A DNA stretch of 60,633 nucleotides from Nitrospira sp. (GTDB lineage Bacteria; Nitrospirota; Nitrospiria; Nitrospirales; Nitrospiraceae). The stretch lies in assembly GCA_024998685.1 (NCBI GenBank), contig JACOEH010000028.1, positions 1 through 60,633 of the forward strand, read 5' to 3'. This document shows positions 1-60,633 of the stretch, piece by piece. Position 1 is the first letter of the stretch, and every line of letters starts with the position of its first letter. Below the pieces are notes generated by a model. The model saw nothing but the letters and a program-made list of their open reading frames with translations, did no database searches and was not told the DNA's origin. Position numbers and translations under genes: made by a program.

Positions 1-2
1 AC

Positions 3-77
3 TTCGCTGCGCTCAAGAAACACCGAGAATATCAGGAAACCGCTTCCATCGACCAGATCGTGAAGGCCTATCAATGA
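3..77 (+). CDS. 3' end of a gene cut by the window edge
   Basis: An open frame runs from the window edge to TGA at 75-77 and encodes the last 24 residues of a protein, ending ...DQIVKAYQ. The composition (charged, helix-like) looks like real coding sequence, but the fragment is too short to assign a family. It points towards the tRNA genes, which lie on the opposite strand. Confidence 0.45.
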   Translation, partial: FAALKKHREYQETASIDQIVKAYQ

Positions 78-79
78 TT

Positions 80-110
80 ATGGGTTTGGCTATAAATCTT
101 GTAAACCCAT
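80..110. repeat. 8-bp inverted repeat after the partial gene
   Basis: ATGGGTTT (80-87) and AAACCCAT (103-110) are perfect inverted arms around a 15-base loop. The element starts 2 bases after the stop codon of the partial gene and lies downstream of the tRNA genes on the other strand. It could be a weak bidirectional terminator, but there is no clear T-run. Confidence 0.3.
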
Positions 111-139
111 CATAATGAGAGATGTGGAAATGAGAAAAG

Positions 140-213
140 TGGCTGGGGGACTAGGAATCGAACCTAGGTAGCCGGCTCCAAAGGCCGGCGTCCTACCGCT
201 AGACGATCCCCCA
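140..213 (-). tRNA. tRNA-Gln (anticodon UUG)
   Basis: Read on the minus strand, the gene folds as a complete tRNA. It has a 7-bp acceptor stem (TGGGGGA with TCCCCCA), a D arm with GTC/GAC, an anticodon stem CCGGC/GCCGG closing the loop CTTTGGA (anticodon TTG, Gln), and a T arm CTAGG-TTCGATT-CCTAG. It ends in an encoded CCA. Base pair 1-72 is U-A, typical of bacterial tRNA-Gln. It lies 46 bases downstream of the second tRNA-Gln and in the same direction as gltX. Confidence 0.95.
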
Positions 214-259
214 GCGCGGTACGGAAATGAACCACTGACGGCGAGGCTGGAAAGATAAT

Positions 260-333
260 TGGCTGGGGGACTAGGAATCGAACCTAGGTAGTCAGATCCA
301 GAGACTGACGTCCTACCGCTAGACGATCCCCCA
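260..333 (-). tRNA. tRNA-Gln (anticodon CUG)
   Basis: Minus-strand tRNA with the same acceptor, D and T arms as its neighbour. The anticodon stem is TCAGT/TCTGA around loop CTCTGGA, giving anticodon CTG (Gln). The innermost stem pair (31-39) is a U-U mismatch. CCA is encoded. The gene starts only 36 bases after the gltX stop codon, so one transcript could carry gltX and both tRNAs. Confidence 0.95.
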
Positions 334-369
334 ACCGGAGCTCAACGTAATATAGGACCGCTCAATCCG

Positions 370-1791
370 TCAAGCCTGGTTGGTTTTCGCTCGTTCAATA
401 CCCTCCCGGAGTCGAATCAAGGTCCGTTCTCGCCCAAGGACCTCCATGACTTCAAAAAGTCCAGGACTTGCCGTTCGCCCGGTCAACGCAACGCGGACCG
501 GCTGAGCAAGCTGGCCCATCCTCATGCCCTCTTCTTGAACCAATTGCTTAAAGCTATTCTCCCATTCCGCTTTCGAAAATACCGAGAAGTTTTCAAACCG
601 CCTACTCAGTTTGCTCAGGACCGGTACGATGGCCGGCGTCAGAAACTTTTTCACCGCTTCTTCATCGAAGGTAACCGTCTGCCCGAAATACGGTCTGACC
701 CAGTCCACCATTTCGCCCAACGTTTTCGCCCGTTCCTTCACCAAAACTACCAACTGTGCAAGCCATTCGTCCGAAACAGCCACGATCTCCTTCTTTAAGC
801 CCGCTTGTTCCAGGAAGGGCACGAGCGCTTGGGCGACTTGGTGCGGAGGACTGGTTTTGATGTATTCGGCATTCATCCAGAGCAACTTGTCGGGGTTAAA
901 AACTGCCGCCGACTTCTGTACGTGATCCCATGAAAATTTATTGATCAACTCCTGCCGGGAAAAGAGTTCTTGATCTCCGTGAGACCAGCCGAGTCGGACC
1001 AGATAATTGACCATGGCATCGGGTAGATAGCCCATGTCTTTATACGCCATGATCGAAGTGGCACCATGGCGCTTAGAGAGCCGCGTCTTGTCCGCCCCTA
1101 GAATCATCGGTAGGTGTCCGAACAGCGGAACGGCAAACCCCAAGGCCTCGAAAATTGGAATCTGGCGCGGCGTATTCGTGAGATGGTCATCTCCCCGCAC
1201 TACGTGTGTAATGCCCATCAAGGCGTCATCGACCACGACGGAAAAGTTGTAGGTCGGATATCCGTTGGACCTGAGAATGATCAAATCGTCCACGACGGTG
1301 TTATCGAAGACGACCGTTCCCTTGATGAGGTCATCGATAATCGTCTGCCCTTCTTGCGGAGCCTTGAACCGAAGTGCGGCATCTCCGGGTGGACTGACGA
1401 TCTGCAAATTGCGGCAGCGGCCGTCATAGCGAGGTGAGAGTCCTTTGGCTTCCGCTTCTTTTCGCCGAGACTCCAACGCTTCGGCCTTACACACACACCA
1501 GTACGCATGTCCCCTCTCAAATAACTTCATCGCATGGCTGCGATAGAGATCCATCCGTTCCGTCTGGCGAAACGGCCCTTCATCCCAATCGAGTCCGACC
1601 CATTCCATGCCGGCGATGATGGCCTGAATCGATTCATCCGTCGAGCGACTTTGATCGGTATCCTCGATGCGGAGGATAAACACACCCTGTTGTCGGCGAG
1701 CGAAGAGCCAATTGAACAGAGCCGTGCGCACTCCTCCTATGTGGAGAAATCCCGTCGGACTTGGGGCAAACCGGACGCGAACTTGGCTCAT
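370..1791 (-). CDS. gltX: glutamyl-tRNA synthetase
   Basis: The 473-residue class I aminoacyl-tRNA synthetase attaches Glu to tRNA-Glu in the cytoplasm. The N-terminus reads VRFAPSPTGFLHIGG, holding the HIGH-type signature, and the KMSKS-type loop is KTRLSKRHG in the middle of the protein. Length matches the bacterial GltX family. The C-terminal third is the helical anticodon-binding region. The two tRNA genes just downstream are both tRNA-Gln. In bacteria without GlnRS a relaxed GltX charges tRNA-Gln with Glu for later amidation by GatCAB. Whether this enzyme is relaxed cannot be read from the sequence alone. Confidence 0.95.
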   Translation of the reverse strand: MSQVRVRFAPSPTGFLHIGGVRTALFNWLFARRQQGVFILRIEDTDQSRSTDESIQAIIAGMEWVGLDWDEGPFRQTERMDLYRSHAMKLFERGHAYWCVCKAEALESRRKEAEAKGLSPRYDGRCRNLQIVSPPGDAALRFKAPQEGQTIIDDLIKGTVVFDNTVVDDLIILRSNGYPTYNFSVVVDDALMGITHVVRGDDHLTNTPRQIPIFEALGFAVPLFGHLPMILGADKTRLSKRHGATSIMAYKDMGYLPDAMVNYLVRLGWSHGDQELFSRQELINKFSWDHVQKSAAVFNPDKLLWMNAEYIKTSPPHQVAQALVPFLEQAGLKKEIVAVSDEWLAQLVVLVKERAKTLGEMVDWVRPYFGQTVTFDEEAVKKFLTPAIVPVLSKLSRRFENFSVFSKAEWENSFKQLVQEEGMRMGQLAQPVRVALTGRTASPGLFEVMEVLGRERTLIRLREGIERAKTNQA

Positions 1792-1830
1792 GACGGCGTC
1801 GTCCCTTCCTCATGCACAACAGACCGAACA

Positions 1831-1839
1831 TCTATACCA
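1831..1839 (-). promoter_or_regulatory. candidate extended -10 element for gltX
   Basis: On the minus strand TGGTATAGA matches an extended -10 (TGn plus TATAGA), 40 bases upstream of the gltX start codon. No convincing -35 is seen, which is common for extended -10 promoters. Confidence 0.3.
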
Positions 1840-1918
1840 TGCTGTGAAAATCCTTGTACATCGCCCTGCCACTTCCATCTCTTGACGACTTCTGCTATGA
1901 CGATGCCGCGAGTCGATC

Positions 1919-2623
1919 ATGGCGGAGATCACGCACCCTGCCACGGTACTTGCGGTCACCGATCTCACGTCCCACGTCCGCCAACTCGTCGTCAAACCCA
2001 AGATCAGCAAGATTTCCTTTCAAGCGGGGCAGTGGGTCTCTCTCAAACTGCCGGTGGGACCAAAGCCGCCGCTCAACCGCGCATATTCCATGGCCGATCC
2101 GTCGTCTCCGTATGGGGAGCTCACGCTGGTATTTGATCGCGTTCCCCACGGATTGGGTTCCAATTACCTCTATGAGCTGAGATCTGGAGATGAAGTTCCC
2201 TTGTCGGGCCCTTACGGAAATTTCATCCTTCCTCAACCATTGGATCGAGAGCTGTTGCTGATTGGACGCTACACCGGTCTTGTCCCAATACGATGCCTTC
2301 TCAAGCAGATGTTTTTTTTGAAAATCCACACTCCCATCTTATTGATTGCCGTGGCACCCAACGAAGACGAGATTTTGTTCCATCAAGAATGGCTTACGAT
2401 GGCCGTGCAACATCCCTCTTTCCGTTATCTTCCGCTGGTCGCTCGGAACGGAGAGTCGGAGGCCGTGGAAAAAACCTTGGCCATGCTCACGCCGCTGGTC
2501 GAAGGGCAGCCTAAAGTGGTTCCGATGATCTGTGGAACCAAAGCGTTCGCCCGGCCCCTGCGTGCATATTTTATGGAGGGAGGATACGATCGAAAAGAGG
2601 TGAAGATAGAGACGTACGATTAG
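1919..2623 (+). CDS. ferredoxin-NADP reductase-like flavoprotein
   Basis: The 234-residue protein has the two-domain layout of the ferredoxin-NADP reductase superfamily. An N-terminal beta-barrel carries the FAD-binding pattern RAYSMA near residue 60, and the C-terminal half is a nucleotide-binding fold. The usual glycine-rich GTGxxP turn reads GRYTGLVPIR, a recognisable but degenerate form, and the acidic end ...KIETYD resembles family C-termini. It converges on the ferredoxin gene, so it may reduce that ferredoxin (inference from context). The start ATG has only a weak ribosome-binding site. Confidence 0.75.
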   Translation: MAEITHPATVLAVTDLTSHVRQLVVKPKISKISFQAGQWVSLKLPVGPKPPLNRAYSMADPSSPYGELTLVFDRVPHGLGSNYLYELRSGDEVPLSGPYGNFILPQPLDRELLLIGRYTGLVPIRCLLKQMFFLKIHTPILLIAVAPNEDEILFHQEWLTMAVQHPSFRYLPLVARNGESEAVEKTLAMLTPLVEGQPKVVPMICGTKAFARPLRAYFMEGGYDRKEVKIETYD

Positions 2624-2630
2624 AGAGAGT

Positions 2631-2694
2631 TATTCGTGAATCGTTAACCGTGAGGCCCTTATTCTTGCGTTTAACCAATAACGTTTAACGAATA
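2631..2694. repeat. intergenic inverted repeat between convergent genes
   Basis: TATTCGTGAATCGTTA (2631-2646) and TAACGTTTAACGAATA (2679-2694) are 16-base inverted arms matching at 14 of 16 positions, with a 32-base spacer. It sits between the convergent reductase and ferredoxin genes and could stop transcription from both sides. Confidence 0.55.
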
Positions 2695-2705
2695 CCGTGG
2701 ATGAA

Positions 2706-3122
2706 TCAATGCCCCTCCCGCACGAGATTTTTATTAACGGCCGGAATTTCGACGACGATATCCTTGGTTCCGCTCGGCACACACTGGCACCCCAGACGAG
2801 ACTGTAATGTCGTCATGGGAGCCTCGTCCAATTGATCATACTCATCATCCGTTCCTTCATTGCAGGTTTCCAATCCCTGCTTCACGATGACGTGACAGGT
2901 CGAACAGGCGACCACACCACCACAGACATGCTCCAGATCCACTCCGTGACCCATTGCAACATCTAAAATGCTTCCCGGCAACCCAGTCACACCGTAGGGA
3001 ATCTTTGTAGGATCGACTGAGACTGTGGTCGAACTCCCATTCGGCTGAATAAATGTCACGGTATAGGAGACTTTTGGAAGTTCATAATCAGTCTTTTCAA
3101 TATACGGGTTTGTCCCGCCCAT
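2706..3122 (-). CDS. fdx: ISC-type [2Fe-2S] ferredoxin
   Basis: The 138-residue protein carries the adrenodoxin/ISC ferredoxin cluster ligands C67, C73 and C76 in the pattern CGGVVACSTC, with the fourth ligand at C112 in RLGCQC. It supplies electrons for Fe-S assembly in this family. An N-terminal extension of about 25 residues precedes the ferredoxin fold. It is transcribed away from iscR, so it shares the 134-base intergenic control region instead of lying at the end of the isc operon as in E. coli. Confidence 0.9.
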   Translation of the reverse strand: MGGTNPYIEKTDYELPKVSYTVTFIQPNGSSTTVSVDPTKIPYGVTGLPGSILDVAMGHGVDLEHVCGGVVACSTCHVIVKQGLETCNEGTDDEYDQLDEAPMTTLQSRLGCQCVPSGTKDIVVEIPAVNKNLVREGH

Positions 3123-3165
3123 GTGCCTGTTCCTTTCTAAGATATCGCTGGACTCCGGCTGTGTA

Positions 3166-3195
3166 TTGACACCAGAGAAACCTGCGTGCTACGCT
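3166..3195 (+). promoter_or_regulatory. candidate sigma-70 promoter upstream of iscR
   Basis: TTGACA at 3166-3171 is followed after 18 bases by TACGCT (3190-3195) preceded by TG (3187-3188), a consensus -35 with an extended -10. It would start transcription just upstream of the palindrome at 3211-3237. A second possible -10 (TATAGT, 3224-3229) lies in the middle of that palindrome. Confidence 0.4.
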
Positions 3196-3210
3196 TAGTC
3201 CGACCGGATA

Positions 3211-3237
3211 GATCGGAGATCATTATAGTCTCCGATC
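3211..3237. promoter_or_regulatory. palindromic operator candidate for the IscR-type regulator
   Basis: GATCGGAGA (3211-3219) and TCTCCGATC (3229-3237) are perfect 9-base inverted arms around a 9-base AT-rich spacer that contains TATAGT. The site lies between fdx and iscR, 19 bases before the iscR start. Both position and symmetry suit autoregulation by the Rrf2-family dimer. It could also act as an RNA hairpin in the leader. Confidence 0.5.
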
Positions 3238-3256
3238 AAACGGATCGGCAATAGCA

Positions 3257-3730
3257 ATGTTGAAGATTTCAAAAAAGGCTGATTACGCGCTCATGGCACT
3301 GCAGCACATTGCTTCGGTCCAGTTCGGTGATGTGACTCCTGGCCGCGTGGTGAATACGAAAGAGATCGCAGAAGAATACAACATTCCCCTGGAATTGTTG
3401 GCGAAGGTCCTTCAGGTTCTCTCAAAGAACGGCCTCATCGAAAGCCACAATGGTCCCAAAGGAGGGTATCTCCTGGCACGAAGTGCAAGACAGATTACGA
3501 TTGCGCAAATTATCGAAAGCATCGAAGGCCCGCTTGCCATCACCGACTGCTCACACGAAAAAGACGGCGAATTCTGTATGCAGCTTGAACACTGTAACAT
3601 CCGCACGCCGCTACTGAAAATCCAAGACAGCATCTACCAGTTACTGAACAACATGACGTTGGGAGACATGATGGGCGGCACACCGCTCATCACGATTCAG
3701 TCTCCTTCGGCACAAGGAGTAGAACGATGA
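3257..3730 (+). CDS. iscR: Rrf2/IscR-family Fe-S sensing repressor
   Basis: The 157-residue protein begins with the Rrf2 winged-helix pattern ([18 protein letters not shown]). It has three cysteines, C98, C107 and C113, spaced C-x8-C-x5-C, where IscR proteins bind a [2Fe-2S] cluster; E. coli IscR has C-x5-C-x5-C. Loss of the cluster signals Fe-S shortage and relieves repression of the isc genes in the family. Its stop codon overlaps the iscS start (ATGA), which implies co-translation. The longer first cysteine spacing could alter cluster binding. Confidence 0.88.
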
Positions 3731-4944
3731 AGCTTCCCATTTTCCTCGATAACCATTCCACCACTCCCATGGACCCGCGAGTTCTGGAGACTATGCTGCC
3801 CTATTTCGTGGAAAAGTTCGGTAACGCCGCCAGTCGTAATCATGCCTTTGGCTGGGCCGCGGAAGAAGCGGTGGAACAAGCCCGCAAACAGATTGCGAAG
3901 CTCATCAAGGCCGACTCAAAGGAAATCGTCTTCACCAGCGGTGCCACTGAATCGGACAATTTGGCGTTGAAGGGCGCCTTGGAGATGTACAAGGAGAAAG
4001 GCACCCACATCATCACGGCAACCACGGAACATCGGGCCGTGCTTGATACGGCCAAGTCTCTCGAAGCCAAAGGGCTGGCAACCGTGACCTATCTGCCGGT
4101 CGACAAGTTCGGCATGGTGAATCCACAGGACGTGCAAAACGCCATCACCGACAAGACGATCTTGATCTCGGTCATGCTGGCCAACAACGAAATCGGCACG
4201 ATCAATCCCATCCAGGAAATCGGTAAGATCGCGAAAGCGAGAGGGGTGCTGTTCCATTGCGATGCCACCCAAGGTGTCGGGAAAATACCGGTCGATGTCC
4301 AGGTCATGGGCATCGATCTCATGTCGTTCTCAGCCCACAAAATCTACGGACCCAAGGGAATCGGTGCACTCTACGTCAGAAAGCGGAATCCCCGAGTACG
4401 AATCGCGGCCCAGATGGACGGAGGGGGCCATGAACGTGGTATGCGGTCCGGCACCTTACCGGTACCGTTGATCGCCGGATTCGGAAAAGCCTGTGAAATT
4501 TGCGAGCAGGAAATGACAGTGGAAACAGCACGGCTGACTAAGATGCGCGACCGTCTCCAGACAGACATCATGGCGGCTCTAGAAGAAAGTTATCTGAACG
4601 GCCATCCGACGAACCGTTTACCGGGCAACCTCAATATTTCGTTCGCCTACGTCGAAGGTGAATCACTGCTCATGGGCATGAAGGATATTGCGCTCTCGTC
4701 CGGTTCGGCCTGCACGTCAGCCACACTGGAACCTTCATATGTATTGCGCGCGCTCGGCGTCGGAACTGAACTCGCTCACTCCTCGATCCGTTTCGGTTTG
4801 GGTCGTTTCAACACCGATGACGAGATTGACTATACGATCAAAAAGGTTATTGAAGTGGTGACCAAGTTGCGGGAAATGTCCCCGCTCTATGAAATGGCGA
4901 AAGAGGGTGTGGACCTGAAATCCGTTCAATGGGCGGCACACTAA
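3727..4944 (+). CDS. iscS: cysteine desulfurase
   Basis: The 405-residue PLP enzyme takes sulfur from L-cysteine and passes it as persulfide to IscU. The PLP-binding lysine lies in [12 protein letters not shown], and the mobile catalytic cysteine is in [15 protein letters not shown] near residue 330, the group typical of IscS. Length is close to E. coli IscS (404). It overlaps iscR by 4 bases and is followed by iscU after 30 bases. Confidence 0.96.
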
Positions 4945-4974
4945 CTGAGATACAACGTATATTCGGAGGACACC

Positions 4975-5373
4975 ATGGCATACAGCGATAAAGTCGTCGA
5001 TCATTTCAACAACCCCCGCAACATGGGAAGCTTTAAGAAGGACGAAGAAGGTGTGGGCACCGGCATGGTGGGAGCCCCTGAATGCGGCGACGTGATGAAG
5101 CTGCAGATCAAGGTGCAGAACGATACGATCGTCGATGCCAAGTTCAAGACCTTCGGGTGCGGGTCCGCGATCGCCAGTTCCAGCCTGGCCACCGAATGGC
5201 TCAAAGGGAAGACGATCGAGGAAGCTCAGAAAATAAAGAATACGGACATTGTGCAGGAACTGAATCTTCCACCGGTGAAAATTCATTGCTCGGTTCTTGC
5301 GGAAGATGCCATTAAAGCCGCATTGACCGACTATCAGCAGAAGGCTGATACGCAACCGATCGACACGAAGTAA
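4975..5373 (+). CDS. iscU: Fe-S cluster scaffold protein IscU
   Basis: The 132-residue scaffold holds the nascent cluster through C37, C62 and C105 (PECGD, FGCGS, IHCSV) with the conserved D39. The chaperone-recognition loop LPPVK (98-102), bound by HscA, is present, which agrees with hscBA downstream. A GGAGGA ribosome site precedes the start. Confidence 0.96.
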   Translation: MAYSDKVVDHFNNPRNMGSFKKDEEGVGTGMVGAPECGDVMKLQIKVQNDTIVDAKFKTFGCGSAIASSSLATEWLKGKTIEEAQKIKNTDIVQELNLPPVKIHCSVLAEDAIKAALTDYQQKADTQPIDTK

Positions 5374-5395
5374 CGGTCACGAAGGGAGCGTCACG

Positions 5396-5752
5396 ATGGA
5401 CACGACAAATATCGAAACGCAGGCTCCGATCATCTCGCTCACCGACGCAGCCTTGAAAGAGGTGAAGCGACTGATCAATGTCCAAGGGATCGAAGAAGGC
5501 GGACTCCGCCTCGGGGTGAAGGGAGGAGGCTGTTCGGGCCTCAGCTACACGATTAATTTCGATGAGAAGATCGGACAGTACGATCAAGTCTATGAGATCG
5601 ATGGCGTCAAAGTGATCGTCGATGCGAAGAGCGCCATCTATCTCCAGGGAACCCAATTGGACTACCAAAAGGACCTCATGGGCGGGAACTTCAAGTTCCT
5701 CAACCCGAACGCCAACAAGACTTGCGGCTGCGGAGAATCGTTCTCAGCCTGA
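5396..5752 (+). CDS. iscA: A-type Fe-S carrier IscA
   Basis: The 118-residue HesB/IscA protein has the three ligand cysteines in GCSGLSY and in CGCGESF at the C-terminus. It ferries Fe or Fe-S clusters to client proteins. The gene starts 22 bases after iscU behind a GGGAG site and is followed by a strong terminator, so it is probably the last gene of the iscR-S-U-A transcript. Confidence 0.94.
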   Translation: MDTTNIETQAPIISLTDAALKEVKRLINVQGIEEGGLRLGVKGGGCSGLSYTINFDEKIGQYDQVYEIDGVKVIVDAKSAIYLQGTQLDYQKDLMGGNFKFLNPNANKTCGCGESFSA

Positions 5753-5778
5753 TTAAGACGCGAGCAGGAGAAGCCGAC

Positions 5779-5808
5779 CGGGCATGGCACGGTGCCATGC
5801 CCGTTTTT
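5779..5808 (+). terminator. intrinsic terminator between iscA and hscB
   Basis: An 11-bp perfect GC-rich stem (5779-5789 with 5793-5803) with a 3-base loop is followed directly by TTTTT (5804-5808). It lies 26 bases after the iscA stop and splits the isc locus into iscRSUA and hscBA-iscX units. A GTG that could start hscB (5792) is inside this hairpin, so the ATG at 5813 is the better start. Confidence 0.85.
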
Positions 5809-5812
5809 GCTT

Positions 5813-6535
5813 ATGGCTAACGATCAATCATCAACTTCTTCAGATCCCCGTCGCCAGCTGCAGATGGCCCGTAGCATGTGCTGGCATTGTCAGTCGGAAG
5901 TGACGGGGGAATACTTCTGTGAACGGTGCGTGAAAGTCCAGCCGGTTTCAAAAGAAACCGACTATTTCACCTGCCTTGGAGTTCCACGGCGCCTCACGCT
6001 CGACCCGAAGAAACTGGAGGCCAAGTTCTATGAACTGAGCCGGACATTCCATCCTGACTTTTATCAAACCAAGAGCACGGCCGAACAGACAATCAGCCTC
6101 AGCAATGCCGCTGTTCTCAATACTGCCTATCGCACACTCCGTGATCCCATTCAGCGAGCGGAGTACCTATTGGCTTTGGAGACCGGGTCGGTCAAAGACA
6201 TTAGAACTTCCCCGCCGGCCGATCTCTTCGAAGAGATTTTGGAATTGCAAGACACCTTGGAAGAATACCGAACATCGGATCGTGGTTCGGATCAGGGCCA
6301 TCAGCTCCGTGCCGCTCTGCAGGCGGAACAGGAGGGGTTGGAGCGGCGCAAGGAGGAAATGGAATCTCAGCTCCGTCAGCTGTTTGCCGACTGGGACAAG
6401 CTCCAAGATACCGGAGAAGCCACGAGCCCGGCGAGGGCGGAACGGAACAGAATCCTAAAGCAGATGCGCGATCTCCTGTCGCATCGGACGTATATCAACA
6501 ATATCGTCAACGACCTGGCGGCCACGATCGCCTGA
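5813..6535 (+). CDS. hscB: Fe-S co-chaperone HscB with N-terminal zinc-ribbon-like pair
   Basis: The J-domain co-chaperone (240 residues from the ATG at 5813) delivers IscU to HscA. The J-domain HPD tripeptide is in SRTFHPDFYQ, followed by the helical IscU-binding domain. Before the J-domain are two CxxC pairs (CWHC and CERC), like the N-terminal metal-binding module of mitochondrial HSC20 and unlike E. coli HscB. An ATG about 50 bases further in is also possible and would keep both pairs. No ribosome-binding site is seen at either start. Confidence 0.88.
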   Translation: MANDQSSTSSDPRRQLQMARSMCWHCQSEVTGEYFCERCVKVQPVSKETDYFTCLGVPRRLTLDPKKLEAKFYELSRTFHPDFYQTKSTAEQTISLSNAAVLNTAYRTLRDPIQRAEYLLALETGSVKDIRTSPPADLFEEILELQDTLEEYRTSDRGSDQGHQLRAALQAEQEGLERRKEEMESQLRQLFADWDKLQDTGEATSPARAERNRILKQMRDLLSHRTYINNIVNDLAATIA

Positions 6536-6552
6536 GAAGCTCTTTTTGTGAT

Positions 6553-8373
6553 ATGGCACGGATAGTCGGCATAGACCTCGGCACAACCAATTCGCTGGTT
6601 GCGTACATGAAGGACGGGCAGCCCCGCATTGTCCCGGACCGCAACGGACGGACGATGGTGCCTTCGGTCGTGGCCTTGGCGGATAATGGCCTGATTGTCG
6701 GAAATTCGGCGAAAGAACATTTAACGCGAAACCCAGAACGTACCGTCTATTCCGTGAAGCGGTTCATGGGCAAGGGACTGGCCGATATCCAAAATGAGCT
6801 CACCTATTTTCCGTACCATCTCACAGAAACCGGCGGGGTGATTCGGATCCGGCTGGGCCAGAAGAATTATTCGCCGCCGCAGATCTCAGCTATGATCCTC
6901 AAAGAATTGAAGTTGCGTGCCGAAACCTACCTCGGCGAAAGCATTACGAAGGCCGTCATTACTGTTCCGGCCTACTTCAACGACAGCCAACGACAGGCCA
7001 CCAAAGACGCCGGCCTCATTGCCGGGTTGGAAGTCTTGAGGATCATCAATGAGCCGACCGCGGCCGCTTTGGCCTATGGTCTTCAGAAAAACACGCAGGG
7101 CACGATCGCCGTCTATGACTTCGGCGGCGGCACATTCGATATATCAATCCTGAAATTAAAGGACGGTATCTTTGAGGTGCTCGCGACCAACGGTGATACA
7201 CACCTGGGAGGAGACGACGTCGATCGCATGCTGGTTGATCTCTTTGTTTCGGAAATTCAAGAACGAGAAGCAGTCGACATAAGCGACTATCCTGATCACT
7301 TGCAGGCCGTCCGACTGGAAGTAGAGCGGGCCAAGATCCGCTTGTCCGACGAGTTGAAGACCGAGATCGCGATCGAGTTACCGGAGGGGAGAGGACGCTT
7401 TACCAGAGCGCTGACTCGTGATCAGCTCGAATCCCTTGTGATGAGTGTGATTGAACGCACTTTGGTTCCTTGTCGCATGGCGTTAAAGGACGCCGGACTC
7501 AACCCGAAAGACATTGATGAAGTGGTCTTGGTGGGCGGCTCCACCCGCATGCCGTTGGTTCGGCAGCTCGTGGAAGCGCTGTTCGGGAAACCTCCGCATT
7601 GCCACCTGAATCCGGATGAAGTCGTCGCACTGGGGGCGGCTGTCCAAGCCGATATTCTCAGCGGCGGGACGACAGATATGTTGTTGCTCGATGTGACGCC
7701 CCTCTCTCTCGGCATCGAAACGATGGGCGGCGTCATGAGCAGTCTGATCCGCCGAAACACGACCATTCCGGCAAGCGCCAAGGAAATGTTCACGACCTAT
7801 GTCGACGGTCAGACCGGAGTAGACATTCATATCCTGCAAGGTGAGCGAGAACTCGTCAAAGACAACCGGAGCTTGGCACGATTTCGCCTCAAGGTTCCGC
7901 CCCTCCCGGCCGGCGTACCGCGCATTGAGGTGACCTTTTTGATCGATGCCAACGGAATCTTGAATGTCACGGCGACGGACATGCGGACGAGCCAAAGCCA
8001 GTCGATCGAGGTCAAACCCTCCTATGGATTGTCCGACACGGAAGTGGAGCGGATGATTGAGGACTCGTTCAAGTTTGCGGCAGAGGACGTAGGTGCTCGG
8101 AAGCTGATTGAAGCTCGTTTAGACGCCGAATCCTTGATCAAGACGATCGATAAATCATTGGCGGAAGCAGGACATCTGGTGGCGCGTGAGGAGGCCGATA
8201 CTATCCGCATCGCATCGTCGCAGTTGTCCACCGTAAAAGACGGGACGGACTTCCGTGCCATCCGTGCGCGTATGGCGGAACTCGAACAGGCTGCGAAGCA
8301 TTTGAACGCCGTGATGCTGGACGATTCCCTCAAGCGAGGGCTCCAGGGGAAGAAAGTCTCGGACGTATCATGA
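6553..8373 (+). CDS. hscA: Hsp70-type Fe-S chaperone HscA
   Basis: The 606-residue DnaK homolog begins GIDLGTTNSLVAY, has the DFGGGTFD phosphate loop and the VLVGGSTRMP signature, and ends with a short lid domain lacking the acidic DnaK tail. These features and its place after hscB identify HscA. It uses ATP to release the cluster from IscU to acceptors. The start is 17 bases after the hscB stop. Confidence 0.93.
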   Translation: MARIVGIDLGTTNSLVAYMKDGQPRIVPDRNGRTMVPSVVALADNGLIVGNSAKEHLTRNPERTVYSVKRFMGKGLADIQNELTYFPYHLTETGGVIRIRLGQKNYSPPQISAMILKELKLRAETYLGESITKAVITVPAYFNDSQRQATKDAGLIAGLEVLRIINEPTAAALAYGLQKNTQGTIAVYDFGGGTFDISILKLKDGIFEVLATNGDTHLGGDDVDRMLVDLFVSEIQEREAVDISDYPDHLQAVRLEVERAKIRLSDELKTEIAIELPEGRGRFTRALTRDQLESLVMSVIERTLVPCRMALKDAGLNPKDIDEVVLVGGSTRMPLVRQLVEALFGKPPHCHLNPDEVVALGAAVQADILSGGTTDMLLLDVTPLSLGIETMGGVMSSLIRRNTTIPASAKEMFTTYVDGQTGVDIHILQGERELVKDNRSLARFRLKVPPLPAGVPRIEVTFLIDANGILNVTATDMRTSQSQSIEVKPSYGLSDTEVERMIEDSFKFAAEDVGARKLIEARLDAESLIKTIDKSLAEAGHLVAREEADTIRIASSQLSTVKDGTDFRAIRARMAELEQAAKHLNAVMLDDSLKRGLQGKKVSDVS

Positions 8374-8389
8374 AGAATATCTCACAGAT

Positions 8390-8475
8390 AAGAGCATATG
8401 GCGTATGGCACGTACTCAGATCGGCTCCGTCGATCCTTATTGGCTCAGGCTATAAGCCGGCCGCCATATACTCTT
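8390..8475. repeat. 14-bp inverted repeat before iscX
   Basis: AAGAGCATATGGCG (8390-8403) and CGCCATATACTCTT (8462-8475) pair at 13 of 14 positions around a 58-base loop. The right arm ends directly before the iscX ribosome site AAGGAG (8476-8481). Folding in RNA could therefore change access to that site (inference). Confidence 0.5.
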
Positions 8476-8486
8476 AAGGAGTTTCA

Positions 8487-8699
8487 ATGGACCTGAAGTG
8501 GCAAGATGCTGAAGAGATCGCCATCCGGTTGGTGGAGGAACACCCTGAGACCGATCCGCTCACCATGCGCTTCACCGATATGCATGGCTGGATCGTTGCA
8601 CTGCCGGAGTTTAAGGACGACCCCAAAAAATCGAACGAGAAAATCCTGGAGACGATTCAGATGGCTTGGCACGAGGAGTATCAAGATTCACAGTCATAA
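8487..8699 (+). CDS. iscX: IscX (YfhJ) Fe-S assembly adaptor
   Basis: The 70-residue acidic protein matches the IscX pattern well: LKWQDAEEIA at the start, RFTDMHGWI in the middle and a DDPKKSNEKILE helix. IscX binds IscS and modulates assembly with iron. A good AAGGAG site lies 5 bases before the ATG. It closes the isc locus. Confidence 0.9.
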   Translation: MDLKWQDAEEIAIRLVEEHPETDPLTMRFTDMHGWIVALPEFKDDPKKSNEKILETIQMAWHEEYQDSQS

Positions 8700-8708
8700 T
8701 CGCGGCGG

Positions 8709-11111
8709 TTACAAGTTTCCGTCTTCAGCAGGCTGTCCCTCGGGAATCTGATCGAGCTTATAAAAATCCGTTGGCTCCGGTCGACGCTGTACCTTCTGAG
8801 TGGGCTCACTTCCCTTTGCAAAGAGTTCAACCGTTCCTTTTTCCGCTTCTTCTTCTTGCTCTGACTCCAAAAGTCCGGTGGCGGCATCGACTTTCACAAA
8901 GGTCACCCCGTCGGGAATCTCAAACGGGACGACAGGAAGCTGCTTAAGCGCCTCTTTCATGAACGCGGTCCAGATCGGTAAGGCAGAGCGGGCTCCCGTC
9001 TCGCTCTCTCCGAGGGAGCGGCGATCGTCAAAGCCGACATAGACGCCGGCAGCCAGATTCGGTGTTCCACCGATAAACCAGGCATTGATGTAGTCGTTCG
9101 TCGTACCGGTTTTCCCGGCAATCGGGCGCCCCAGCACCTTCGCCGCTTGCCCGGTTCCCCTCTGAACGACATCCTCCATCATGTTGATAATCAAATAGGC
9201 GGTTTCTTTGGCGATGACTTCATGAGGCTCGGGCTCAGTCACTTCAAGCACCTTACCCATGTTATCTGTGACCGATTTGACGGCAAAGGGTTCCACTCGA
9301 CTTCCCTGATTCAAAAATACGCCATACACCGACGTCAACTCCATCAAGCCCACCGAAGATGTGCCGAGTCCCAAGGATAGATCGGCAGGGAGCTGGCTCG
9401 TGACCCCGACAGTACGCGAGAACTCGATCACGTTTTTCACACCGACCTTGTCCAACAACCGAACCGTCGCAAGATTGTGTGACTGAGCCAGCGCATCCCG
9501 GAGGCTCACCATGCCGTGAAACTTGCGGCCGTAGTTTTCCGGCTTCCAAATCTTGTCTTCCTCTTCTTGCTCATAGACGACCGGGGCATCGAGGATCTGT
9601 GTGGCAGGGCTCAACCCTTGGCTCATCGCGGTCGCATAAATAAGGGGTTTGAACGCGGACCCCGGTTGCCGGTGGGCCTGCACCGCACGGTTGTATTCAC
9701 TGCGGGAGAAATCATACCCGCCCACCATCGCACGGATCGCACCCCCTTTGGGATCGATCGCAATCAATCCTCCTTCGACGATCGGCGTCTGCTCCAGTGT
9801 GAGTTGCACTCCATCTTTGGTGAGCTTTTTCACGCCGATTTCGATGACATCCCCAGGCTTCAACAGTGATTTGAGATTCGGGTTCACGATGAAGTCCACT
9901 GTGGGATCCGGCCCCTTGAGTATCCGCTTGGCCCATGCCATGTCGTCAAACGCCAGCTTCGCGGTAAACGCGCCGACTTGAACCACATAATGATCCTTCG
10001 CCACCCTTAAGACGACCCCTTCACCGAGATACCCGGATTTGAGCGGCTGATCCGCCTGGGACAGTCCCAAGGGCTGAAAGGTCGCCAAATCGACGGTTCG
10101 CCGAGGTCCTCGCCAGCCTTCCCGTTTGTCGAGATCGCGAACGCCGTTCAAAAACGCCGACTCCGCCGCTTTTTGCATCTCCAAATTCAAGGTCGTGTAA
10201 ATTTGGAGACCGCCCTTGTACACCATCGACTCCCCGTACTTCGCCACAAGCAGTTGACGGACGTATTCGACGAAGTATGGCGCAAGATGTTCGCTTCCAG
10301 GTCGATGGAAATCCAGTTTTTCCCGAGCGGCCGCGTCCCGTTCCGCTGCTGTAATAAACCCGACCTCCTCCATTCGCGCGAGAACATGCTCTTGTCGCTT
10401 CTTCGCCAATTCATAGGCGGTGAAAGGAGAAAACCGGCTGGGCGACTTCGGCAGACCTGCTAAAAACGCCGACTCGGCCAGAGTCAGTGCTCGGATGTCT
10501 TTCCCGAAATAGGAATGAGCCGCTGAGCCCACGCCGTAGGCTCCCTGCCCGAAGTAGATTTGGTTCAGGTAGGTTTCGAGAATCTGTTCTTTGCCCGACA
10601 CAGCCTCCATCTTGTAGGCCAAGATGAGCTCACGAATTTTTCGCTCATAGGACCGCTCCGACGAAAGAAAGAGCGAACGAGCCAATTGTTGTGTGATCGT
10701 GCTGGCGCCTTCGACTTTCTTTCCCCAGTGCCGAATGTTCGTCCAAGCCGCCCGCAGCATCCCGATATAGTCCAACCCTGGGTGTTCGAAAAACCGCGCG
10801 TCTTCCGTCGCGATGACGGCCTGTGTCAGCGTCTTGGGAATTTCAGGGAGCGGCGTCAAGATACGGCGTTCGATGAAGAATTGGCCGACAGGTTGGCGAT
10901 CATCTGAATAGACGGTGGTGACGAGACTGGGTTGGTAGTTTTGGAGCAGATCGAGAGAGGGAAGATCCTGCGCAAAATGCCACACGACCCCCACGGCCGT
11001 CGTGACTCCGACGATGGTGACCGCCACGACACTGATTAATGCGATCTGCCACGAACGCAGGCGCCGGCGTGGCCGTTCCTGAATCTCGATGAACCGTTCA
11101 TCCCCTGGCAT
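8709..11111 (-). CDS. mrcA: penicillin-binding protein 1A (bifunctional)
   Basis: The 800-residue class A PBP polymerises and cross-links peptidoglycan. One N-terminal membrane segment (about residues 20-45) is followed by a GT51 transglycosylase domain with EDARFFEHPG and GASTITQQLARS. The transpeptidase domain has SAFKPL (SxxK), SHN (SxN) and KTGTTNDY (KTG). The start ATG is preceded by GGGAGAG. The gene converges on iscX and is divergent from typA. Confidence 0.93.
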   Translation of the reverse strand: MPGDERFIEIQERPRRRLRSWQIALISVVAVTIVGVTTAVGVVWHFAQDLPSLDLLQNYQPSLVTTVYSDDRQPVGQFFIERRILTPLPEIPKTLTQAVIATEDARFFEHPGLDYIGMLRAAWTNIRHWGKKVEGASTITQQLARSLFLSSERSYERKIRELILAYKMEAVSGKEQILETYLNQIYFGQGAYGVGSAAHSYFGKDIRALTLAESAFLAGLPKSPSRFSPFTAYELAKKRQEHVLARMEEVGFITAAERDAAAREKLDFHRPGSEHLAPYFVEYVRQLLVAKYGESMVYKGGLQIYTTLNLEMQKAAESAFLNGVRDLDKREGWRGPRRTVDLATFQPLGLSQADQPLKSGYLGEGVVLRVAKDHYVVQVGAFTAKLAFDDMAWAKRILKGPDPTVDFIVNPNLKSLLKPGDVIEIGVKKLTKDGVQLTLEQTPIVEGGLIAIDPKGGAIRAMVGGYDFSRSEYNRAVQAHRQPGSAFKPLIYATAMSQGLSPATQILDAPVVYEQEEEDKIWKPENYGRKFHGMVSLRDALAQSHNLATVRLLDKVGVKNVIEFSRTVGVTSQLPADLSLGLGTSSVGLMELTSVYGVFLNQGSRVEPFAVKSVTDNMGKVLEVTEPEPHEVIAKETAYLIINMMEDVVQRGTGQAAKVLGRPIAGKTGTTNDYINAWFIGGTPNLAAGVYVGFDDRRSLGESETGARSALPIWTAFMKEALKQLPVVPFEIPDGVTFVKVDAATGLLESEQEEEAEKGTVELFAKGSEPTQKVQRRPEPTDFYKLDQIPEGQPAEDGNL

Positions 11112-11214
11112 GAGAATTCTCTCCCGAGGAAATTCGATAGGCGAGGCTGGAAAACCTTACAATGCGTTTTCTCAAAACTCAAGCTTCCACCGCGAATGTC
11201 ACCCGAATGATCGC

Positions 11215-11243
11215 TTGAGAGACGGCCGGCGCTCATGTATACT
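11215..11243 (+). promoter_or_regulatory. sigma-70 promoter of typA
   Basis: TTGAGA (11215-11220), a 17-base spacer and TATACT (11238-11243) form a near-consensus promoter. Transcription would begin around 11250, at the first base of the hairpin that follows. Confidence 0.65.
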
Positions 11244-11249
11244 TTCGTC

Positions 11250-11279
11250 GACGCCTCGGTAGCGGGGCGTCTTTTTTTT
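11250..11279 (+). terminator. terminator-like hairpin at the very 5' end of the typA transcript
   Basis: GACGCCTC (11250-11257) pairs with GGGGCGTC (11264-11271; one G-T pair) around a 6-base loop, followed by eight Ts (11272-11279). It has every feature of an intrinsic terminator but begins at the predicted transcription start, so it would be the first 30 bases of the message. Confidence 0.7.
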
Positions 11280-11303
11280 GTCCATCAAGGAAGTATCGCC
11301 ATC

Positions 11304-13160
11304 ATGTCCACAGTACGCGCCCCTCATGACCGTCGAAGCGATATCCGCAATATCGCCATTATCGCCCACGTCGACCACGGCAAAACGACCTTGGTCGATG
11401 CGGTGCTCCGCCAAACTCACGTCCATCGCAAGATCGACGATATGGGCGAACGCATCATGGACTCGATGGACCAGGAACGGGAGCGTGGGATCACGATCCG
11501 GGCTAAAAACGCCAGCGTCATCTACAATGGGGTGAAAATCAACATTGTTGATACTCCAGGCCATGCCGATTTCGGCGGTGAAGTGGAACGCACGCTCCGG
11601 ATGGTGGACGGTGTCTTGATTTTGGTCGATGCGAAAGAGGGCCCCATGCCGCAAACGACCTTCGTGTTGCGGAAAGCCTTGGCGCTTGGTCACAAAGCCA
11701 TTGTCGTCATCAACAAGATCGACCGGCCGGACGCCGTCATCGACGACGTCGTCAACCGCACCTTCGACCTGTTCGTCCATCTGGGTGCCACCGACGAACA
11801 ACTCGATTTTCCGATCGTCTACACGTCGGCGATTAAAGGGATCGCCACGCTGGACGTCAACAAGCCTGGTACCGACATCATCCCGTTGCTCGATACCGTG
11901 CTGGAGAAGATTCCGGCCCCAGCCATTACCGTCGAGGCCCCGCTCCAAATTCTTGTGCTGGCCCTTGTGCAAGATTCCTACAAAGGCAAGATGGGGATCG
12001 GCAAGATCCAGTCCGGTTCAATTGCCAGGCGGCAGAATGTCATGGTCCTCGGCAAGAACGGCGTGCAGATTCCCGGAAAGGTGTCCGACCTCGCGGTTTA
12101 TTCAGGCCTTGAACGGGCCGACACCGAACAGGCGGCGGCCGGAGAAATCGTCGCGGTGGCGGGCCTTGATGAGGTGAGCATCGGGGACACCATCGCCGAT
12201 GCCGAGCGCCCGGTTGCCCTCCCACGCGTCTCGATCGACGAGCCGACCGTTCAGATGACCTTCTCGGTGAACAACAGTCCCTTCGCCGGGCGAGAAGGCA
12301 AGTTCCTGACGTCACGCCATTTACGTGAGCGTTTGTTCAAGGAACTGGAAACCAATGTGTCGCTTCGCGTCAATGAGACGGACAGCGCCGACCGCTTCCT
12401 CGTGGCAGGCCGAGGCGAGCTCCATCTCGCCGTGTTGATCGAACAGATGCGACGGGAAGGGTATGAACTACAAGTCTCGCAACCGGAAGTCATTCTTCAC
12501 CGTGAAGGCGGCGCCGTCATGGAGCCCTACGAGGAGTTGACCATTCAGGTACCCGAAACCTATCAGGGCACGGTCATCGAAGAGGTCGGCAAACGTCGCG
12601 GCGAGATGCGGCACATGCGGCTCATTCACTCCGATGTCGGCACCAGCGAGATGCATTTGGAATACCACATTCCGACTCGAGGCATCATGGGGTTGAAGAA
12701 CGTGCTCCTGGCGAAGACCCGTGGGACCGTCATTATGCACCATGTCTTTTCCGCCTATGAATCGGCGGAAGAGCGGGACTTGATCGTCGCCCCGCATGGC
12801 TCGCTTGTCGCCTACGAGGACGGCCTCAGTACGGGCTATGCCATCTTTATGACCCAGGAACGCGGGGCCATGTTCATCGGCCCCGGCGTCGAAGTCTACC
12901 GCGGAATGGTTGTCGGCCAAAACAGTCGAGACGAAGATCTCGACGTGAATGTGTGCAAGGAAAAGCATCTCTCCAATATGCGGGCCTCCGGATCAGACGA
13001 AGCCTTGGTGCTCACGCCTCCGCGTGAAATGACGCTGGAATTTGCGTTGGAATATATCGGGGCCGATGAGTTGGTCGAGGTCACCCCTCAAAACCTTCGC
13101 CTCCGCAAGAGGCTGCTGAATCCAGAAGACCGCCGCAAGGCGCGGAAAGCCGGGAAGTGA
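11304..13160 (+). CDS. typA: translational GTPase TypA/BipA
   Basis: The 618-residue ribosome-binding GTPase is of the EF-G-like family. It has the G motifs [19 protein letters not shown] and NKID and the C-terminal BipA domains. TypA acts in ribosome assembly and stress adaptation. An upstream in-frame start at 11235 would lie inside the promoter and hairpin. The ATG at 11304, with AAGGA upstream and the usual short tail before [12 protein letters not shown], fits better. Confidence 0.94.
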
Positions 13161-13176
13161 TTCAACTAGCACTAGA

Positions 13177-13929
13177 ATGAGAATCCGGAAAAAGTCCCCC
13201 AAACCATCGGCGAAACGCCCACCCCTCTACTTCGTCGGCTATCGTGGCACTGCCCCGACCGCCGAGGAACTGAAGCTTCTGTATGAGCGGGAGTATGGCG
13301 CTCCATTGGCCATCCGACATGAAGAAGGGTCGGCCGAGTCCTGGCAGGCGACGCATGGCCCCTGGTCCGCCCACGTCGTGATGCCGTTACCGATGAGCCA
13401 TGTTGCCGAGGTGATGAAGCAGTTGTCGTGGGAACACGAGCTCATGGGTGCCGTCGCACCGTCCATCGCCTCTCCTCGCGACATGCCCGATACCGTCCTA
13501 CTCGCCGCGCGCCTGGCTCGTTGCCTGACTCTATTGTCTCAAGGCACTGCGCATGACGTCATTACTCAAGCCTACGTCAATCCCTCGGACTGGCAGCCTC
13601 GTACGCTCGCGAGTTTCCTTCTGGATGATCACGTGTCGATCGTCCATGACGACACTTCGCGACCAGACCAGGTATGGTCTTATTCGCTTGGCTTGAGCAA
13701 GTTCGGACTGGACGAGGTTGAAGTGTTTATGGCGAAAGGACTTTCTGACAGTGCGGCAAAGGAAGTGCTGATTGAGTCGGCCGGCGAATTGCTGCGGGTG
13801 GGACATTCTCCGAAAGTCGGAACCGCGCTCGACCTTCCGCAGCTGAGTCGTACCATTCGCATCAGGAATTATCGAACCGCCGCACCAGCCGGCCGAATGT
13901 TGGGATTCCGAGAGCTTCAAACCTCGTAA
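13177..13929 (+). CDS. conserved-looking protein of unknown function
   Basis: The 250-residue protein has a basic N-terminus (MRIRKKSPKPSAKR) and a mixed alpha/beta body, with no signal peptide or membrane segment. The phrase SWQATHGPWSAHVVMPLP and the length recall DUF4261-like proteins only weakly, so no function is assigned. It starts 16 bases after typA and was probably co-transcribed with it. Confidence 0.75.
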   Translation: MRIRKKSPKPSAKRPPLYFVGYRGTAPTAEELKLLYEREYGAPLAIRHEEGSAESWQATHGPWSAHVVMPLPMSHVAEVMKQLSWEHELMGAVAPSIASPRDMPDTVLLAARLARCLTLLSQGTAHDVITQAYVNPSDWQPRTLASFLLDDHVSIVHDDTSRPDQVWSYSLGLSKFGLDEVEVFMAKGLSDSAAKEVLIESAGELLRVGHSPKVGTALDLPQLSRTIRIRNYRTAAPAGRMLGFRELQTS

Positions 13930-13935
13930 CTCCGT

Positions 13936-13956
13936 CGATAACTCAACATGTTATCG
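13936..13956 (+). repeat. 7-bp hairpin downstream of the unknown gene
   Basis: CGATAAC (13936-13942) and GTTATCG (13950-13956) are perfect inverted arms with a 7-base loop, 6 bases after the stop codon at 13929. There is no T-run, so it is at most a weak terminator or an RNA-stabilising hairpin. A TTGACA at 13988-13993 could be the -35 of the next gene, but no good -10 follows. Confidence 0.35.
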
Positions 13957-14101
13957 ATTCAGATCCAATGCTGGGCCTATCGGACCGTTGACATCCCGTT
14001 AAACCACAGGTTACAAAGTTTATCGTTCATGGTGGGGTCCTGCCAATCCGAGACCTCGTACAGCAATCACCCATACAGATCTAATAGAAGGAGGGTTTGT
14101 A

Positions 14102-14572
14102 ATGAGCGACGTAGCACCGGAAATTAAAACGGGCGATACAGCGCCTGACTTCAATCTCAAAGATCAAGACCAGAAGGACGTGAAGTTGAGCGACTACAAA
14201 GGCAAGAAAAACGTCGTGCTCTGCTTCTACCCTCTCGATTGGAGCCCGGTCTGCCAGGGTGAAAACAAGTGTCTGACCGACGATTTCCCCAAGTTCCAGT
14301 CCGCCAACGCGGAATTGTTCGGCGTCAGCTGCGACAGCTTCTTCTCCCACAAAGCCTGGGCGGATTCCTTGGACCTGAAGCACCGCCTATTGTCCGACGT
14401 GCATCGGACGACGGCCAAGTCATATGGCCTCTACTTTGAACCGTTGAACTGTTCCAAGCGTGCGACCGTAATCGTCGATAAGAACGGCAAGGTCGCCTAC
14501 GTAAAGGTACAGGAAATCAAGACGGCGCGAGAGGACAAGGAGATCCTCGATGCGCTGTCGAAGTTGAACTAA
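14102..14572 (+). CDS. AhpC/TSA-family peroxiredoxin
   Basis: The 156-residue thiol peroxidase reduces peroxides with its peroxidatic cysteine in DWSPVCQGE (near residue 50). Further cysteines lie at CLTDD, GVSCDS and NCSKRA, any of which could be resolving. The fold phrases [12 protein letters not shown] and [10 protein letters not shown] are typical of the family. A strong AAGGAGGG site precedes the ATG. The thioredoxin-like gene just downstream is a plausible reductant. Confidence 0.9.
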
Positions 14573-14588
14573 CGATACAGGACTGAGT

Positions 14589-14646
14589 AACGAGGACTGA
14601 GGACTGGGTGGCTCCGAAGCTCAGTCCTCAGCACTCAACACTCGTT
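14589..14646. repeat. GCTGAG-type intergenic inverted repeat
   Basis: Nested arms are present: AACGAG (14589-14594) with CTCGTT (14641-14646), and CTGAGGACTG (14597-14606) with CAGTCCTCAG (14622-14631). The element fills the gap between the peroxiredoxin and the next start codon and shares the word GTGCTGAG with the repeat at 29616-29697. Confidence 0.55.
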
Positions 14647-14979
14647 ATGAGCGGAATCGTCGAAGACGTCAGCGACGCCAACTACAAGGAATTCACCGAC
14701 AGCGCCGGTGCGGTCGTCTCGTATGGCCTTGCCACTTGCGAGCCCTGCAAGACGTACGATCCTATTCTTGAAGCGACCGCTGCGAAATTCCCCGAGATCA
14801 AAATCGGTAAGGCCAAGATGCATGTGCCCGGCCGCTGTCGTGAGATCAAGAAAACCCACACGTTTGAGACATACCCCACCACTCATTTCTTTGCGCATGG
14901 TACATTACTGCTCACGCGTGAAGGAGTCGTCGAGTCGGCCGAACTCGCCGCACTCATTTCGGACCACCTGCTCAAGTAG
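14647..14979 (+). CDS. thioredoxin-like protein with CEPC active site
   Basis: From the ATG at 14647 the protein has 110 residues, with a CEPC redox motif (ATCEPCKTYDP) near residue 30 and a conserved-looking cis-Pro region (ETYPTTHFF). This is a thioredoxin fold without a signal peptide. No ribosome-binding site is visible because an inverted repeat occupies the upstream 58 bases. It probably acts with the preceding peroxiredoxin (inference from context). A GTG at 14608 is a less likely start because it lies inside the repeat. Confidence 0.75.
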   Translation: MSGIVEDVSDANYKEFTDSAGAVVSYGLATCEPCKTYDPILEATAAKFPEIKIGKAKMHVPGRCREIKKTHTFETYPTTHFFAHGTLLLTREGVVESAELAALISDHLLK

Positions 14980-15071
14980 CGTCCATGCAGACGTAGTTGA
15001 ATCGAGAGAAACCTTTCCACCGCAGCCGGATCACCGGACGCGTTGAAGGGCAGTGAGGAGGCAACCTGAGC

Positions 15072-15551
15072 ATGAACAACATGATTGCGGCTCTCGTATT
15101 CGGTGTCACCCTGGCTGTTTCATTCCCGGCTCACGCCCATACCGACGAATTTTTCGAATCCGTCGAGGCTCCGCACGGCGGGCAATTGCGCATGACCGGT
15201 CCGTTTCATATGGAATTGGTCGCCAAGGAAGGAGACCTCACTGTATACGTCACGGACCATGCGGACAACGCCATCAGCGTGGACGGCGGATTAGCCAAAG
15301 CCAACATCGAGAACGGGTCAACAAGGACGCAGGTGAACTTGCACCCGGTAGGGAGCAATATCCTCAGAGGATCCGGCACCTTTTCACTGACTCCAACTAC
15401 CGTCGTAGTCGTGTTCATGAAACTGCCGGATCAAGACGGCTATGCCGCGCGCTTCATGCCGTTGAAACCCAAGGGTGAACAAGGAGAGAAAGCTCCATCC
15501 CACGCGCATGATGCCGGCCCGCACCACCATCACCATCCACCGAAGCATTGA
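15072..15551 (+). CDS. secreted His-tailed protein with PHGG motif, copy 1
   Basis: The 159-residue protein has a signal peptide (cleavage likely after PAHA) and an APHGGQLRMTGPFHMELV segment. The body is a beta-rich domain and the C-terminus is His-rich, with DAGPHHHHHPPKH. The histidines suggest periplasmic metal binding. Similar PHGG segments occur near heavy-metal efflux proteins, but no transporter is adjacent here. The next gene is a tandem paralog 15 bases downstream. Confidence 0.82.
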   Translation: MNNMIAALVFGVTLAVSFPAHAHTDEFFESVEAPHGGQLRMTGPFHMELVAKEGDLTVYVTDHADNAISVDGGLAKANIENGSTRTQVNLHPVGSNILRGSGTFSLTPTTVVVVFMKLPDQDGYAARFMPLKPKGEQGEKAPSHAHDAGPHHHHHPPKH

Positions 15552-15566
15552 TGGGAAGAACCGATC

Positions 15567-16022
15567 ATGAAACATCTACTGAGGAACGTAGGTTTATGCG
15601 CAACGCTGCTTGCGGCGGTGCCGGTCGGGGCCCACACGGCGAAACAGTCCGATCCCGTGAAGGCCTTGCACGGCGGGCAATCGCTTGCTGCAGGGCCCTA
15701 TCATCTAGAGCTGGTCGCCAAGGACGGAGAACTGGTGCTGTATGTAGCGGATCATTCCGACAAGGCCATTCCCACTGATGGAGCCAAAGCCAAGGCCACC
15801 ATCCAGCATGGGTATGAGAAGGCCAAAATTCAGGTGGAGTTGGAACCATCCGGTGAAAATACACTGAAGGGTACCGGGGAATTTACGATTCATCCGGATA
15901 CCGGAATCATTGTCTTCCTCAGGTTACCGGAACACGAAGCCTATGCAGCCCGCTTTACGCCGCGTGACACCAAGGGTGGGGCCGCACAAACAGGCGGGCA
16001 CCACCATCCGCCGAAACATTGA
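15567..16022 (+). CDS. secreted His-tailed protein with LHGG motif, copy 2
   Basis: The 151-residue tandem paralog of the preceding gene also has a signal peptide (VGAH), KALHGGQSLAAGPYHLELVAKDG, the same AYAARF phrase near the end and a shorter His tail (GGHHHPPKH). The shared layout shows a gene duplication with divergence, most strongly in the linker before the tail. Likely a periplasmic metal-binding protein (inference); no known family is recognised. Confidence 0.82.
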   Translation: MKHLLRNVGLCATLLAAVPVGAHTAKQSDPVKALHGGQSLAAGPYHLELVAKDGELVLYVADHSDKAIPTDGAKAKATIQHGYEKAKIQVELEPSGENTLKGTGEFTIHPDTGIIVFLRLPEHEAYAARFTPRDTKGGAAQTGGHHHPPKH

Positions 16023-16076
16023 TCAATTATAGAAGATCAAGGGAGGTAGGAGGGTGGAAAGATAATGCTTTGTCGA

Positions 16077-17372
16077 TCACTGTTTGCTCGCCGCGCATTG
16101 GGGCTTCAGTGATTCGTCTGAAAAGAGATGCTGGGCGTCTAGTTCCTTCATGATGACATCGGCCGCTCGGTAGAGCGCGTCCTGCTCGTCTTTCCCGATC
16201 CAAAACTTCGTCTTGATCTCGGTCACTCGCTCGGCCAATTGTCTCGTCTCCTCCGAATCGTCGCTGTGGAGCAGATGCCGAAGAGAGAGATGAAGCACGT
16301 GACAGCTGCATTGATGCAAGTCGTTTACCGGCAGCCGGCCCCGCACCTGTTTATCTTGCTGTTCAGTCGGAATTTCCATGCGCGCGAGGAGGGTTCTGCG
16401 CGCTTCCATCAACATGGCATCCGTCGCATCGAGCGCGTTCATGTCGATGAAATAGTCCGCGAATTGCCGACTGGACATTCTGACATTGAGGTCCGGATGC
16501 TCGCTTGTCGGCGTCGCGTCGATCGCGATGACCAGGCAGCCTTTGGGAAAGAGACGATCGAGCGTCGTCCCCAGGATGTTGCGGTTCAAATACTCGACGA
16601 CGGCCTGAATGCCAAGATTGTCGATGGGACCGCCGTCGTAGAGATGCACGTACTGCGGCCGGTCCATATACCATTGGAGCGTCACATCCTGAAAGGCGCC
16701 GGGAAAAGCGGAAGACGCGTTGACCGCGTTCGCCACCCGGTATTGCGCGAAAACGGAACGCAACGACGCAAAGCGATCGTCGGTAAAGGTGAAGCGAGTA
16801 TGATCATTGTGAACGGTCGCGTTGAGCAGGATCTTCGGGTGCGGCTTCAGATCGGCGAAGGTCGCCTCGTGGTACAGTTGGTTGTTGAGCACCTGAACCA
16901 TGATATCGGAACGGGTGAAGTCGGCCAGCCAATAACGGAAGATGTTGTGCGGCAGAAACCAGCGGCGGATCCAACTGCTCTGAAAGTCATAGCCGAGCGC
17001 CTCGCGCAGGGCCGGGGCGGTGAAGGGACCGGCCTTGGCACCCAGCCCGTAATAGACGGCAGGCAACGTGCCGCCTGAGACGCCGCTGATGACATCCGCT
17101 TGTTCCAGCAGACCACGCTGCTGGAGTTCCAGCATCACCGCCGCGCCGAAATTAGCCGCCCGGCTGCCGCCGCCGGAAACGGCGAGGGCCAGGAAGCGAC
17201 CATCTTGCGTTTCAGCCTCGGTCAGCTTCCAAGATCCGGCCGTCTCCATGACCGGTTTTCCGTCGTTCCAAGGCTTGTTCCATCCCGGTCGCCAGTTGCC
17301 CGGCAACATCTGACAGCCTGCGATGACCACACAGAGAAAGATCGTAGCGGATAACAGTCGACCGAACCGCAT
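16077..17372 (-). CDS. patatin-like phospholipase, probable lipoprotein
   Basis: The 431-residue protein begins with a lipoprotein signal (FLCVVIAGC). It then has the patatin oxyanion loop SGGGSRAANFG, the nucleophile elbow GVSGG and the catalytic aspartate in DGGPIDNLG. It would hydrolyse acyl esters of lipids at the cell envelope. It is divergent from the SDR gene and convergent with the His-tailed pair. Confidence 0.9.
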   Translation of the reverse strand: MRFGRLLSATIFLCVVIAGCQMLPGNWRPGWNKPWNDGKPVMETAGSWKLTEAETQDGRFLALAVSGGGSRAANFGAAVMLELQQRGLLEQADVISGVSGGTLPAVYYGLGAKAGPFTAPALREALGYDFQSSWIRRWFLPHNIFRYWLADFTRSDIMVQVLNNQLYHEATFADLKPHPKILLNATVHNDHTRFTFTDDRFASLRSVFAQYRVANAVNASSAFPGAFQDVTLQWYMDRPQYVHLYDGGPIDNLGIQAVVEYLNRNILGTTLDRLFPKGCLVIAIDATPTSEHPDLNVRMSSRQFADYFIDMNALDATDAMLMEARRTLLARMEIPTEQQDKQVRGRLPVNDLHQCSCHVLHLSLRHLLHSDDSEETRQLAERVTEIKTKFWIGKDEQDALYRAADVIMKELDAQHLFSDESLKPQCAASKQ

Positions 17373-17537
17373 ATCAGGTCCAATGCCTGGCTAGAACAAT
17401 CATGAGCATAAGTAATTCTCGTAGGCTGATTGTAGGACGGGGCATAACCACATGCAAGACCTGAACAGGGCGCAATAAGGGTTACACAAGTGCGTGGGAC
17501 CGGTATAAGGAAGTTATTGAATAAGTGGAGGCATCGC

Positions 17538-18230
17538 ATGCCGGGCATTGCCCTGGTCACAGGTGCCAATAGAGGCATCGGCCTTGAGGTCGTCAGACAA
17601 CTGGCGGCGAAACAATGGCGGGTGTTTCTAACCGGACGATGTCTCGACTCCATCGAACGAGCCGCTGTCTCCCTCTCCGCTCCGTCCGTCATCCCCGTCG
17701 TTCTCGATGTCACCGACCAAGAAAGTATTGACCGGGCTGTGAAGACCATCGCCCAGACTGTCGATCATCTCGACGTCCTCGTGAACAATGCCGGGATCTT
17801 GAACGACCATGATGATTCGGTTCTCAATCTCCCTCCCGATCGGCTCCGACAAATGTTTGAGACGAACACCATCGGTCCCTTGCTCGTCACCCAGGCCTTC
17901 TTGCCGTTGCTCCGCAAGAGTGCCGCCGCTCGAATCATCAACGTCTCGAGCGCGGTCGGACGGTTGACCGGCATGGGTCCAGCAGTTCCAGCCTATGGCA
18001 TTTCCAAAACGGCGCTCAACGGCGTGACTGGGAAATTCGCCGCGGCATTGAAGAATTCAGGCATAGCGGTAAATTCCGTGGACCCGGGGTGGGTACGGAC
18101 TGAGATGGGAGGGAGTGAGGCGCCCCGCTCAGTCGAACAGGGTGCGGATACGATCGTGTGGCTGGCTACGGAAGCGCCTCAGTCGATGACCGGCCTATTC
18201 ATCCGAGATCGAAAGCCGATTCCGTGGTAA
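17538..18230 (+). CDS. short-chain dehydrogenase/reductase
   Basis: The 230-residue SDR has the NAD(P) motif TGANRGIGLEV, NNAGIL, and the catalytic Ser and YGISK (YxxxK) in PAYGISKTALNG. The start ATG at 17538 has GTGGAGG upstream; an earlier GTG would add 16 residues without motif content. The substrate is unknown; the family resembles carbonyl reductase-like members. Confidence 0.88.
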   Translation: MPGIALVTGANRGIGLEVVRQLAAKQWRVFLTGRCLDSIERAAVSLSAPSVIPVVLDVTDQESIDRAVKTIAQTVDHLDVLVNNAGILNDHDDSVLNLPPDRLRQMFETNTIGPLLVTQAFLPLLRKSAAARIINVSSAVGRLTGMGPAVPAYGISKTALNGVTGKFAAALKNSGIAVNSVDPGWVRTEMGGSEAPRSVEQGADTIVWLATEAPQSMTGLFIRDRKPIPW

Positions 18231-18302
18231 GGGGATTAGAGAACAACCTGTTCGATTGTGCGGCCTTCGTTGAAGTTCAGGACAGATGACCGTTTGTATC
18301 GA

Positions 18303-18479
18303 TCACGGCAACAAATTCGCCGACGGCTTATCCATGTAAGTTAAAAGGGCGATGAGTCCCGCGCCGATCAATAGCCATAACAGGCCGCCTTTCCAATTTC
18401 GCTGGCTGAACGAAAACACGCTGATCAGGAACAGCAGCGACCCCACAATACCGATAAACATCGAACCCGTCGCACTCAT
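18303..18479 (-). CDS. 58-residue membrane protein
   Basis: A minus-strand ORF starts at ATG 18479 behind a GAGGAA site and ends at TGA 18303-18305. The translation has two hydrophobic helices (MFIGIVGSLLFLISVF and LLWLLIGAGLIALLTY) joined by a charged loop SQRNWKG, so it is a small inner-membrane hairpin. No family is recognised. It lies convergent to the SDR and downstream of the hicBA remnants. Confidence 0.65.
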   Translation of the reverse strand: MSATGSMFIGIVGSLLFLISVFSFSQRNWKGGLLWLLIGAGLIALLTYMDKPSANLLP

Positions 18480-18571
18480 CGTTCCTCACAAGTTTGAGTC
18501 TCTCTTTAACATGTCCGAATGAGGGAACTCCAGAAAACGCACCAAGTTTCCACAAGCCTGCATGTGGAAAT

Positions 18572-18730
18572 CTAATTGAATCGTGGGGGGAATATAGGGA
18601 CGACGAGTTGGCCGAATGGTTGATCGCGCCGAAGAATCACATGGCTGCCTTCCTGTCGCCGGACTGTGAAACTCGCCCGCTCCAGCGCTTTAATACAGGC
18701 TCGCCCCGAGATACTCGGCAGTTTGCTCAT
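18572..18730 (-). pseudogene. hicA: HicA-type mRNA interferase, C-terminally truncated
   Basis: The 52-residue ORF starts MSKLPSISGR and has the HicA fold signature VRRQEGSHVILRRD with the catalytic histidine at residue 30. Complete HicA toxins continue after VVP with a segment like DHKELDRGTLR. Here the frame runs into unrelated PIFPPRFN and stops. The ATG overlaps the hicB stop (ATGA). The lost third strand and helix probably leave it inactive, though the active-site histidine remains. Confidence 0.7.
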
Positions 18731-18933
18731 ACGGCTATCAGCACCGCATCGAAACGCTCTTCAGGTACGGCAAGCTTGTCTTCCTCTAATGCAGCAACGT
18801 ACCCACGAATGGCCTCACGGATGTTTGTGACAGCATCCTCCTTGCTCTTCCCTTGGCTTAAGCAGCCAGGCAGACTTGGACACTCGGCCACCCAATAGCC
18901 ATCTTCCCCACGATATATGATGACCTGTCTCAC
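18727..18933 (-). CDS. hicB: HicB-family antitoxin
   Basis: The 68-residue protein matches the HicB partial RNase-H fold: YRGEDGYWVAECPSLPGCLSQGKSKEDAVTNIREAI. HicB binds and neutralises HicA and represses the operon in complete systems. The antitoxin comes first and overlaps the shortened hicA by 4 bases. With 68 residues it lacks a DNA-binding C-terminal domain. Confidence 0.87.
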   Translation of the reverse strand: MRQVIIYRGEDGYWVAECPSLPGCLSQGKSKEDAVTNIREAIRGYVAALEEDKLAVPEERFDAVLIAV

Positions 18934-19030
18934 GATTCACCTCCCTGGCAAACAGAGTCTGCTTCCATTTCCATGTACCGCAACCTTACCATCATTGCAA
19001 CAATAACCAGCAGATACCTGAGTGTGCCCC

Positions 19031-20731
19031 TCAACTCGCCACCGCCGGGGCCAGCGCTTCGTGAAGGACGGCTTCGAGGAGGCGGCGGCTGTCGGTGTGA
19101 GTAGTAGTGAGCTGCGCTTCTATCTTATCGCAGAGGGCCATCAGTTCATCAACTTTGGCGACGATGCGCTGTTGTTCGGCGAATGGTGGGAGTGGAACAG
19201 GTATTTGACGAAAGTTCCCCAGCCCAATTCGAGTAAGCGTCATTCCATGATGATGAGCAGCGGCAAACTCTTGGGCCACTGCTGAATTCAAATAATGCAA
19301 GGCAAAACCTGCGCATGTCTGCGCATGAACTGAAAAGCGATAACAATCTGCCTTCACTACTGCTGGGCCAATATTATCTGGCAACCTGCAACAGCGAACG
19401 TGCGGATCAACCAGGCCAGCGACAACCAAGTCGCCAGCGTGAACATGGTGCTTGGAGAGACGGCCAAATCGCGACCGATCAATGTATGAACGATGTTCCT
19501 CGCGAAAGATTCCACGGCCAATATTCTGAAGGCGAATGACTCGATAGCCCGGTGCTGTCACGTAGTGCTCGGTTTTCAAATTTGCGCCGAACGGACCGTC
19601 GGTGATTGCGTTGGGATCGTCCGCTGCAATCTGATCGACAACGGTCCATGTCCAGCTTGGTGGAATCTCTGGAAGCGGTGACTCCAATTCATCGATATCG
19701 AGGCTTGCAAACTTTCGGAGATATTTCCGAGTGCAATAAATACGCTTGAGCAGTTCGGATCCCTGCTCCTCGTTGGAGTCTTGGGGAACGAGTTTCCCGC
19801 GGACGGCGAGGTTGAGAATGGTTTGGCGAAGTTGCTGGATGTGTTCGGGTTTCGTGGTGAGGCGCGGGAGGTGCTTGAAGTAGAAGCGGGCGTGGTCGCG
19901 AAAAGCGTCAGCATCCACGCCATTCTTCAAACTATTCAGAGACGAAGCCACCAGACGATTGCGCCGCCTCTCGCGCTCCTCCTGCGCCGCTTCCAAGCGA
20001 TCACACAGCGCCATCAATTCATCCACCCTGGCGACAATGCGGTGCTGTTCCGCGAGGGGTGGGAGAATGATTGGGATATCGACTGCCTTCGCCTGATTTA
20101 GTTTGGAACGCGTAGCCCCGGCAACTCGCCCCTTATAGTCAAAGGTGTTGAGGCAATATGTAAGAAAAGCATGAGATATCAAGATGCCTCGAAAAACATG
20201 TGCATGATTGTTGACCCATGTTTTCCCGGAAATCAGATAAGCCTTAGGACGAAGGGCATCAAAGAAAGGAACGCCGTCCTCCCCAAGCAAAACCAGTTCC
20301 TCATCAAAGAGGAAATCATCAATCCATCCCTGCTGCTGAGTTGCGCCAAAATATGGAAACAACTCTGAAGGGCTCTTGCCCTCGATCCGTTGCTCTCGCT
20401 CCGTGCTGTTGACCGGCTGGCGCATGTAGTCCAAGCACGTTGCAATAGCGGCTAATCTGGTAGGTTGCCATCCCTCTGGGACGGAGAATGAGAGCTCATC
20501 TTTGCCCACTGGTGGGAGAGATTCCTGCCGTTTAAGCTTCCCTCCTTGGATGAGCTGCATCTTTTTTGCTTCGATGCGATCGAGCAGCTCCGAAGCAGGC
20601 TCATCCCTCGGGTCCTGCTCAACCAGCTTCCCTCGCACGGCAAGGTCGAGGATGAATCGACGCAGGCGCGGGATTGCGTCGGGCGCGTCGCTGATGCAGT
20701 CGAAGTGAGCAAGGAGTCGCGCGGGATTCAT
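19031..20731 (-). CDS. hsdS: type I restriction-modification specificity subunit
   Basis: The 566-residue HsdS has two target-recognition domains, each followed by a conserved spacer helix. The two repeats read LPPLAEQHRIVARVDELM near residue 230 and LPPFAEQQRIVAKVDELM near 535. HsdS sets the DNA sequence recognised by the methylase and nuclease. It appears intact, unlike hsdM and hsdR. Its ATG overlaps the end of the hsdM C-terminal reading frame by 4 bases. Confidence 0.92.
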   Translation of the reverse strand: MNPARLLAHFDCISDAPDAIPRLRRFILDLAVRGKLVEQDPRDEPASELLDRIEAKKMQLIQGGKLKRQESLPPVGKDELSFSVPEGWQPTRLAAIATCLDYMRQPVNSTEREQRIEGKSPSELFPYFGATQQQGWIDDFLFDEELVLLGEDGVPFFDALRPKAYLISGKTWVNNHAHVFRGILISHAFLTYCLNTFDYKGRVAGATRSKLNQAKAVDIPIILPPLAEQHRIVARVDELMALCDRLEAAQEERERRRNRLVASSLNSLKNGVDADAFRDHARFYFKHLPRLTTKPEHIQQLRQTILNLAVRGKLVPQDSNEEQGSELLKRIYCTRKYLRKFASLDIDELESPLPEIPPSWTWTVVDQIAADDPNAITDGPFGANLKTEHYVTAPGYRVIRLQNIGRGIFREEHRSYIDRSRFGRLSKHHVHAGDLVVAGLVDPHVRCCRLPDNIGPAVVKADCYRFSVHAQTCAGFALHYLNSAVAQEFAAAHHHGMTLTRIGLGNFRQIPVPLPPFAEQQRIVAKVDELMALCDKIEAQLTTTHTDSRRLLEAVLHEALAPAVAS

Positions 20732-22181
20732 CGCAACAAGGCCTTCTCCAAAATGGACTTGAGCTGATCGTGGAGGTTGGCGGTTTCCTTTTCGGCCGCC
20801 TCAAGTTTCTGCAGCAGTTCTTCCGGATCGCCATGATCGTCGGCGACTGTATGTGGATTCTTGATATCGAGGTTATAGCCACGGGCTTTCACTTCATCGG
20901 CTGTCACTTTCCAGGCGACATCCGTTTCCTTCCGTCCTTTCCGCTTCGCTCCTCCCACCAGTCGATGCAAGGCTTCAAGTGTTCGAAGCGGATGGGCTTC
21001 GTCATCGAGTAGGCCTTCTGCCCATCGGGGATGCGATGTTCGTAGAACCAGATCTCTTTCGTCGGCTCGCCCTTCTCAAAAAACAGCAGATTCGTCCCGA
21101 TGCTGGCGTAGGGTTTGAACACGCTGTTGGGCAGACGGACGATTGTATGGAGATTGCACTCCTCCATGAGATGTTCCTTGAGCCTGGTCTTCACGCCTTC
21201 GCCGAACAGCGACCCGTCCGGTAGCACGACGGCGGCGCGCCCGCCGGTCTTGAGCAGGCGCACGATCAATGCGAGAAAAAGGTCCGCTGTCTCGCGCGTC
21301 TGGAAATGTTTCGGAAAGTTGCTTTCGATCCCGTCTTCTTCCTTTCCGCCGAAGGGCGGATTGGTGAGGACGATGTCCACGCGATCGGCTTGGCCGTAGC
21401 TGATGTAGGGCCTGGCCAGGGTGTTGTCGTGACGGACGAATGACGGATCTTCGATGTTGTGCAGCAGCATGTTGGTCACGCAGAGCATGTGCGGGAGCTG
21501 CTTCTTCTCGCAGGCCCGCAAACCCTGCTGCATCTTCTGTTCGTCCGCCGGTTTCTTCACATAGCGCTCGCGCATGTGCCGGATGGCGCAGGTGAGAAAG
21601 CCGCCGGTACCGCAGGCCGGGTCGAAGAGAATCTCGCCGGGGTGCGGGTCGATCCGGTCCGCCATGAAGGCTGTAACGGCGCGGGGCGTGTAGTACTCGC
21701 CCGCGTTGCCCGCGCTCTGAAGGTCGTTCAGGATCTGCTCGTAGATGTCACCGAAGTGCTGACGCTCGGTCAGGTTGTTGAAGTCGATGCTGTTGATCTT
21801 GTTGATCACCTGCCGCATGAGCTGGCCGGACTTCATGTAGTTGTAGGCGTCCTCGAAGACCTCCCGCACGACGCGGCGGCGCCCGTCTTTGGTCGAACCC
21901 GACAACTCTTTGAGCGAGGGGAAGAGCTCACCGTTGACGAAGGCCATGAGCGGTTCGCCGGTGATACCTTCGGGATCAGCCGCCCAGGTGCGCCACTGGA
22001 ATTTCTTCGGGATGGGCGAGCGGTAGTCCTTCTGCATCGCTTCGAGTTCCAGATCCTGGTCGTCGATGATTTTCAGGAAGAACATCCAGCAGAGCTGAGA
22101 GATGCGCTGGGCGTCGCCATCGACGCCGCTGTCCTGGCGCATGATGTCTTGAATCGATTTGACGGTGTTGCGGACGGACAT
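20728..22181 (-). pseudogene. hsdM: type I restriction-modification methylase subunit, frameshifted near the 3' end
   Basis: HsdM methylates adenine in the target. The main frame has the AdoMet motif DPACGTGGFL and the catalytic NPPF (LTNPPFGGKEEDG). It then runs FEHLKPCIDWW and goes out of frame at about 20951-20957, ending after 425 residues at 20904. The adjacent frame continues GGAKRKGRKETDVAWK and on to 20728, where it overlaps hsdS. One missing base in a G-run (minus strand) explains this. The intact protein would be about 485 residues; the lost part contacts HsdS. Confidence 0.85.
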
Positions 22182-22184
22182 GAG

Positions 22185-24719
22185 TTAGGCGGCTCCCTGA
22201 TAGAGGGCGGATTGCAATTCGTGGACGGCCTGTTCGAAGCCGGGACGTCCGCCGAACGTCTTGAGCAGTTCGATCGGTGTCCCCATGGTATCGAACGGCG
22301 CGATCTTGAGGATTTGCGGATCATCCAGGTTGGTGACGCCTTCGTCCTGATATTTCTGGAGCAAGGCTTCCAGCACGGCGCGGGCTTGCTTGCCGTACTT
22401 CGTGAAGACATCCCGCTTGCGGACATTCTCCGCCCGTTCTCGCCGCGTCAGCGGCGGCTGATCGAAGGCCACATGGCAGATGAGGTCGAAGGGGTCGAGA
22501 TCCTTTCCGACTTCGTCGGCCAATGGTTCGAGCAACAGCCCTTCCTGCTCCAGTTCCTCGATGATGGCCTGCTTGCGCTCGGCGCTGTTCCACTGTTTGA
22601 GAAACGCCGTGAGGCCGGCATAGCGCTTCCGGAGCGTCTTCTTGGTGTAGTCGCGCAGAGTTTCGGTCACGAGCTTGCCGTATTCGTCGAGATACTCGAT
22701 CCGTTCCGCAATGACGCTGACCTCCTCGCCATGGATGTAGTACTTGCGGGGTGGCGTTCCGCCGGGTGGGATGGTGAGGTCCGGTGTGGCAGGATCGACG
22801 ACGACCCGCTCGTCCTCGCCAGGTCTGGTCGAGATCGGATCGTCCGCATCAGCCGATGGGGGCAGATCGTCAGGCGGCGCGACCGGATCTTGTGGCCCAG
22901 GCTCGTAGATCTGCACCGGCTCGCCGTCGAAGTCGGGATCGGCGAAATGATTGGTGGCCTTCCGAAAGTCGATGAGGGTGAAGTAGTACTTTTTGGTGTC
23001 TTCATGGACGCGGGTGCCGCGCCCGACGATCTGTTTGAACTCCGTCATGGACCCGACTTCTCGGTCGAGCACGATCACGCGGCAGGTCTGCGCATCCACG
23101 CCGGTGGAGAGCAGCCGCGAGGTCGTGACGATCACCGGATACTTGGCCTCCGGATCGATGAAGTTCCCGAGCTGGGCCGTGCCTTCGGCGTCATCGCCGG
23201 TGATCCGCATGATGTAGCGCTCGTTCTGCTGCACCAGGTCGGCGTTCTCGTTGATCAGGGCCTGGCGCATCCGGGCGGCATGTTCGACATCCACACAGAA
23301 CACGATGGTCTTCTGAAAGCGGTCTCCGCTTTCTTTCAGAAAGTCGGTCACTTTGTGGGCCACTCGCTTCGTCCGCTCGTCGATCACCAAATTCCGGTCA
23401 TAGTCCTTCTGGTTGTAAATGCGGTCTTCGATCTCCTGGCCGTATTTATCGAGTTCACCCTTCGTCGGGCGATAGCCTTCGACGTCCACATCCAAATGGA
23501 CCTTCACCACTTTATAGGGAGCGAGGAAGCCGTCTCGGATGCCTTCCTTCAGCGAGTAGGTGAACACCGGCTGGCCAAAGTAGTGGATGTTGGACACGTA
23601 CGCGGTTTCTTTCGGCGTGGCGGTGAGGCCGATCTGGGTGGCGCCTGAAAAATGGTCAAGGATTTCCCGCCAGGCGGAATCCGCCGCCACGCTGCCGCGA
23701 TGGCACTCATCGACGACGATCAGGTCAAAAAAATCCGACGACAGTTCGCGGTAAAGTTTCTGCCGATCTTCAGGCCCTGTGATGGCTTGATAGAGTCCGA
23801 GATAGATTTCGTAGGACGTATCGATCCGTCGATGCTTCTTATCCATGGCCAGGGGCAGCTCAACGACTGCGCCGTCCGCTCGCTCGATGGTCTTTGAACC
23901 GGTACTGAGTTTAGCCATCGTCTTTCCAAAGGGCCGGAAGTCGTTGACCATCGTTTGATCGATCAGGACATTGCGGTCGGCGAGATAGAGAATGCGTTTC
24001 TTGCGCCCGGCTTTCCAGAGACGCCAGATGATTTGAAAGGCGGTGTAGGTCTTGCCGGTGCCAGTCGCCATGACCAGGAACAGGCGATTCTCGCCTTTGG
24101 CGATGGCCTCGATGGTCTTGTTGATGGCGATGCGCTGGTAATAGCGCGGCTCCTTGCTGCTCGCATCATTGTGGTAACTCTGGAGCACGATTTCTTCCTA
24201 CGCCGGCGCCAAGCATTTCCAGGCACGATACTGTTGCCAGAGGGTTTCAGGCGAAGGAAACGCGTTCAGTGCAAGATCGATTTCCCGCTGCTTGCTCCGG
24301 CCCGTTCGATCGTGAAAGACGAAGCCGTCGCCGTTCGATGAAAAGGCGAAGGGAATATCGAGCGTCTCGGCATACTTCAACGCCTGCTGCATGCCGCCGC
24401 CGACGGGATAACTGTTGTCTTTCGCCTCGATGAGGGCAATGGGTAAGTTCGGCTTATAGTAGAGGATGTAGTCGGCGCGTTTGGCTTTGCCTCGGGTAAC
24501 GAGCTTGCCCCGGACGATAATGCGCCCTTTCGTAAACCCGACCTCCTCGCGAATCTGCGACAGATCATCCCATCCCGCCCGCTTCACCGCCGGCGTGATG
24601 AATTTGGTGCAGATGTCTCGTTCGCTCAGCGATTTCTTGTCGAGGTCCGTCACAAAGAACACCTCGCGTGTGACACACGTCGGCGCCGAAGGATACATGT
24701 TTCCTATGGAGGAAACCAC
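22185..24719 (-). pseudogene. hsdR: type I restriction endonuclease subunit interrupted by an in-frame amber codon
   Basis: Two parts lie in the same frame. The nuclease part (24719-24198) has LIEAKDNSYPVGGG, and the helicase part (24188-22185) has ATGTGKT and DECHRG motor motifs. Between them a TAG at 24198-24200 follows WKCLAPA where relatives read on with Gln-Glu-Glu, so a CAG to TAG change fits. The true start is uncertain; the GTG at 24653 (VTDLDKKSLSERD) best matches family N-termini. Without readthrough the helicase lacks its nuclease. Confidence 0.85.
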
Positions 24720-24854
24720 GCTCCCGAAGGAGGAGGAAGTGCCGCCCTTCGACAGGCTAAAGACGTGGCACTAGGTGCTGAGCGGTGGTTGACTTGTCTG
24801 ATCCGGATGTTTAATCCGGTTTATCCCGTTTGATTGGTTTATTTTGTGGAATTG

Positions 24855-25628
24855 CTATCCGACTTTTGAGTATCGCCTCACTTCACCGTATTGCCCTTTG
24901 AGCCCGTTCAGAACATCGATGTCCGTTTGTTTGTGCCAATATTGCCGTTGAGGACGCCCCTGCCGGAGCAGCTCCGGAACGGTCATGAAACTGAGTCGCC
25001 CGCTCAGTTCGTTTAGAAGCATGTCCACCGCCTTCAACATCGGTTCTCGGTCGACATATCGATCCTCTCCATGCCGAAAGAGCGAATCATGAAAAAGGAT
25101 GATGCTGCCGTTTTGCATCCGACTCATAATCCTGCCTTTTATCCAATCTGCATCGTGGTCGAGCCAGTCCATAGCCGTCGCATTATAGGTAATGACCTGA
25201 TACCCAAGCCACAGCGCGTCGAGGCGCGACAATAGGTTCTGGTCCGCATAGGGAGGACGGAAGATTTGCTGCGCATACGGAGCAATGGCTTTTGCACATG
25301 CCCGGATCTGGGCTCGCCGTTCGTGTCCGGTGAGCAAGGGGAAAGAGGGATGATCCCAGGAGTGATTGCCGATCGCATGTCCGGCGGCAGCCGCCTTCTT
25401 CACAAGATCGGGATGACGCTCTGCAGCCTGACCCACCATGAAAAACGTCGCCTTCGCATGATGCTGTTGCAAAATATCAAGAAGGCGAGGGGTGAAGACC
25501 GGGTCCGGACCATCGTCGAAAGTCAGCGCGACGGCCGGCTTTGATGTGGAGACATGCGTGATGGTCCCAAAAACAAAAAGAGGAATCGATTTTAATCGTC
25601 TATATGTTGCTCTTAGTAACTCTGTCAT
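24855..25628 (-). CDS. polysaccharide deacetylase (NodB/CE4 family)
   Basis: The 257-residue protein has the CE4 motifs TFDDGPDP (metal-binding Asp), HSWDHP (the HxxxH ligands), RPPYAD and ILFHDS. It would remove N- or O-acetyl groups from a sugar polymer. The N-terminus has a short hydrophobic stretch rather than a clear signal peptide. It is the last gene of a carbohydrate operon after the GT2 gene. Confidence 0.9.
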   Translation of the reverse strand: MTELLRATYRRLKSIPLFVFGTITHVSTSKPAVALTFDDGPDPVFTPRLLDILQQHHAKATFFMVGQAAERHPDLVKKAAAAGHAIGNHSWDHPSFPLLTGHERRAQIRACAKAIAPYAQQIFRPPYADQNLLSRLDALWLGYQVITYNATAMDWLDHDADWIKGRIMSRMQNGSIILFHDSLFRHGEDRYVDREPMLKAVDMLLNELSGRLSFMTVPELLRQGRPQRQYWHKQTDIDVLNGLKGQYGEVRRYSKVG

Positions 25629-25679
25629 CGAATAGAGAACATACCGTTTCGGATTGAACCTTTTGTTCGGCCGGATGCA

Positions 25680-26555
25680 TCAAATCGCCAACACTCTGTA
25701 TTTGATGCTCCCTTTCAAACGGCCTATCTTCGCCCCACATCGCCGAGCCCAAACGGCCCGATCGCTTTTATCTCGAATGTGCGGAATACTTTTCGCAAAC
25801 CATATAATAAAATTCATCCATGAAGCGATGCCCTGTTTCCAAGTCCGTTTCGGCATCCCGAAAGGAAGATGTTTCTTATAAAGGAGAACACGATATTCGC
25901 CCCATCCAACCGCCTGCCGATAGTTACCTATAATGGTATCCCTTACGCGGACATGCATCACTGCATCCGACACAAAATGAAGCGTCACCCCTTTCAGCTG
26001 AATGTTCCAGCAATAATCCGTGTCTTCACACAAGGCAAGAGACTCATCGAAGCCGCCGATTGTTTCATGGATCCAACGTTTCACTCCAAGGGTGCCGCCC
26101 CCAGCGTGCGGAAGATAGGAGAGCTCCCCTTTCGGTTGAAGCCCTGATGCTTGGGAATGTCGTACCTGCTTCGTCACCCAAGCGGGGCTGAGCTTATTCG
26201 CGTCGATACGGCAGGCAACAAAATCGTACTTGGACAACGCCTTTCCCATCGCAGAAAGCCAACCTGGAGCGACCTCATCATCTGCATCGCAAAAAACAAG
26301 CGCTTCCCCCAGCGCAAACTTCGCGCCGATATTCCTGGCATGCGCTTGCCCACGCTTGTCGGATGCGTCAACGATACGAAGATCCGGAAGACGACTCACG
26401 TATCTCTTCACGACGTTCACTAAATCATCCGTCGATCCGTTGTCTGAAACAATCACTTCCCAAGGCTCGGAATAATTCTGACCCGCAAGGGCTTCAAATT
26501 GAGCGGCAATCGTACCCGCTGCATTCAAACAGGGAATGATGACGCTCAATTTCAT
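25680..26555 (-). CDS. family 2 glycosyltransferase
   Basis: The 291-residue GT-A enzyme starts MKLSVIIPCLNAAGT, with the SDNGSTDD nucleotide-sugar loop and the metal-binding FCDADDEV (DxD-type) near residue 90. It transfers a sugar onto a lipid or polysaccharide acceptor. The ATG at 26555 has GGGAG eight bases upstream and overlaps the stop of the small ORF before it, so an alternative start 18 bases earlier is less likely. Confidence 0.9.
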   Translation of the reverse strand: MKLSVIIPCLNAAGTIAAQFEALAGQNYSEPWEVIVSDNGSTDDLVNVVKRYVSRLPDLRIVDASDKRGQAHARNIGAKFALGEALVFCDADDEVAPGWLSAMGKALSKYDFVACRIDANKLSPAWVTKQVRHSQASGLQPKGELSYLPHAGGGTLGVKRWIHETIGGFDESLALCEDTDYCWNIQLKGVTLHFVSDAVMHVRVRDTIIGNYRQAVGWGEYRVLLYKKHLPFGMPKRTWKQGIASWMNFIIWFAKSIPHIRDKSDRAVWARRCGAKIGRLKGSIKYRVLAI

Positions 26556-26821
26556 CCGCTTATCTCCCACCACTTACCCGGCCCGAGTTCAAAGGATAAC
26601 CGACCTTCGGAACATCGAATGACGAGATACGTTCCCGGCGTTCGATAATCGCCAATTTGCGATGACTGAAACGAAGGGCATATGGTATCTCGTGTCGGCC
26701 CGGCCGGAGAAAAATGAAAGTTTTTCGCAAACGGAAAGATACTGCCCGGCAGGCCCTGAACGAAAAGAGGAGACGCGACGGAGATCCATTCGCTCATCTT
26801 TTGGAAAGCCTGTTCAAACAT
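26552..26821 (-). CDS. 89-residue protein of unknown function, coupled to the glycosyltransferase
   Basis: The ORF ends in TGA overlapping the glycosyltransferase ATG, and the GT ribosome site GGGAG lies in its last codons. Composition (FHFSPAGPTRDT, TYLVIRCSEGRLSFELGPG) looks like beta-rich coding sequence, but no family is recognised. There is no strong ribosome site before its ATG. It may be the remaining end of a longer gene or a short ORF that couples translation. Confidence 0.45.
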   Translation of the reverse strand: MFEQAFQKMSEWISVASPLFVQGLPGSIFPFAKNFHFSPAGPTRDTICPSFQSSQIGDYRTPGTYLVIRCSEGRLSFELGPGKWWEISG

Positions 26822-26897
26822 AGGGAGAACGCTCGAGCTCTCGCCCTCTTAGAGACGAACCGGCATTACCGGAATCTCCCAGCCGTCCACTCCAGCA

Positions 26898-27641
26898 TCA
26901 ATACGACTTGATTCGCGGGCGAATAGTGATGTTCGTCACCTCGGCTGTTAACGGCATCATCAGCGTATTAACGACGACCTCAGCGATATCTTCCGGTTGG
27001 AGAAGAAGTTCCGGTTTGTACTCCCTTCCCTCCGCCTGAAAGATGGTCTCCATGCGCGGCGTGGCTGTTCGCCCGGGATAGACACTAAACACTCGAATCC
27101 CATCCGAGTTGACTTCATCCCTCAGACTGTCCGCTATCGCTCTCAAGGCATGCTGCGTCGCAGCAAACTGACCGGCATTCGCATGCGCCTGAAGTCCCTT
27201 ACTGGAATTGACAAAAGCAATCTGGCCTTGCCTTCTTTTGAGCATCGGTAGAAGTGACTGGGTCAACAGATACGGCATACGCACATTGGTTCGATACAAT
27301 CTATCGAACTCGTCAATCGAAGCGGTTTGAAGGCCTCCCTGAGAATAGGCTCCGGCACAGTGAATCAGCATATCAAGACCGCCCAGCTCCTGAAGAATCT
27401 TCTCCGCGATAATTGTGGTTGCCCCTTCAGCTACTAGGTCAGTGGCATGGGCCACGACACGCGGCGATGATTTGCGAGCAAGTTCCGCCACTTCGTGTAA
27501 GGCAGCGGTATTTCGCCCAACCAGAAACAGCATGGCTTCCTTAGCCGCAAGACCCAGAGCAATCGCCCGCCCGATCCCCTGACTAGCCCCCGTAACAACG
27601 GCAACATGATTCTCGAAGACCAGCTTACGAGTCAATCTCAT
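26898..27641 (-). CDS. short-chain dehydrogenase-like protein with altered catalytic residues
   Basis: The 247-residue Rossmann protein has TGASQGIGRAI and HCAGAYSQ, as in SDRs, and FVNSSKG supplies the catalytic Ser position. Where SDRs have YxxxK the sequence is FAATQHAL, with Tyr to Phe (TTT) and Lys to Gln (CAG). The surrounding ATxHALRAIADSL is otherwise canonical. Reductase chemistry is therefore doubtful; it may be a binding or regulatory form. It heads the carbohydrate gene run. Confidence 0.85.
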   Translation of the reverse strand: MRLTRKLVFENHVAVVTGASQGIGRAIALGLAAKEAMLFLVGRNTAALHEVAELARKSSPRVVAHATDLVAEGATTIIAEKILQELGGLDMLIHCAGAYSQGGLQTASIDEFDRLYRTNVRMPYLLTQSLLPMLKRRQGQIAFVNSSKGLQAHANAGQFAATQHALRAIADSLRDEVNSDGIRVFSVYPGRTATPRMETIFQAEGREYKPELLLQPEDIAEVVVNTLMMPLTAEVTNITIRPRIKSY

Positions 27642-28832
27642 TGCGCAACAACCTCCGGTATGTGAGCATTCGGGCCATAGATCGGCAGATTGGATCGGCT
27701 CCGTGAGCCAACGTTCGGTTTCACGTTACATGGGATTTCCGGGACACAGTATTCTTATGGCTTTCGGTCTGAAGACCGACCGCCGTATTTTCCTGAGGAT
27801 CAAGGATTGCCGTGCTGCCCATAGTTCCCCTAGTTTCTCCCTGTGGTCCTGAGGCTTGTCTTCCGACCGGCAGGTCAGGCATGGAAGGCTTCGGGCGCCT
27901 CCCGCCTTTGCCGGATAAGCCATGCTGTAATCGCAAATTTACCGCTATAAAATAATAAGCCTGGACACGATCCAAGGTCGTCCAGGAAGGCGGGCTCGCC
28001 TCTCGGTTGTTCGACACACTGTTTCAAATATTTTCCTTTCCTCATGATCCCGTGCGCTTGCATCGCGTGACGACTGTGCGATTTCGCAACAAACCGCCGT
28101 GAGTAATGCGCCAGGGACCATCGCGTACGCAGAGCAGGCCCGATCACTCCGCAACTCTCTCCTCTACCACGTTCCGCAAAAATCCTCTACGATTGCTGCG
28201 TTTCCGTAGCGGTCTGGCAAACCTCAGCAGCTTCTGCCCATCGACAGGACACCCAAGATGAGCACCCTGATCCATAATTAAATTACAACTAGGCAAAACC
28301 CTTGCCGACGAGGATGCGTACGATCACATCATTTCTGCTCCAATCGCCGCTCGTTGAACACCTTCAGGACCTGAGCATTGGCCCGGATGAACCACCTCGA
28401 GACACTGAGGGCGCTCAGCCCGAACATGTCCGGCACCGCTTCGGGACAGGCTTCACACTGGCCACAACTCAGGCCTGCAGTATAGTGCCGAACAGCCCTA
28501 CATCCGCTTGCCTGGGGGTTCGCCAAGGCCTGATATATGTGCAATTCCGTACCGCCACATTCCTAAGCCTACCCTGGACGCGGCGTAGCTGATGGGCAGC
28601 TTGATCAACAGATAGACCGAACCACATTGCCGCCACCAGCGCACGTATTCCGGAAGGCTGTCCGATATTGTTCGCCCGTCAGCTCGATCACCGCCTGGAT
28701 CACGCCCCCAGGCTCGCACGGTCGTCCACCACTGGGAGCCTCCAGAGATCGCTGAGGGATCGATCAGACCTTGTCTTCGTTGGTGAGTCGGATTACTACC
28801 GGTTCAAGAGATTGACGAGAATATCGAGAATA
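27642..28832. other. 1.2-kb region without a confident gene; probable decayed coding relics
   Basis: Both strands are broken by stops and no ORF has a convincing start and composition. On the minus strand, frames at 28719-28498 and 28544-28329 join across a shift into a continuous-looking protein ending with a CGQCEACP (CxxCxxCP) cluster-type motif, so a former Fe-S protein gene may have decayed here. The 27,720-28,150 part has no recognisable motif. No tRNA, transposase or clear terminal repeat is seen. Confidence 0.4.
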
Positions 28833-29606
28833 TTAGGATACTTGGCAGGATGGAAGGTCGGTGTAGTCGAACGAGAGGTCGCGGGTTTGGATGAGACGAA
28901 TATTGCGAAGCGTTCCACCTGAGAGACGACCGACGAGACGATCCCAGATCGTCTTAGCGAGAGCTTCCCCTCTCACCGTTTCGGAGCCAAGCACCTGCCG
29001 AAGATCCTGCCGATCGAATGGTTTGATGATCCGTTCCTGCACCAGTCGGTCCAGTGCGCCGATATCGGTCGCCATGCCTGTCATGGGATCGATCGTCCCG
29101 TGAACCGTTACGTAGCAGTCCCAGTCGCGCCCCTGATGGCTGTCTTGGACGGCATTGAACGAGTATCGCTTGGCGACGGCGGCGACATCCGGGCGGTCGG
29201 CTGCCGTGACCTCGGCATACAGATCTTCATCCTCGCAGAGCCGGAGGGCATACAGTGTGCCGATATCTCGTTGGGAGGCCAATTTCGTCCAGAGGACATG
29301 CGCAAAATTCTCCGATGTGGGAATCCGATTTTCGAAGTAGGGCATGTCGAGGTTCAGGTTCTTGTGATCGAACTCTTCGAGCACCGCGAGCAAGACCCGT
29401 TTCAGATCGAATAAATTGACGACCATTCCGGTCTTCGGATCAATCTCGCCGAACACCGTTACTTCCAGCAAGTAGTTATGACCGTGGGCGGGAGGATTGT
29501 AGCAGCGTCCGAACACCGTGCGGTTCTGGTCTTCATCCCATTCCGGCCGTACATAGCGATGGGCGGCGGCGAATTCGATGCGCTTGGTCAGCAAAACAGG
29601 AGGCAT
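28833..29606 (-). CDS. tandem-domain 6-pyruvoyl-tetrahydropterin synthase/QueD-like protein
   Basis: The 257-residue protein is two PTPS/QueD folds in a row. The first half is complete: FAAAHRY and AHGHNY supply the zinc histidines, CYNPP has the catalytic-type Cys, and PTSEN and EDEDLYAEV fit the pterin site. The second half repeats the fold (YVTVHGTIDPMTGMATDIGALDRLV) but lacks the FxAxH and HGHN ligands, so it is probably structural. The family makes pterins or the queuosine precursor CPH4; which product applies is unknown. Confidence 0.85.
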   Translation of the reverse strand: MPPVLLTKRIEFAAAHRYVRPEWDEDQNRTVFGRCYNPPAHGHNYLLEVTVFGEIDPKTGMVVNLFDLKRVLLAVLEEFDHKNLNLDMPYFENRIPTSENFAHVLWTKLASQRDIGTLYALRLCEDEDLYAEVTAADRPDVAAVAKRYSFNAVQDSHQGRDWDCYVTVHGTIDPMTGMATDIGALDRLVQERIIKPFDRQDLRQVLGSETVRGEALAKTIWDRLVGRLSGGTLRNIRLIQTRDLSFDYTDLPSCQVS

Positions 29607-29615
29607 AGTTCTTCG

Positions 29616-29697
29616 GTGCTGAGTCGCGGGTGCTGAGTGATGAAACGGATGGATGAAATCGTTAAAACCTCAGCACCCGGCACTTACGACTCAGCAC
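29616..29697. repeat. long GCTGAG-type inverted repeat overlapping a gene end
   Basis: GTGCTGAGTCG-CGGGTGCTGAG (29616-29637) pairs perfectly with CTCAGCACCCG (29669-29679) and CGACTCAGCAC (29687-29697), with a 7-base bulge and a 31-base loop. The outer right arm encodes the last codons of the DUF3501 gene (Ser-Ala-Glu-Ser), so part of that gene's 3' end derives from the repeat. Confidence 0.7.
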
Positions 29698-30280
29698 TGC
29701 CTTTCAAGTCGGCAAGCCACTCTTCCCTCATGCTGCCGGGGACCGGAACTTCTTCGTGGTATCCGCCATGGATTACTCGAATTGTCACCGGTCGAGTCAG
29801 GTCCGCAAAGGCCCTTTTCATCGAGGCGGTCGGCCGAAACCTGACGAAATGGACCGCGCTGATTTTCGTCTCATGGCTTCGCCCGCCTTCGAACTCACCG
29901 AAGGCTTCTTCTCCGTCGGCAATAATGGCCGTTTTCTCGCCGTGATCCAGTCCTATGAACTGATCGAGCTTCTCTTTCATCTTTGCCTCATCGGTGATCT
30001 CGATCAAGAGGGTGGCGCTCAGCTCGTTCTCCTCCGGCAAAAGCGCGTTGTACACGTCCAGCTCATCCTGCACCTTGACCGGATCGACGATTCGCTCGGT
30101 TCGGATCATTTCCTGAATCTGGAACCGGAGTGTCTCACGATTTTCAAAAACGACGGTGATCAACGGGCCCACAGAAATTCGGCGCCGCTGCTTCAGCGCG
30201 ATGATCTTCGCGCGAAAGGCTTCTCGCTGCCGTTCATACTCTTCGTACGGAATGACATCGCCGGGTGTGATCGCCTTCAC
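29684..30280 (-). CDS. DUF3501 family protein
   Basis: The 198-residue soluble protein starts MKAITPGDVIPYEEYERQR and includes FENRETLRFQIQEM and a C-terminal HxxxxP-type beta segment (GGYHEEVPVPGSM). This matches my knowledge of DUF3501, a family usually found next to a rubrerythrin and a CCG-domain Fe-S protein, as here. Function is unproven. It starts 27 bases after the Fe-S protein stop. The last four codons lie in an intergenic-type repeat. Confidence 0.82.
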   Translation of the reverse strand: MKAITPGDVIPYEEYERQREAFRAKIIALKQRRRISVGPLITVVFENRETLRFQIQEMIRTERIVDPVKVQDELDVYNALLPEENELSATLLIEITDEAKMKEKLDQFIGLDHGEKTAIIADGEEAFGEFEGGRSHETKISAVHFVRFRPTASMKRAFADLTRPVTIRVIHGGYHEEVPVPGSMREEWLADLKGSAES

Positions 30281-30307
30281 TGTTGCTCCCCTTTTACTTC
30301 CGACCTA

Positions 30308-31588
30308 TCACTCTTGTGGAATCAGCCCATACGCGTCACGGACTATTTGAATCGGATGCAGGACGGCCTTTCCTCTCGCATGGGCCGATGCGCCGGCTTG
30401 TTCCAATTGTAATCCCGCCAACGGACAGTCCGACGCGACAAGGTCAGCCGGTGTTTGCCCGATCACGCGCACGGCCTTGCCGGCGATTTTCATGGACAAT
30501 GGGAAAAACTCCGTTTTCGCCGACCAGGAGCCGTCGTGCCCCGAACATTGTTCGATCACCTCGACCTGGGCTCCCGCGCACTCCATCAGCTCCTGGGATT
30601 TGAACCCGATATTCTGATCCCTGAGATGACAGGGAATCTGATAGGCGACGCGTCCCGGCTTCTTGGTGAAATCCGCCGCCAAGTGACCGGTTTTTTTCAT
30701 CGCCATCAGATATTCGCAGACATCGAAGGTCCGCTCCCCCACCCGCTTGGTCTTCTCATCACGATGGAGCTCCGGATATTCGCGTTTCAACATCAAACTG
30801 CAGCTGGCAGTGGGGACTACCACATCATATCCGTCGGCGACCAAGGGATACAATGAAGCGACGTTGCTTCGAGCCGCCTCTTGGATCGCCTGGGTGTCTC
30901 CAATATCGAAACTGGGCATACCGCAGCAACGCTGCTCCGGTACCACCACCTCGACCCCGTTCTTCTCCAGCACCTGCACCGTCGCCTTGCCGACATCGGT
31001 CACCTGAAAATTTACGAGGCAACTGGCAAACAGAGCGACCTTGCGGACGGGGGGATCGGCTGTCGCCGTCCTGGGTCGTCGGCTGAACCAGCGGGGAAAC
31101 GTCTCTCCGGAAAAATGCAGGACTCGGCGGTCCCGATGAATCCCCATGACTCGTTCCAGAACGCCGCGCACACGTGGATTCTCCAACAAACGGTTGGTGA
31201 TGGAGGCGGTCGCACTGCCGAGTCTTCCGATCATATCCGTCATGATCAAGAGTCGATCCCGCCACCGAACGCCGCGCTCCGCCGCAAGACGCTTCTTCCA
31301 GGCGACCATCAAATGCGGGAAGTCGATTTCGTAGTGATGCGGCGGAGTATAGGGGCAATGATTGAAACAGAGTTTACAGTAGTAGCATTCGTCGACGACG
31401 CGATGATGATCGGCCGGGGTCAACTTGGCCACATCACCCTCATACACATCGATCCGATCCAGTAGCGTGTTGAACGATGGACAGAGATTGAAGCAGCGTC
31501 GGCAACCGTCACAGACCTCATAGATCCGCAGCGTTTCTTTTTCCAACTGTTTGGAATCGATCGGTGTGATGAGACTGAGGCCCTTCAT
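30308..31588 (-). CDS. GlpC/HdrD-like Fe-S oxidoreductase with two CCG domains
   Basis: The 426-residue protein has two N-terminal [4Fe-4S] sites (CDGCRRCFNLCP and CYYCKLCFNHCP) and two CCG cysteine-rich domains (RCCGMPSFD; PCHLRD with QCSGHDG). Such proteins pass electrons between quinones or thiols and partner enzymes. There is no membrane anchor or signal peptide. Placement between rubrerythrin and DUF3501 suggests it feeds electrons to the rubrerythrin (inference). In the last CCG motif Cys-Cys is replaced by Cys-Ser. Confidence 0.88.
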   Translation of the reverse strand: MKGLSLITPIDSKQLEKETLRIYEVCDGCRRCFNLCPSFNTLLDRIDVYEGDVAKLTPADHHRVVDECYYCKLCFNHCPYTPPHHYEIDFPHLMVAWKKRLAAERGVRWRDRLLIMTDMIGRLGSATASITNRLLENPRVRGVLERVMGIHRDRRVLHFSGETFPRWFSRRPRTATADPPVRKVALFASCLVNFQVTDVGKATVQVLEKNGVEVVVPEQRCCGMPSFDIGDTQAIQEAARSNVASLYPLVADGYDVVVPTASCSLMLKREYPELHRDEKTKRVGERTFDVCEYLMAMKKTGHLAADFTKKPGRVAYQIPCHLRDQNIGFKSQELMECAGAQVEVIEQCSGHDGSWSAKTEFFPLSMKIAGKAVRVIGQTPADLVASDCPLAGLQLEQAGASAHARGKAVLHPIQIVRDAYGLIPQE

Positions 31589-31685
31589 TCGTCTCTCCGA
31601 AAACGACCAGCGGCCAGCCTTCGCCGACGAACTTGCGCCACGTCGCCGAAAACTGACCGCTGAAGGTCAACTGACCCGCAGGCTG

Positions 31686-32111
31686 TTAGGCCTTCAGAGT
31701 ATCCAATCCCTTCTGAAACCGATTGGCATGGGACCGTTCGGCCTTCGCCAAGGTTTCAAACCATTCGGCCAACTCAGCAAACCCTTCGTCTCGCGCGGTC
31801 TTCGCCATTCCTGGATACATCTGGGTATACTCGTACGTTTCACCTTCGATGGCGGATTTGAGATTGGCGTCGGTGTTCCCCATCGGCACGCCCGTTGCCG
31901 GATCTCCCACCTCTTTCAAAAAATCCAGGTGACCGAAGGCATGGCCAGTTTCAGCTTCCGAGGTGTCCCGGAAGAGCCCGCCGACGTCCGGATAGCCCTC
32001 AATATCGGCCCTTCGCGCAAAATACAGATATCGGCGATTGGCCTGTGATTCGCCCGCAAACGCATGTTTTAGATTGTCGTGACTCTTGGTCCCTTTTAAG
32101 CTCTTTCCCAT
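31686..32111 (-). CDS. rubrerythrin without the rubredoxin domain
   Basis: The 141-residue protein is the ferritin-like diiron domain only. Ligand motifs are [12 protein letters not shown] (ExxxR), [11 protein letters not shown] (ExxH), [10 protein letters not shown] and [10 protein letters not shown]. Classic rubrerythrins (about 190 residues) carry a C-terminal rubredoxin for electron supply, and this one ends right after the four-helix bundle. It probably reduces peroxide with electrons from the downstream Fe-S oxidoreductase (inference). A GGAGGAGAA ribosome site is present. Confidence 0.93.
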
Positions 32112-32341
32112 GTCATTCTCCTCCTTAATCGAAGGCCCATCATGTTGCCGTAAGCTCTAGTTGATGAAAACCCGGAGACTAAGATAGCTCAGCCATTGTG
32201 AGAGGTTCAAGAGGCTTCGCGACCCAGGTCGGCCATTCTCGGAAGATGAGAATGCGCGCCGATCAAGCTAGTGTTTGCACGGCTGAGTGTATGCTAGACT
32301 CGACGCATAGACGTGCGAGAACTCTTATCCACGAGGCTCAT

Positions 32342-32833
32342 GTGAAGATCTCTATTCTCCCCTTCATCTCCCGAACGGCAAGTGTCATCTTGTTGTTCGT
32401 CTTCATTCTGTCTGGTTGTGCGCAAGACTCGTATCAACGACGAGCGGAGGTCATGAAAGACCATATCGAGAACTTCTACAACCACCTCAGGGCCAATCGA
32501 GTGGAATCGGCAGTCCATGAAAACGAACAAATCGAACGCATGGCCGACCAGATGGCGAATACCGTCAAGAAGCAGGGTCAGTTGCAGGGAACATCGCAGG
32601 TCGAGCGTGAGTTCGCGCTGATGAAAACCGCTCGTGGAACGGCGGCTGAGAACTGGATTGCGTTGGGGCAGTATTTCGCGATCAAGCAACATCCGGAGAA
32701 AGCCCGTGCCTCGTACCAACGCGTGGTCGATACCTACACGGAACCCACGGAACGCGCTTATCGAGAACATGCCGCTCGAGCGTTGAAAGATTTGGAGGTC
32801 CTGTCAGGGCCCCCTTCCGACTCGATTCCATAA
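32342..32833 (+). CDS. lipoprotein with helical/TPR-like body
   Basis: From the GTG at 32342 (GAGG five bases upstream) the 163-residue protein has a lipoprotein signal ending LSGCAQDS. The rest is charged helices, with a TPR-like segment ENWIALGQYFAIKQHPEKARASYQRVV. A start at 32198 would place 48 charged residues before the signal and is rejected. Likely anchored in the envelope; function unknown. Confidence 0.75.
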   Translation: MKISILPFISRTASVILLFVFILSGCAQDSYQRRAEVMKDHIENFYNHLRANRVESAVHENEQIERMADQMANTVKKQGQLQGTSQVEREFALMKTARGTAAENWIALGQYFAIKQHPEKARASYQRVVDTYTEPTERAYREHAARALKDLEVLSGPPSDSIP

Positions 32834-32888
32834 TCGCGCAGATCAGAACAGGGTGGCGCGAGTTCGTAGGCCCAAGCTTTGATCGTCC

Positions 32889-33458
32889 ATGCCCCCGTCC
32901 ATGACGTTCAAAATACTCCTGCTGATCACGTGCGTCGCATGGGCGGGGTGCGTCCATCGAATTCAGGTGACGCCTCTTCCCCAGAACGCGTCCGCCATCA
33001 TCATCCCTCGAACCCTTCAGGCGGTTATCAGCCCGGTTTCAATGGAAGGCCCGGACCATCGACCTGGCATCGTCTTGCTGGAATGGTCGCATCTCGATCT
33101 AAAGCAGGCAGTCTTGCGATACCTGCAACAACGAGGCACCTTCGCTTCAGTCTCATTTGACTCCGGCGACCTGACGCTTCGTGTGGCCACGAAACTGACG
33201 CTGACCACTCGCAACAATCTCTATCATTACCGAATCGGGTTGCAAGCAGAGATGAGCGCAGGCGTCCGGCCTATTAAGGCGTATCGCGCCGAACACACCG
33301 CAGTGGGATCATCGGTACGGTGGGTCACTGCTTCAGACCGTGACCCCGTCGAAATCGCGTTGCAGGCGGCTTTGGAAGACTTAATGAGGCAAGTCGAAGC
33401 GGACCGACCGATCTACATCAATCCAGCAGAGCAAACCGCCACAGAAGTTGTCGGATGA
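32889..33458 (+). CDS. putative lipoprotein of unknown function
   Basis: The 189-residue protein starts with the signal FKILLLITCVAWAGC (lipobox WAGC). The ATG at 32901 is an alternative start. The mature part is alpha/beta with no family motif I recognise; the pattern of strands followed by a C-terminal helix (EIALQAALEDLMRQV) resembles envelope-assembly lipoproteins in general. It is convergent with the MarR-type gene, with 7 bases between stops. Confidence 0.72.
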   Translation: MPPSMTFKILLLITCVAWAGCVHRIQVTPLPQNASAIIIPRTLQAVISPVSMEGPDHRPGIVLLEWSHLDLKQAVLRYLQQRGTFASVSFDSGDLTLRVATKLTLTTRNNLYHYRIGLQAEMSAGVRPIKAYRAEHTAVGSSVRWVTASDRDPVEIALQAALEDLMRQVEADRPIYINPAEQTATEVVG

Positions 33459-33465
33459 TAAGCCG

Positions 33466-34152
33466 TCAGCCGGCGCTTAGGCTTTGGGGTTGGGTTACGC
33501 TCGCAGCTTTGTGAGAGTCGGCATTATTGCTCGGATCTTCAGCTGGGGCTTCCACGTACTCGGGACAATCAAGGCGAAATGCCTGATCTCCGAACGCAAC
33601 ATTGTAGAAGGTGCAATGATGCGGTTGGTCCGATTCCGCATGGACATGCTGACGGAAATGCTCGCAGGAGATGCACATGCGGGCTACCGGAATTTCTCCC
33701 TGCAATTGAAGCGCGCGGATCAGCTTCACGAGCGCGGTCAGAAGAGCGACCTGCTCTTGCATCGATAAATTCTCGGTAGCAGACGCGAGGATCTCCGGCC
33801 ATCGGTTTTCCACGTGACCTGCCTTCGCTCCAAGCGAGGTGAGATGAACGGTCACGACGCGATTGTCGATCTCCCGACGGCGTCGGCGGACCAAACGCTT
33901 ATGCTCAAGCGTTCGGATGACTTCAGAAGCGGTCGGCAACTTCACGGAGAGTTCTCGGGCGATCGTGGAGACGGTCGCCGACTGATTCGGCCGAGACCGG
34001 AGAAACGTCAGCACTTGGATTTGCAGGGGACCGATACCTTGCCGTCCCTTCCGTCTCCATGCGCGGCTCTTCATCGCCAACCCGATTTTTGAAAGCCCCG
34101 TCACTAAACGATCGGGAAGCGGGTCTTGATCGATTTTCATTAATGCTGTCAT
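33466..34152 (-). CDS. MarR-family regulator with cysteine-rich C-terminal extension
   Basis: The 228-residue protein has a winged helix (ATVSTIARELSVKLPTASEVIRTLEHKRLVRRRR) typical of MarR. It then has an extra domain with CISCEHF, HHCTFYN and LDCPEY, that is CxxC plus two further Cys and nearby His, able to bind zinc or a cluster. Typical MarR proteins are about 150 residues and lack this tail. It may sense redox state or metals. Ligand and targets are unknown; the neighbouring stress genes are candidates. Confidence 0.82.
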   Translation of the reverse strand: MTALMKIDQDPLPDRLVTGLSKIGLAMKSRAWRRKGRQGIGPLQIQVLTFLRSRPNQSATVSTIARELSVKLPTASEVIRTLEHKRLVRRRRREIDNRVVTVHLTSLGAKAGHVENRWPEILASATENLSMQEQVALLTALVKLIRALQLQGEIPVARMCISCEHFRQHVHAESDQPHHCTFYNVAFGDQAFRLDCPEYVEAPAEDPSNNADSHKAASVTQPQSLSAG

Positions 34153-34257
34153 AAGGCCTCTCCCTTGATGTCTCCGAGAGGGCGTCAGTCTATTGCGCCT
34201 TCCTCCTTGCCGTCAAGCCTGTTTACGCAGCCATGGACCATCCCCTACTTAAGATGA

Positions 34258-35115
34258 TCAGCGGACCACGAGCACTCCACAATGGGCATGTTGCACCACC
34301 CGGGCGGAGACGCTGCCGAGTAGGACACGGCGGATCGCGCCCAACCCTTTCGCTCCGGTCACGATGAGGTCCGCCTTATCCTGTTTGGCCACCTTCAGAA
34401 TCTCGTCAGCCGGCTTCCCAAGTCTCAAGGCTTCACATATCTGGAAGCCTGATTCCGCGAGCTTAGCACCATAACGCTGTACCAGCGCTTTCCCCGTCTC
34501 TTTGACCTCCGGATACTTGAAATAGGGCACCGCATGCGTCACGGTCACCATGACCGGTTCATGCCCCGGACCGTCGGGGGTCGGATCGACATAGCGCATC
34601 AGGAACTTCACCGCTTTATCCGACGCTGCCGACCCGTCGATCCCCAACACCACATGTTTGATGGGCCGAGGCCCTTCTTTCACAACCAGTACGGAGCAAG
34701 GGGCATAGCGGATGGCATGGTTCGAAACGCTGCCTAGCATGAATCGATCCAAGGCATCCAATCCTCGGCACCCGATCGACAGGAGTCTTACACCGCGTTG
34801 CGCATGCTTTATGATCGTGGTTGCCACACCGCCTCGATCGATCGTCACGGTTCCGCTCAAGCCGAGTGTGGACATCAAACGCTCCGATTCTTTTTTTGTG
34901 GACTTCGCCGCCGCTTCCAGCCGCTTCATTTCGGACTGAATGTACCGTGCGGTGCCGACAGCCACCGGTTGGATCATAAACGGAGCCCGAACGCTCGCCG
35001 TATCGACGACATGGAGGACACGGACGACCGGCTGCACCGTGAACGGTATCTCCGCCAACCATTCGATCACCCACTTACCATGTTTTGATCCATCGGTTGC
35101 CGCAAGAATCTTCAT
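34258..35115 (-). CDS. universal stress protein, two Usp domains
   Basis: The 285-residue protein is two UspA folds in tandem. Domain 1 starts KILAATDGSKHGKW and has TIIKHAQRGVRLLSIGCRG. Domain 2 starts HVVLGIDGSAASDKAV and ends DLIVTGAKGLGAIRRVLLGSVS, the glycine-rich ATP-binding pattern GxxG-x9-GS. It is the most downstream gene of the minus-strand stress run. Confidence 0.93.
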   Translation of the reverse strand: MKILAATDGSKHGKWVIEWLAEIPFTVQPVVRVLHVVDTASVRAPFMIQPVAVGTARYIQSEMKRLEAAAKSTKKESERLMSTLGLSGTVTIDRGGVATTIIKHAQRGVRLLSIGCRGLDALDRFMLGSVSNHAIRYAPCSVLVVKEGPRPIKHVVLGIDGSAASDKAVKFLMRYVDPTPDGPGHEPVMVTVTHAVPYFKYPEVKETGKALVQRYGAKLAESGFQICEALRLGKPADEILKVAKQDKADLIVTGAKGLGAIRRVLLGSVSARVVQHAHCGVLVVR

Positions 35116-35154
35116 GTCGGATTATCCTTTGTTCGACGGGATGCATCATGTTGC

Positions 35155-36402
35155 TTAGAGGACTGTGCTGAACCGCTCTCGGAACGCCTCCGGCGACAGG
35201 CCTGCCAAGGCGGCATAACGGCCCAGCGCATCCTGATTCTTCAGGTCGTCCTCGGTGAGACGAATCATGTATTGCCGGGCGATTTGGTAGGACTGGGAAT
35301 CCATATCCACCATTCTCACTTTAGCCCGTCCGGTGGAGGAATCCATCAGCTGCTTAAACGGAATAGGGGTGAACCGCCCGTTTTGAATCGAGACCATGGC
35401 CGAGGTCCCGCCGTCGAGTAAATATTGAGCGGCACAATAGCCGAGATCTCGAGTGTATTCGATATCATATGGAATCGGATCGGCGCAGCGGAGCTCATAC
35501 CCCACGTTCTTCGCCACCAGGCTCGTGGAAAATCCCAACTGGTGAAGCTGCTTCGTCAATTCGCGCCGCAACACATCGCCGACATCCACCTGATTCATCC
35601 GCAAATGACCATATTCGTCCCGCTCCACATGCTCCATCCCACCGAGATCGCGCGGGTCGAGAATTTCGATCAGTCCCTCGGACAGCACCGCAACCCCATC
35701 GGCTCGACCATGTTCCAACCGTTTAATGATGGCCCCGATTAAAAGATCGACGACCCGTCGCAGCTTGACCGGCCGCTCGCGAAACTCTTCCGGGATGACC
35801 GTCAGCGTCGCACCGGCTGCCTTTCCGATACCCAAGGCAAGATGGCCGGCCTTACGCCCCATGGTTACGACCAAGTACCAATGTGTGGTGGTGCGGGCAT
35901 CCACCATCAAATTCTTCACGATCTCCGCCCCGACGTGACGAGCCGTTTGAAACCCGAACGTCGGAATACCATATGGAAGGTCGAGATCGTTGTCGATGGT
36001 CTTGGGAACATGGATGACTTGAAGACGCCCGCGGGCTCGTTCTTCCAGTTTCATCGCCGAAAACGCCGTATCGTCCCCGCCGATCGTCATCACGCGCGTG
36101 ACGCCGAGACTCGACAAGGCAAACAACGTATTGTCGAGCGACTCTGCGTTTTTGGTCGGGTTTGCACGTGAGGTGCCAAGGTAGGACCCTCCCCGAAAAT
36201 GGATTCGGCTCACATCCTCGATCGAGAGCGGCCGTATTTGTCCCGTGCTCCCATCCATGAGCCATTTGAACCCGTCGATGATCCCCAGCACATCCGATCC
36301 GCCGAGAATACTGCGGATCGTGGCCGCGCTGATCACACTATTGATTCCAGGAGCCGGCCCGCCACCGACAAGAATACCGACCGTCGGACGTTGCTCTGTC
36401 AT
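35155..36402 (-). CDS. 6-phosphofructokinase, pyrophosphate-type active site
   Basis: The 415-residue PFK has GILVGGGPAPGINSVI at the start, MTIGGDDTAFSA at the phosphoryl-donor site and VPKTIDNDLDLPYG at the catalytic site. In ATP enzymes the donor site reads GGDGS and the catalytic loop PGTIDN. The second Asp of GGDD and the Lys of PKTIDND are the known marks of PPi-dependent PFK. It would phosphorylate fructose-6-phosphate reversibly with PPi. It sits inside the stress island. Confidence 0.88.
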   Translation of the reverse strand: MTEQRPTVGILVGGGPAPGINSVISAATIRSILGGSDVLGIIDGFKWLMDGSTGQIRPLSIEDVSRIHFRGGSYLGTSRANPTKNAESLDNTLFALSSLGVTRVMTIGGDDTAFSAMKLEERARGRLQVIHVPKTIDNDLDLPYGIPTFGFQTARHVGAEIVKNLMVDARTTTHWYLVVTMGRKAGHLALGIGKAAGATLTVIPEEFRERPVKLRRVVDLLIGAIIKRLEHGRADGVAVLSEGLIEILDPRDLGGMEHVERDEYGHLRMNQVDVGDVLRRELTKQLHQLGFSTSLVAKNVGYELRCADPIPYDIEYTRDLGYCAAQYLLDGGTSAMVSIQNGRFTPIPFKQLMDSSTGRAKVRMVDMDSQSYQIARQYMIRLTEDDLKNQDALGRYAALAGLSPEAFRERFSTVL

Positions 36403-36417
36403 CGGCTTCTCCCTAGA

Positions 36418-37869
36418 CTATGTCTCATCGAGCCTTAACTTCTTCTTCATCTCCGGCATGGTTGTATACTCCATCTCGTCAGGAGGCAAGCGCGACTCCG
36501 GCAGTTCTTCCAAGCCGACATGAGCGCGAAGCCGGTTATAACTGAAGGCCGCCTTCCCAAACCGCCGACGGCCCGGATCATACCGCTCCATGTCGTCGAT
36601 CAGCTCACCGACCTTGCCCCGCAATGCCGCAGTTGCCGCCGCATGCCGAGGCGTTTGTCCGCCGAGCGCGAGATGAGGCTGATCCGGCCACTCCAAGTAC
36701 GCTTTCTCCAGGAATTGGTTGAGCAGCGTCCGGTCTTCTTCCGGCGTCACGATCAACGTCGGGGGTTCCTCGGACATGAGTTCGGCCATTGATAGTTGCC
36801 GGGCCGGCGGCGCCAACGTCTCGCCTCGGAAATGCAACGAAAATCCCAACGAGGCCGCGAGCCGATGCTTGATGGAGTCCAGCCGCTGCGGGCTGTCGCA
36901 TTCCACGATGAGTTGAAACGCGGTGAGCGTGAGTCGGGCGACGAGCCCACCCCCTTCGTGTCGTACCCATCGCCGGACCAAGGGCCGATCCCTCACGGCG
37001 TTCTGCGTATCATCCGCACTCGGCTTTTCGATATGAAATTCGTCCATGCCCGACAGGACTTCAGTGAAGAATCGATGTTCGTGGTGGTCATACAGTGCGA
37101 CCGCATAGAGATAGGGTCGGCCGTCTGGATTGCGATATCCGATATGGACGACGGCATCCACCAAGGCTTCCATGCGCCGTTGAGCGAACGCCCAGAGAAT
37201 CATGTAGCCGAATCGCTTGGCAAACTCCTTCCATTCTCCCAGCGCAAAGGATCCGGTCGTCATCTCCATCTCTCGACGCCATTCCGACGTGATGTCGAGC
37301 AAGGCCTTTGCCTCGGCTGGTGACATGGTGATTCCACAACCGGCCCATACGGCCCTGTCGGATTCCTGGGTGTTGGGATCATGAACGACACGGGTAACCA
37401 ACGGACGGTCCGCCGAAAAATCCTTGACGAATTCTCCACTGGGTAGGACCAGCCTCGTTCCATCAGCAAGTGATTGCAGCATGAGATCTTGGCCGAGTTT
37501 GGGCGGCGAGGTTGGTGTCAGTATATCGAAATAAGAATGTTTCAGAGGATCGAGCCATTGCCGCTCCTCGTCGGGAATGTGTTCGGTGATGACGTCCCGC
37601 AGTTGTTCGATAAGCGTCAGTTGTCCGTCATCCGGGTAATAGTCGCAGAACAGGTAGAGACTCGCCAGTTCTATTTCTTGTTCCAGCGGTGGGACAAGCC
37701 GTCCTGTGCTCCCTTCCAAATACGGCTTGAGTGCGCGCGCATGTGCCAGTTCACGTTGCAACCTGAATTCCGGTTTACCTGAAAGCCTTTCCAGGCGGGA
37801 GAGCGCTCCATCCAAAGACGGAGGCCGAGGAGTCCAGAACCCTACCGCTTGTTCACTCGCGTGCTTCAT
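36418..37869 (-). CDS. large protein of unknown function
   Basis: From the ATG at 37869 the protein has 483 residues, soluble, with no known catalytic motif. Near the C-terminus it has PHLALGGQTPRHAAATAALR, a phrase like the LxGxTPREA segment seen in SEC-C-linked and related proteins of unknown role. The start overlaps the end of the DUF2934 gene by 17 bases, so the two are translationally coupled. A longer frame upstream is only overlap with that gene. Confidence 0.75.
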   Translation of the reverse strand: MKHASEQAVGFWTPRPPSLDGALSRLERLSGKPEFRLQRELAHARALKPYLEGSTGRLVPPLEQEIELASLYLFCDYYPDDGQLTLIEQLRDVITEHIPDEERQWLDPLKHSYFDILTPTSPPKLGQDLMLQSLADGTRLVLPSGEFVKDFSADRPLVTRVVHDPNTQESDRAVWAGCGITMSPAEAKALLDITSEWRREMEMTTGSFALGEWKEFAKRFGYMILWAFAQRRMEALVDAVVHIGYRNPDGRPYLYAVALYDHHEHRFFTEVLSGMDEFHIEKPSADDTQNAVRDRPLVRRWVRHEGGGLVARLTLTAFQLIVECDSPQRLDSIKHRLAASLGFSLHFRGETLAPPARQLSMAELMSEEPPTLIVTPEEDRTLLNQFLEKAYLEWPDQPHLALGGQTPRHAAATAALRGKVGELIDDMERYDPGRRRFGKAAFSYNRLRAHVGLEELPESRLPPDEMEYTTMPEMKKKLRLDET

Positions 37870-38077
37870 GGATTTCTTCCATGATGATTTCTTCCGCGTC
37901 GAGCCAATCTCGAAGCGCGCTGCCTTCTTGGCGTCCGCGCTGTTCCCAGAGCTCGTATGCTTTGCGCGAAATCCGCTCCCACATTCCATCCGGCAATTCG
38001 ATGGGCTTCCGGGCTTGGGCGGCTGCGGAGGCGGTTCGACCTTTTACTTTTCTGGTTGGGGTCCTACGGGTTGCCAT
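37853..38077 (-). CDS. DUF2934 small protein
   Basis: The 74-residue basic protein has a low-complexity N-terminus (ATRRTPTRKVKGRT) followed by the DUF2934 core RISRKAYELWEQRGRQEGSALRDWLDAEEII. AGGAG lies before the ATG at 38077. DUF2934 proteins are common in stress and plant-associated bacteria and have no proven function. The coding region overlaps both neighbours' frames only slightly. Confidence 0.85.
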   Translation of the reverse strand: MATRRTPTRKVKGRTASAAAQARKPIELPDGMWERISRKAYELWEQRGRQEGSALRDWLDAEEIIMEEIHEARE

Positions 38078-38091
38078 GACTCGCTCCTGGG

Positions 38092-39063
38092 TTAAACATT
38101 GGTCGGCATCGATTGTCCTGAAAGGACACGGCGATGGCCCGGCGGTAACGTCGGGCTCCGTACGGTCAGCACAGGACACGACGATCTCCGCACGACGGAT
38201 TCCGCGACGCTGCCGAATAATACATGAGACAAGCCTCGACGACCATGAGTCCCCATGACGATCACGTCGACCGACTGAGCACGGGCCGTATCCAGAATGG
38301 AATCGGCCGGCAGCCCTCCCGAAATCAGGACGTCGGACGCAAGGCCGGCGGAGGTGAGCGCGGAGGCGAGATCCGATAACCGTTCCGTGAGGGCTGTCTT
38401 GCTCGACTCCCTCTGAGCCCAATGGGGAAGCGTAAAATCGAGGCCGTACGACACCGGCTCCAGCACGTGAAGAAGGTTCAGGGAGACTTTCGATCGTTGT
38501 GCAATCAACGCTGCATACTCAAAAGCGTCGAGCGAACAGTCGGAAAAATCCACCGGCACCAGCATTCGCTTCGGTGTGGTGCTCGGCTTTTCGGTGGTCG
38601 AGTTTCCATCCGCCCGCTGTGCGTCCATTGGGACGGTCAAAACGGGACAAGGAGCCCTCCGAATGATCCGCTCAGCCGTGCTTCCCAGCACAATATGTTC
38701 GAGACCGGTCTTCCCCCTCGTTCCAACCACGATCAATTCGGCCCCTTGGGTCCGCGCGACGGTCAACACTTCCTCGCTCGGGATTCCTGTTGCCACATAC
38801 GATTGTACGGGAATCCCGAGGGCGACCGCACGCGTCTTCAGATCCGTCAATTTCGTCGTGACGTCCTTCATCAATTCATCCAAGTACAGCCGATTCACCG
38901 CATAGTCCGGGTTCATCCCGGGAGGAAATTCCAGCACACTCATCACGGTCAATGAGGCCCCCCATGATTGAGCCAATCCACAGGCATAGACCTCCGCTGT
39001 CGCCGATCCAGTCGACCCGTCGGTCGCAAAGAGAATGCTCGGTTTTTCTGGCGACACACTCAC
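38092..39063 (-). CDS. universal stress protein, two Usp domains
   Basis: With the GTG at 39063 as start, the gene overlaps the cupredoxin stop (GTGTGA) and encodes 323 residues. Both Usp domains are typical: SILFATDGSTGS ... LIVVGTRGKTGLEHIVLGSTAE and MLVPVDFSDCSLDAFEYA ... VIVMGTHGRRGLSHVLFGSVAE, each with the ATP-binding GxxG-x9-GS pattern. A start at 39120 would overlap the previous gene by 60 bases. Confidence 0.9.
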   Translation of the reverse strand: MSVSPEKPSILFATDGSTGSATAEVYACGLAQSWGASLTVMSVLEFPPGMNPDYAVNRLYLDELMKDVTTKLTDLKTRAVALGIPVQSYVATGIPSEEVLTVARTQGAELIVVGTRGKTGLEHIVLGSTAERIIRRAPCPVLTVPMDAQRADGNSTTEKPSTTPKRMLVPVDFSDCSLDAFEYAALIAQRSKVSLNLLHVLEPVSYGLDFTLPHWAQRESSKTALTERLSDLASALTSAGLASDVLISGGLPADSILDTARAQSVDVIVMGTHGRRGLSHVLFGSVAESVVRRSSCPVLTVRSPTLPPGHRRVLSGQSMPTNV

Positions 39064-39491
39064 ACCGCCTCCGCGCTCAACAACAGCAACTCTCCGCTCA
39101 TCGTCGGGTGAATAGAGCAACGAAAGACCTGCCGGCCAGGCCGCGTCATGTCAAATCGAATCGTGGCGTCCTGTTTCGGGTCGAGAAAGACCCCCCCCAC
39201 CCCTCGACCGTAGACAATCACGCCGTCCTTTTCTATCTGTGTCGGAATTCCCTCAAACATGGTCGACCCGAAATCGTGCCGTACGGCGTCATCATTCCGA
39301 ACTGTAATGGCGGTAGGAAACCCCAGGCGCAACGTACTCTGCTTCGTCACAAACCGATAATCCTTGATCGTCACCTCCACCACTTGTTCGGATTGGGCCT
39401 GAAGGGCTGCGCCATACATCCAGGCTAGAAACGCCATGGATACGACCATTCCCGACCTATGCCATTGCACCCGATTTCCTCCAGTGGTCAT
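39060..39491 (-). CDS. cupredoxin-like copper protein
   Basis: From the ATG at 39491 (GGAGG just upstream) the protein has 143 residues, with an N-terminal signal or anchor (GMVVSMAFLAWMYGAALQAQ). The cupredoxin domain has type-1 copper ligands: His in AVRHDF and Cys, His and Met in FRCSIHPTM. It would bind copper in the periplasm and may carry electrons. It is sandwiched between two Usp genes. Confidence 0.85.
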   Translation of the reverse strand: MTTGGNRVQWHRSGMVVSMAFLAWMYGAALQAQSEQVVEVTIKDYRFVTKQSTLRLGFPTAITVRNDDAVRHDFGSTMFEGIPTQIEKDGVIVYGRGVGGVFLDPKQDATIRFDMTRPGRQVFRCSIHPTMSGELLLLSAEAV

Positions 39492-39508
39492 AATTTCCTC
39501 CATCGTCG

Positions 39509-40012
39509 TTAGCGTGTCGATTTGTGTTGTGAGACGGATGCGGCAAGCGGCACGGTCAGTACGGGACACCCCGCGGTGCGAACGACTTTTTCGGCCGTGC
39601 TCCCGAAAAAAATCTTGTCCACACTGCCGGACCGGCCGCCGTAGCTTCCCATCACGACCAGATCGATATTCCGCGTGCGCGCAACTTTGGCGATCTCGAT
39701 GAAGGGCGCCCCCTCCACGATCACGCGCGCAATCTTGATATCCATCGCTACGGTGGACTCCAACAACTGCCTTACATTGAGACGGGCATGATGGCGTAAG
39801 CGACGGCGCTGTGGAGCGGCATCGGATGGAACGGCCAGCAGGCCCAGCCGATTGAATGCGGCAAGGGCGCTGGTATCGATCACGTGCAGAACGAGCAGCG
39901 TCGCTCCATACAACCGCGCGACCTGGCAGGCGACCTGGAATGCCTCATCTGAGCAAGGAGAGAAATCCACCGGCACCAGGATGGTCTTGAAGAGATTCGC
40001 CTCTTGCGGCAT
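39509..40012 (-). CDS. universal stress protein, single domain
   Basis: The 167-residue single-domain Usp starts MPQEANLFKTILVPVDFSPCS and has LVVMGSYGGRSGSVDKIFFGSTAEKVV as the ATP-binding glycine pattern. The ATG at 40012 has AGGAGG upstream; the longer frame to 40111 begins in non-coding sequence. It is the first gene of the minus-strand stress operon. Confidence 0.92.
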   Translation of the reverse strand: MPQEANLFKTILVPVDFSPCSDEAFQVACQVARLYGATLLVLHVIDTSALAAFNRLGLLAVPSDAAPQRRRLRHHARLNVRQLLESTVAMDIKIARVIVEGAPFIEIAKVARTRNIDLVVMGSYGGRSGSVDKIFFGSTAEKVVRTAGCPVLTVPLAASVSQHKSTR

Positions 40013-40464
40013 GAGCAGGCCCTCCTGCCTCTGAGCCGAGCAAGGGTGGTGCCACCGTGCTAGCCCGGAGCTTATGGCATGTAGCTTGTGGCTCGAGAAA
40101 GAAATCGGCACTCATCTGAGTCTCTTGCTTCTGCCATAGGCCATACGTTATCAGCGGTTTGGGTCTGGGAGGGGCTCTCTGCTACAACGGTCATTCGCTC
40201 CCTGTAGCAGAAGGCGCCATACGAGGTGAGAGATAAAGAAGTGAACGGTGAGACGTAACACGGGTCGGTTTCGCAACTGCTTCCAATTCCTTTCACATCC
40301 CACGTTTCACCTCTTACGTCGAGGCGGCATTGGACTTGCTCAGCATCATGGCTAGGATGTTGGGGTTGCATGACGCGTCTGCCATGGTTCGATGGTGACA
40401 ACCTTATTGCCTGAATGACCATATGTGAAACGAAGCCGCAGACCGATAGTCGGAAGGTGATGTT
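40013..40464. other. 452-base divergent intergenic region with two inverted repeats
   Basis: No gene is seen between the divergent Usp genes. CTGCTACA (40179-40186) and TGTAGCAG (40203-40210) form a perfect 8-base inverted repeat that could be an operator. GGTGAGACGT (40247-40256) and ACGTTTCACC (40302-40311) form a 9-of-10 inverted repeat, part of a longer repeated-word element. No consensus promoter was identified. Confidence 0.5.
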
Positions 40465-41328
40465 ATGAAAATTTTGCTCACTGTGGACGGTTCTGATCAT
40501 TCGTATGAGGCGGTTCGGTCCCTGAAGTATCTGTCTCGTGCGGATGAACTGCACATCGTACACGTGCTCGATGTCCCGAGCCCCGCCTATCCCATGATGA
40601 TGCCGGAAGTGGCGCAAGAACTGTATGAGACGGTCGAGCGGAACATGCACGACGATGGGACTCGTTTGTTGGATCGCATTGTGTCGTTGCTCCCGTTGGA
40701 TGTCGGGCCGGTCACGAAGCATCTGGTCGTCGGATCCCCGGCTGATCAGATCGTGACGTTGGCTGAGCAACTCAAAGTAGGGCTGATTCTCTTGGGCACC
40801 CGCGGCCTTGGACCGATCAAGGAACGACTCGTTGGAAGTGTCTCCCACCGCGTGCTGACGTTCGGGCCGGGCACGAAATTCATTCTTCCCGGTCCTTTGA
40901 AAGCGCTTCATCAAATTCTGCTTCCCCTACAAGGCAACTATGATGCAGACCATGCCCTCGCTTTCCTTCAACAGAAACCCTTTCGTGAGTCTCCCATGAT
41001 TTCTCTGTTCACCGTCCTTCCCCATACCAGGCCCCCCTGGCCGATAGATGCTGTCTCGGCCGAGCACATGGAAATCCACTCCATCCGCAAGGCAAACGAC
41101 TTTCTCGACGAGACGGCAGCCAAACTCAATCCCTGGGGCTACCAAACCCGCGTGCGGACCACGTTGGGTACTCCGGTTGATGGGATTCTTCAGGAAGCCA
41201 AGACCTTGAATCCGGACCTTATGCTCATGGGATCCCGGGGACGCCGCGGCCTTACCCGCATGGTGCTCGGCAGCGTTTCCCATGCCCTGTTGCACCAGGG
41301 AACCTATCCACTCATGATTTTTGGCTGA
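40465..41328 (+). CDS. universal stress protein, two Usp domains
   Basis: The 287-residue protein has a first Usp domain KILLTVDGSDHSYEAV ... LILLGTRGLGPIKERLVGSVS and a second domain that lacks a normal beginning but ends LMLMGSRGRRGLTRMVLGSVSH, the ATP-binding pattern. It is divergent from the other Usp genes and heads a short plus-strand run with the zinc-ribbon and cytochrome genes. Confidence 0.92.
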   Translation: MKILLTVDGSDHSYEAVRSLKYLSRADELHIVHVLDVPSPAYPMMMPEVAQELYETVERNMHDDGTRLLDRIVSLLPLDVGPVTKHLVVGSPADQIVTLAEQLKVGLILLGTRGLGPIKERLVGSVSHRVLTFGPGTKFILPGPLKALHQILLPLQGNYDADHALAFLQQKPFRESPMISLFTVLPHTRPPWPIDAVSAEHMEIHSIRKANDFLDETAAKLNPWGYQTRVRTTLGTPVDGILQEAKTLNPDLMLMGSRGRRGLTRMVLGSVSHALLHQGTYPLMIFG

Positions 41329-41347
41329 TTGTCAAAAGGAGTACGCC

Positions 41348-41512
41348 ATGCCGATGTACGACTATAAGTGCCTCGATTGCGGGAAGGAGTCGTTGATCGT
41401 GGTGACATTGAAGGAGCATGAGGCTGGAACAGTGACATGTCCCGCCTGCGGCGGCAAAAAGCTGCAGCAACTCTTCAGCCCATTCATTGCTCACACCACG
41501 AAAAAGAGTTAG
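41348..41512 (+). CDS. FmdB-type zinc-ribbon protein
   Basis: The 54-residue protein MPMYDYKCLDCGKE...CPACGGKKLQQLFSPF has the two CxxCG pairs of the FmdB/CxxC regulatory family, a single zinc ribbon. AAGGAG precedes the ATG at 41348. The role is unknown (regulatory by family name only). It lies 19 bases after the Usp gene and 3 bases before the cytochrome. Confidence 0.87.
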   Translation: MPMYDYKCLDCGKESLIVVTLKEHEAGTVTCPACGGKKLQQLFSPFIAHTTKKS

Positions 41513-41515
41513 CCC

Positions 41516-41905
41516 ATGGTCGCAGCTTCGCGGCGGTTCATACCGCTTTGGCTCCTTGCAGCAGGCCTCTTCGGAGGTTTGGCCGGCGAGCCGTCGATCT
41601 TCTCGCTCTACGCTCAGGACTATCCTCCTGACCGTGCACGCGGGAAAGCCGTCTACGAGCGGCATTGTCAAAACTGTCATGGATCAAGCGGTCGAGGCGA
41701 TGGCCCCACCGCTGCTTCATTGAAAGTGCCGCCGACCAATTTTCAGCGATTTCAATCGTTCCTGAAATCCGATGAGGAGTTACTGCGAACCATCGAGCAC
41801 GGCGTGGTCTTCAGTCCGATGCATTCGTGGCGCGGCCGGCTCACCGACGGAGAAATGCAAGACGTCGTGGCGTACATTCGCCTGTTGTCGCAACGAGGAC
41901 AATAG
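41516..41905 (+). CDS. periplasmic monoheme cytochrome c
   Basis: The 129-residue protein has a signal peptide (about 35 residues, to SLYAQ) and a single haem motif CQNCHGSSGRGDGP. The distal Met is likely in FSPMHSW. This is a class I cytochrome of the CccA type, an electron carrier in the periplasm. The upstream Usp and zinc-ribbon genes are close enough for one transcript. Confidence 0.9.
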   Translation: MVAASRRFIPLWLLAAGLFGGLAGEPSIFSLYAQDYPPDRARGKAVYERHCQNCHGSSGRGDGPTAASLKVPPTNFQRFQSFLKSDEELLRTIEHGVVFSPMHSWRGRLTDGEMQDVVAYIRLLSQRGQ

Positions 41906-42119
41906 CCGATCGAAGATCTCTGACGTGTTGATCTGGAGGCCAAGATCGCACCAGTTCCCCACTTCTCCCTTGATCTCTCTCGCGTTCCGTGATGCAGTTG
42001 AGACAACTTTCCGAAGTGCTGTGAGCTCTGAGACGGGGCCGGCTATGACCTTCGGATTTCCTTGACTTTGCAAAGCGCAGCCTAGACAGTCAACTGCAGA
42101 TTACCGAAGGAGACATGCG

Positions 42120-43562
42120 ATGAAGCGTCTCTTCATGCCGACCCTCCCTATGTCAATCATCATCCTCATCGGATTCGCCGCTACATGGGCCTGGGCGGCC
42201 GGTTCATCAGCTTCCCAGGCGGCGCCGCCGGTTCCTGCATGTAAGAGTCCGTACAAGAAGAAGCCTGTCCCGGCCAAAACACTGCAAGCTCTCGTGCGTT
42301 CGCATGAACGATGGGTGGAGTATCGGGGCAACCCGGATGCCAAACGCGCTGAACTCTGCCAAGCGGATCTGAGCCGGGCCGAATTAACGGGTGCGAATCT
42401 TGAACGAGCAGATCTGGAAGGCACCATTTTGCGTCAGGCGAAACTGCCCCAGGGCATCTTGACTCAGGCCAGTCTCGCCGGAGCTGACCTCTCTAAATCC
42501 GTCCTCAGAGAGAGTAATCTTTCCGGAGCAGATCTGCGCCGTGCCCGGCTCACCGGTTCGGATCTTTCGCGCTCGATCGGTGATGAAGCCGCTCTCTTCG
42601 GCGCCGTCCTGATCGGTGCCAAGTTGAAGGGGTCCTCGTTCGAGCGGGCACAGTTGCAAGACGCCGATCTCACCTCCGCCGATTTGACCGACGGCGATTT
42701 CGTCGAGGCGTATTTTTATGGAGCGACCCTGATAGACGCAGTCTTTGTGCATGCTGATCTGACAGGCGCCGACCTACGTCGTACCGATCTGACTCACGCG
42801 AATCTTCATCGCGCCAATCTTCAAGGTGCGCTACTGGACCGCGCACGCCTGGAAACAGCCCGTCTGGTTGAAGCCGACTTGGAAAGCGCCTATTTGGACG
42901 AAACGAATTTGCGCCGCGCAAATCTTAAGAAAGCGATTCTTCGCGGCGCAGATCTCCGGTATGCCGAGCTACAGGATGCAGACCTCCATGACGCCGACCT
43001 GGAAGGAGCCAACCTAGAAGAGGCCGCGCTGGTCAAGGCGGATGTGCACTCAGCGAACCTCCGGATGGCTATTCTCTATCACGCCGTCCTCGATGAAGCC
43101 GATTTCCTGGACGCGAATCTCAACCGCGCGGTCCTCATCGGGGCCAAGGGATCGCCCGTCAACTTCATGAACGCTGATCTGAGCGAAACCTATGCTCCAA
43201 AATCCTCCCTCCAGCGTGCGCAATTCAACAGGGCCAATTTGGAATCGTCGAACTTCGTCGGCGCAGATCTTCGCGGGTCGAACTTCGGCCATGCCGACAT
43301 GACCCACGCCAATCTTCAGGACACCAATCTTCAAGAAACAAATCTCCAACATGCTACCCTCGTCCATGCCGATTTGAGCGGTGCTCGGCTGGACTCAGCG
43401 GATTTGCGTCGCGCAAACCTCAAGGGCGCCCTACTCTCGTCGGCCATCGGTCTCACACAGACACAGCTCAATGCCGCCTGCGTCGATGACCAGACCAAAT
43501 TGCCGCCTGAACTCAGCCGTCCGGCTCCCTGCAGTCCCGTAAAAAAACGGACTAAGCCATGA
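42120..43562 (+). CDS. exported pentapeptide-repeat protein
   Basis: The 480-residue protein has a signal peptide (IILIGFAATWAWA). From about residue 75 to 460 it is an almost unbroken series of A(D/N)LxxA pentapeptides, giving a long right-handed beta helix. Such proteins can mimic DNA or form scaffolds, but an exported one must act in the periplasm or outside. AAGGAG lies before the ATG. The stop overlaps the next gene's ATG. Confidence 0.92.
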   Translation: MKRLFMPTLPMSIIILIGFAATWAWAAGSSASQAAPPVPACKSPYKKKPVPAKTLQALVRSHERWVEYRGNPDAKRAELCQADLSRAELTGANLERADLEGTILRQAKLPQGILTQASLAGADLSKSVLRESNLSGADLRRARLTGSDLSRSIGDEAALFGAVLIGAKLKGSSFERAQLQDADLTSADLTDGDFVEAYFYGATLIDAVFVHADLTGADLRRTDLTHANLHRANLQGALLDRARLETARLVEADLESAYLDETNLRRANLKKAILRGADLRYAELQDADLHDADLEGANLEEAALVKADVHSANLRMAILYHAVLDEADFLDANLNRAVLIGAKGSPVNFMNADLSETYAPKSSLQRAQFNRANLESSNFVGADLRGSNFGHADMTHANLQDTNLQETNLQHATLVHADLSGARLDSADLRRANLKGALLSSAIGLTQTQLNAACVDDQTKLPPELSRPAPCSPVKKRTKP

Positions 43563-44218
43563 CCGCCCCACAGGAACACAAAGAACACAGCGTAACAATC
43601 ACGAAAGGAAAACTTGCCCTGGAGTGTATTCTCAGCCTTCCGACTGGCACGCATGGAATCGTCATCTTTGCGCACGGCAGCGGGAGCGGGCGATTGAGTC
43701 CGCGCAATAATTTCGTCGCCCGCCATTTACTGCAAAACGAGCTTTCCACGTTGCTGCTGGATCTCTTAACAGATGAAGAAGCAGAGGATCGACGCAAAGT
43801 GTTCGATATCAACCTGCTGGCTGATCGGCTGTTGACGGCCAAAACCTGGCTGGAAGCAGAGCCACGGACCAGAAATCTAGCAATCGGGTATTTTGGTGCC
43901 AGTACCGGCGCTGGAGCCGCCCTGCAAGCCGCGGCGCGAGAGCCGTCGAACATCAAAGCCATCGTGTCGCGAGGAGGACGACCGGACCTGGCTGAACCCT
44001 ATCTGCCGGCGGTCACGGCTCCGACCTTGTTGATCGTCGGAGGCCACGATGAACCGGTGATTGAGATGAACCAGGCGGCGTACGAGCAGCTCATGTGCGA
44101 GAAGAAACTGACCATCATCCCCGGCGCGACACACCTCTTCGAGGAGCCCGGCACCTTGGAACAGGTGGCGGAACAGGCGGGCGGGTGGTTCCTCCAGTAC
44201 TTGAGCGAACTCCGGTAA
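43559..44218 (+). CDS. dienelactone-hydrolase-like alpha/beta hydrolase
   Basis: The 219-residue hydrolase has FAHGSGSG (oxyanion region), the nucleophile elbow GASTGAG, an Asp in GGHDEPV and the catalytic His in GATHLFEEPG. The substrate is unknown. The start overlaps the pentapeptide gene (ATGA). A diverged copy of its 3' end (44126-44182) occurs at 45489-45545, just beyond the fic gene. Confidence 0.88.
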   Translation: MTAPQEHKEHSVTITKGKLALECILSLPTGTHGIVIFAHGSGSGRLSPRNNFVARHLLQNELSTLLLDLLTDEEAEDRRKVFDINLLADRLLTAKTWLEAEPRTRNLAIGYFGASTGAGAALQAAAREPSNIKAIVSRGGRPDLAEPYLPAVTAPTLLIVGGHDEPVIEMNQAAYEQLMCEKKLTIIPGATHLFEEPGTLEQVAEQAGGWFLQYLSELR

Positions 44219-44293
44219 CCATCAAGAAATCCTTTCCGATGCAGAGGGCTGGTAGGTCACCTGATAGATCCGCTCCTCTTAGACCTTCCAAGC

Positions 44294-44344
44294 ATTTGAC
44301 ATACACTAATTGGTATATCAATTTAAGGCCTCGTATTTGACATA
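44294..44344 (+). promoter_or_regulatory. repeat and palindrome upstream of fic
   Basis: ATTTGACATA occurs exactly twice (44294-44303, 44335-44344), each containing a TTGACA -35-like hexamer. The first copy opens a 26-base palindrome, TTGACATAC-8 bases-GTATATCAA (44296-44321, one mismatch). The layout suggests operator and promoter elements for fic. No good -10 was found at the right spacing. Confidence 0.4.
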
Positions 44345-44388
44345 ACGATTAGCTTAGGTCAAATTGACGGGCGAACCATGGGAAATCC

Positions 44389-45468
44389 ATGAATATCAGT
44401 GAGTTCAAGGCAGGATGGATAGTCTCCGATTCCAAAGTCCTTACTCTCCTGGAAGAAACAAATCGCCTGCTTGGAGAGTTGAATGCATTCTCTCAGCTCA
44501 TTCCAGATGTCGATTTCTTTATTCGCATGCATATCACCAAAGAGGCCACGACTTCCAGCCGTATCGAAGGCACACAAACCAACATTGAAGAGGCGTTGGT
44601 AGGCAAACTCGATGTCGATCCAGAAAAACGCGATGACTGGGAAGAAGTACACAATTACATCGAGGCGATCAATTTCGCCATCAAACAGTTGAATCAGATC
44701 CCCTTGTCCAATCGGCTCTTGCGCGAGACGCACGCGGTGTTGCTACGTGGAGTGCGAGGAAAACACAAACAGCCAGGAGAATTTCGCACCAGCCAAAACT
44801 GGATCGGTGTCAGCCTCAAGCATGCCACGTTTATTCCACCACATCACCAGCAGGTACCGGACCTGATGAGTGATCTGGAAAAATTCATGCACAACGACCA
44901 CATCTATATTCCGCATCTGCTCAAGGTCGCGCTCATCCATTACCAATTTGAGACGATCCACCCGTTCCTAGACGGGAACGGACGGTTAGGCCGTTTGCTG
45001 ATCGTTCTTTACTTGGTAAATTTCGGCTTACTGCATAAGCCAGCTCTCTATCTCTCCGATTTCTTCGAACGGCACAAGGGGGAGTATTATGATCAACTCA
45101 TGGCCGTCCGCACGACCCACAAACTAGAACCATGGCTGCAATTCTTTTTGATCGGCATGCGCGAAACCACAGGAATGTCCATTCAAGTGTTCAAGGACAT
45201 TCTCGCTCTCAAGGAACGCATCGAGCGCGAGCATCTCCCAACATTTCATGTCCGCCGGCAAGCCAACGCGCACGCCCTCATGCGATCGCTTTACCGAAAG
45301 CCGGTGACTAACATCAAACTGGTGACCGACCTCATTCAGGCTCAAACCAACACCGCCGCCGCGCTCATCGACGATTTTATCAAGCTTAAGATACTGAAAG
45401 AATTTACCGGTCAGAGGCGTAATAGGCTTTTCATCTTCGAAGACTACGTGCGACTATTCAAACGATAG
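44389..45468 (+). CDS. Fic-domain AMP-transferase with N-terminal inhibitory helix
   Basis: The 359-residue class II Fic protein has the inhibitory motif SSRIEG at residues 56-61 and the active-site loop HPFLDGNGRLGRLL at 191-204. A winged-helix-like C-terminus is likely (LVTDLIQAQTNTAAALIDDFI). Fic proteins transfer AMP to hydroxyls of target proteins, and the internal helix keeps the enzyme low in activity. Base composition and intergenic signals are more AT-rich than the neighbouring genes upstream, consistent with acquisition. Confidence 0.92.
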   Translation: MNISEFKAGWIVSDSKVLTLLEETNRLLGELNAFSQLIPDVDFFIRMHITKEATTSSRIEGTQTNIEEALVGKLDVDPEKRDDWEEVHNYIEAINFAIKQLNQIPLSNRLLRETHAVLLRGVRGKHKQPGEFRTSQNWIGVSLKHATFIPPHHQQVPDLMSDLEKFMHNDHIYIPHLLKVALIHYQFETIHPFLDGNGRLGRLLIVLYLVNFGLLHKPALYLSDFFERHKGEYYDQLMAVRTTHKLEPWLQFFLIGMRETTGMSIQVFKDILALKERIEREHLPTFHVRRQANAHALMRSLYRKPVTNIKLVTDLIQAQTNTAAALIDDFIKLKILKEFTGQRRNRLFIFEDYVRLFKR

Positions 45469-45474
45469 CGCCTT

Positions 45475-45545
45475 CATCATTCTTGGGAGCGACACACCTT
45501 TTCAAAGAGTCTGGCACGCTGGAGCTGGTGGCGGAACATGCGGGC
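45475..45545 (+). pseudogene. relic of an alpha/beta hydrolase 3' end
   Basis: The stretch matches the 3' end of the hydrolase gene at 43559-44218. The core 45489-45545 aligns with 44126-44182 at 47 of 57 positions (hand count) and would encode ATHLF-ESGTLELVAEHAG. An extra base just upstream breaks the frame. It begins 7 bases after the fic stop codon. Confidence 0.75.
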
Positions 45546-45622
45546 TTCGACGCTATTTGCGGTAGTCTTTAAGCTGAGATTCGGCATGCGCCTATATAAT
45601 TATCTCAACAATTATCTCAACA

Positions 45623-46765
45623 ATGGTGAACATGACCGACGCCGAATTACTTGAAGAACTCGAAAGCCAATTCGAAGAAAGGGGAGTCGTATCATTTTCC
45701 CTCGAAGAAGGCGCACTCATAGCGAAGCTGTCTTTCACATCACGTCGACTTACAAGAGAGACATTTAGAGACGCTTGGACTGCCTTTCTAGTGGAAATTG
45801 GCCTCGATACGTTGGGATGGCCGGTACATTTTGGCATTGCACTTTGGTATGAGGATCACGAGATGCTTCTTCACGCGGCGGCCGTTTTTGAGCATCTCCA
45901 TCGCGAAGTTCGACGAGGATACGATCAGGCTGGAGAAGTGGCCTACTATCAAGCCGACTATTTACCAGAAATGCTACAACTCTACTCAGAGCTTTCTGAC
46001 AACGAGAGAGTCAGTCAATTATTTGGTCGCCTTGATGAATTGTATGAGGATGGTCACGTCGCGATTTCTGAATATTCGGACGGATTGCTGGCAGTAATTA
46101 GAACTGTAGATGAACGTCGCAGCACCGATGGACATTCACTACTGCACAGCGCCACAAGAACCATATGTGACCTTCGAGAACGGCTGGATGTCGAGTGTCG
46201 CGAGAAAGAAGCCTTAAGAGTAGAAGTCGATGACGGAGTTCGACTCAAAGATGTGTGCGCGAAAGCAGAGAAAGATCTAAGGGCGAGATATGCTGCATCG
46301 TTTCCCACGTTCTGCTCGCAGACACAACAGTTTCTTATTGAGGCAGCTTCCTGGAACACCAAGCCCTTCAGGAATATAAATCCATGCTGGACTCCCATCC
46401 TTTATCAGAAAGCGATTGAATATGAGTTTAATGAGAGAGTATGGGTGCCTGTTCGCAAAAGCGATGTGCCCCTACCGAAGGAATTTGATCACGACAGACT
46501 TACGATCAACCAAATAAACAGATTACTTGGTAGCAGCAAACCGGTGGTCAAAGGTCTTGTACGATCTATTTCTGAACGATTCAAGATCTCAATGGTTTTC
46601 CCTCCCCCGCTGGCGGGCGCTCTCGACAATTTGAAGGATAATTGTACCCGTGCACGACACGGAGACAGAAAACCTTATACAATTGATGACTTAGATTCTT
46701 GTCTGAAGGTCATTGCTGAAGGTGAGGCGATTGTTCAGATAATGACTCAGTTCCGTCCATCCTGA
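45623..46765 (+). CDS. 380-residue protein of unknown function
   Basis: No family is recognised. The body is mostly charged helices (for example RTICDLRERLDVECREKEALRVEV, a likely coiled coil near residue 190). The C-terminus NCTRARHGDRKPYT followed by helices resembles the RxxxxH pattern of HEPN RNase-type domains, but this is weak. Codon use looks AT-richer than upstream genes. Directly upstream is a 12-base tandem repeat AATTATCTCAAC x2 (45598-45621). Confidence 0.72.
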   Translation: MVNMTDAELLEELESQFEERGVVSFSLEEGALIAKLSFTSRRLTRETFRDAWTAFLVEIGLDTLGWPVHFGIALWYEDHEMLLHAAAVFEHLHREVRRGYDQAGEVAYYQADYLPEMLQLYSELSDNERVSQLFGRLDELYEDGHVAISEYSDGLLAVIRTVDERRSTDGHSLLHSATRTICDLRERLDVECREKEALRVEVDDGVRLKDVCAKAEKDLRARYAASFPTFCSQTQQFLIEAASWNTKPFRNINPCWTPILYQKAIEYEFNERVWVPVRKSDVPLPKEFDHDRLTINQINRLLGSSKPVVKGLVRSISERFKISMVFPPPLAGALDNLKDNCTRARHGDRKPYTIDDLDSCLKVIAEGEAIVQIMTQFRPS

Positions 46766-46840
46766 AGAACTGCAGACAAAGACTGCTTTTGGGAATTCAA
46801 ACGACGGTCGACATCCTTACCACCTCCTTCAGATACGAGA

Positions 46841-46859
46841 GCTTCTTGAGATAAGAAGC
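46841..46859 (+). terminator. hairpin downstream of the unknown gene
   Basis: GCTTCTT (46841-46847) and AAGAAGC (46853-46859) are perfect arms with a 5-base loop, 76 bases after the stop codon. It is followed by an AT-rich stretch but no strong T-run, so it is a weak terminator at best. Confidence 0.4.
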
Positions 46860-46942
46860 CTATTCCATTTAAACTTCCTCTCCTTGCAGAACACAGGTGA
46901 CACCACGCAGGCTTTTGCGTGAGTTAACCAAAGAGAGGCCAG

Positions 46943-47799
46943 ATGAGGCAGAACAAAGGTCCAGAATTCATCCGGTTTTTCTGTCCGATCATTCAGGTTA
47001 TGAGAACCCTCGTCGGGTCTGGAACAGCGTCAGAGATAGTCGACCGGTCTCTGGAAGTGGCACAAGTCACAGAAGCAGAGCAACAAGCCGTCAATAAGAA
47101 CGGACTTTCCCGAGGAAAGAACCAGGTTCACTGGGCACGTCAGTATCTCGTGTGGACCGGTATCTTGGATCATCGAAGTGGGGAGTCTGGAATCTCACAG
47201 ATAAAGGGATGTCCGTGGATCTTTCCAGCCTCAATGCACTCGACATATTCAAGTCCGTTCAGGCTAATCGTCCCAAGAAAGCGAAAGAATCAGAGGTACA
47301 TCAACGTGATGAGGATATTTCAGAAGAAGAGAAGCCCAAGGATCATAGGGCTGCGCTGCTTGAAGCACTCCAGTCATTGCCTCCAAATGGATTCGAAAGA
47401 CTAACTCAACGACTGCTTCGAGAGTCAGGCTTCCAACAAGTCACAGTAACTGGCAAGAGCGGGGACGGAGGGATTGACGGCATAGGGACTTTGAAAGTTA
47501 ATCCCTTTGTCAGTTTCAACGTGCTTTTTCAATGCAGGCGATACCAAGGAGCAGTGACTCCTTCGCAAGTCCGCGACTTTCGCGGTGCCATGCAGGGACG
47601 CGCCGACAAAGGGCTGATCATTACAACCGGAACTTTTACGTTAGACGCTAAAAAAGAAGCCCGACGGGATGGAGTTCCACCCATTGAGCTTGTCGATGGA
47701 GACATTCTTGTCGAAATGTTCGAACAGCACGAACTCGGCTTGGTTCCCAAACGCTCGTATGAAATTGATGAGATGTTTTTACAGGAATACAAGAAGTGA
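46943..47799 (+). pseudogene. Mrr-type restriction endonuclease, frameshifted
   Basis: The N-terminal Mrr winged-helix part (PEFIRFFCPIIQVMRTL ... VHWARQYLVWTGILD) is in one frame to about 47170. The rest (SSKWGVWNLTDKG onwards) continues in another. A single lost T (GATTCATCG to GATCATCG) restores one ORF of about 285 residues. The nuclease part has GFERLTQRLLRESGF, GKSGDGGIDGIG (catalytic Asp) and FQCRRYQG (QxK-like, with Arg). The downstream piece alone lacks the DNA-binding domain. Confidence 0.8.
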
Positions 47800-48114
47800 T
47801 TTCAACCAAGATATGCGCAGAGTCTATCCATTTTTATAGCACGTGGTCCTGTATGAATCTCATGATCATCTCCGCCGCTTCGCTGGCTTCGTCTTCGTCG
47901 TATCGATCCACACTTTCTGACTGACCGGTGCCTCATGAGTCACCTTGTAAGTTTGGCACTGCCGTGGGGTTCATCAAGCTTCTTCAGGCAAGTCAATGTT
48001 TCGGAGGGGAGGCTGCCTCGAGCATCGTAAAAATACTAGCGGTAGTCAGAAAGAGAGCAACTCTCTCTAATCGGAAGAAGAAGTCGTCAGCTCCAGTCGG
48101 AAATGTTCTCGTGA
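47800..48114. other. 315-base region with no supported gene
   Basis: Minus-strand frames near 47,860-47,930 look somewhat gene-like (for example VTHEAPVSQKVWIDTTKTK) but have no start codon or length. No hairpin with a T-run is seen beyond short AT stretches. It may hold the remains of a small gene downstream of the helicase gene. Confidence 0.35.
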
Positions 48115-51100
48115 TCATGCGCTCGGCGAGAGCAGAAAGTCGAAGTCGGCTTTCGTCAGCACGCCTTCCCCGGACCCGCGCACCACGCCGGCCATGACCG
48201 CATCGTACAACTCGAGCTTCCGCTGTTTGAGCGCCATCATCTTCTCCTCGATGCTGTGGCGCATGAGAATCCGCACGATCGAAACGGGCCGCTGTTGCCC
48301 GATGCGGTGCGCGCGGTCCGACGCCTGGCGCTCCACCGCCGGATTCCACCACGGGTCCAGATGAAAGACATAGCTCGCTCGGGTGAGATTCAGTCCCTGC
48401 CCTCCTGCTTTGAGGCTCAAGAGAAACACGCCCGGTTGTTCATCGGTCTGAAACGCCCTTACGCGGGTCTTGCGCGCGGCCGCCGCCGTGGACCCATCCA
48501 GCCGATGGTAGGGCAGCGCGTGACGGGTGCACGCTTCCTGCACAAGGTCCAGAAAGCTTGTGAACTGCGAGAACACCAGGGCACTGTGCCCCTCGTCGCG
48601 CAAGACTCGCAAGCGCTCAACCAGGAAGCCGAGCTTGGGCGAGCTCTCATCGGTTTGGTTCGTGAGGAGGCGGGGCGAAAGACAGACTTGTCGAAGTTTG
48701 AGAATGGCGGTGAGCGCGATGAATTGCGCCTGCCCGGAAGTCTTGGTGCGATAGGCATCGTCGATCGTGAAGCGAACCTGGGCGACCGTCTGTTGGTAGA
48801 GCGCCTTTTGGCGGTCGGTCAACTCGAGGAACACCTCATGCTCCGTTTTCGGCGGGAGGTCATGGAGGATCTCGGCTTTGGTCCGCCGTAGAATAAAGGG
48901 CCGCGTCCGGCGCAGCAACCGATCGAGCGCGCGACCCGCGATCCGTTTCACGTCTGTTTTGAACCGATCGTACTCGCCGAGGAGTCCTGGCACGCACAGG
49001 TCGATCACGGAGAAATACTCGCCCAGATGGTTCTCAATCGGCGTGCCGGTCAGCGCGATCTTGAAGCGCCCCTTGAGTCGGCGGACCGCGCCCGTTGTGT
49101 CCGCCAGGATATTCTTTACCGCCTGCGCTTCATCGAACACGATCACGTGGAAGGTCATCCGCCCCAAGATCTCGATGTCGCGGCGAGCAAGCCCATAGGT
49201 TGCGATCACCACCTCGCCGTCTTTGCCATCGAGCGCCCGATCGTTCCCACTGTAGACATGGACCTTCAATCCGGGCGCGAAACGCGCCAGTTCCTGTTCC
49301 CAGTTGAAGAGGAGACTCGTCGGCACGACGATCAGATGAGGTCCCTTCACTCCTCGAGCCGCCTTGATGCGTCCCTCCTCGATGGCGGCCAGCAGGCAGA
49401 TGGTTTGGAGGGTCTTCCCCAATCCCATGTCGTCTGCCAGGCAGGCGCCGAACCGGTGTTCGTAGAGAAATGTCAGCCAGGCATAGCCCTCCCGTTGATA
49501 GGGACGAAGCACCGCATGCACGCCTTTCGGCAACGGCGGTTTCTCGATCCGCTCGAATCCCAGCAAACGTGCCAGCACCGCCTCGTCCTCGGCGGGCAAC
49601 GACACGGGGATGCCCTGCTCTCGCAACGCCAGCCAGTCGAGGATCTGCAACCTGGGCACGCGTACGACCTCCGCTGTTTTCCGATCCGCCCGGGTCTCAC
49701 CCGTGAGGCCGATGATCGCGCGCAGCCGTTCCATGGTCCGACTGTCCAAAACCCGCAAGCCGTGCGCCGTCCGGATCAGCCCGCCCTGCCGGAGAGCCTG
49801 CCGCCATTCCGCCTCATTGACCGACATGCCGTCGCAGCGAATTTCCGGCCGGATCTCGAACCACTCGATCCCGGTCTCCTCTCGGTCCTGACGTCCGATT
49901 TGCACGGAGCAGTCCCATCGAGTGGTCCGGAGCGGCTGGTCTTCGTAGAGCAATGTGATCTCGGCTTCCGTCAGTTTTTCCAAGAGACCCGGCAAACGTT
50001 GGAACAGCACCTGGGAGTCGATCGTCATAGCATCGTACGGCTGCATCCCGCGAAAGGCGTCCAAACCAAAGACCTCGAATGGAATTCGGTACAGCAACAT
50101 TTCGCGGCTTTTGTCGATCGCCTGCAACGTCCACCGCTCGTTCTCAATCTGCAATCGCGCATCCGGTCTGACATACACCGACAGATGGTGTCTCAGCCAT
50201 TGCGCGGCCTCAAGACGAATGCTCCGCGTCCAATCGGTCTGGTCCAGCGCCGCCTTGATGCGGTGGTCTCGTTCCTTGGCTTCGCCGACCGTGAGCAACG
50301 TAAAGAACAGATCGTAGAGCATGACCTTGCGTTTCTGCGCCCGCAATGGAGCGGAAACAGAGCGGCCTTGTTCCAACGCTGAGATGAAGGAAAAGGTCGA
50401 GGCGCTCGGAGCAAATAAGGCATCGCCGCACCGGCATTGCGTTTGTAGCGTCCATGCAGCTGTCGGCGACCCGGCCTCGTCCGAGAGAGGCGCCAGAATC
50501 AAGGCGTACGACACCTCTTCGTTCGCTGAGACGGTAGCAGAAGAATGAACCGACGCCTCTGTGCCATCCACGCGCAAGAGAAGATCGCGCAAGGTCTTGT
50601 CGGCCTGTTTGTGGATCAGATCGATCTGCGCGGACTGGAATTCGTCTCGCGAGACGGAGAACTCCGTCTCGCCATTGATGCCCTGCCGTCCACCATAGCC
50701 TCGGCCATCGGGCAATGTCACCGCGCACAGCGCCCCGTCCAGTCCGTCGGCATAGTCATAAGAGTTGAGACCTCGGAAGCCGTCGCGCAGCGCGCGAAAC
50801 GAGGCCCATCCGCTTTCGTCCTCCATAAGAAGCAAACGTCGGCCGTTCACATCGGCCACGAAGTTGCGAAAACGGACGATTCGGTTGAGCGCGGTTCCGT
50901 CGGCCACACAGATCGCACGAATTTTCACGTCATCGCCCGCGACAGCAATCTCCGTTTTGCTCTGGCACGTGACCGACGGGATCCATTGAAGGACGATAGA
51001 TTCCCGTCCGGTTTTCAACACAATGGGGAATCGGCGTTTGGAGACTTGGAGATAGCGGAGTAAGGGTTCGTCTCCATACCCTGTCGAAAACCAGGACGGA

Positions 51101-51759
51101 TTCAGCATCGGGCGCAGTTCGGGAGGCAACGCGGGGCCCCATCCTGCAGGAAGCCGCACGCCATTCCGGTGGACGAAGAGCTGCGGATACGACTGCCCGG
51201 CATCGATCACGATTTCATAGCCCGACGCAGGAAGAGACGAAAGAGAACCGTCCCCATTCCGCGAAGAGACCGTCCCCTTGATCGAATCCGACTCGGCGAT
51301 CTCGCGAAACAGCTCGGTTCGGAGCGTGGTCAGGTGGGCTTCTTGCCGATCCGACAATTGGAACGTCTCAGGCGACAGCAGATGTTTGGTGGCAAAACCG
51401 GCGCAAAGGACATGCTTGCAGAGCCAATCGGGATCCCAGGCCGGACAATCGCAGGAAGCCGAGAGAAATCCCTCGTCTAGAGAAAAGACGACCTCGTACA
51501 GTCTCGTTCCCTGCACCTGCGCCGTGAGCCTGTCGCGGTCCTGACTCCAGGCATAGTGCTGAAGCCGCAGCTGCTGATAGTAGTTATACCCTCGGATCAC
51601 CGACTCTCTTGGCGCCATCGTGTACAGATCGTTGGCGGCGAGGGAACGAAACGCGGCAAGCAGTGCTGACGGGTCTGGAGCAGGAGTGAGGGAACTCGTC
51701 TTCGCTTCAGAAAGCGAATCGCCCCTCTCTCTGCGGTTGGATGACTGCTTCTTGCGCAT
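48115..51759 (-). CDS. SNF2-family helicase with N-terminal SWIM zinc finger
   Basis: The 1214-residue protein has a SWIM motif CDCPAWDPDWLCKH near residue 110 (CxC...CxH). After a long middle region comes a complete SNF2 motor: ADDMGLGKTLQT (Walker A), DEAQ (Walker B), LTGTPIENH, LRRTKAEILHDLPPKTE and the C-terminal RAHRIGQQRPV. Such proteins translocate on DNA and remodel protein-DNA complexes. Bacterial members are linked to RNA polymerase recycling or defence, and the role here is not known. Confidence 0.92.
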   Translation of the reverse strand: MRKKQSSNRRERGDSLSEAKTSSLTPAPDPSALLAAFRSLAANDLYTMAPRESVIRGYNYYQQLRLQHYAWSQDRDRLTAQVQGTRLYEVVFSLDEGFLSASCDCPAWDPDWLCKHVLCAGFATKHLLSPETFQLSDRQEAHLTTLRTELFREIAESDSIKGTVSSRNGDGSLSSLPASGYEIVIDAGQSYPQLFVHRNGVRLPAGWGPALPPELRPMLNPSWFSTGYGDEPLLRYLQVSKRRFPIVLKTGRESIVLQWIPSVTCQSKTEIAVAGDDVKIRAICVADGTALNRIVRFRNFVADVNGRRLLLMEDESGWASFRALRDGFRGLNSYDYADGLDGALCAVTLPDGRGYGGRQGINGETEFSVSRDEFQSAQIDLIHKQADKTLRDLLLRVDGTEASVHSSATVSANEEVSYALILAPLSDEAGSPTAAWTLQTQCRCGDALFAPSASTFSFISALEQGRSVSAPLRAQKRKVMLYDLFFTLLTVGEAKERDHRIKAALDQTDWTRSIRLEAAQWLRHHLSVYVRPDARLQIENERWTLQAIDKSREMLLYRIPFEVFGLDAFRGMQPYDAMTIDSQVLFQRLPGLLEKLTEAEITLLYEDQPLRTTRWDCSVQIGRQDREETGIEWFEIRPEIRCDGMSVNEAEWRQALRQGGLIRTAHGLRVLDSRTMERLRAIIGLTGETRADRKTAEVVRVPRLQILDWLALREQGIPVSLPAEDEAVLARLLGFERIEKPPLPKGVHAVLRPYQREGYAWLTFLYEHRFGACLADDMGLGKTLQTICLLAAIEEGRIKAARGVKGPHLIVVPTSLLFNWEQELARFAPGLKVHVYSGNDRALDGKDGEVVIATYGLARRDIEILGRMTFHVIVFDEAQAVKNILADTTGAVRRLKGRFKIALTGTPIENHLGEYFSVIDLCVPGLLGEYDRFKTDVKRIAGRALDRLLRRTRPFILRRTKAEILHDLPPKTEHEVFLELTDRQKALYQQTVAQVRFTIDDAYRTKTSGQAQFIALTAILKLRQVCLSPRLLTNQTDESSPKLGFLVERLRVLRDEGHSALVFSQFTSFLDLVQEACTRHALPYHRLDGSTAAAARKTRVRAFQTDEQPGVFLLSLKAGGQGLNLTRASYVFHLDPWWNPAVERQASDRAHRIGQQRPVSIVRILMRHSIEEKMMALKQRKLELYDAVMAGVVRGSGEGVLTKADFDFLLSPSA

Positions 51760-51831
51760 GACCCGTCACTATAGCGGGCGGGGAAAGCCTCATCAAGCAG
51801 GAGAAACGCATATACGTGGGGTAGTGGGCGA

Positions 51832-52380
51832 TCATGGTCCCTGAACCGAGTCGGTTCTGAATATTTCCTTCACGGCTTCCAGTACTTTCGCCGCTGCGTC
51901 TTTAGCGGATAGCTGTGTCGTCTCGATCCGTACCTCCGGATTCAGCGGCGCTTCGTAGGGATCTTGTAAGCCTGGGACGGTCGATGATTCACCACACTGG
52001 CCTCGTCGGTACGTCCCTTTGTAGTCGCGCCGCATGGCCAGGTCCAATGGACAGTCCACGGCCACTTCGATGAACTTAGGAATGAGACTTCGTGCAAAGT
52101 CTCGATAGGCTCGCTTATTAGCCGTCGCATCGAAGATGACCGTCACGTCATGAGCGGCTAATCTTGCCCCCATGAACGCCAGGGCACGGTAAAAAAGATC
52201 CCGTTCCGCCTGTGAATAGGTCGGGGTTGGCGTGAGGACTTGCCGGACCGCATCGGACTCCAGTACCTCGACCACACAGCCTATTCCTTCGAGTTGCGGT
52301 TTCAAAGCGGCAACGATGGTGCTCTTCCCCGAAGCAGGCAGGCCGGTGAGCCAGATGGCAATGGAGCTGTGATCACTCAT
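51832..52380 (-). CDS. APS kinase-like protein (CysC family)
   Basis: The 182-residue P-loop kinase has GLPASGKST and ESDAVRQVLTPTPTYSQAERD, IFDATANKRAYR and DYKGTYRRG, as in adenylylsulfate kinases. No sulfate-assimilation genes are nearby. The ATG at 52380 overlaps the stop of the APH-like gene (TGATG), so the pair is coupled. It may phosphorylate something other than APS. Confidence 0.87.
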   Translation of the reverse strand: MSDHSSIAIWLTGLPASGKSTIVAALKPQLEGIGCVVEVLESDAVRQVLTPTPTYSQAERDLFYRALAFMGARLAAHDVTVIFDATANKRAYRDFARSLIPKFIEVAVDCPLDLAMRRDYKGTYRRGQCGESSTVPGLQDPYEAPLNPEVRIETTQLSAKDAAAKVLEAVKEIFRTDSVQGP

Positions 52381-53465
52381 CACTGACAATACTCATTCAC
52401 TCGTTTCGGCTCAAAGCGCGGCACATCGAGGACATGCTCGATAAAATGAAACAGGCTCCGTCGGATGCCGGTCGATAAATTGGGGTACCACAGTGGGCTG
52501 GCCACGACCAGGCCGCGAAAAGCGAAGAACGGAGCCGCCGTTTCAGTAACTTCTTTGTCGCCGCTGGTTTCCAGATATGTATCCCAGAACAGCCGGAACA
52601 GGACCTCGAACGGACCCTGGAGCTTGCCCCATCGAATCAATGAGTTGAGCAAATAGTTGATCGTCATCGCGGTGACATCGTCGGCCGGCTCGCCCCATTC
52701 TCCTCGCGACCGATCCAACACCGCAAAATCCGTCCCGGTACGGAACAACACATTGTATGGATGGAAATCTCCATGAACCTGCGAAAGTCGATGGGCTTTA
52801 TCGCGAAGGCGCCATCGCCATCGATTGCAGGCTTCCTCCACGGTCCGCAATAGATCGCCGGTAATGAAGCCACAGCGCGCCGGATAGCTGTCGGTCAATC
52901 CCATGATGCATTCGCCATGACCGATTAATTCACGCAGCCGCCGCTTGTACAGATCCGCGTCACGCCGTTTCTTCGCATGGATCTGGGCCAAGTAGCGCGC
53001 CAACGCGACAGTGCGTTGTCGATCCAACTTACGCAGCGTGCCGCCTTTCATCAGGCGCTCAAGATCCGCATGGTAGCTCCTCCCCTCGGTCCACTCATTC
53101 AGGACGAAGAATTCACGGGATTCTGCGAGGGAGAAAAGGGCTTGCTTGCCGTCGAATGCACCCACATCAAGCGCCTTCACATGGCGGGGAAGACGCCCGT
53201 ACGAATCATAGTCCCACAACATGGCTTGGGCCCGATCCGCCATATGTTCATGACCAAACGGGCCTGGCTTCATGGTCGCCAGCACAGCGGACTGGACTCG
53301 ACGCCCGATCTGGAATGTCAATTTGACCGGCGTGCCGTACCCGTAGCGTTTCTGCGCCCCTTTGGAACTCTCTTTGCCGATCACTCCATAAGATCGCAGC
53401 TTGGCGTGAGAACCAAAACACGTCCGCAGATACTCTTCCAGCGCTTGCTTGGTCAACCTCGGCAT
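52380..53465 (-). CDS. aminoglycoside phosphotransferase-like kinase
   Basis: The 361-residue protein-kinase-like fold has the catalytic loop QVHGDFHPYNVLF and a metal-binding Asp in VLDRSRGEWGEPADDV. The N-terminus is long and basic. It probably phosphorylates a small molecule; antibiotic resistance should not be assumed. It is coupled to a CysC-like kinase, recalling proteins in which an APH domain and a P-loop kinase are fused. Confidence 0.87.
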   Translation of the reverse strand: MPRLTKQALEEYLRTCFGSHAKLRSYGVIGKESSKGAQKRYGYGTPVKLTFQIGRRVQSAVLATMKPGPFGHEHMADRAQAMLWDYDSYGRLPRHVKALDVGAFDGKQALFSLAESREFFVLNEWTEGRSYHADLERLMKGGTLRKLDRQRTVALARYLAQIHAKKRRDADLYKRRLRELIGHGECIMGLTDSYPARCGFITGDLLRTVEEACNRWRWRLRDKAHRLSQVHGDFHPYNVLFRTGTDFAVLDRSRGEWGEPADDVTAMTINYLLNSLIRWGKLQGPFEVLFRLFWDTYLETSGDKEVTETAAPFFAFRGLVVASPLWYPNLSTGIRRSLFHFIEHVLDVPRFEPKRVNEYCQ

Positions 53466-53697
53466 ACTGTGACATAAAGCAAGTCATATTCCAGCTCCAC
53501 AGGCGTGCGATGATTCATCGACGACGCTGTCGATTGCGAAGATTGTCGCATTCGGCTCCAGCGATCGGCGTATCACTGTGGAAAAATGCGTCATGCCCAT
53601 TCACTGATTGCCGGTTGTTCCGGCTCGAAAGGACACGGACGGTTCCTGTCTCGTTTCTCGAAGGACGAGAAGGCCGGCACTCCGTGTTTGTTCGCAT

Positions 53698-53732
53698 TTG
53701 ACTGGAAACTTATAGTACTAGTATAGTTTCCA
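53698..53732 (+). promoter_or_regulatory. promoter with embedded operator for the TetR gene
   Basis: TTGACT (53698-53703), an 18-base spacer and TATAGT (53722-53727) form a good promoter. The perfect arms TGGAAACT (53703-53710) and AGTTTCCA (53725-53732) with a 14-base spacer cover it, as expected for an autorepressor. Transcription would start at or next to the GTG/ATG at 53735/53738, so the message may be leaderless. Confidence 0.65.
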
Positions 53733-53737
53733 CAGTG

Positions 53738-54385
53738 ATGAAGAAGCTCTCTCTATCACACGTGAAGCCGGCGACGGGATCGCCCGTACAATCCGCCTTC
53801 CATCGCCGCATTATTGACGAATCTCGGCGGCACTTCTTTGCCCACGGCTTCCGAAACGTCACGATGGATGACTTGGCCCATGAGATGGCCATGAGCAAGA
53901 AGACGCTCTACGCCTGTTTTCCGAGCAAGACGGCGCTGGTGGAAGCCGTAATTCTTGAAAAATTCAGGAACGTCGATGCCGATCTGAGCCGCATTACGTC
54001 TACGTCCCCATCCGATTGCCTCGCAGCCCTCCGCCGCCTTCTCGAATGTGTGCAGGGACATATGGAAGAGATCCGACCGCCGTTCTTGCGCGACATCCGC
54101 CGTGAGACGCCGGACTTGTTCGCGGTGGTGGAAGGCCGGAGGCGTGATCTGATTCAACGTCATTTCGGCAAGGTGTTCCTGGAAGGTCGCCGAGCCGGAC
54201 TCATCCGCCGGGACATTCCGCCCAAGCTGGCGATCGAAATTCTCCTGGGCGCGGTACAGGCCGTGATGAATCCGTCCAAGATGGAGGAACTTGGTCTCAC
54301 ACCCAAAAGCGGCTTTACCGCCATCATGCGGGTCGTGCTGGAAGGATTGACCACGGAGAGAGCTCGATCATCGCGACCACGTTGA
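53738..54385 (+). CDS. TetR-family repressor of the exporter operon
   Basis: The 215-residue protein has the TetR helix-turn-helix FFAHGFRNVTMDDLAHEMAMSKKTLYACFPSKTALVEAV and a helical ligand domain. It is the first gene of the exporter operon, 12 bases before the fusion-protein gene, and its own promoter carries a palindrome. It resembles regulators of YbhGFSR-type exporters by context. The effector is unknown. Confidence 0.9.
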   Translation: MKKLSLSHVKPATGSPVQSAFHRRIIDESRRHFFAHGFRNVTMDDLAHEMAMSKKTLYACFPSKTALVEAVILEKFRNVDADLSRITSTSPSDCLAALRRLLECVQGHMEEIRPPFLRDIRRETPDLFAVVEGRRRDLIQRHFGKVFLEGRRAGLIRRDIPPKLAIEILLGAVQAVMNPSKMEELGLTPKSGFTAIMRVVLEGLTTERARSSRPR

Positions 54386-54397
54386 CGTTGACATTGT

Positions 54398-55402
54398 ATG
54401 CAAGCGAAGAAACGAATGGTGGTCATAGTGCTTGCCGTCCTAGCGGCGATCGCCGGTGGATATCTCTATGTGGGCTCATTGGCCGAGCGGGCGACCGACA
54501 ATACACTCAGGATAGCGGGCAACATCGAAGCGCATGAGAGTGTCGTGGGTTTTAAAGTGCCGGGCCGCATCGTGGAGCTGCCGGTCCAAGAGGGCCAATA
54601 TGTCAACAAGGGCGACCTATTGGCGAGACTGGACGACGACGATTATCGTCAGCAAATAAGCATGGACGAAGCCACGATACGAACACGAGAGGCTGAGCTG
54701 AAGTTGGCCTTGGCCGGGAGCCGTAAACAGGAGATTCAGGCGGCGAAGCAATCGCTGATCGACGCGCGGTCGGATCTCGAACTCAAACGTGCCGAATTCC
54801 GCCGGCGCAAAGACCTTCTCAGCGAACAAGCCGTGTCCCAAGAGGACGTCCACAGCGCGGAGACATTGATGAAGCGAGCCGAGGCCACGTATCAACGCCT
54901 CAAGGAAACCTACGACCAAGTCGTCGAAGGGACCCGCAAAGAAGAAATCGCCGTGCGGCGCGCCGATCTTCAGCTGGCCCAAGAGCATTTGGAAATGGCG
55001 CAAGTGAATCTGTCCTATACCGTCCTCTCGGCTCCGATCTCCGGGGTGGTCTTGGTGCGGCAGGCCGAACTCGGCGAGGTCGTGGCTCCAGGAACGCCGG
55101 TCGTCACGATTGCCGATGTCGACCGGCTCTGGATGCGAGGCTACATCAACGAGACGGACCTGGGTCGAGTACGGTGGGATCAACCGGCTACCGTGCACAC
55201 GGATACTCACCCGGGCAAGGATTACCACGGTCGCGTGTCGTTCATCGCGTCCCGAGCCGAGTTCACGCCGAAGAGCGTGGAGACCTACAAGGAACGCGTG
55301 ACGCTCGTCTATCGCATCAAGATTGATCTGGAAAACTCGAACCACGAGCTCAAACCAGGCATGCCGGCTGAGGCGATCATCGACGTGCCGCCGAAACAAT
55401 GA
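54398..55402 (+). CDS. HlyD-type membrane fusion protein
   Basis: The 334-residue protein has one N-terminal membrane segment (VIVLAVLAAIAGGYLYVGS), a biotinyl-lipoyl half-motif (FKVPGRIVELPVQEGQYVNKGD), a long coiled-coil hairpin (residues about 85-190) and a second half with YTVLSAPISGVVLVRQAELGEVV. It links the inner-membrane ABC transporter to an outer-membrane channel, which is not encoded here. Confidence 0.92.
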   Translation: MQAKKRMVVIVLAVLAAIAGGYLYVGSLAERATDNTLRIAGNIEAHESVVGFKVPGRIVELPVQEGQYVNKGDLLARLDDDDYRQQISMDEATIRTREAELKLALAGSRKQEIQAAKQSLIDARSDLELKRAEFRRRKDLLSEQAVSQEDVHSAETLMKRAEATYQRLKETYDQVVEGTRKEEIAVRRADLQLAQEHLEMAQVNLSYTVLSAPISGVVLVRQAELGEVVAPGTPVVTIADVDRLWMRGYINETDLGRVRWDQPATVHTDTHPGKDYHGRVSFIASRAEFTPKSVETYKERVTLVYRIKIDLENSNHELKPGMPAEAIIDVPPKQ

Positions 55403-55405
55403 CGT

Positions 55406-56335
55406 ATGCCGATCTCCGTTGCCGCATCGGACTTGACGAAACGCTTTCCCGGAGTCACGGCCGTAAACCGCCTGACGTTCGAGGTACATGCAGGTGAGAT
55501 TTTCGGGTTGGTGGGCCCTGATGGAGCAGGAAAGACGACGACGCTTCGCATGCTGGCCGGCGTTCTCTCACCGGATGGGGGATCGGCGACCGTCGCGGGC
55601 GCCGATATCGCCCGCGAGCCTGAAGCGGCCAAGGCCCGCCTCAGTTACATGCCGCAACGTTTCGGACTCTACGAAGATTTGACCGTCGCGGAGAACATTC
55701 GTTTCTACGCCGATGTGTTCGGCGTGTCTCGAGCGGAACGAGAGACGCGGTCTCGGCAATTGCTCGACGCCGCCGGCATGGATCCCTTTACGACTCGGTT
55801 GGCCGGCAAGCTTTCCGGAGGAATGAAACAAAAGCTGGGACTCGTCTGCGCCCTAATCCATCGCCCCCTCGTGATCCTGCTCGATGAACCGACCAACGGC
55901 GTGGATCCGGTCTCGCGTCGGGATTTTTGGCGCATCCTGTACTCGCTGCTGAACGAAGGCATTGCCATTCTGATGTCGACATCCTATCTCGACGAAGCCG
56001 AACGCTGCCATCGGGTGGCGCTGCTCCATCAGGGACAGATGCTGTATTGCGAGACGCCTGCCGGATTGAAGAGACGCCTCCACGGCGCGGTGGTGTCGGT
56101 CGTCGGACATGAGGCCCGCCGTATTCGAGCCGCCCTCGGCGGAGCAGCCGGCGTGCTCAACACCTTGCTCGTCGGCGATGGTGTCCATCTCGTGGTGGAC
56201 GATGCCGCGCGTCGCATTCCCGAGCTTCGGGCGGCGCTCCAGGCGACCGGCCTGGCGTTTGATCGCCTGGAAGAAGTCGAGCCGACGATCGAAGACCTAT
56301 TCGTCGCCGCCACCTCCGAAGACCGGAAACCATGA
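55406..56335 (+). CDS. ABC exporter ATP-binding protein 1
   Basis: The 309-residue ATPase has Walker A GPDGAGKTT, signature LSGGMKQKL and Walker B VILLDEPTNGVDP. The C-terminal extension of about 80 residues is typical of CcmA/YhhJ-type drug or polymer exporters. Its end overlaps the second ATPase gene by 4 bases. The two ATPases are not fused here, unlike E. coli YbhF, where both halves are one protein. Confidence 0.93.
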   Translation: MPISVAASDLTKRFPGVTAVNRLTFEVHAGEIFGLVGPDGAGKTTTLRMLAGVLSPDGGSATVAGADIAREPEAAKARLSYMPQRFGLYEDLTVAENIRFYADVFGVSRAERETRSRQLLDAAGMDPFTTRLAGKLSGGMKQKLGLVCALIHRPLVILLDEPTNGVDPVSRRDFWRILYSLLNEGIAILMSTSYLDEAERCHRVALLHQGQMLYCETPAGLKRRLHGAVVSVVGHEARRIRAALGGAAGVLNTLLVGDGVHLVVDDAARRIPELRAALQATGLAFDRLEEVEPTIEDLFVAATSEDRKP

Positions 56336-57282
56336 CGGACCACGATACGATACCGGTGCTCGCGCACGATCTCGTCAAACGCTTCGGCGACTTCGTTGCC
56401 GTGGACCATATCAATCTGGAAGCGCGGGCGGGAGAGGTGGTGGGATTTTTGGGCCCGAACGGCTCCGGCAAATCGACGACGATCCGCATGCTCTGCGGTC
56501 TGCTTCGCCCATCCGCTGGACAGGCCTTGGTGGCCGGCTTTGATGTCGCCAGGAAGCCTGAACAGGTGCGCCGCCGGATCGGGTATATGTCGCAGAAGTT
56601 TTCGCTCTACAACGACCTTCAAGTGATCGAAAACATCCGGTTCTTTGCCGGCATGTATGACGTGCCGGCGTCGGTCCTTCATGAACGGACGGAGTGGGTA
56701 CTCTACATGGCCGGTTTGGTCGGTCGCGAATCGACGATCACCGGTACGCTGCCCGGCGGATGGAAACAACGGCTCGCCTTGGGTTGCGCCGTGCTCCATC
56801 GACCGTCGATTCTCTTCCTGGACGAACCGACATCCGGCGTCGATCCGATCTCACGTCGACGATTTTGGGAGTTGATCCATGCGATGGCAGCCGAAGGAGT
56901 GACCGTGCTCGTGACCACGCACTACATGGACGAGGCGGAGTATTGCAATCGTCTCGTGTTGATTTTTCAAGGCCGTATCGTGGCCTCGGGGTCGCCGACG
57001 GAGTTGAAACAGCAGGCCATGGCCGGAGAGCTGCTGCTGATCGAATGCGATCGGCTCGGCCCCGCGCTCGACCTGCTGCAGCAGGTTCCGGACGCTCGGC
57101 ATGTCGCCTTGTTCGGCAAGGCGCTGCACGTCGTCGTGCCTGACGCGCAGACCGGTATCCCGCGTCTCCGCGCCGTTCTGTCGGCACATGGAATCGCAGT
57201 GTCGCGCATCGAACCGATCCGCGCGAGCTTGGAAGATGTCTTCGTCTCGCTGACCGCGCAACTGAGCGGTCAGAGGACTTGA
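56332..57282 (+). CDS. ABC exporter ATP-binding protein 2
   Basis: The 316-residue ATPase has Walker A GPNGSGKST, an altered signature LPGGWKQRL (Ser to Pro relative to LSGG) and Walker B ILFLDEPTSGVDP. It likely pairs with ATPase 1 as a heterodimer, the variant signature making the two sites unequal. Overlaps of 4 bases at both ends show tight coupling. Confidence 0.93.
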   Translation: MTDHDTIPVLAHDLVKRFGDFVAVDHINLEARAGEVVGFLGPNGSGKSTTIRMLCGLLRPSAGQALVAGFDVARKPEQVRRRIGYMSQKFSLYNDLQVIENIRFFAGMYDVPASVLHERTEWVLYMAGLVGRESTITGTLPGGWKQRLALGCAVLHRPSILFLDEPTSGVDPISRRRFWELIHAMAAEGVTVLVTTHYMDEAEYCNRLVLIFQGRIVASGSPTELKQQAMAGELLLIECDRLGPALDLLQQVPDARHVALFGKALHVVVPDAQTGIPRLRAVLSAHGIAVSRIEPIRASLEDVFVSLTAQLSGQRT

Positions 57283-58415
57283 TGCGCCTGCACCGACTCA
57301 TCGCCGTTATCCGCAAGGAAACGATCCAGATTCGCCGCGATCTCGCCAGTCTGTTGATTACCGTGACGATGCCGCTGCTTTTCATGCTGGCATTCGGCTA
57401 TGGGGTTCGTTTCGACGTCAAACACATTCCGGTGTACGTATACGATCGGGCCGGCAATCAGCAAAGCCAGGATTTTCTGAAACATTTCCAAGCGTCTGAG
57501 TATTTTCGCATCGTCAAGGCCGTGGACAATTATCCCGCGTTGATCCAAGCGCTCGACTCAGGAGCCTGCCGCCTGGCCATCGTCATCCCGATCGATTTCT
57601 CCGAGCAGTTGGGCGCGGGCGGTCCCGTCGCCGTACAAGCGCTGGTCGATGCCACCGACAACAACACCGCGAATATCAGTCTCAGTTACAGTGAAGCCGT
57701 CGTTCAGTCCTATAATCAACGCCTCCGCCTGGACTGGAGTCAGCGCCACGGACTGAGCACGGTCCAATCTCCGTTGAGCGTCGATATCAGGACCTGGTTC
57801 AACGAAAACCTTGAGAGCACCGCCAATATCGTCCCGGGGGTCATCGCCATCATCATGGCCGTCATCGGCTCCTTTCTCACTTCACTGACGGTCGCGAGAG
57901 AGTGGGAGCGCGGCACCATGGAACAACTCGTCTCCACGCCGATCACGCCCCTAGAACTCATGATCGGGAAACTCGTGCCGTATTTTGTGATCGGACTGGT
58001 GGACACGGTTCTTTGCGCCGCGGTGGCGATCCGGTGGTTCGAGGTGCCCTTTCGCGGGCAGTGGACGGTATTGTTCCTCAGCTGCACTCTGTTTCTCATC
58101 GTCGTGCTGTCGCTGGGATATGTCATTTCGGTCGTGGCCAAATCTCAACTCGCCGCAAGTCAGGCTGCATTGATCGCCACGTTTCTCCCGGCCTTTCTGC
58201 TCTCGGGATTCCTCTACCCCGTCGATCAAATGCCGGCGGCGACCCAAATCATTACTTATTTTGTTCCGGCACGCTATTTCATGACGATTCTCCGCGATGT
58301 CTTTCTGAAAGGAACGTCGCTTCCTTTTCTGATGGACGATCTGCTTGCGTTGGCTCTCTTCGCCACAATCCTGACGATCCTGGCCACGCGTGTGTTCCAC
58401 AAAAAGCTGACGTAG
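57279..58415 (+). CDS. ABC-2 type permease 1
   Basis: The 378-residue protein has one N-terminal membrane segment, a large periplasmic domain (about residues 45-170) and five C-terminal membrane helices with REWERGTMEQL, the ABC-2 coupling-helix phrase. It is homologous to the next gene. Together they form the membrane channel of the exporter. Confidence 0.92.
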   Translation: MMRLHRLIAVIRKETIQIRRDLASLLITVTMPLLFMLAFGYGVRFDVKHIPVYVYDRAGNQQSQDFLKHFQASEYFRIVKAVDNYPALIQALDSGACRLAIVIPIDFSEQLGAGGPVAVQALVDATDNNTANISLSYSEAVVQSYNQRLRLDWSQRHGLSTVQSPLSVDIRTWFNENLESTANIVPGVIAIIMAVIGSFLTSLTVAREWERGTMEQLVSTPITPLELMIGKLVPYFVIGLVDTVLCAAVAIRWFEVPFRGQWTVLFLSCTLFLIVVLSLGYVISVVAKSQLAASQAALIATFLPAFLLSGFLYPVDQMPAATQIITYFVPARYFMTILRDVFLKGTSLPFLMDDLLALALFATILTILATRVFHKKLT

Positions 58416-58424
58416 GAATGCTTC

Positions 58425-59558
58425 ATGCTGCGACGCCTCCACGAGATGTTGGTCAAGGAATTCATCCAAGTTTTTCGGGATACACGCACCCGTACGCTTT
58501 TGTTCGTCCCTCCCATCATTCAAATGCTTATTTTCGGCTATGCCGCGACCTTGGAAGTCCGCCACATCCCCATCGCGGTACTGGATTACGACAATAGCCA
58601 AGTAAGCCGAGAGCTCCTATCACGCTTCACCGCCAGTCCGTACTTCGATGTCCGCACATACCTGAGCGACCGTCGGGAGATCGGAGATCTGATCGATCGC
58701 GGAGAGGTCACGGTGGCGCTTCAGATCAACGGAGGATTTGCTCAGGACCTCGGGAAAGGTCAAACGGCTCGGTTGCAAGTGATCGTAGACAGCAGTAACT
58801 CCAATACCGCCTTGATTGCAGTCAGCTATATCAATCAGATCGCCGCCCGGTTCGCCCAGGAATTTCAACGAACGCAGCTTCTCCGGACATCCCCTTTCGC
58901 TCCATCGCAGATGCCGTCGATCGTTTTTGAGAGACGCCCCTTGTTCAACGTCAATTTCGACAGTCAATGGTTTTTCGTGCCCGGCGTGATCGGCAACCTG
59001 ATCTTGGTCATGGTCGTGAGTCTGACGGCGTTTGCCATCGTTCGCGAGCGGGAAATCGGCACGCTCGAACAGATTATGGTCACACCGATCGGCCGACTGG
59101 AGTTCATCCTCGGCAAAACAGTACCTTTCTTTCTGATCGGACTGTTCGACACCGCCCTTGTTTCATTGGTAGGCACCTTCTGGTTCGGCGTGCCGTTCCG
59201 TGGGAGCATCGGCGTCCTTGCAATCGGCAGCATCCTGTTCATCCTCTGCATGCTGGGCATCGGGCTGTTTATTTCGACCATTTCGAGAACTCAGCAGCAG
59301 GCGATGGTATCAGGATTTTTCTTCAACATGCCGGCCATCAGCTTTTCCGGATTCGGCACCCCCATCGGCAGCATGCCGGAATGGCTACAAACTCTCACCT
59401 ACCTCAACCCCTTGCGGCATTTCCTGGAAGTCCTGCGCGGCGTCTACCTCAAAGGCGTGAGGCTGGACGTCCTATGGCCGCAAATGGTCGCCATGGGTCT
59501 TTTAGGCTCGATCATGTTGGCGATCAGCGTGGCTCGGTTCCAGAAGTCACTGGATTGA
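58425..59558 (+). CDS. ABC-2 type permease 2
   Basis: The 377-residue paralog of permease 1 has the same layout, with RTRTLLFVPPIIQMLIFGYAA at the start, the periplasmic domain, REREIGTLEQIMVTP as coupling helix and LNPLRHFLEVLRGVYLKG near the end. Part of this 3' end (59434-59477) recurs as a diverged relic at 60329-60372, beyond vapBC. Confidence 0.92.
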   Translation: MLRRLHEMLVKEFIQVFRDTRTRTLLFVPPIIQMLIFGYAATLEVRHIPIAVLDYDNSQVSRELLSRFTASPYFDVRTYLSDRREIGDLIDRGEVTVALQINGGFAQDLGKGQTARLQVIVDSSNSNTALIAVSYINQIAARFAQEFQRTQLLRTSPFAPSQMPSIVFERRPLFNVNFDSQWFFVPGVIGNLILVMVVSLTAFAIVREREIGTLEQIMVTPIGRLEFILGKTVPFFLIGLFDTALVSLVGTFWFGVPFRGSIGVLAIGSILFILCMLGIGLFISTISRTQQQAMVSGFFFNMPAISFSGFGTPIGSMPEWLQTLTYLNPLRHFLEVLRGVYLKGVRLDVLWPQMVAMGLLGSIMLAISVARFQKSLD

Positions 59559-59603
59559 GCTTCTTCTTGTCTGCGGCTGATGGCCTGAGGCCTCACCGAT
59601 GAA

Positions 59604-59648
59604 GTGGATCTTTAGCTCGAGGATGATCCACATCCTCTATTCTTTTTT
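59604..59648 (+). terminator. terminator of the exporter operon
   Basis: Two overlapping hairpins are possible: GTGGATC/GATCCAC (59604-59610 with 59625-59631) and GAGGAT/ATCCTC (59619-59624 with 59632-59637). TTTTTT follows at 59643-59648. The second hairpin with the T-run is the likelier terminator. Mutually exclusive stems could also act as a switch. Confidence 0.6.
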
Positions 59649-59672
59649 GACCGTGGCAACTCACTGCCATGC

Positions 59673-59702
59673 TTGACAGTATATGCCTTGACCATGCATA
59701 TT
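59673..59702 (+). promoter_or_regulatory. vapBC promoter with operator palindrome
   Basis: TTGACA (59673-59678) and CATATT (59697-59702) are spaced by 18 bases. ATATGC (59681-59686) and GCATAT (59696-59701) are perfect inverted arms between them. Transcription would start about at the vapB ATG (59710), and no ribosome site is seen, so vapB may be leaderless and autorepressed. Confidence 0.55.
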
Positions 59703-59709
59703 CAGGCAC

Positions 59710-59901
59710 ATGCGCACCACACTCAATATCGACGACCATCTCATCAAGCGCGCGGTGCAACTCACCGGCGTTCAGGAAAAGACGCAGCTCGTACGCTTGG
59801 GGCTCGAGGCTCTCATTTCACGTGAAGCCGCCAAGCGTCTTGCCAGGCTGGGCGGTAGCGAACCCCATCTGAAAGAAATCCATCGGCGTCGCCCCGTCTA
59901 G
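59710..59901 (+). CDS. vapB: VapB-type antitoxin
   Basis: The 63-residue protein MRTTLNIDDHLIKRAVQLTGVQEKTQLVRLGLEAL is a ribbon-helix-helix-type antitoxin of the VapB/DUF2191 group. Its tail GGSEPHLKEIHRRR would wrap the toxin. It stops 2 bases before vapC. Confidence 0.9.
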   Translation: MRTTLNIDDHLIKRAVQLTGVQEKTQLVRLGLEALISREAAKRLARLGGSEPHLKEIHRRRPV

Positions 59902-59903
59902 GC

Positions 59904-60275
59904 ATGCCCACATTGGTCGACACCTCCGTGTGGATCGACCACTTTCGTAGCAACTCTTCCGCTCTCCGACGGCTGCTGGACGACGACCTAGTCATGTGCC
60001 ATCCGCTCGTCATCGGTGAAATTGCCTGTGGCAACATGAGACATCGATCTGAAGTGCTCGAATCTCTAACCGTCCTTCCTACCGCCCCCACCATTGACTA
60101 TGAGGAGCTCCTGACGTTTGTCGAAACCCATAAGCTCTTTGGACAGGGCTTAGGCTGGATCGACGTACATCTCCTCGCCTCGACAATGCTCCAACAAATC
60201 ACACTTTGGACCTTCGACCAGGCTTTACGAAACGCCGCCAGAAGACTGCGCTGTCATTTTGATGCGCCCGACTGA
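59904..60275 (+). CDS. vapC: VapC-type PIN-domain RNase toxin
   Basis: The 123-residue PIN-domain ribonuclease has acidic metal ligands in LVDTSVW (D6), VIGEIACG, GWIDVHLL and TFDQAL. VapC toxins cut tRNA or rRNA and are neutralised by VapB. The reading frame is intact. A relic of the upstream permease gene follows within about 45 bases of the stop. Confidence 0.92.
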   Translation: MPTLVDTSVWIDHFRSNSSALRRLLDDDLVMCHPLVIGEIACGNMRHRSEVLESLTVLPTAPTIDYEELLTFVETHKLFGQGLGWIDVHLLASTMLQQITLWTFDQALRNAARRLRCHFDAPD

Positions 60276-60318
60276 GCGACCATTCCCTGGTATTGAAAAG
60301 GTATCCGACCATCCGACC

Positions 60319-60396
60319 CCTTATGTGTTGCGCGGCATCTACCTGAAAGGCGTAGAGCTGGATGTGCTGTGGTCGGTCGCGCCGCTCGTCGACTAG
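60319..60396 (+). pseudogene. relic of an ABC permease 3' end
   Basis: It encodes VLRGIYLKGVELDVLW, matching VLRGVYLKGVRLDVLW at the end of permease 2. The core 60329-60372 aligns with 59434-59477 at 36 of 44 positions (hand count). Upstream the match stops after a possible short deletion, and downstream it runs into unrelated sequence and a stop codon. Confidence 0.75.
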
Positions 60397-60589
60397 AGCC
60401 ACATATGACGGGAGATGTCGAATAGTAGATAAATACCAGACTTTTCAGTAGACTTGGTTTTCAACACGCTGAGGGGTCGTGTATCTTTTAGCTGAAAGAG
60501 TGGACAAGTTGCTAACAAAGACTCTTCTATGCGAGAGCTAGAATCTGCCGATACGTGGAGTGGTTCTTCCGTTAAGGATTAATGAAGCT
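60397..60589. other. AT-rich region with no gene
   Basis: No ORF or motif is seen on either strand between the permease relic and the hairpin near the window end. The composition is AT-richer than the rest, as in accessory DNA. Confidence 0.4.
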
Positions 60590-60609
60590 CCCCGCAGCAA
60601 GCTGCGGGG
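60590..60609. repeat. 9-bp GC-rich hairpin near the window end
   Basis: CCCCGCAGC (60590-60598) and GCTGCGGGG (60601-60609) are perfect inverted arms separated by AA. It may belong to a mobile-element end or be a terminator of something beyond the window. No T-run follows. Confidence 0.5.
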
Positions 60610-60633
60610 TATCACAGAACTAAAACATTCGGA

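Follow-up and report, generated by a model that had tools for sequence, protein, structure and literature searches.

The stretch of DNA analysed here (the window, 60,633 nucleotides) corresponds to the entire contig C42 of a Nitrospira assembly (genome G000, 4.83 Mb in 105 contigs), a MAG that is 98.8% complete, presents a contamination of 0.87%, and is placed in the genus Nitrospira by its close named relatives. The right end of the window is a contig break within a multi-copy insertion sequence (IS). Near this end, an exporter operon is followed by a toxin-antitoxin module, a piece of permease gene, and the leader of a second module, arranged as follows.

54398-59558: exporter operon encoding an HlyD protein, with two ATPase genes and two ABC-2 permease genes (Pfam, except for the first ATPase)
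55406-56335: first ATPase gene of the exporter operon, assigned by reading, without Pfam
58425-59558, forward strand: ABC-2 permease, the final gene of the operon (Pfam ABC2_membrane_3, 3.2e-53), with orthologues in relatives
58880/58881, no strand: recombination breakpoint, with G044-like sequence to the left and G001/G010-like sequence to the right (maximum chi-square and trees)
59559-59696, forward strand: spacer that includes the promoter side of vapBC and has homologues in G010, G044, and G023
59710-59901, forward strand: vapB antitoxin gene (Pfam VapB_antitoxin, PF09957, 1.1e-15)
59904-60275, forward strand: vapC toxin gene with a PIN domain (Pfam PF01850, 3.2e-9)
60276-60327, forward strand: tail of the vapBC segment, partly also found in G010, G023, and G030; G044 differs after 60288
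About 60328-60376 (48-49 bases), forward strand: relic of an ABC-2 permease 3′ end, not a gene (DNA match to permeases)
60378-60401, forward strand: 24-base link; among the matches listed for 79 genomes, G001 alone has it in full, joined to DNA downstream of the permease
60402-60587, forward strand: leader of a hicBA module; a similar leader precedes hicB in other Nitrospira
60581-60633, no strand: left end of an IS200/IS605-like element, inside which the contig stops

The vapB gene adjoins the PIN-domain toxin gene with a gap of 2 bases, and the pair is a predicted VapBC type II toxin-antitoxin module. Both the coordinates and the Pfam domains agree with its placement between the permease and the relic in the first-pass annotation. 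The spacer that precedes the module showed 82-89% identity among G000, G010, G044, and G023, and a search of plasmids with 59558-60633 at an E-value of 1e-5 returned zero matches.

The relic was recognized by the similarity of 60329-60372 to 59434-59477 of the window's own permease, which had been noted before at 36 of 44 identical bases and was recovered exactly. This is also the top ungapped 44-mer score between 60276-60580 and the permease gene, and 100 dinucleotide-preserving shuffles gave a mean of 24.4 and never rose above 28. The frame of the relic translates as VLRGIYLKGVELDVLW, and the last 77 bases of the permease gene are missing from it. Judged by these alignments, the segment is shown to be a diverged fragment of a permease of this family. 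Over 47 bases, it shares 42 with the permeases of G001 and G010, 40 with that of G044, 38 with the window's own permease and that of G077, 37 with those of G023, G057, G076, and G020 and with a paralogue in G010 (contig C45), and 36 with that of G052 (N. moscoviensis). In this stretch, the own permease copy and the relic each differ by five changes from the sequence common to G001 and G010, and none of these changes is shared. Of the original proposal that the relic derives from the 3′ end of the neighbouring permease, the family assignment stands. The relic as a recent copy of the adjoining permease was judged unlikely (38/47 only, with no changes in common), as was an origin from another permease of G000, since it has 30/47 bases in common with the paralogue locus on contig C94 and 25/47 with the permease encoded first in the operon. 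The assignment of the relic to the G001/G010 lineage would rest on short evidence, namely the 47 bases and one derived site (GTA). Its five changes are all transitions, three of which alter an amino acid, a pattern consistent, for so small a number, with what free decay would give. The relic itself is most likely without function. An ORF that crosses it (60259-60396) was read as a chance occurrence, with no Pfam match at an E-value of 0.001, and a scan of 59400-60633 against Rfam gave no match at E-values up to 1.

The relic had also been described as lying out of any gene context, but it actually lies between the vapC tail and the hicBA leader, and it does not belong to an unrelated downstream gene, the possibility that had been named against its permease origin. 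The restriction of the full link to G001 holds among the matches listed for 79 genomes, and 60378-60587 as a whole is 92.9% identical to G001. As for the element at the contig end, a complete IS200-like copy in G061 encodes a Y1 transposase (Pfam Y1_Tnp, 1.7e-34). Many genomes of the genus contain its hairpin-like ends, and G001 has numerous matches to them. Another contig of G000, C94, read as its reverse complement (L222), begins with the opposite end of such an IS, followed by hicB and then by an intact hicA, in which HicB_lk_antitox (5.6e-8) adjoins HicA_toxin (1.8e-19) by Pfam; the hicB of G000 is 94.8% identical to that of G001. We infer that the leader on C42 continues to hicB and hicA on C94 across the IS; the IS ends and the gene order of G001 fit such a connection, although no contig spans the IS. 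Further along C94 lies a gene, which we take to be AsmA-like, that marks the limit of the region in G001, G023, and G044 as well.

Two further observations concern this junction and leader. The leader motif TAGATAAAC-8-TTTCAGTAGACTTG, located at 60426-60456 in the window and searched with up to 2 mismatches, was found at 20 sites in 19 of 79 Nitrospira genomes (loci L234-L253), and the motif read backwards had 0 occurrences in the 79 genomes. It precedes hicB at 7 of the 20 sites and a DUF2283-containing gene or gene pair at 8, the remaining five, the window's site among them, carrying no assignment by motif. Therefore, two different small modules share one leader. Moreover, a 21-base likeness (90%, E 0.4) to the junction of the relic and the link was found directly before the vapBC of G012 (L213); it may be due to chance, although chance alone is a less easy explanation so close to vapBC.

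The same locus was then compared among related Nitrospira, the permease being searched in 59 genomes of the genus and the DNA of 59200-60633 in 79, with at most a few candidates scored per genome. At a level of about 73% or more, eleven loci, including that of the window, matched the permease DNA all the way to its end: G000, G001 (contig C40, JAICWG010000104.1), G010 (contig C40, JAFEBM010000046.1), G044 (contig C264, JAICUC010000123.1), G023, G077, G057, G076, G052, G020, and G070, the most distant. The vapBC module lies directly behind the permease in three of the eleven (G000, G044, and G023), and the relic is present in G000 only; in G044 and G023, vapBC follows the same permease and a homologous spacer with the relic absent. 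In G010, the spacer is joined to the vapBC tail, vapBC is gone, and neither the relic nor this hicBA is present. By reading, an apparent hicA remnant precedes hicB in this genome (L038, about 5340-5640 of the locus), as if modules had eroded and left the antitoxin. In G001, 19 bases past the permease stop are followed by the window's 60377-60587 at 93% and then by hicB and further hicAB genes, so that the hicBA segment stands straight behind the permease, without vapBC or the relic. An orphan vapB without vapC was seen about 2 kb behind the permease of G077 (L210), 84% identical to that of the window over 218 bases. No match to 59560-60633 was found past the permease stop in the flanks examined of G057, G076, G052, and G020, nor in the 1.5 kb examined in G070.

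Measured to a motif in the bounding gene, the interval that starts at the permease stop has a length of about 1.7 kb (G023), 3.6 kb (G001), or 5.1 kb (G044), and it contains vapBC, hicBA, hicAB, brnT (in G044), and others. Pfam confirmed HicA in G001 and BrnT in G044, and the HicB genes of second modules and the genes of G010 and G023 were named by likeness. The stretch between the exporter operon and the bounding gene is, in this way, a hotspot of toxin-antitoxin modules in this Nitrospira clade.

The most informative part of the locus is a switch of ancestry in the flanking gene. Along the operon and its last gene, 227 informative sites divide at 58,880 with a maximum chi-square of 68.5, a value reached in 0 of 2000 permutations; G044-like and G001/G010-like sites number 136 and 40 to the left of this point, and 7 and 44 to its right. 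The identity of G000 to G044 is 96.0% over 56261-58880 and 88.0% from there to the permease end, and across the same point it passes from 89.3 to 92.4% for G001 and from 88.7 to 92.6% for G010. G044 itself moves from 89.1 to 87.9% against G001, from 88.8 to 88.7% against G010, and from 89.8 to 91.1% against G023; because these values change little, G000 is the likelier recombinant. FastTree topologies on the two sides are incongruent, grouping G000 with G044 on the left (support 1.000) and with G001 on the right (0.865), within a clade with G010 (0.971). The nearest relative thus switches significantly inside the permease, which is a mosaic gene. By these comparisons, the last ~680 bases of the permease in G000 are shown to be of foreign, G001/G010-like ancestry, and the rest of the operon is G044-like.

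The vapBC module of G000 is 84.5% identical to that of G044 and 84.8% to that of G023. Since the vapBC modules of G044 and G023 are more alike (95.1%) than their operons (90.1%), vapBC may have been exchanged in these two genomes, and therefore the distance of the window's vapBC is, alone, no proof of import. Identity to G044 drops to 85-88% in further stretches of the window as well, so that mosaic ancestry is common here and may be independent of the relic.

These data place the relic at the junction of the vapBC tail with the hicBA segment, and not at a vapBC insertion. Since vapBC is present without the relic in G044 and G023, vapBC did not bring it. The origin that we favour, at somewhat better than even chances, is that of a toxin-antitoxin hotspot behind the exporter, reshuffled by recombination among related Nitrospira; the left edge of the hicBA segment would here be formed by the relic, as a scrap of an orthologous permease. 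A vapBC-bearing and a hicBA-bearing version of the locus would have been joined illegitimately in a G001-like lineage, with some permease sequence left over between the modules. Homologous recombination in the permease would then have brought the tract from about 58,880 onwards (permease 3′ part, vapBC, relic, and hicBA) into G000, and vapBC and the relic would later have been lost from G001, or may never have been there. The hicBA segment appears to have been joined to the vapBC tail without long homology, by what we propose was illegitimate recombination. Against this explanation stands the fact that the segment common to G000 and G001 starts within about 2 bases of the relic end, which a simple deletion in G001 or a simple insertion explains poorly. 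A permease joined to the link at the end of the relic was found in none of the matches listed for the 79 genomes, a weak silence because the search also missed the permeases of G001 and G010, whose 42/47 match to the relic is known.

The insertion of vapBC at the 3′ end region of the permease, with a piece of the permease duplicated on its far side, was implied by the first-pass annotation and agrees with the succession of permease, vapBC, and permease fragment, as well as with G001, in which both flanks are joined without vapBC or the relic. Even so, it is improbable: vapBC occupies the same place behind a homologous spacer without any relic in G044 and G023, and the scar left in G010 is also relic-free. 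Moreover, the two copies, identical at only 36 of 44 bases, do not resemble a target-site duplication; the relic is nearer the orthologues (42/47) than its own permease (38/47), and it does not reach the end of the gene. Another alternative is that an incoming permease 3′ end with vapBC was joined illegitimately inside the resident permease, whose old 3′ end was pushed downstream, with the loss of ~96 bases up to hicBA. The breakpoint inside the permease gene, the greater likeness of the relic to the permeases of other genomes, and the position of hicBA directly behind the permease in G001 all speak for such displacement, which we nevertheless hold to be quite unlikely. It requires an extra deletion that stops where the hicBA segment begins; within the permease, it is the 3′ part beside vapBC that is foreign, at the level of G001 and G010; and the resident should be G044-like, yet the relic shares 40/47 with G044 against 42/47 with G001 and G010, which is a small difference.

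Templated filler, in which ~49 bases were copied from the permease about 900 bases upstream when the vapBC tail was joined to hicBA, would account for the small size of the relic, its exact position at the junction, and a local source, but such an event must be old, because the own copy and the relic carry five changes each from G001/G010 and none in common; its probability is low, marginally below that of a vapBC insertion with duplication. The relic alone does not decide among a recombination join, a displaced resident tail, and templated filler. In addition, the breakpoint could in principle reflect a chimera of two Nitrospira strains assembled from one metagenome, considering the 105 contigs of this MAG, the ancestry switch at 58,880, and the contig end at about 260 bases from the relic. 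We regard this as very improbable, since in G001, a separate assembly, this permease is likewise followed by this hicBA segment, hicB, hicA, and the common downstream anchor succeed one another on C94 as expected, contamination is low, and no examined relative is near-identical to either half.

It is still a matter of debate how small toxin-antitoxin modules pass from one chromosome to another when they lack their own transposase. Under the favoured origin, a recombination-reshuffled hotspot, the relic is most likely a recombination scar where toxin-antitoxin pairs come and go. One locus unites here an ancestry switch in the flanking gene, several modules, erased modules (in G010 and G001), and, where two modules meet, a scrap of that gene; it is suggestive, as a single locus, of exchange that homology in the adjacent gene would drive. 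Speculatively, and with the balance of probability against it, the conserved permease could act as a homologous landing pad, on which incoming DNA would pair, the modules behind it being exchanged or accumulated through illegitimate joins at the other end, with recognisable permease scraps, such as this relic, as a by-product. If this were true, module turnover at such chromosomal hotspots would need no integrase.

Regarding known systems, the vapBC module shares with VapBC type II modules the adjacency of VapB_antitoxin and PIN genes, antitoxin first, and nothing in it, as predicted from sequence, is out of the ordinary. The HicB-like and HicA proteins at the end of C94, with their leader in the window, resemble HicAB/HicBA modules, but in G000 an IS200-like element appears to part the leader from the genes. 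This element has the hairpin-like ends of IS200/IS605 elements and the Y1 transposase in its G061 copy, whereas in G000 it is known from its two ends alone. Recombination scars in toxin-antitoxin hotspots are already known as a kind, to which this locus adds one example. Homology-facilitated illegitimate recombination (HFIR) is a described process (PMC6382021). Unlike HFIR as described there, the events at this locus are deduced from sequence alone, and its two junctions may be separate events. The locus resembles HFIR in combining a homology-anchored end, the breakpoint in the permease, with a junction of little or no homology; HFIR could yield such an outcome and may, by this likeness, have acted here.
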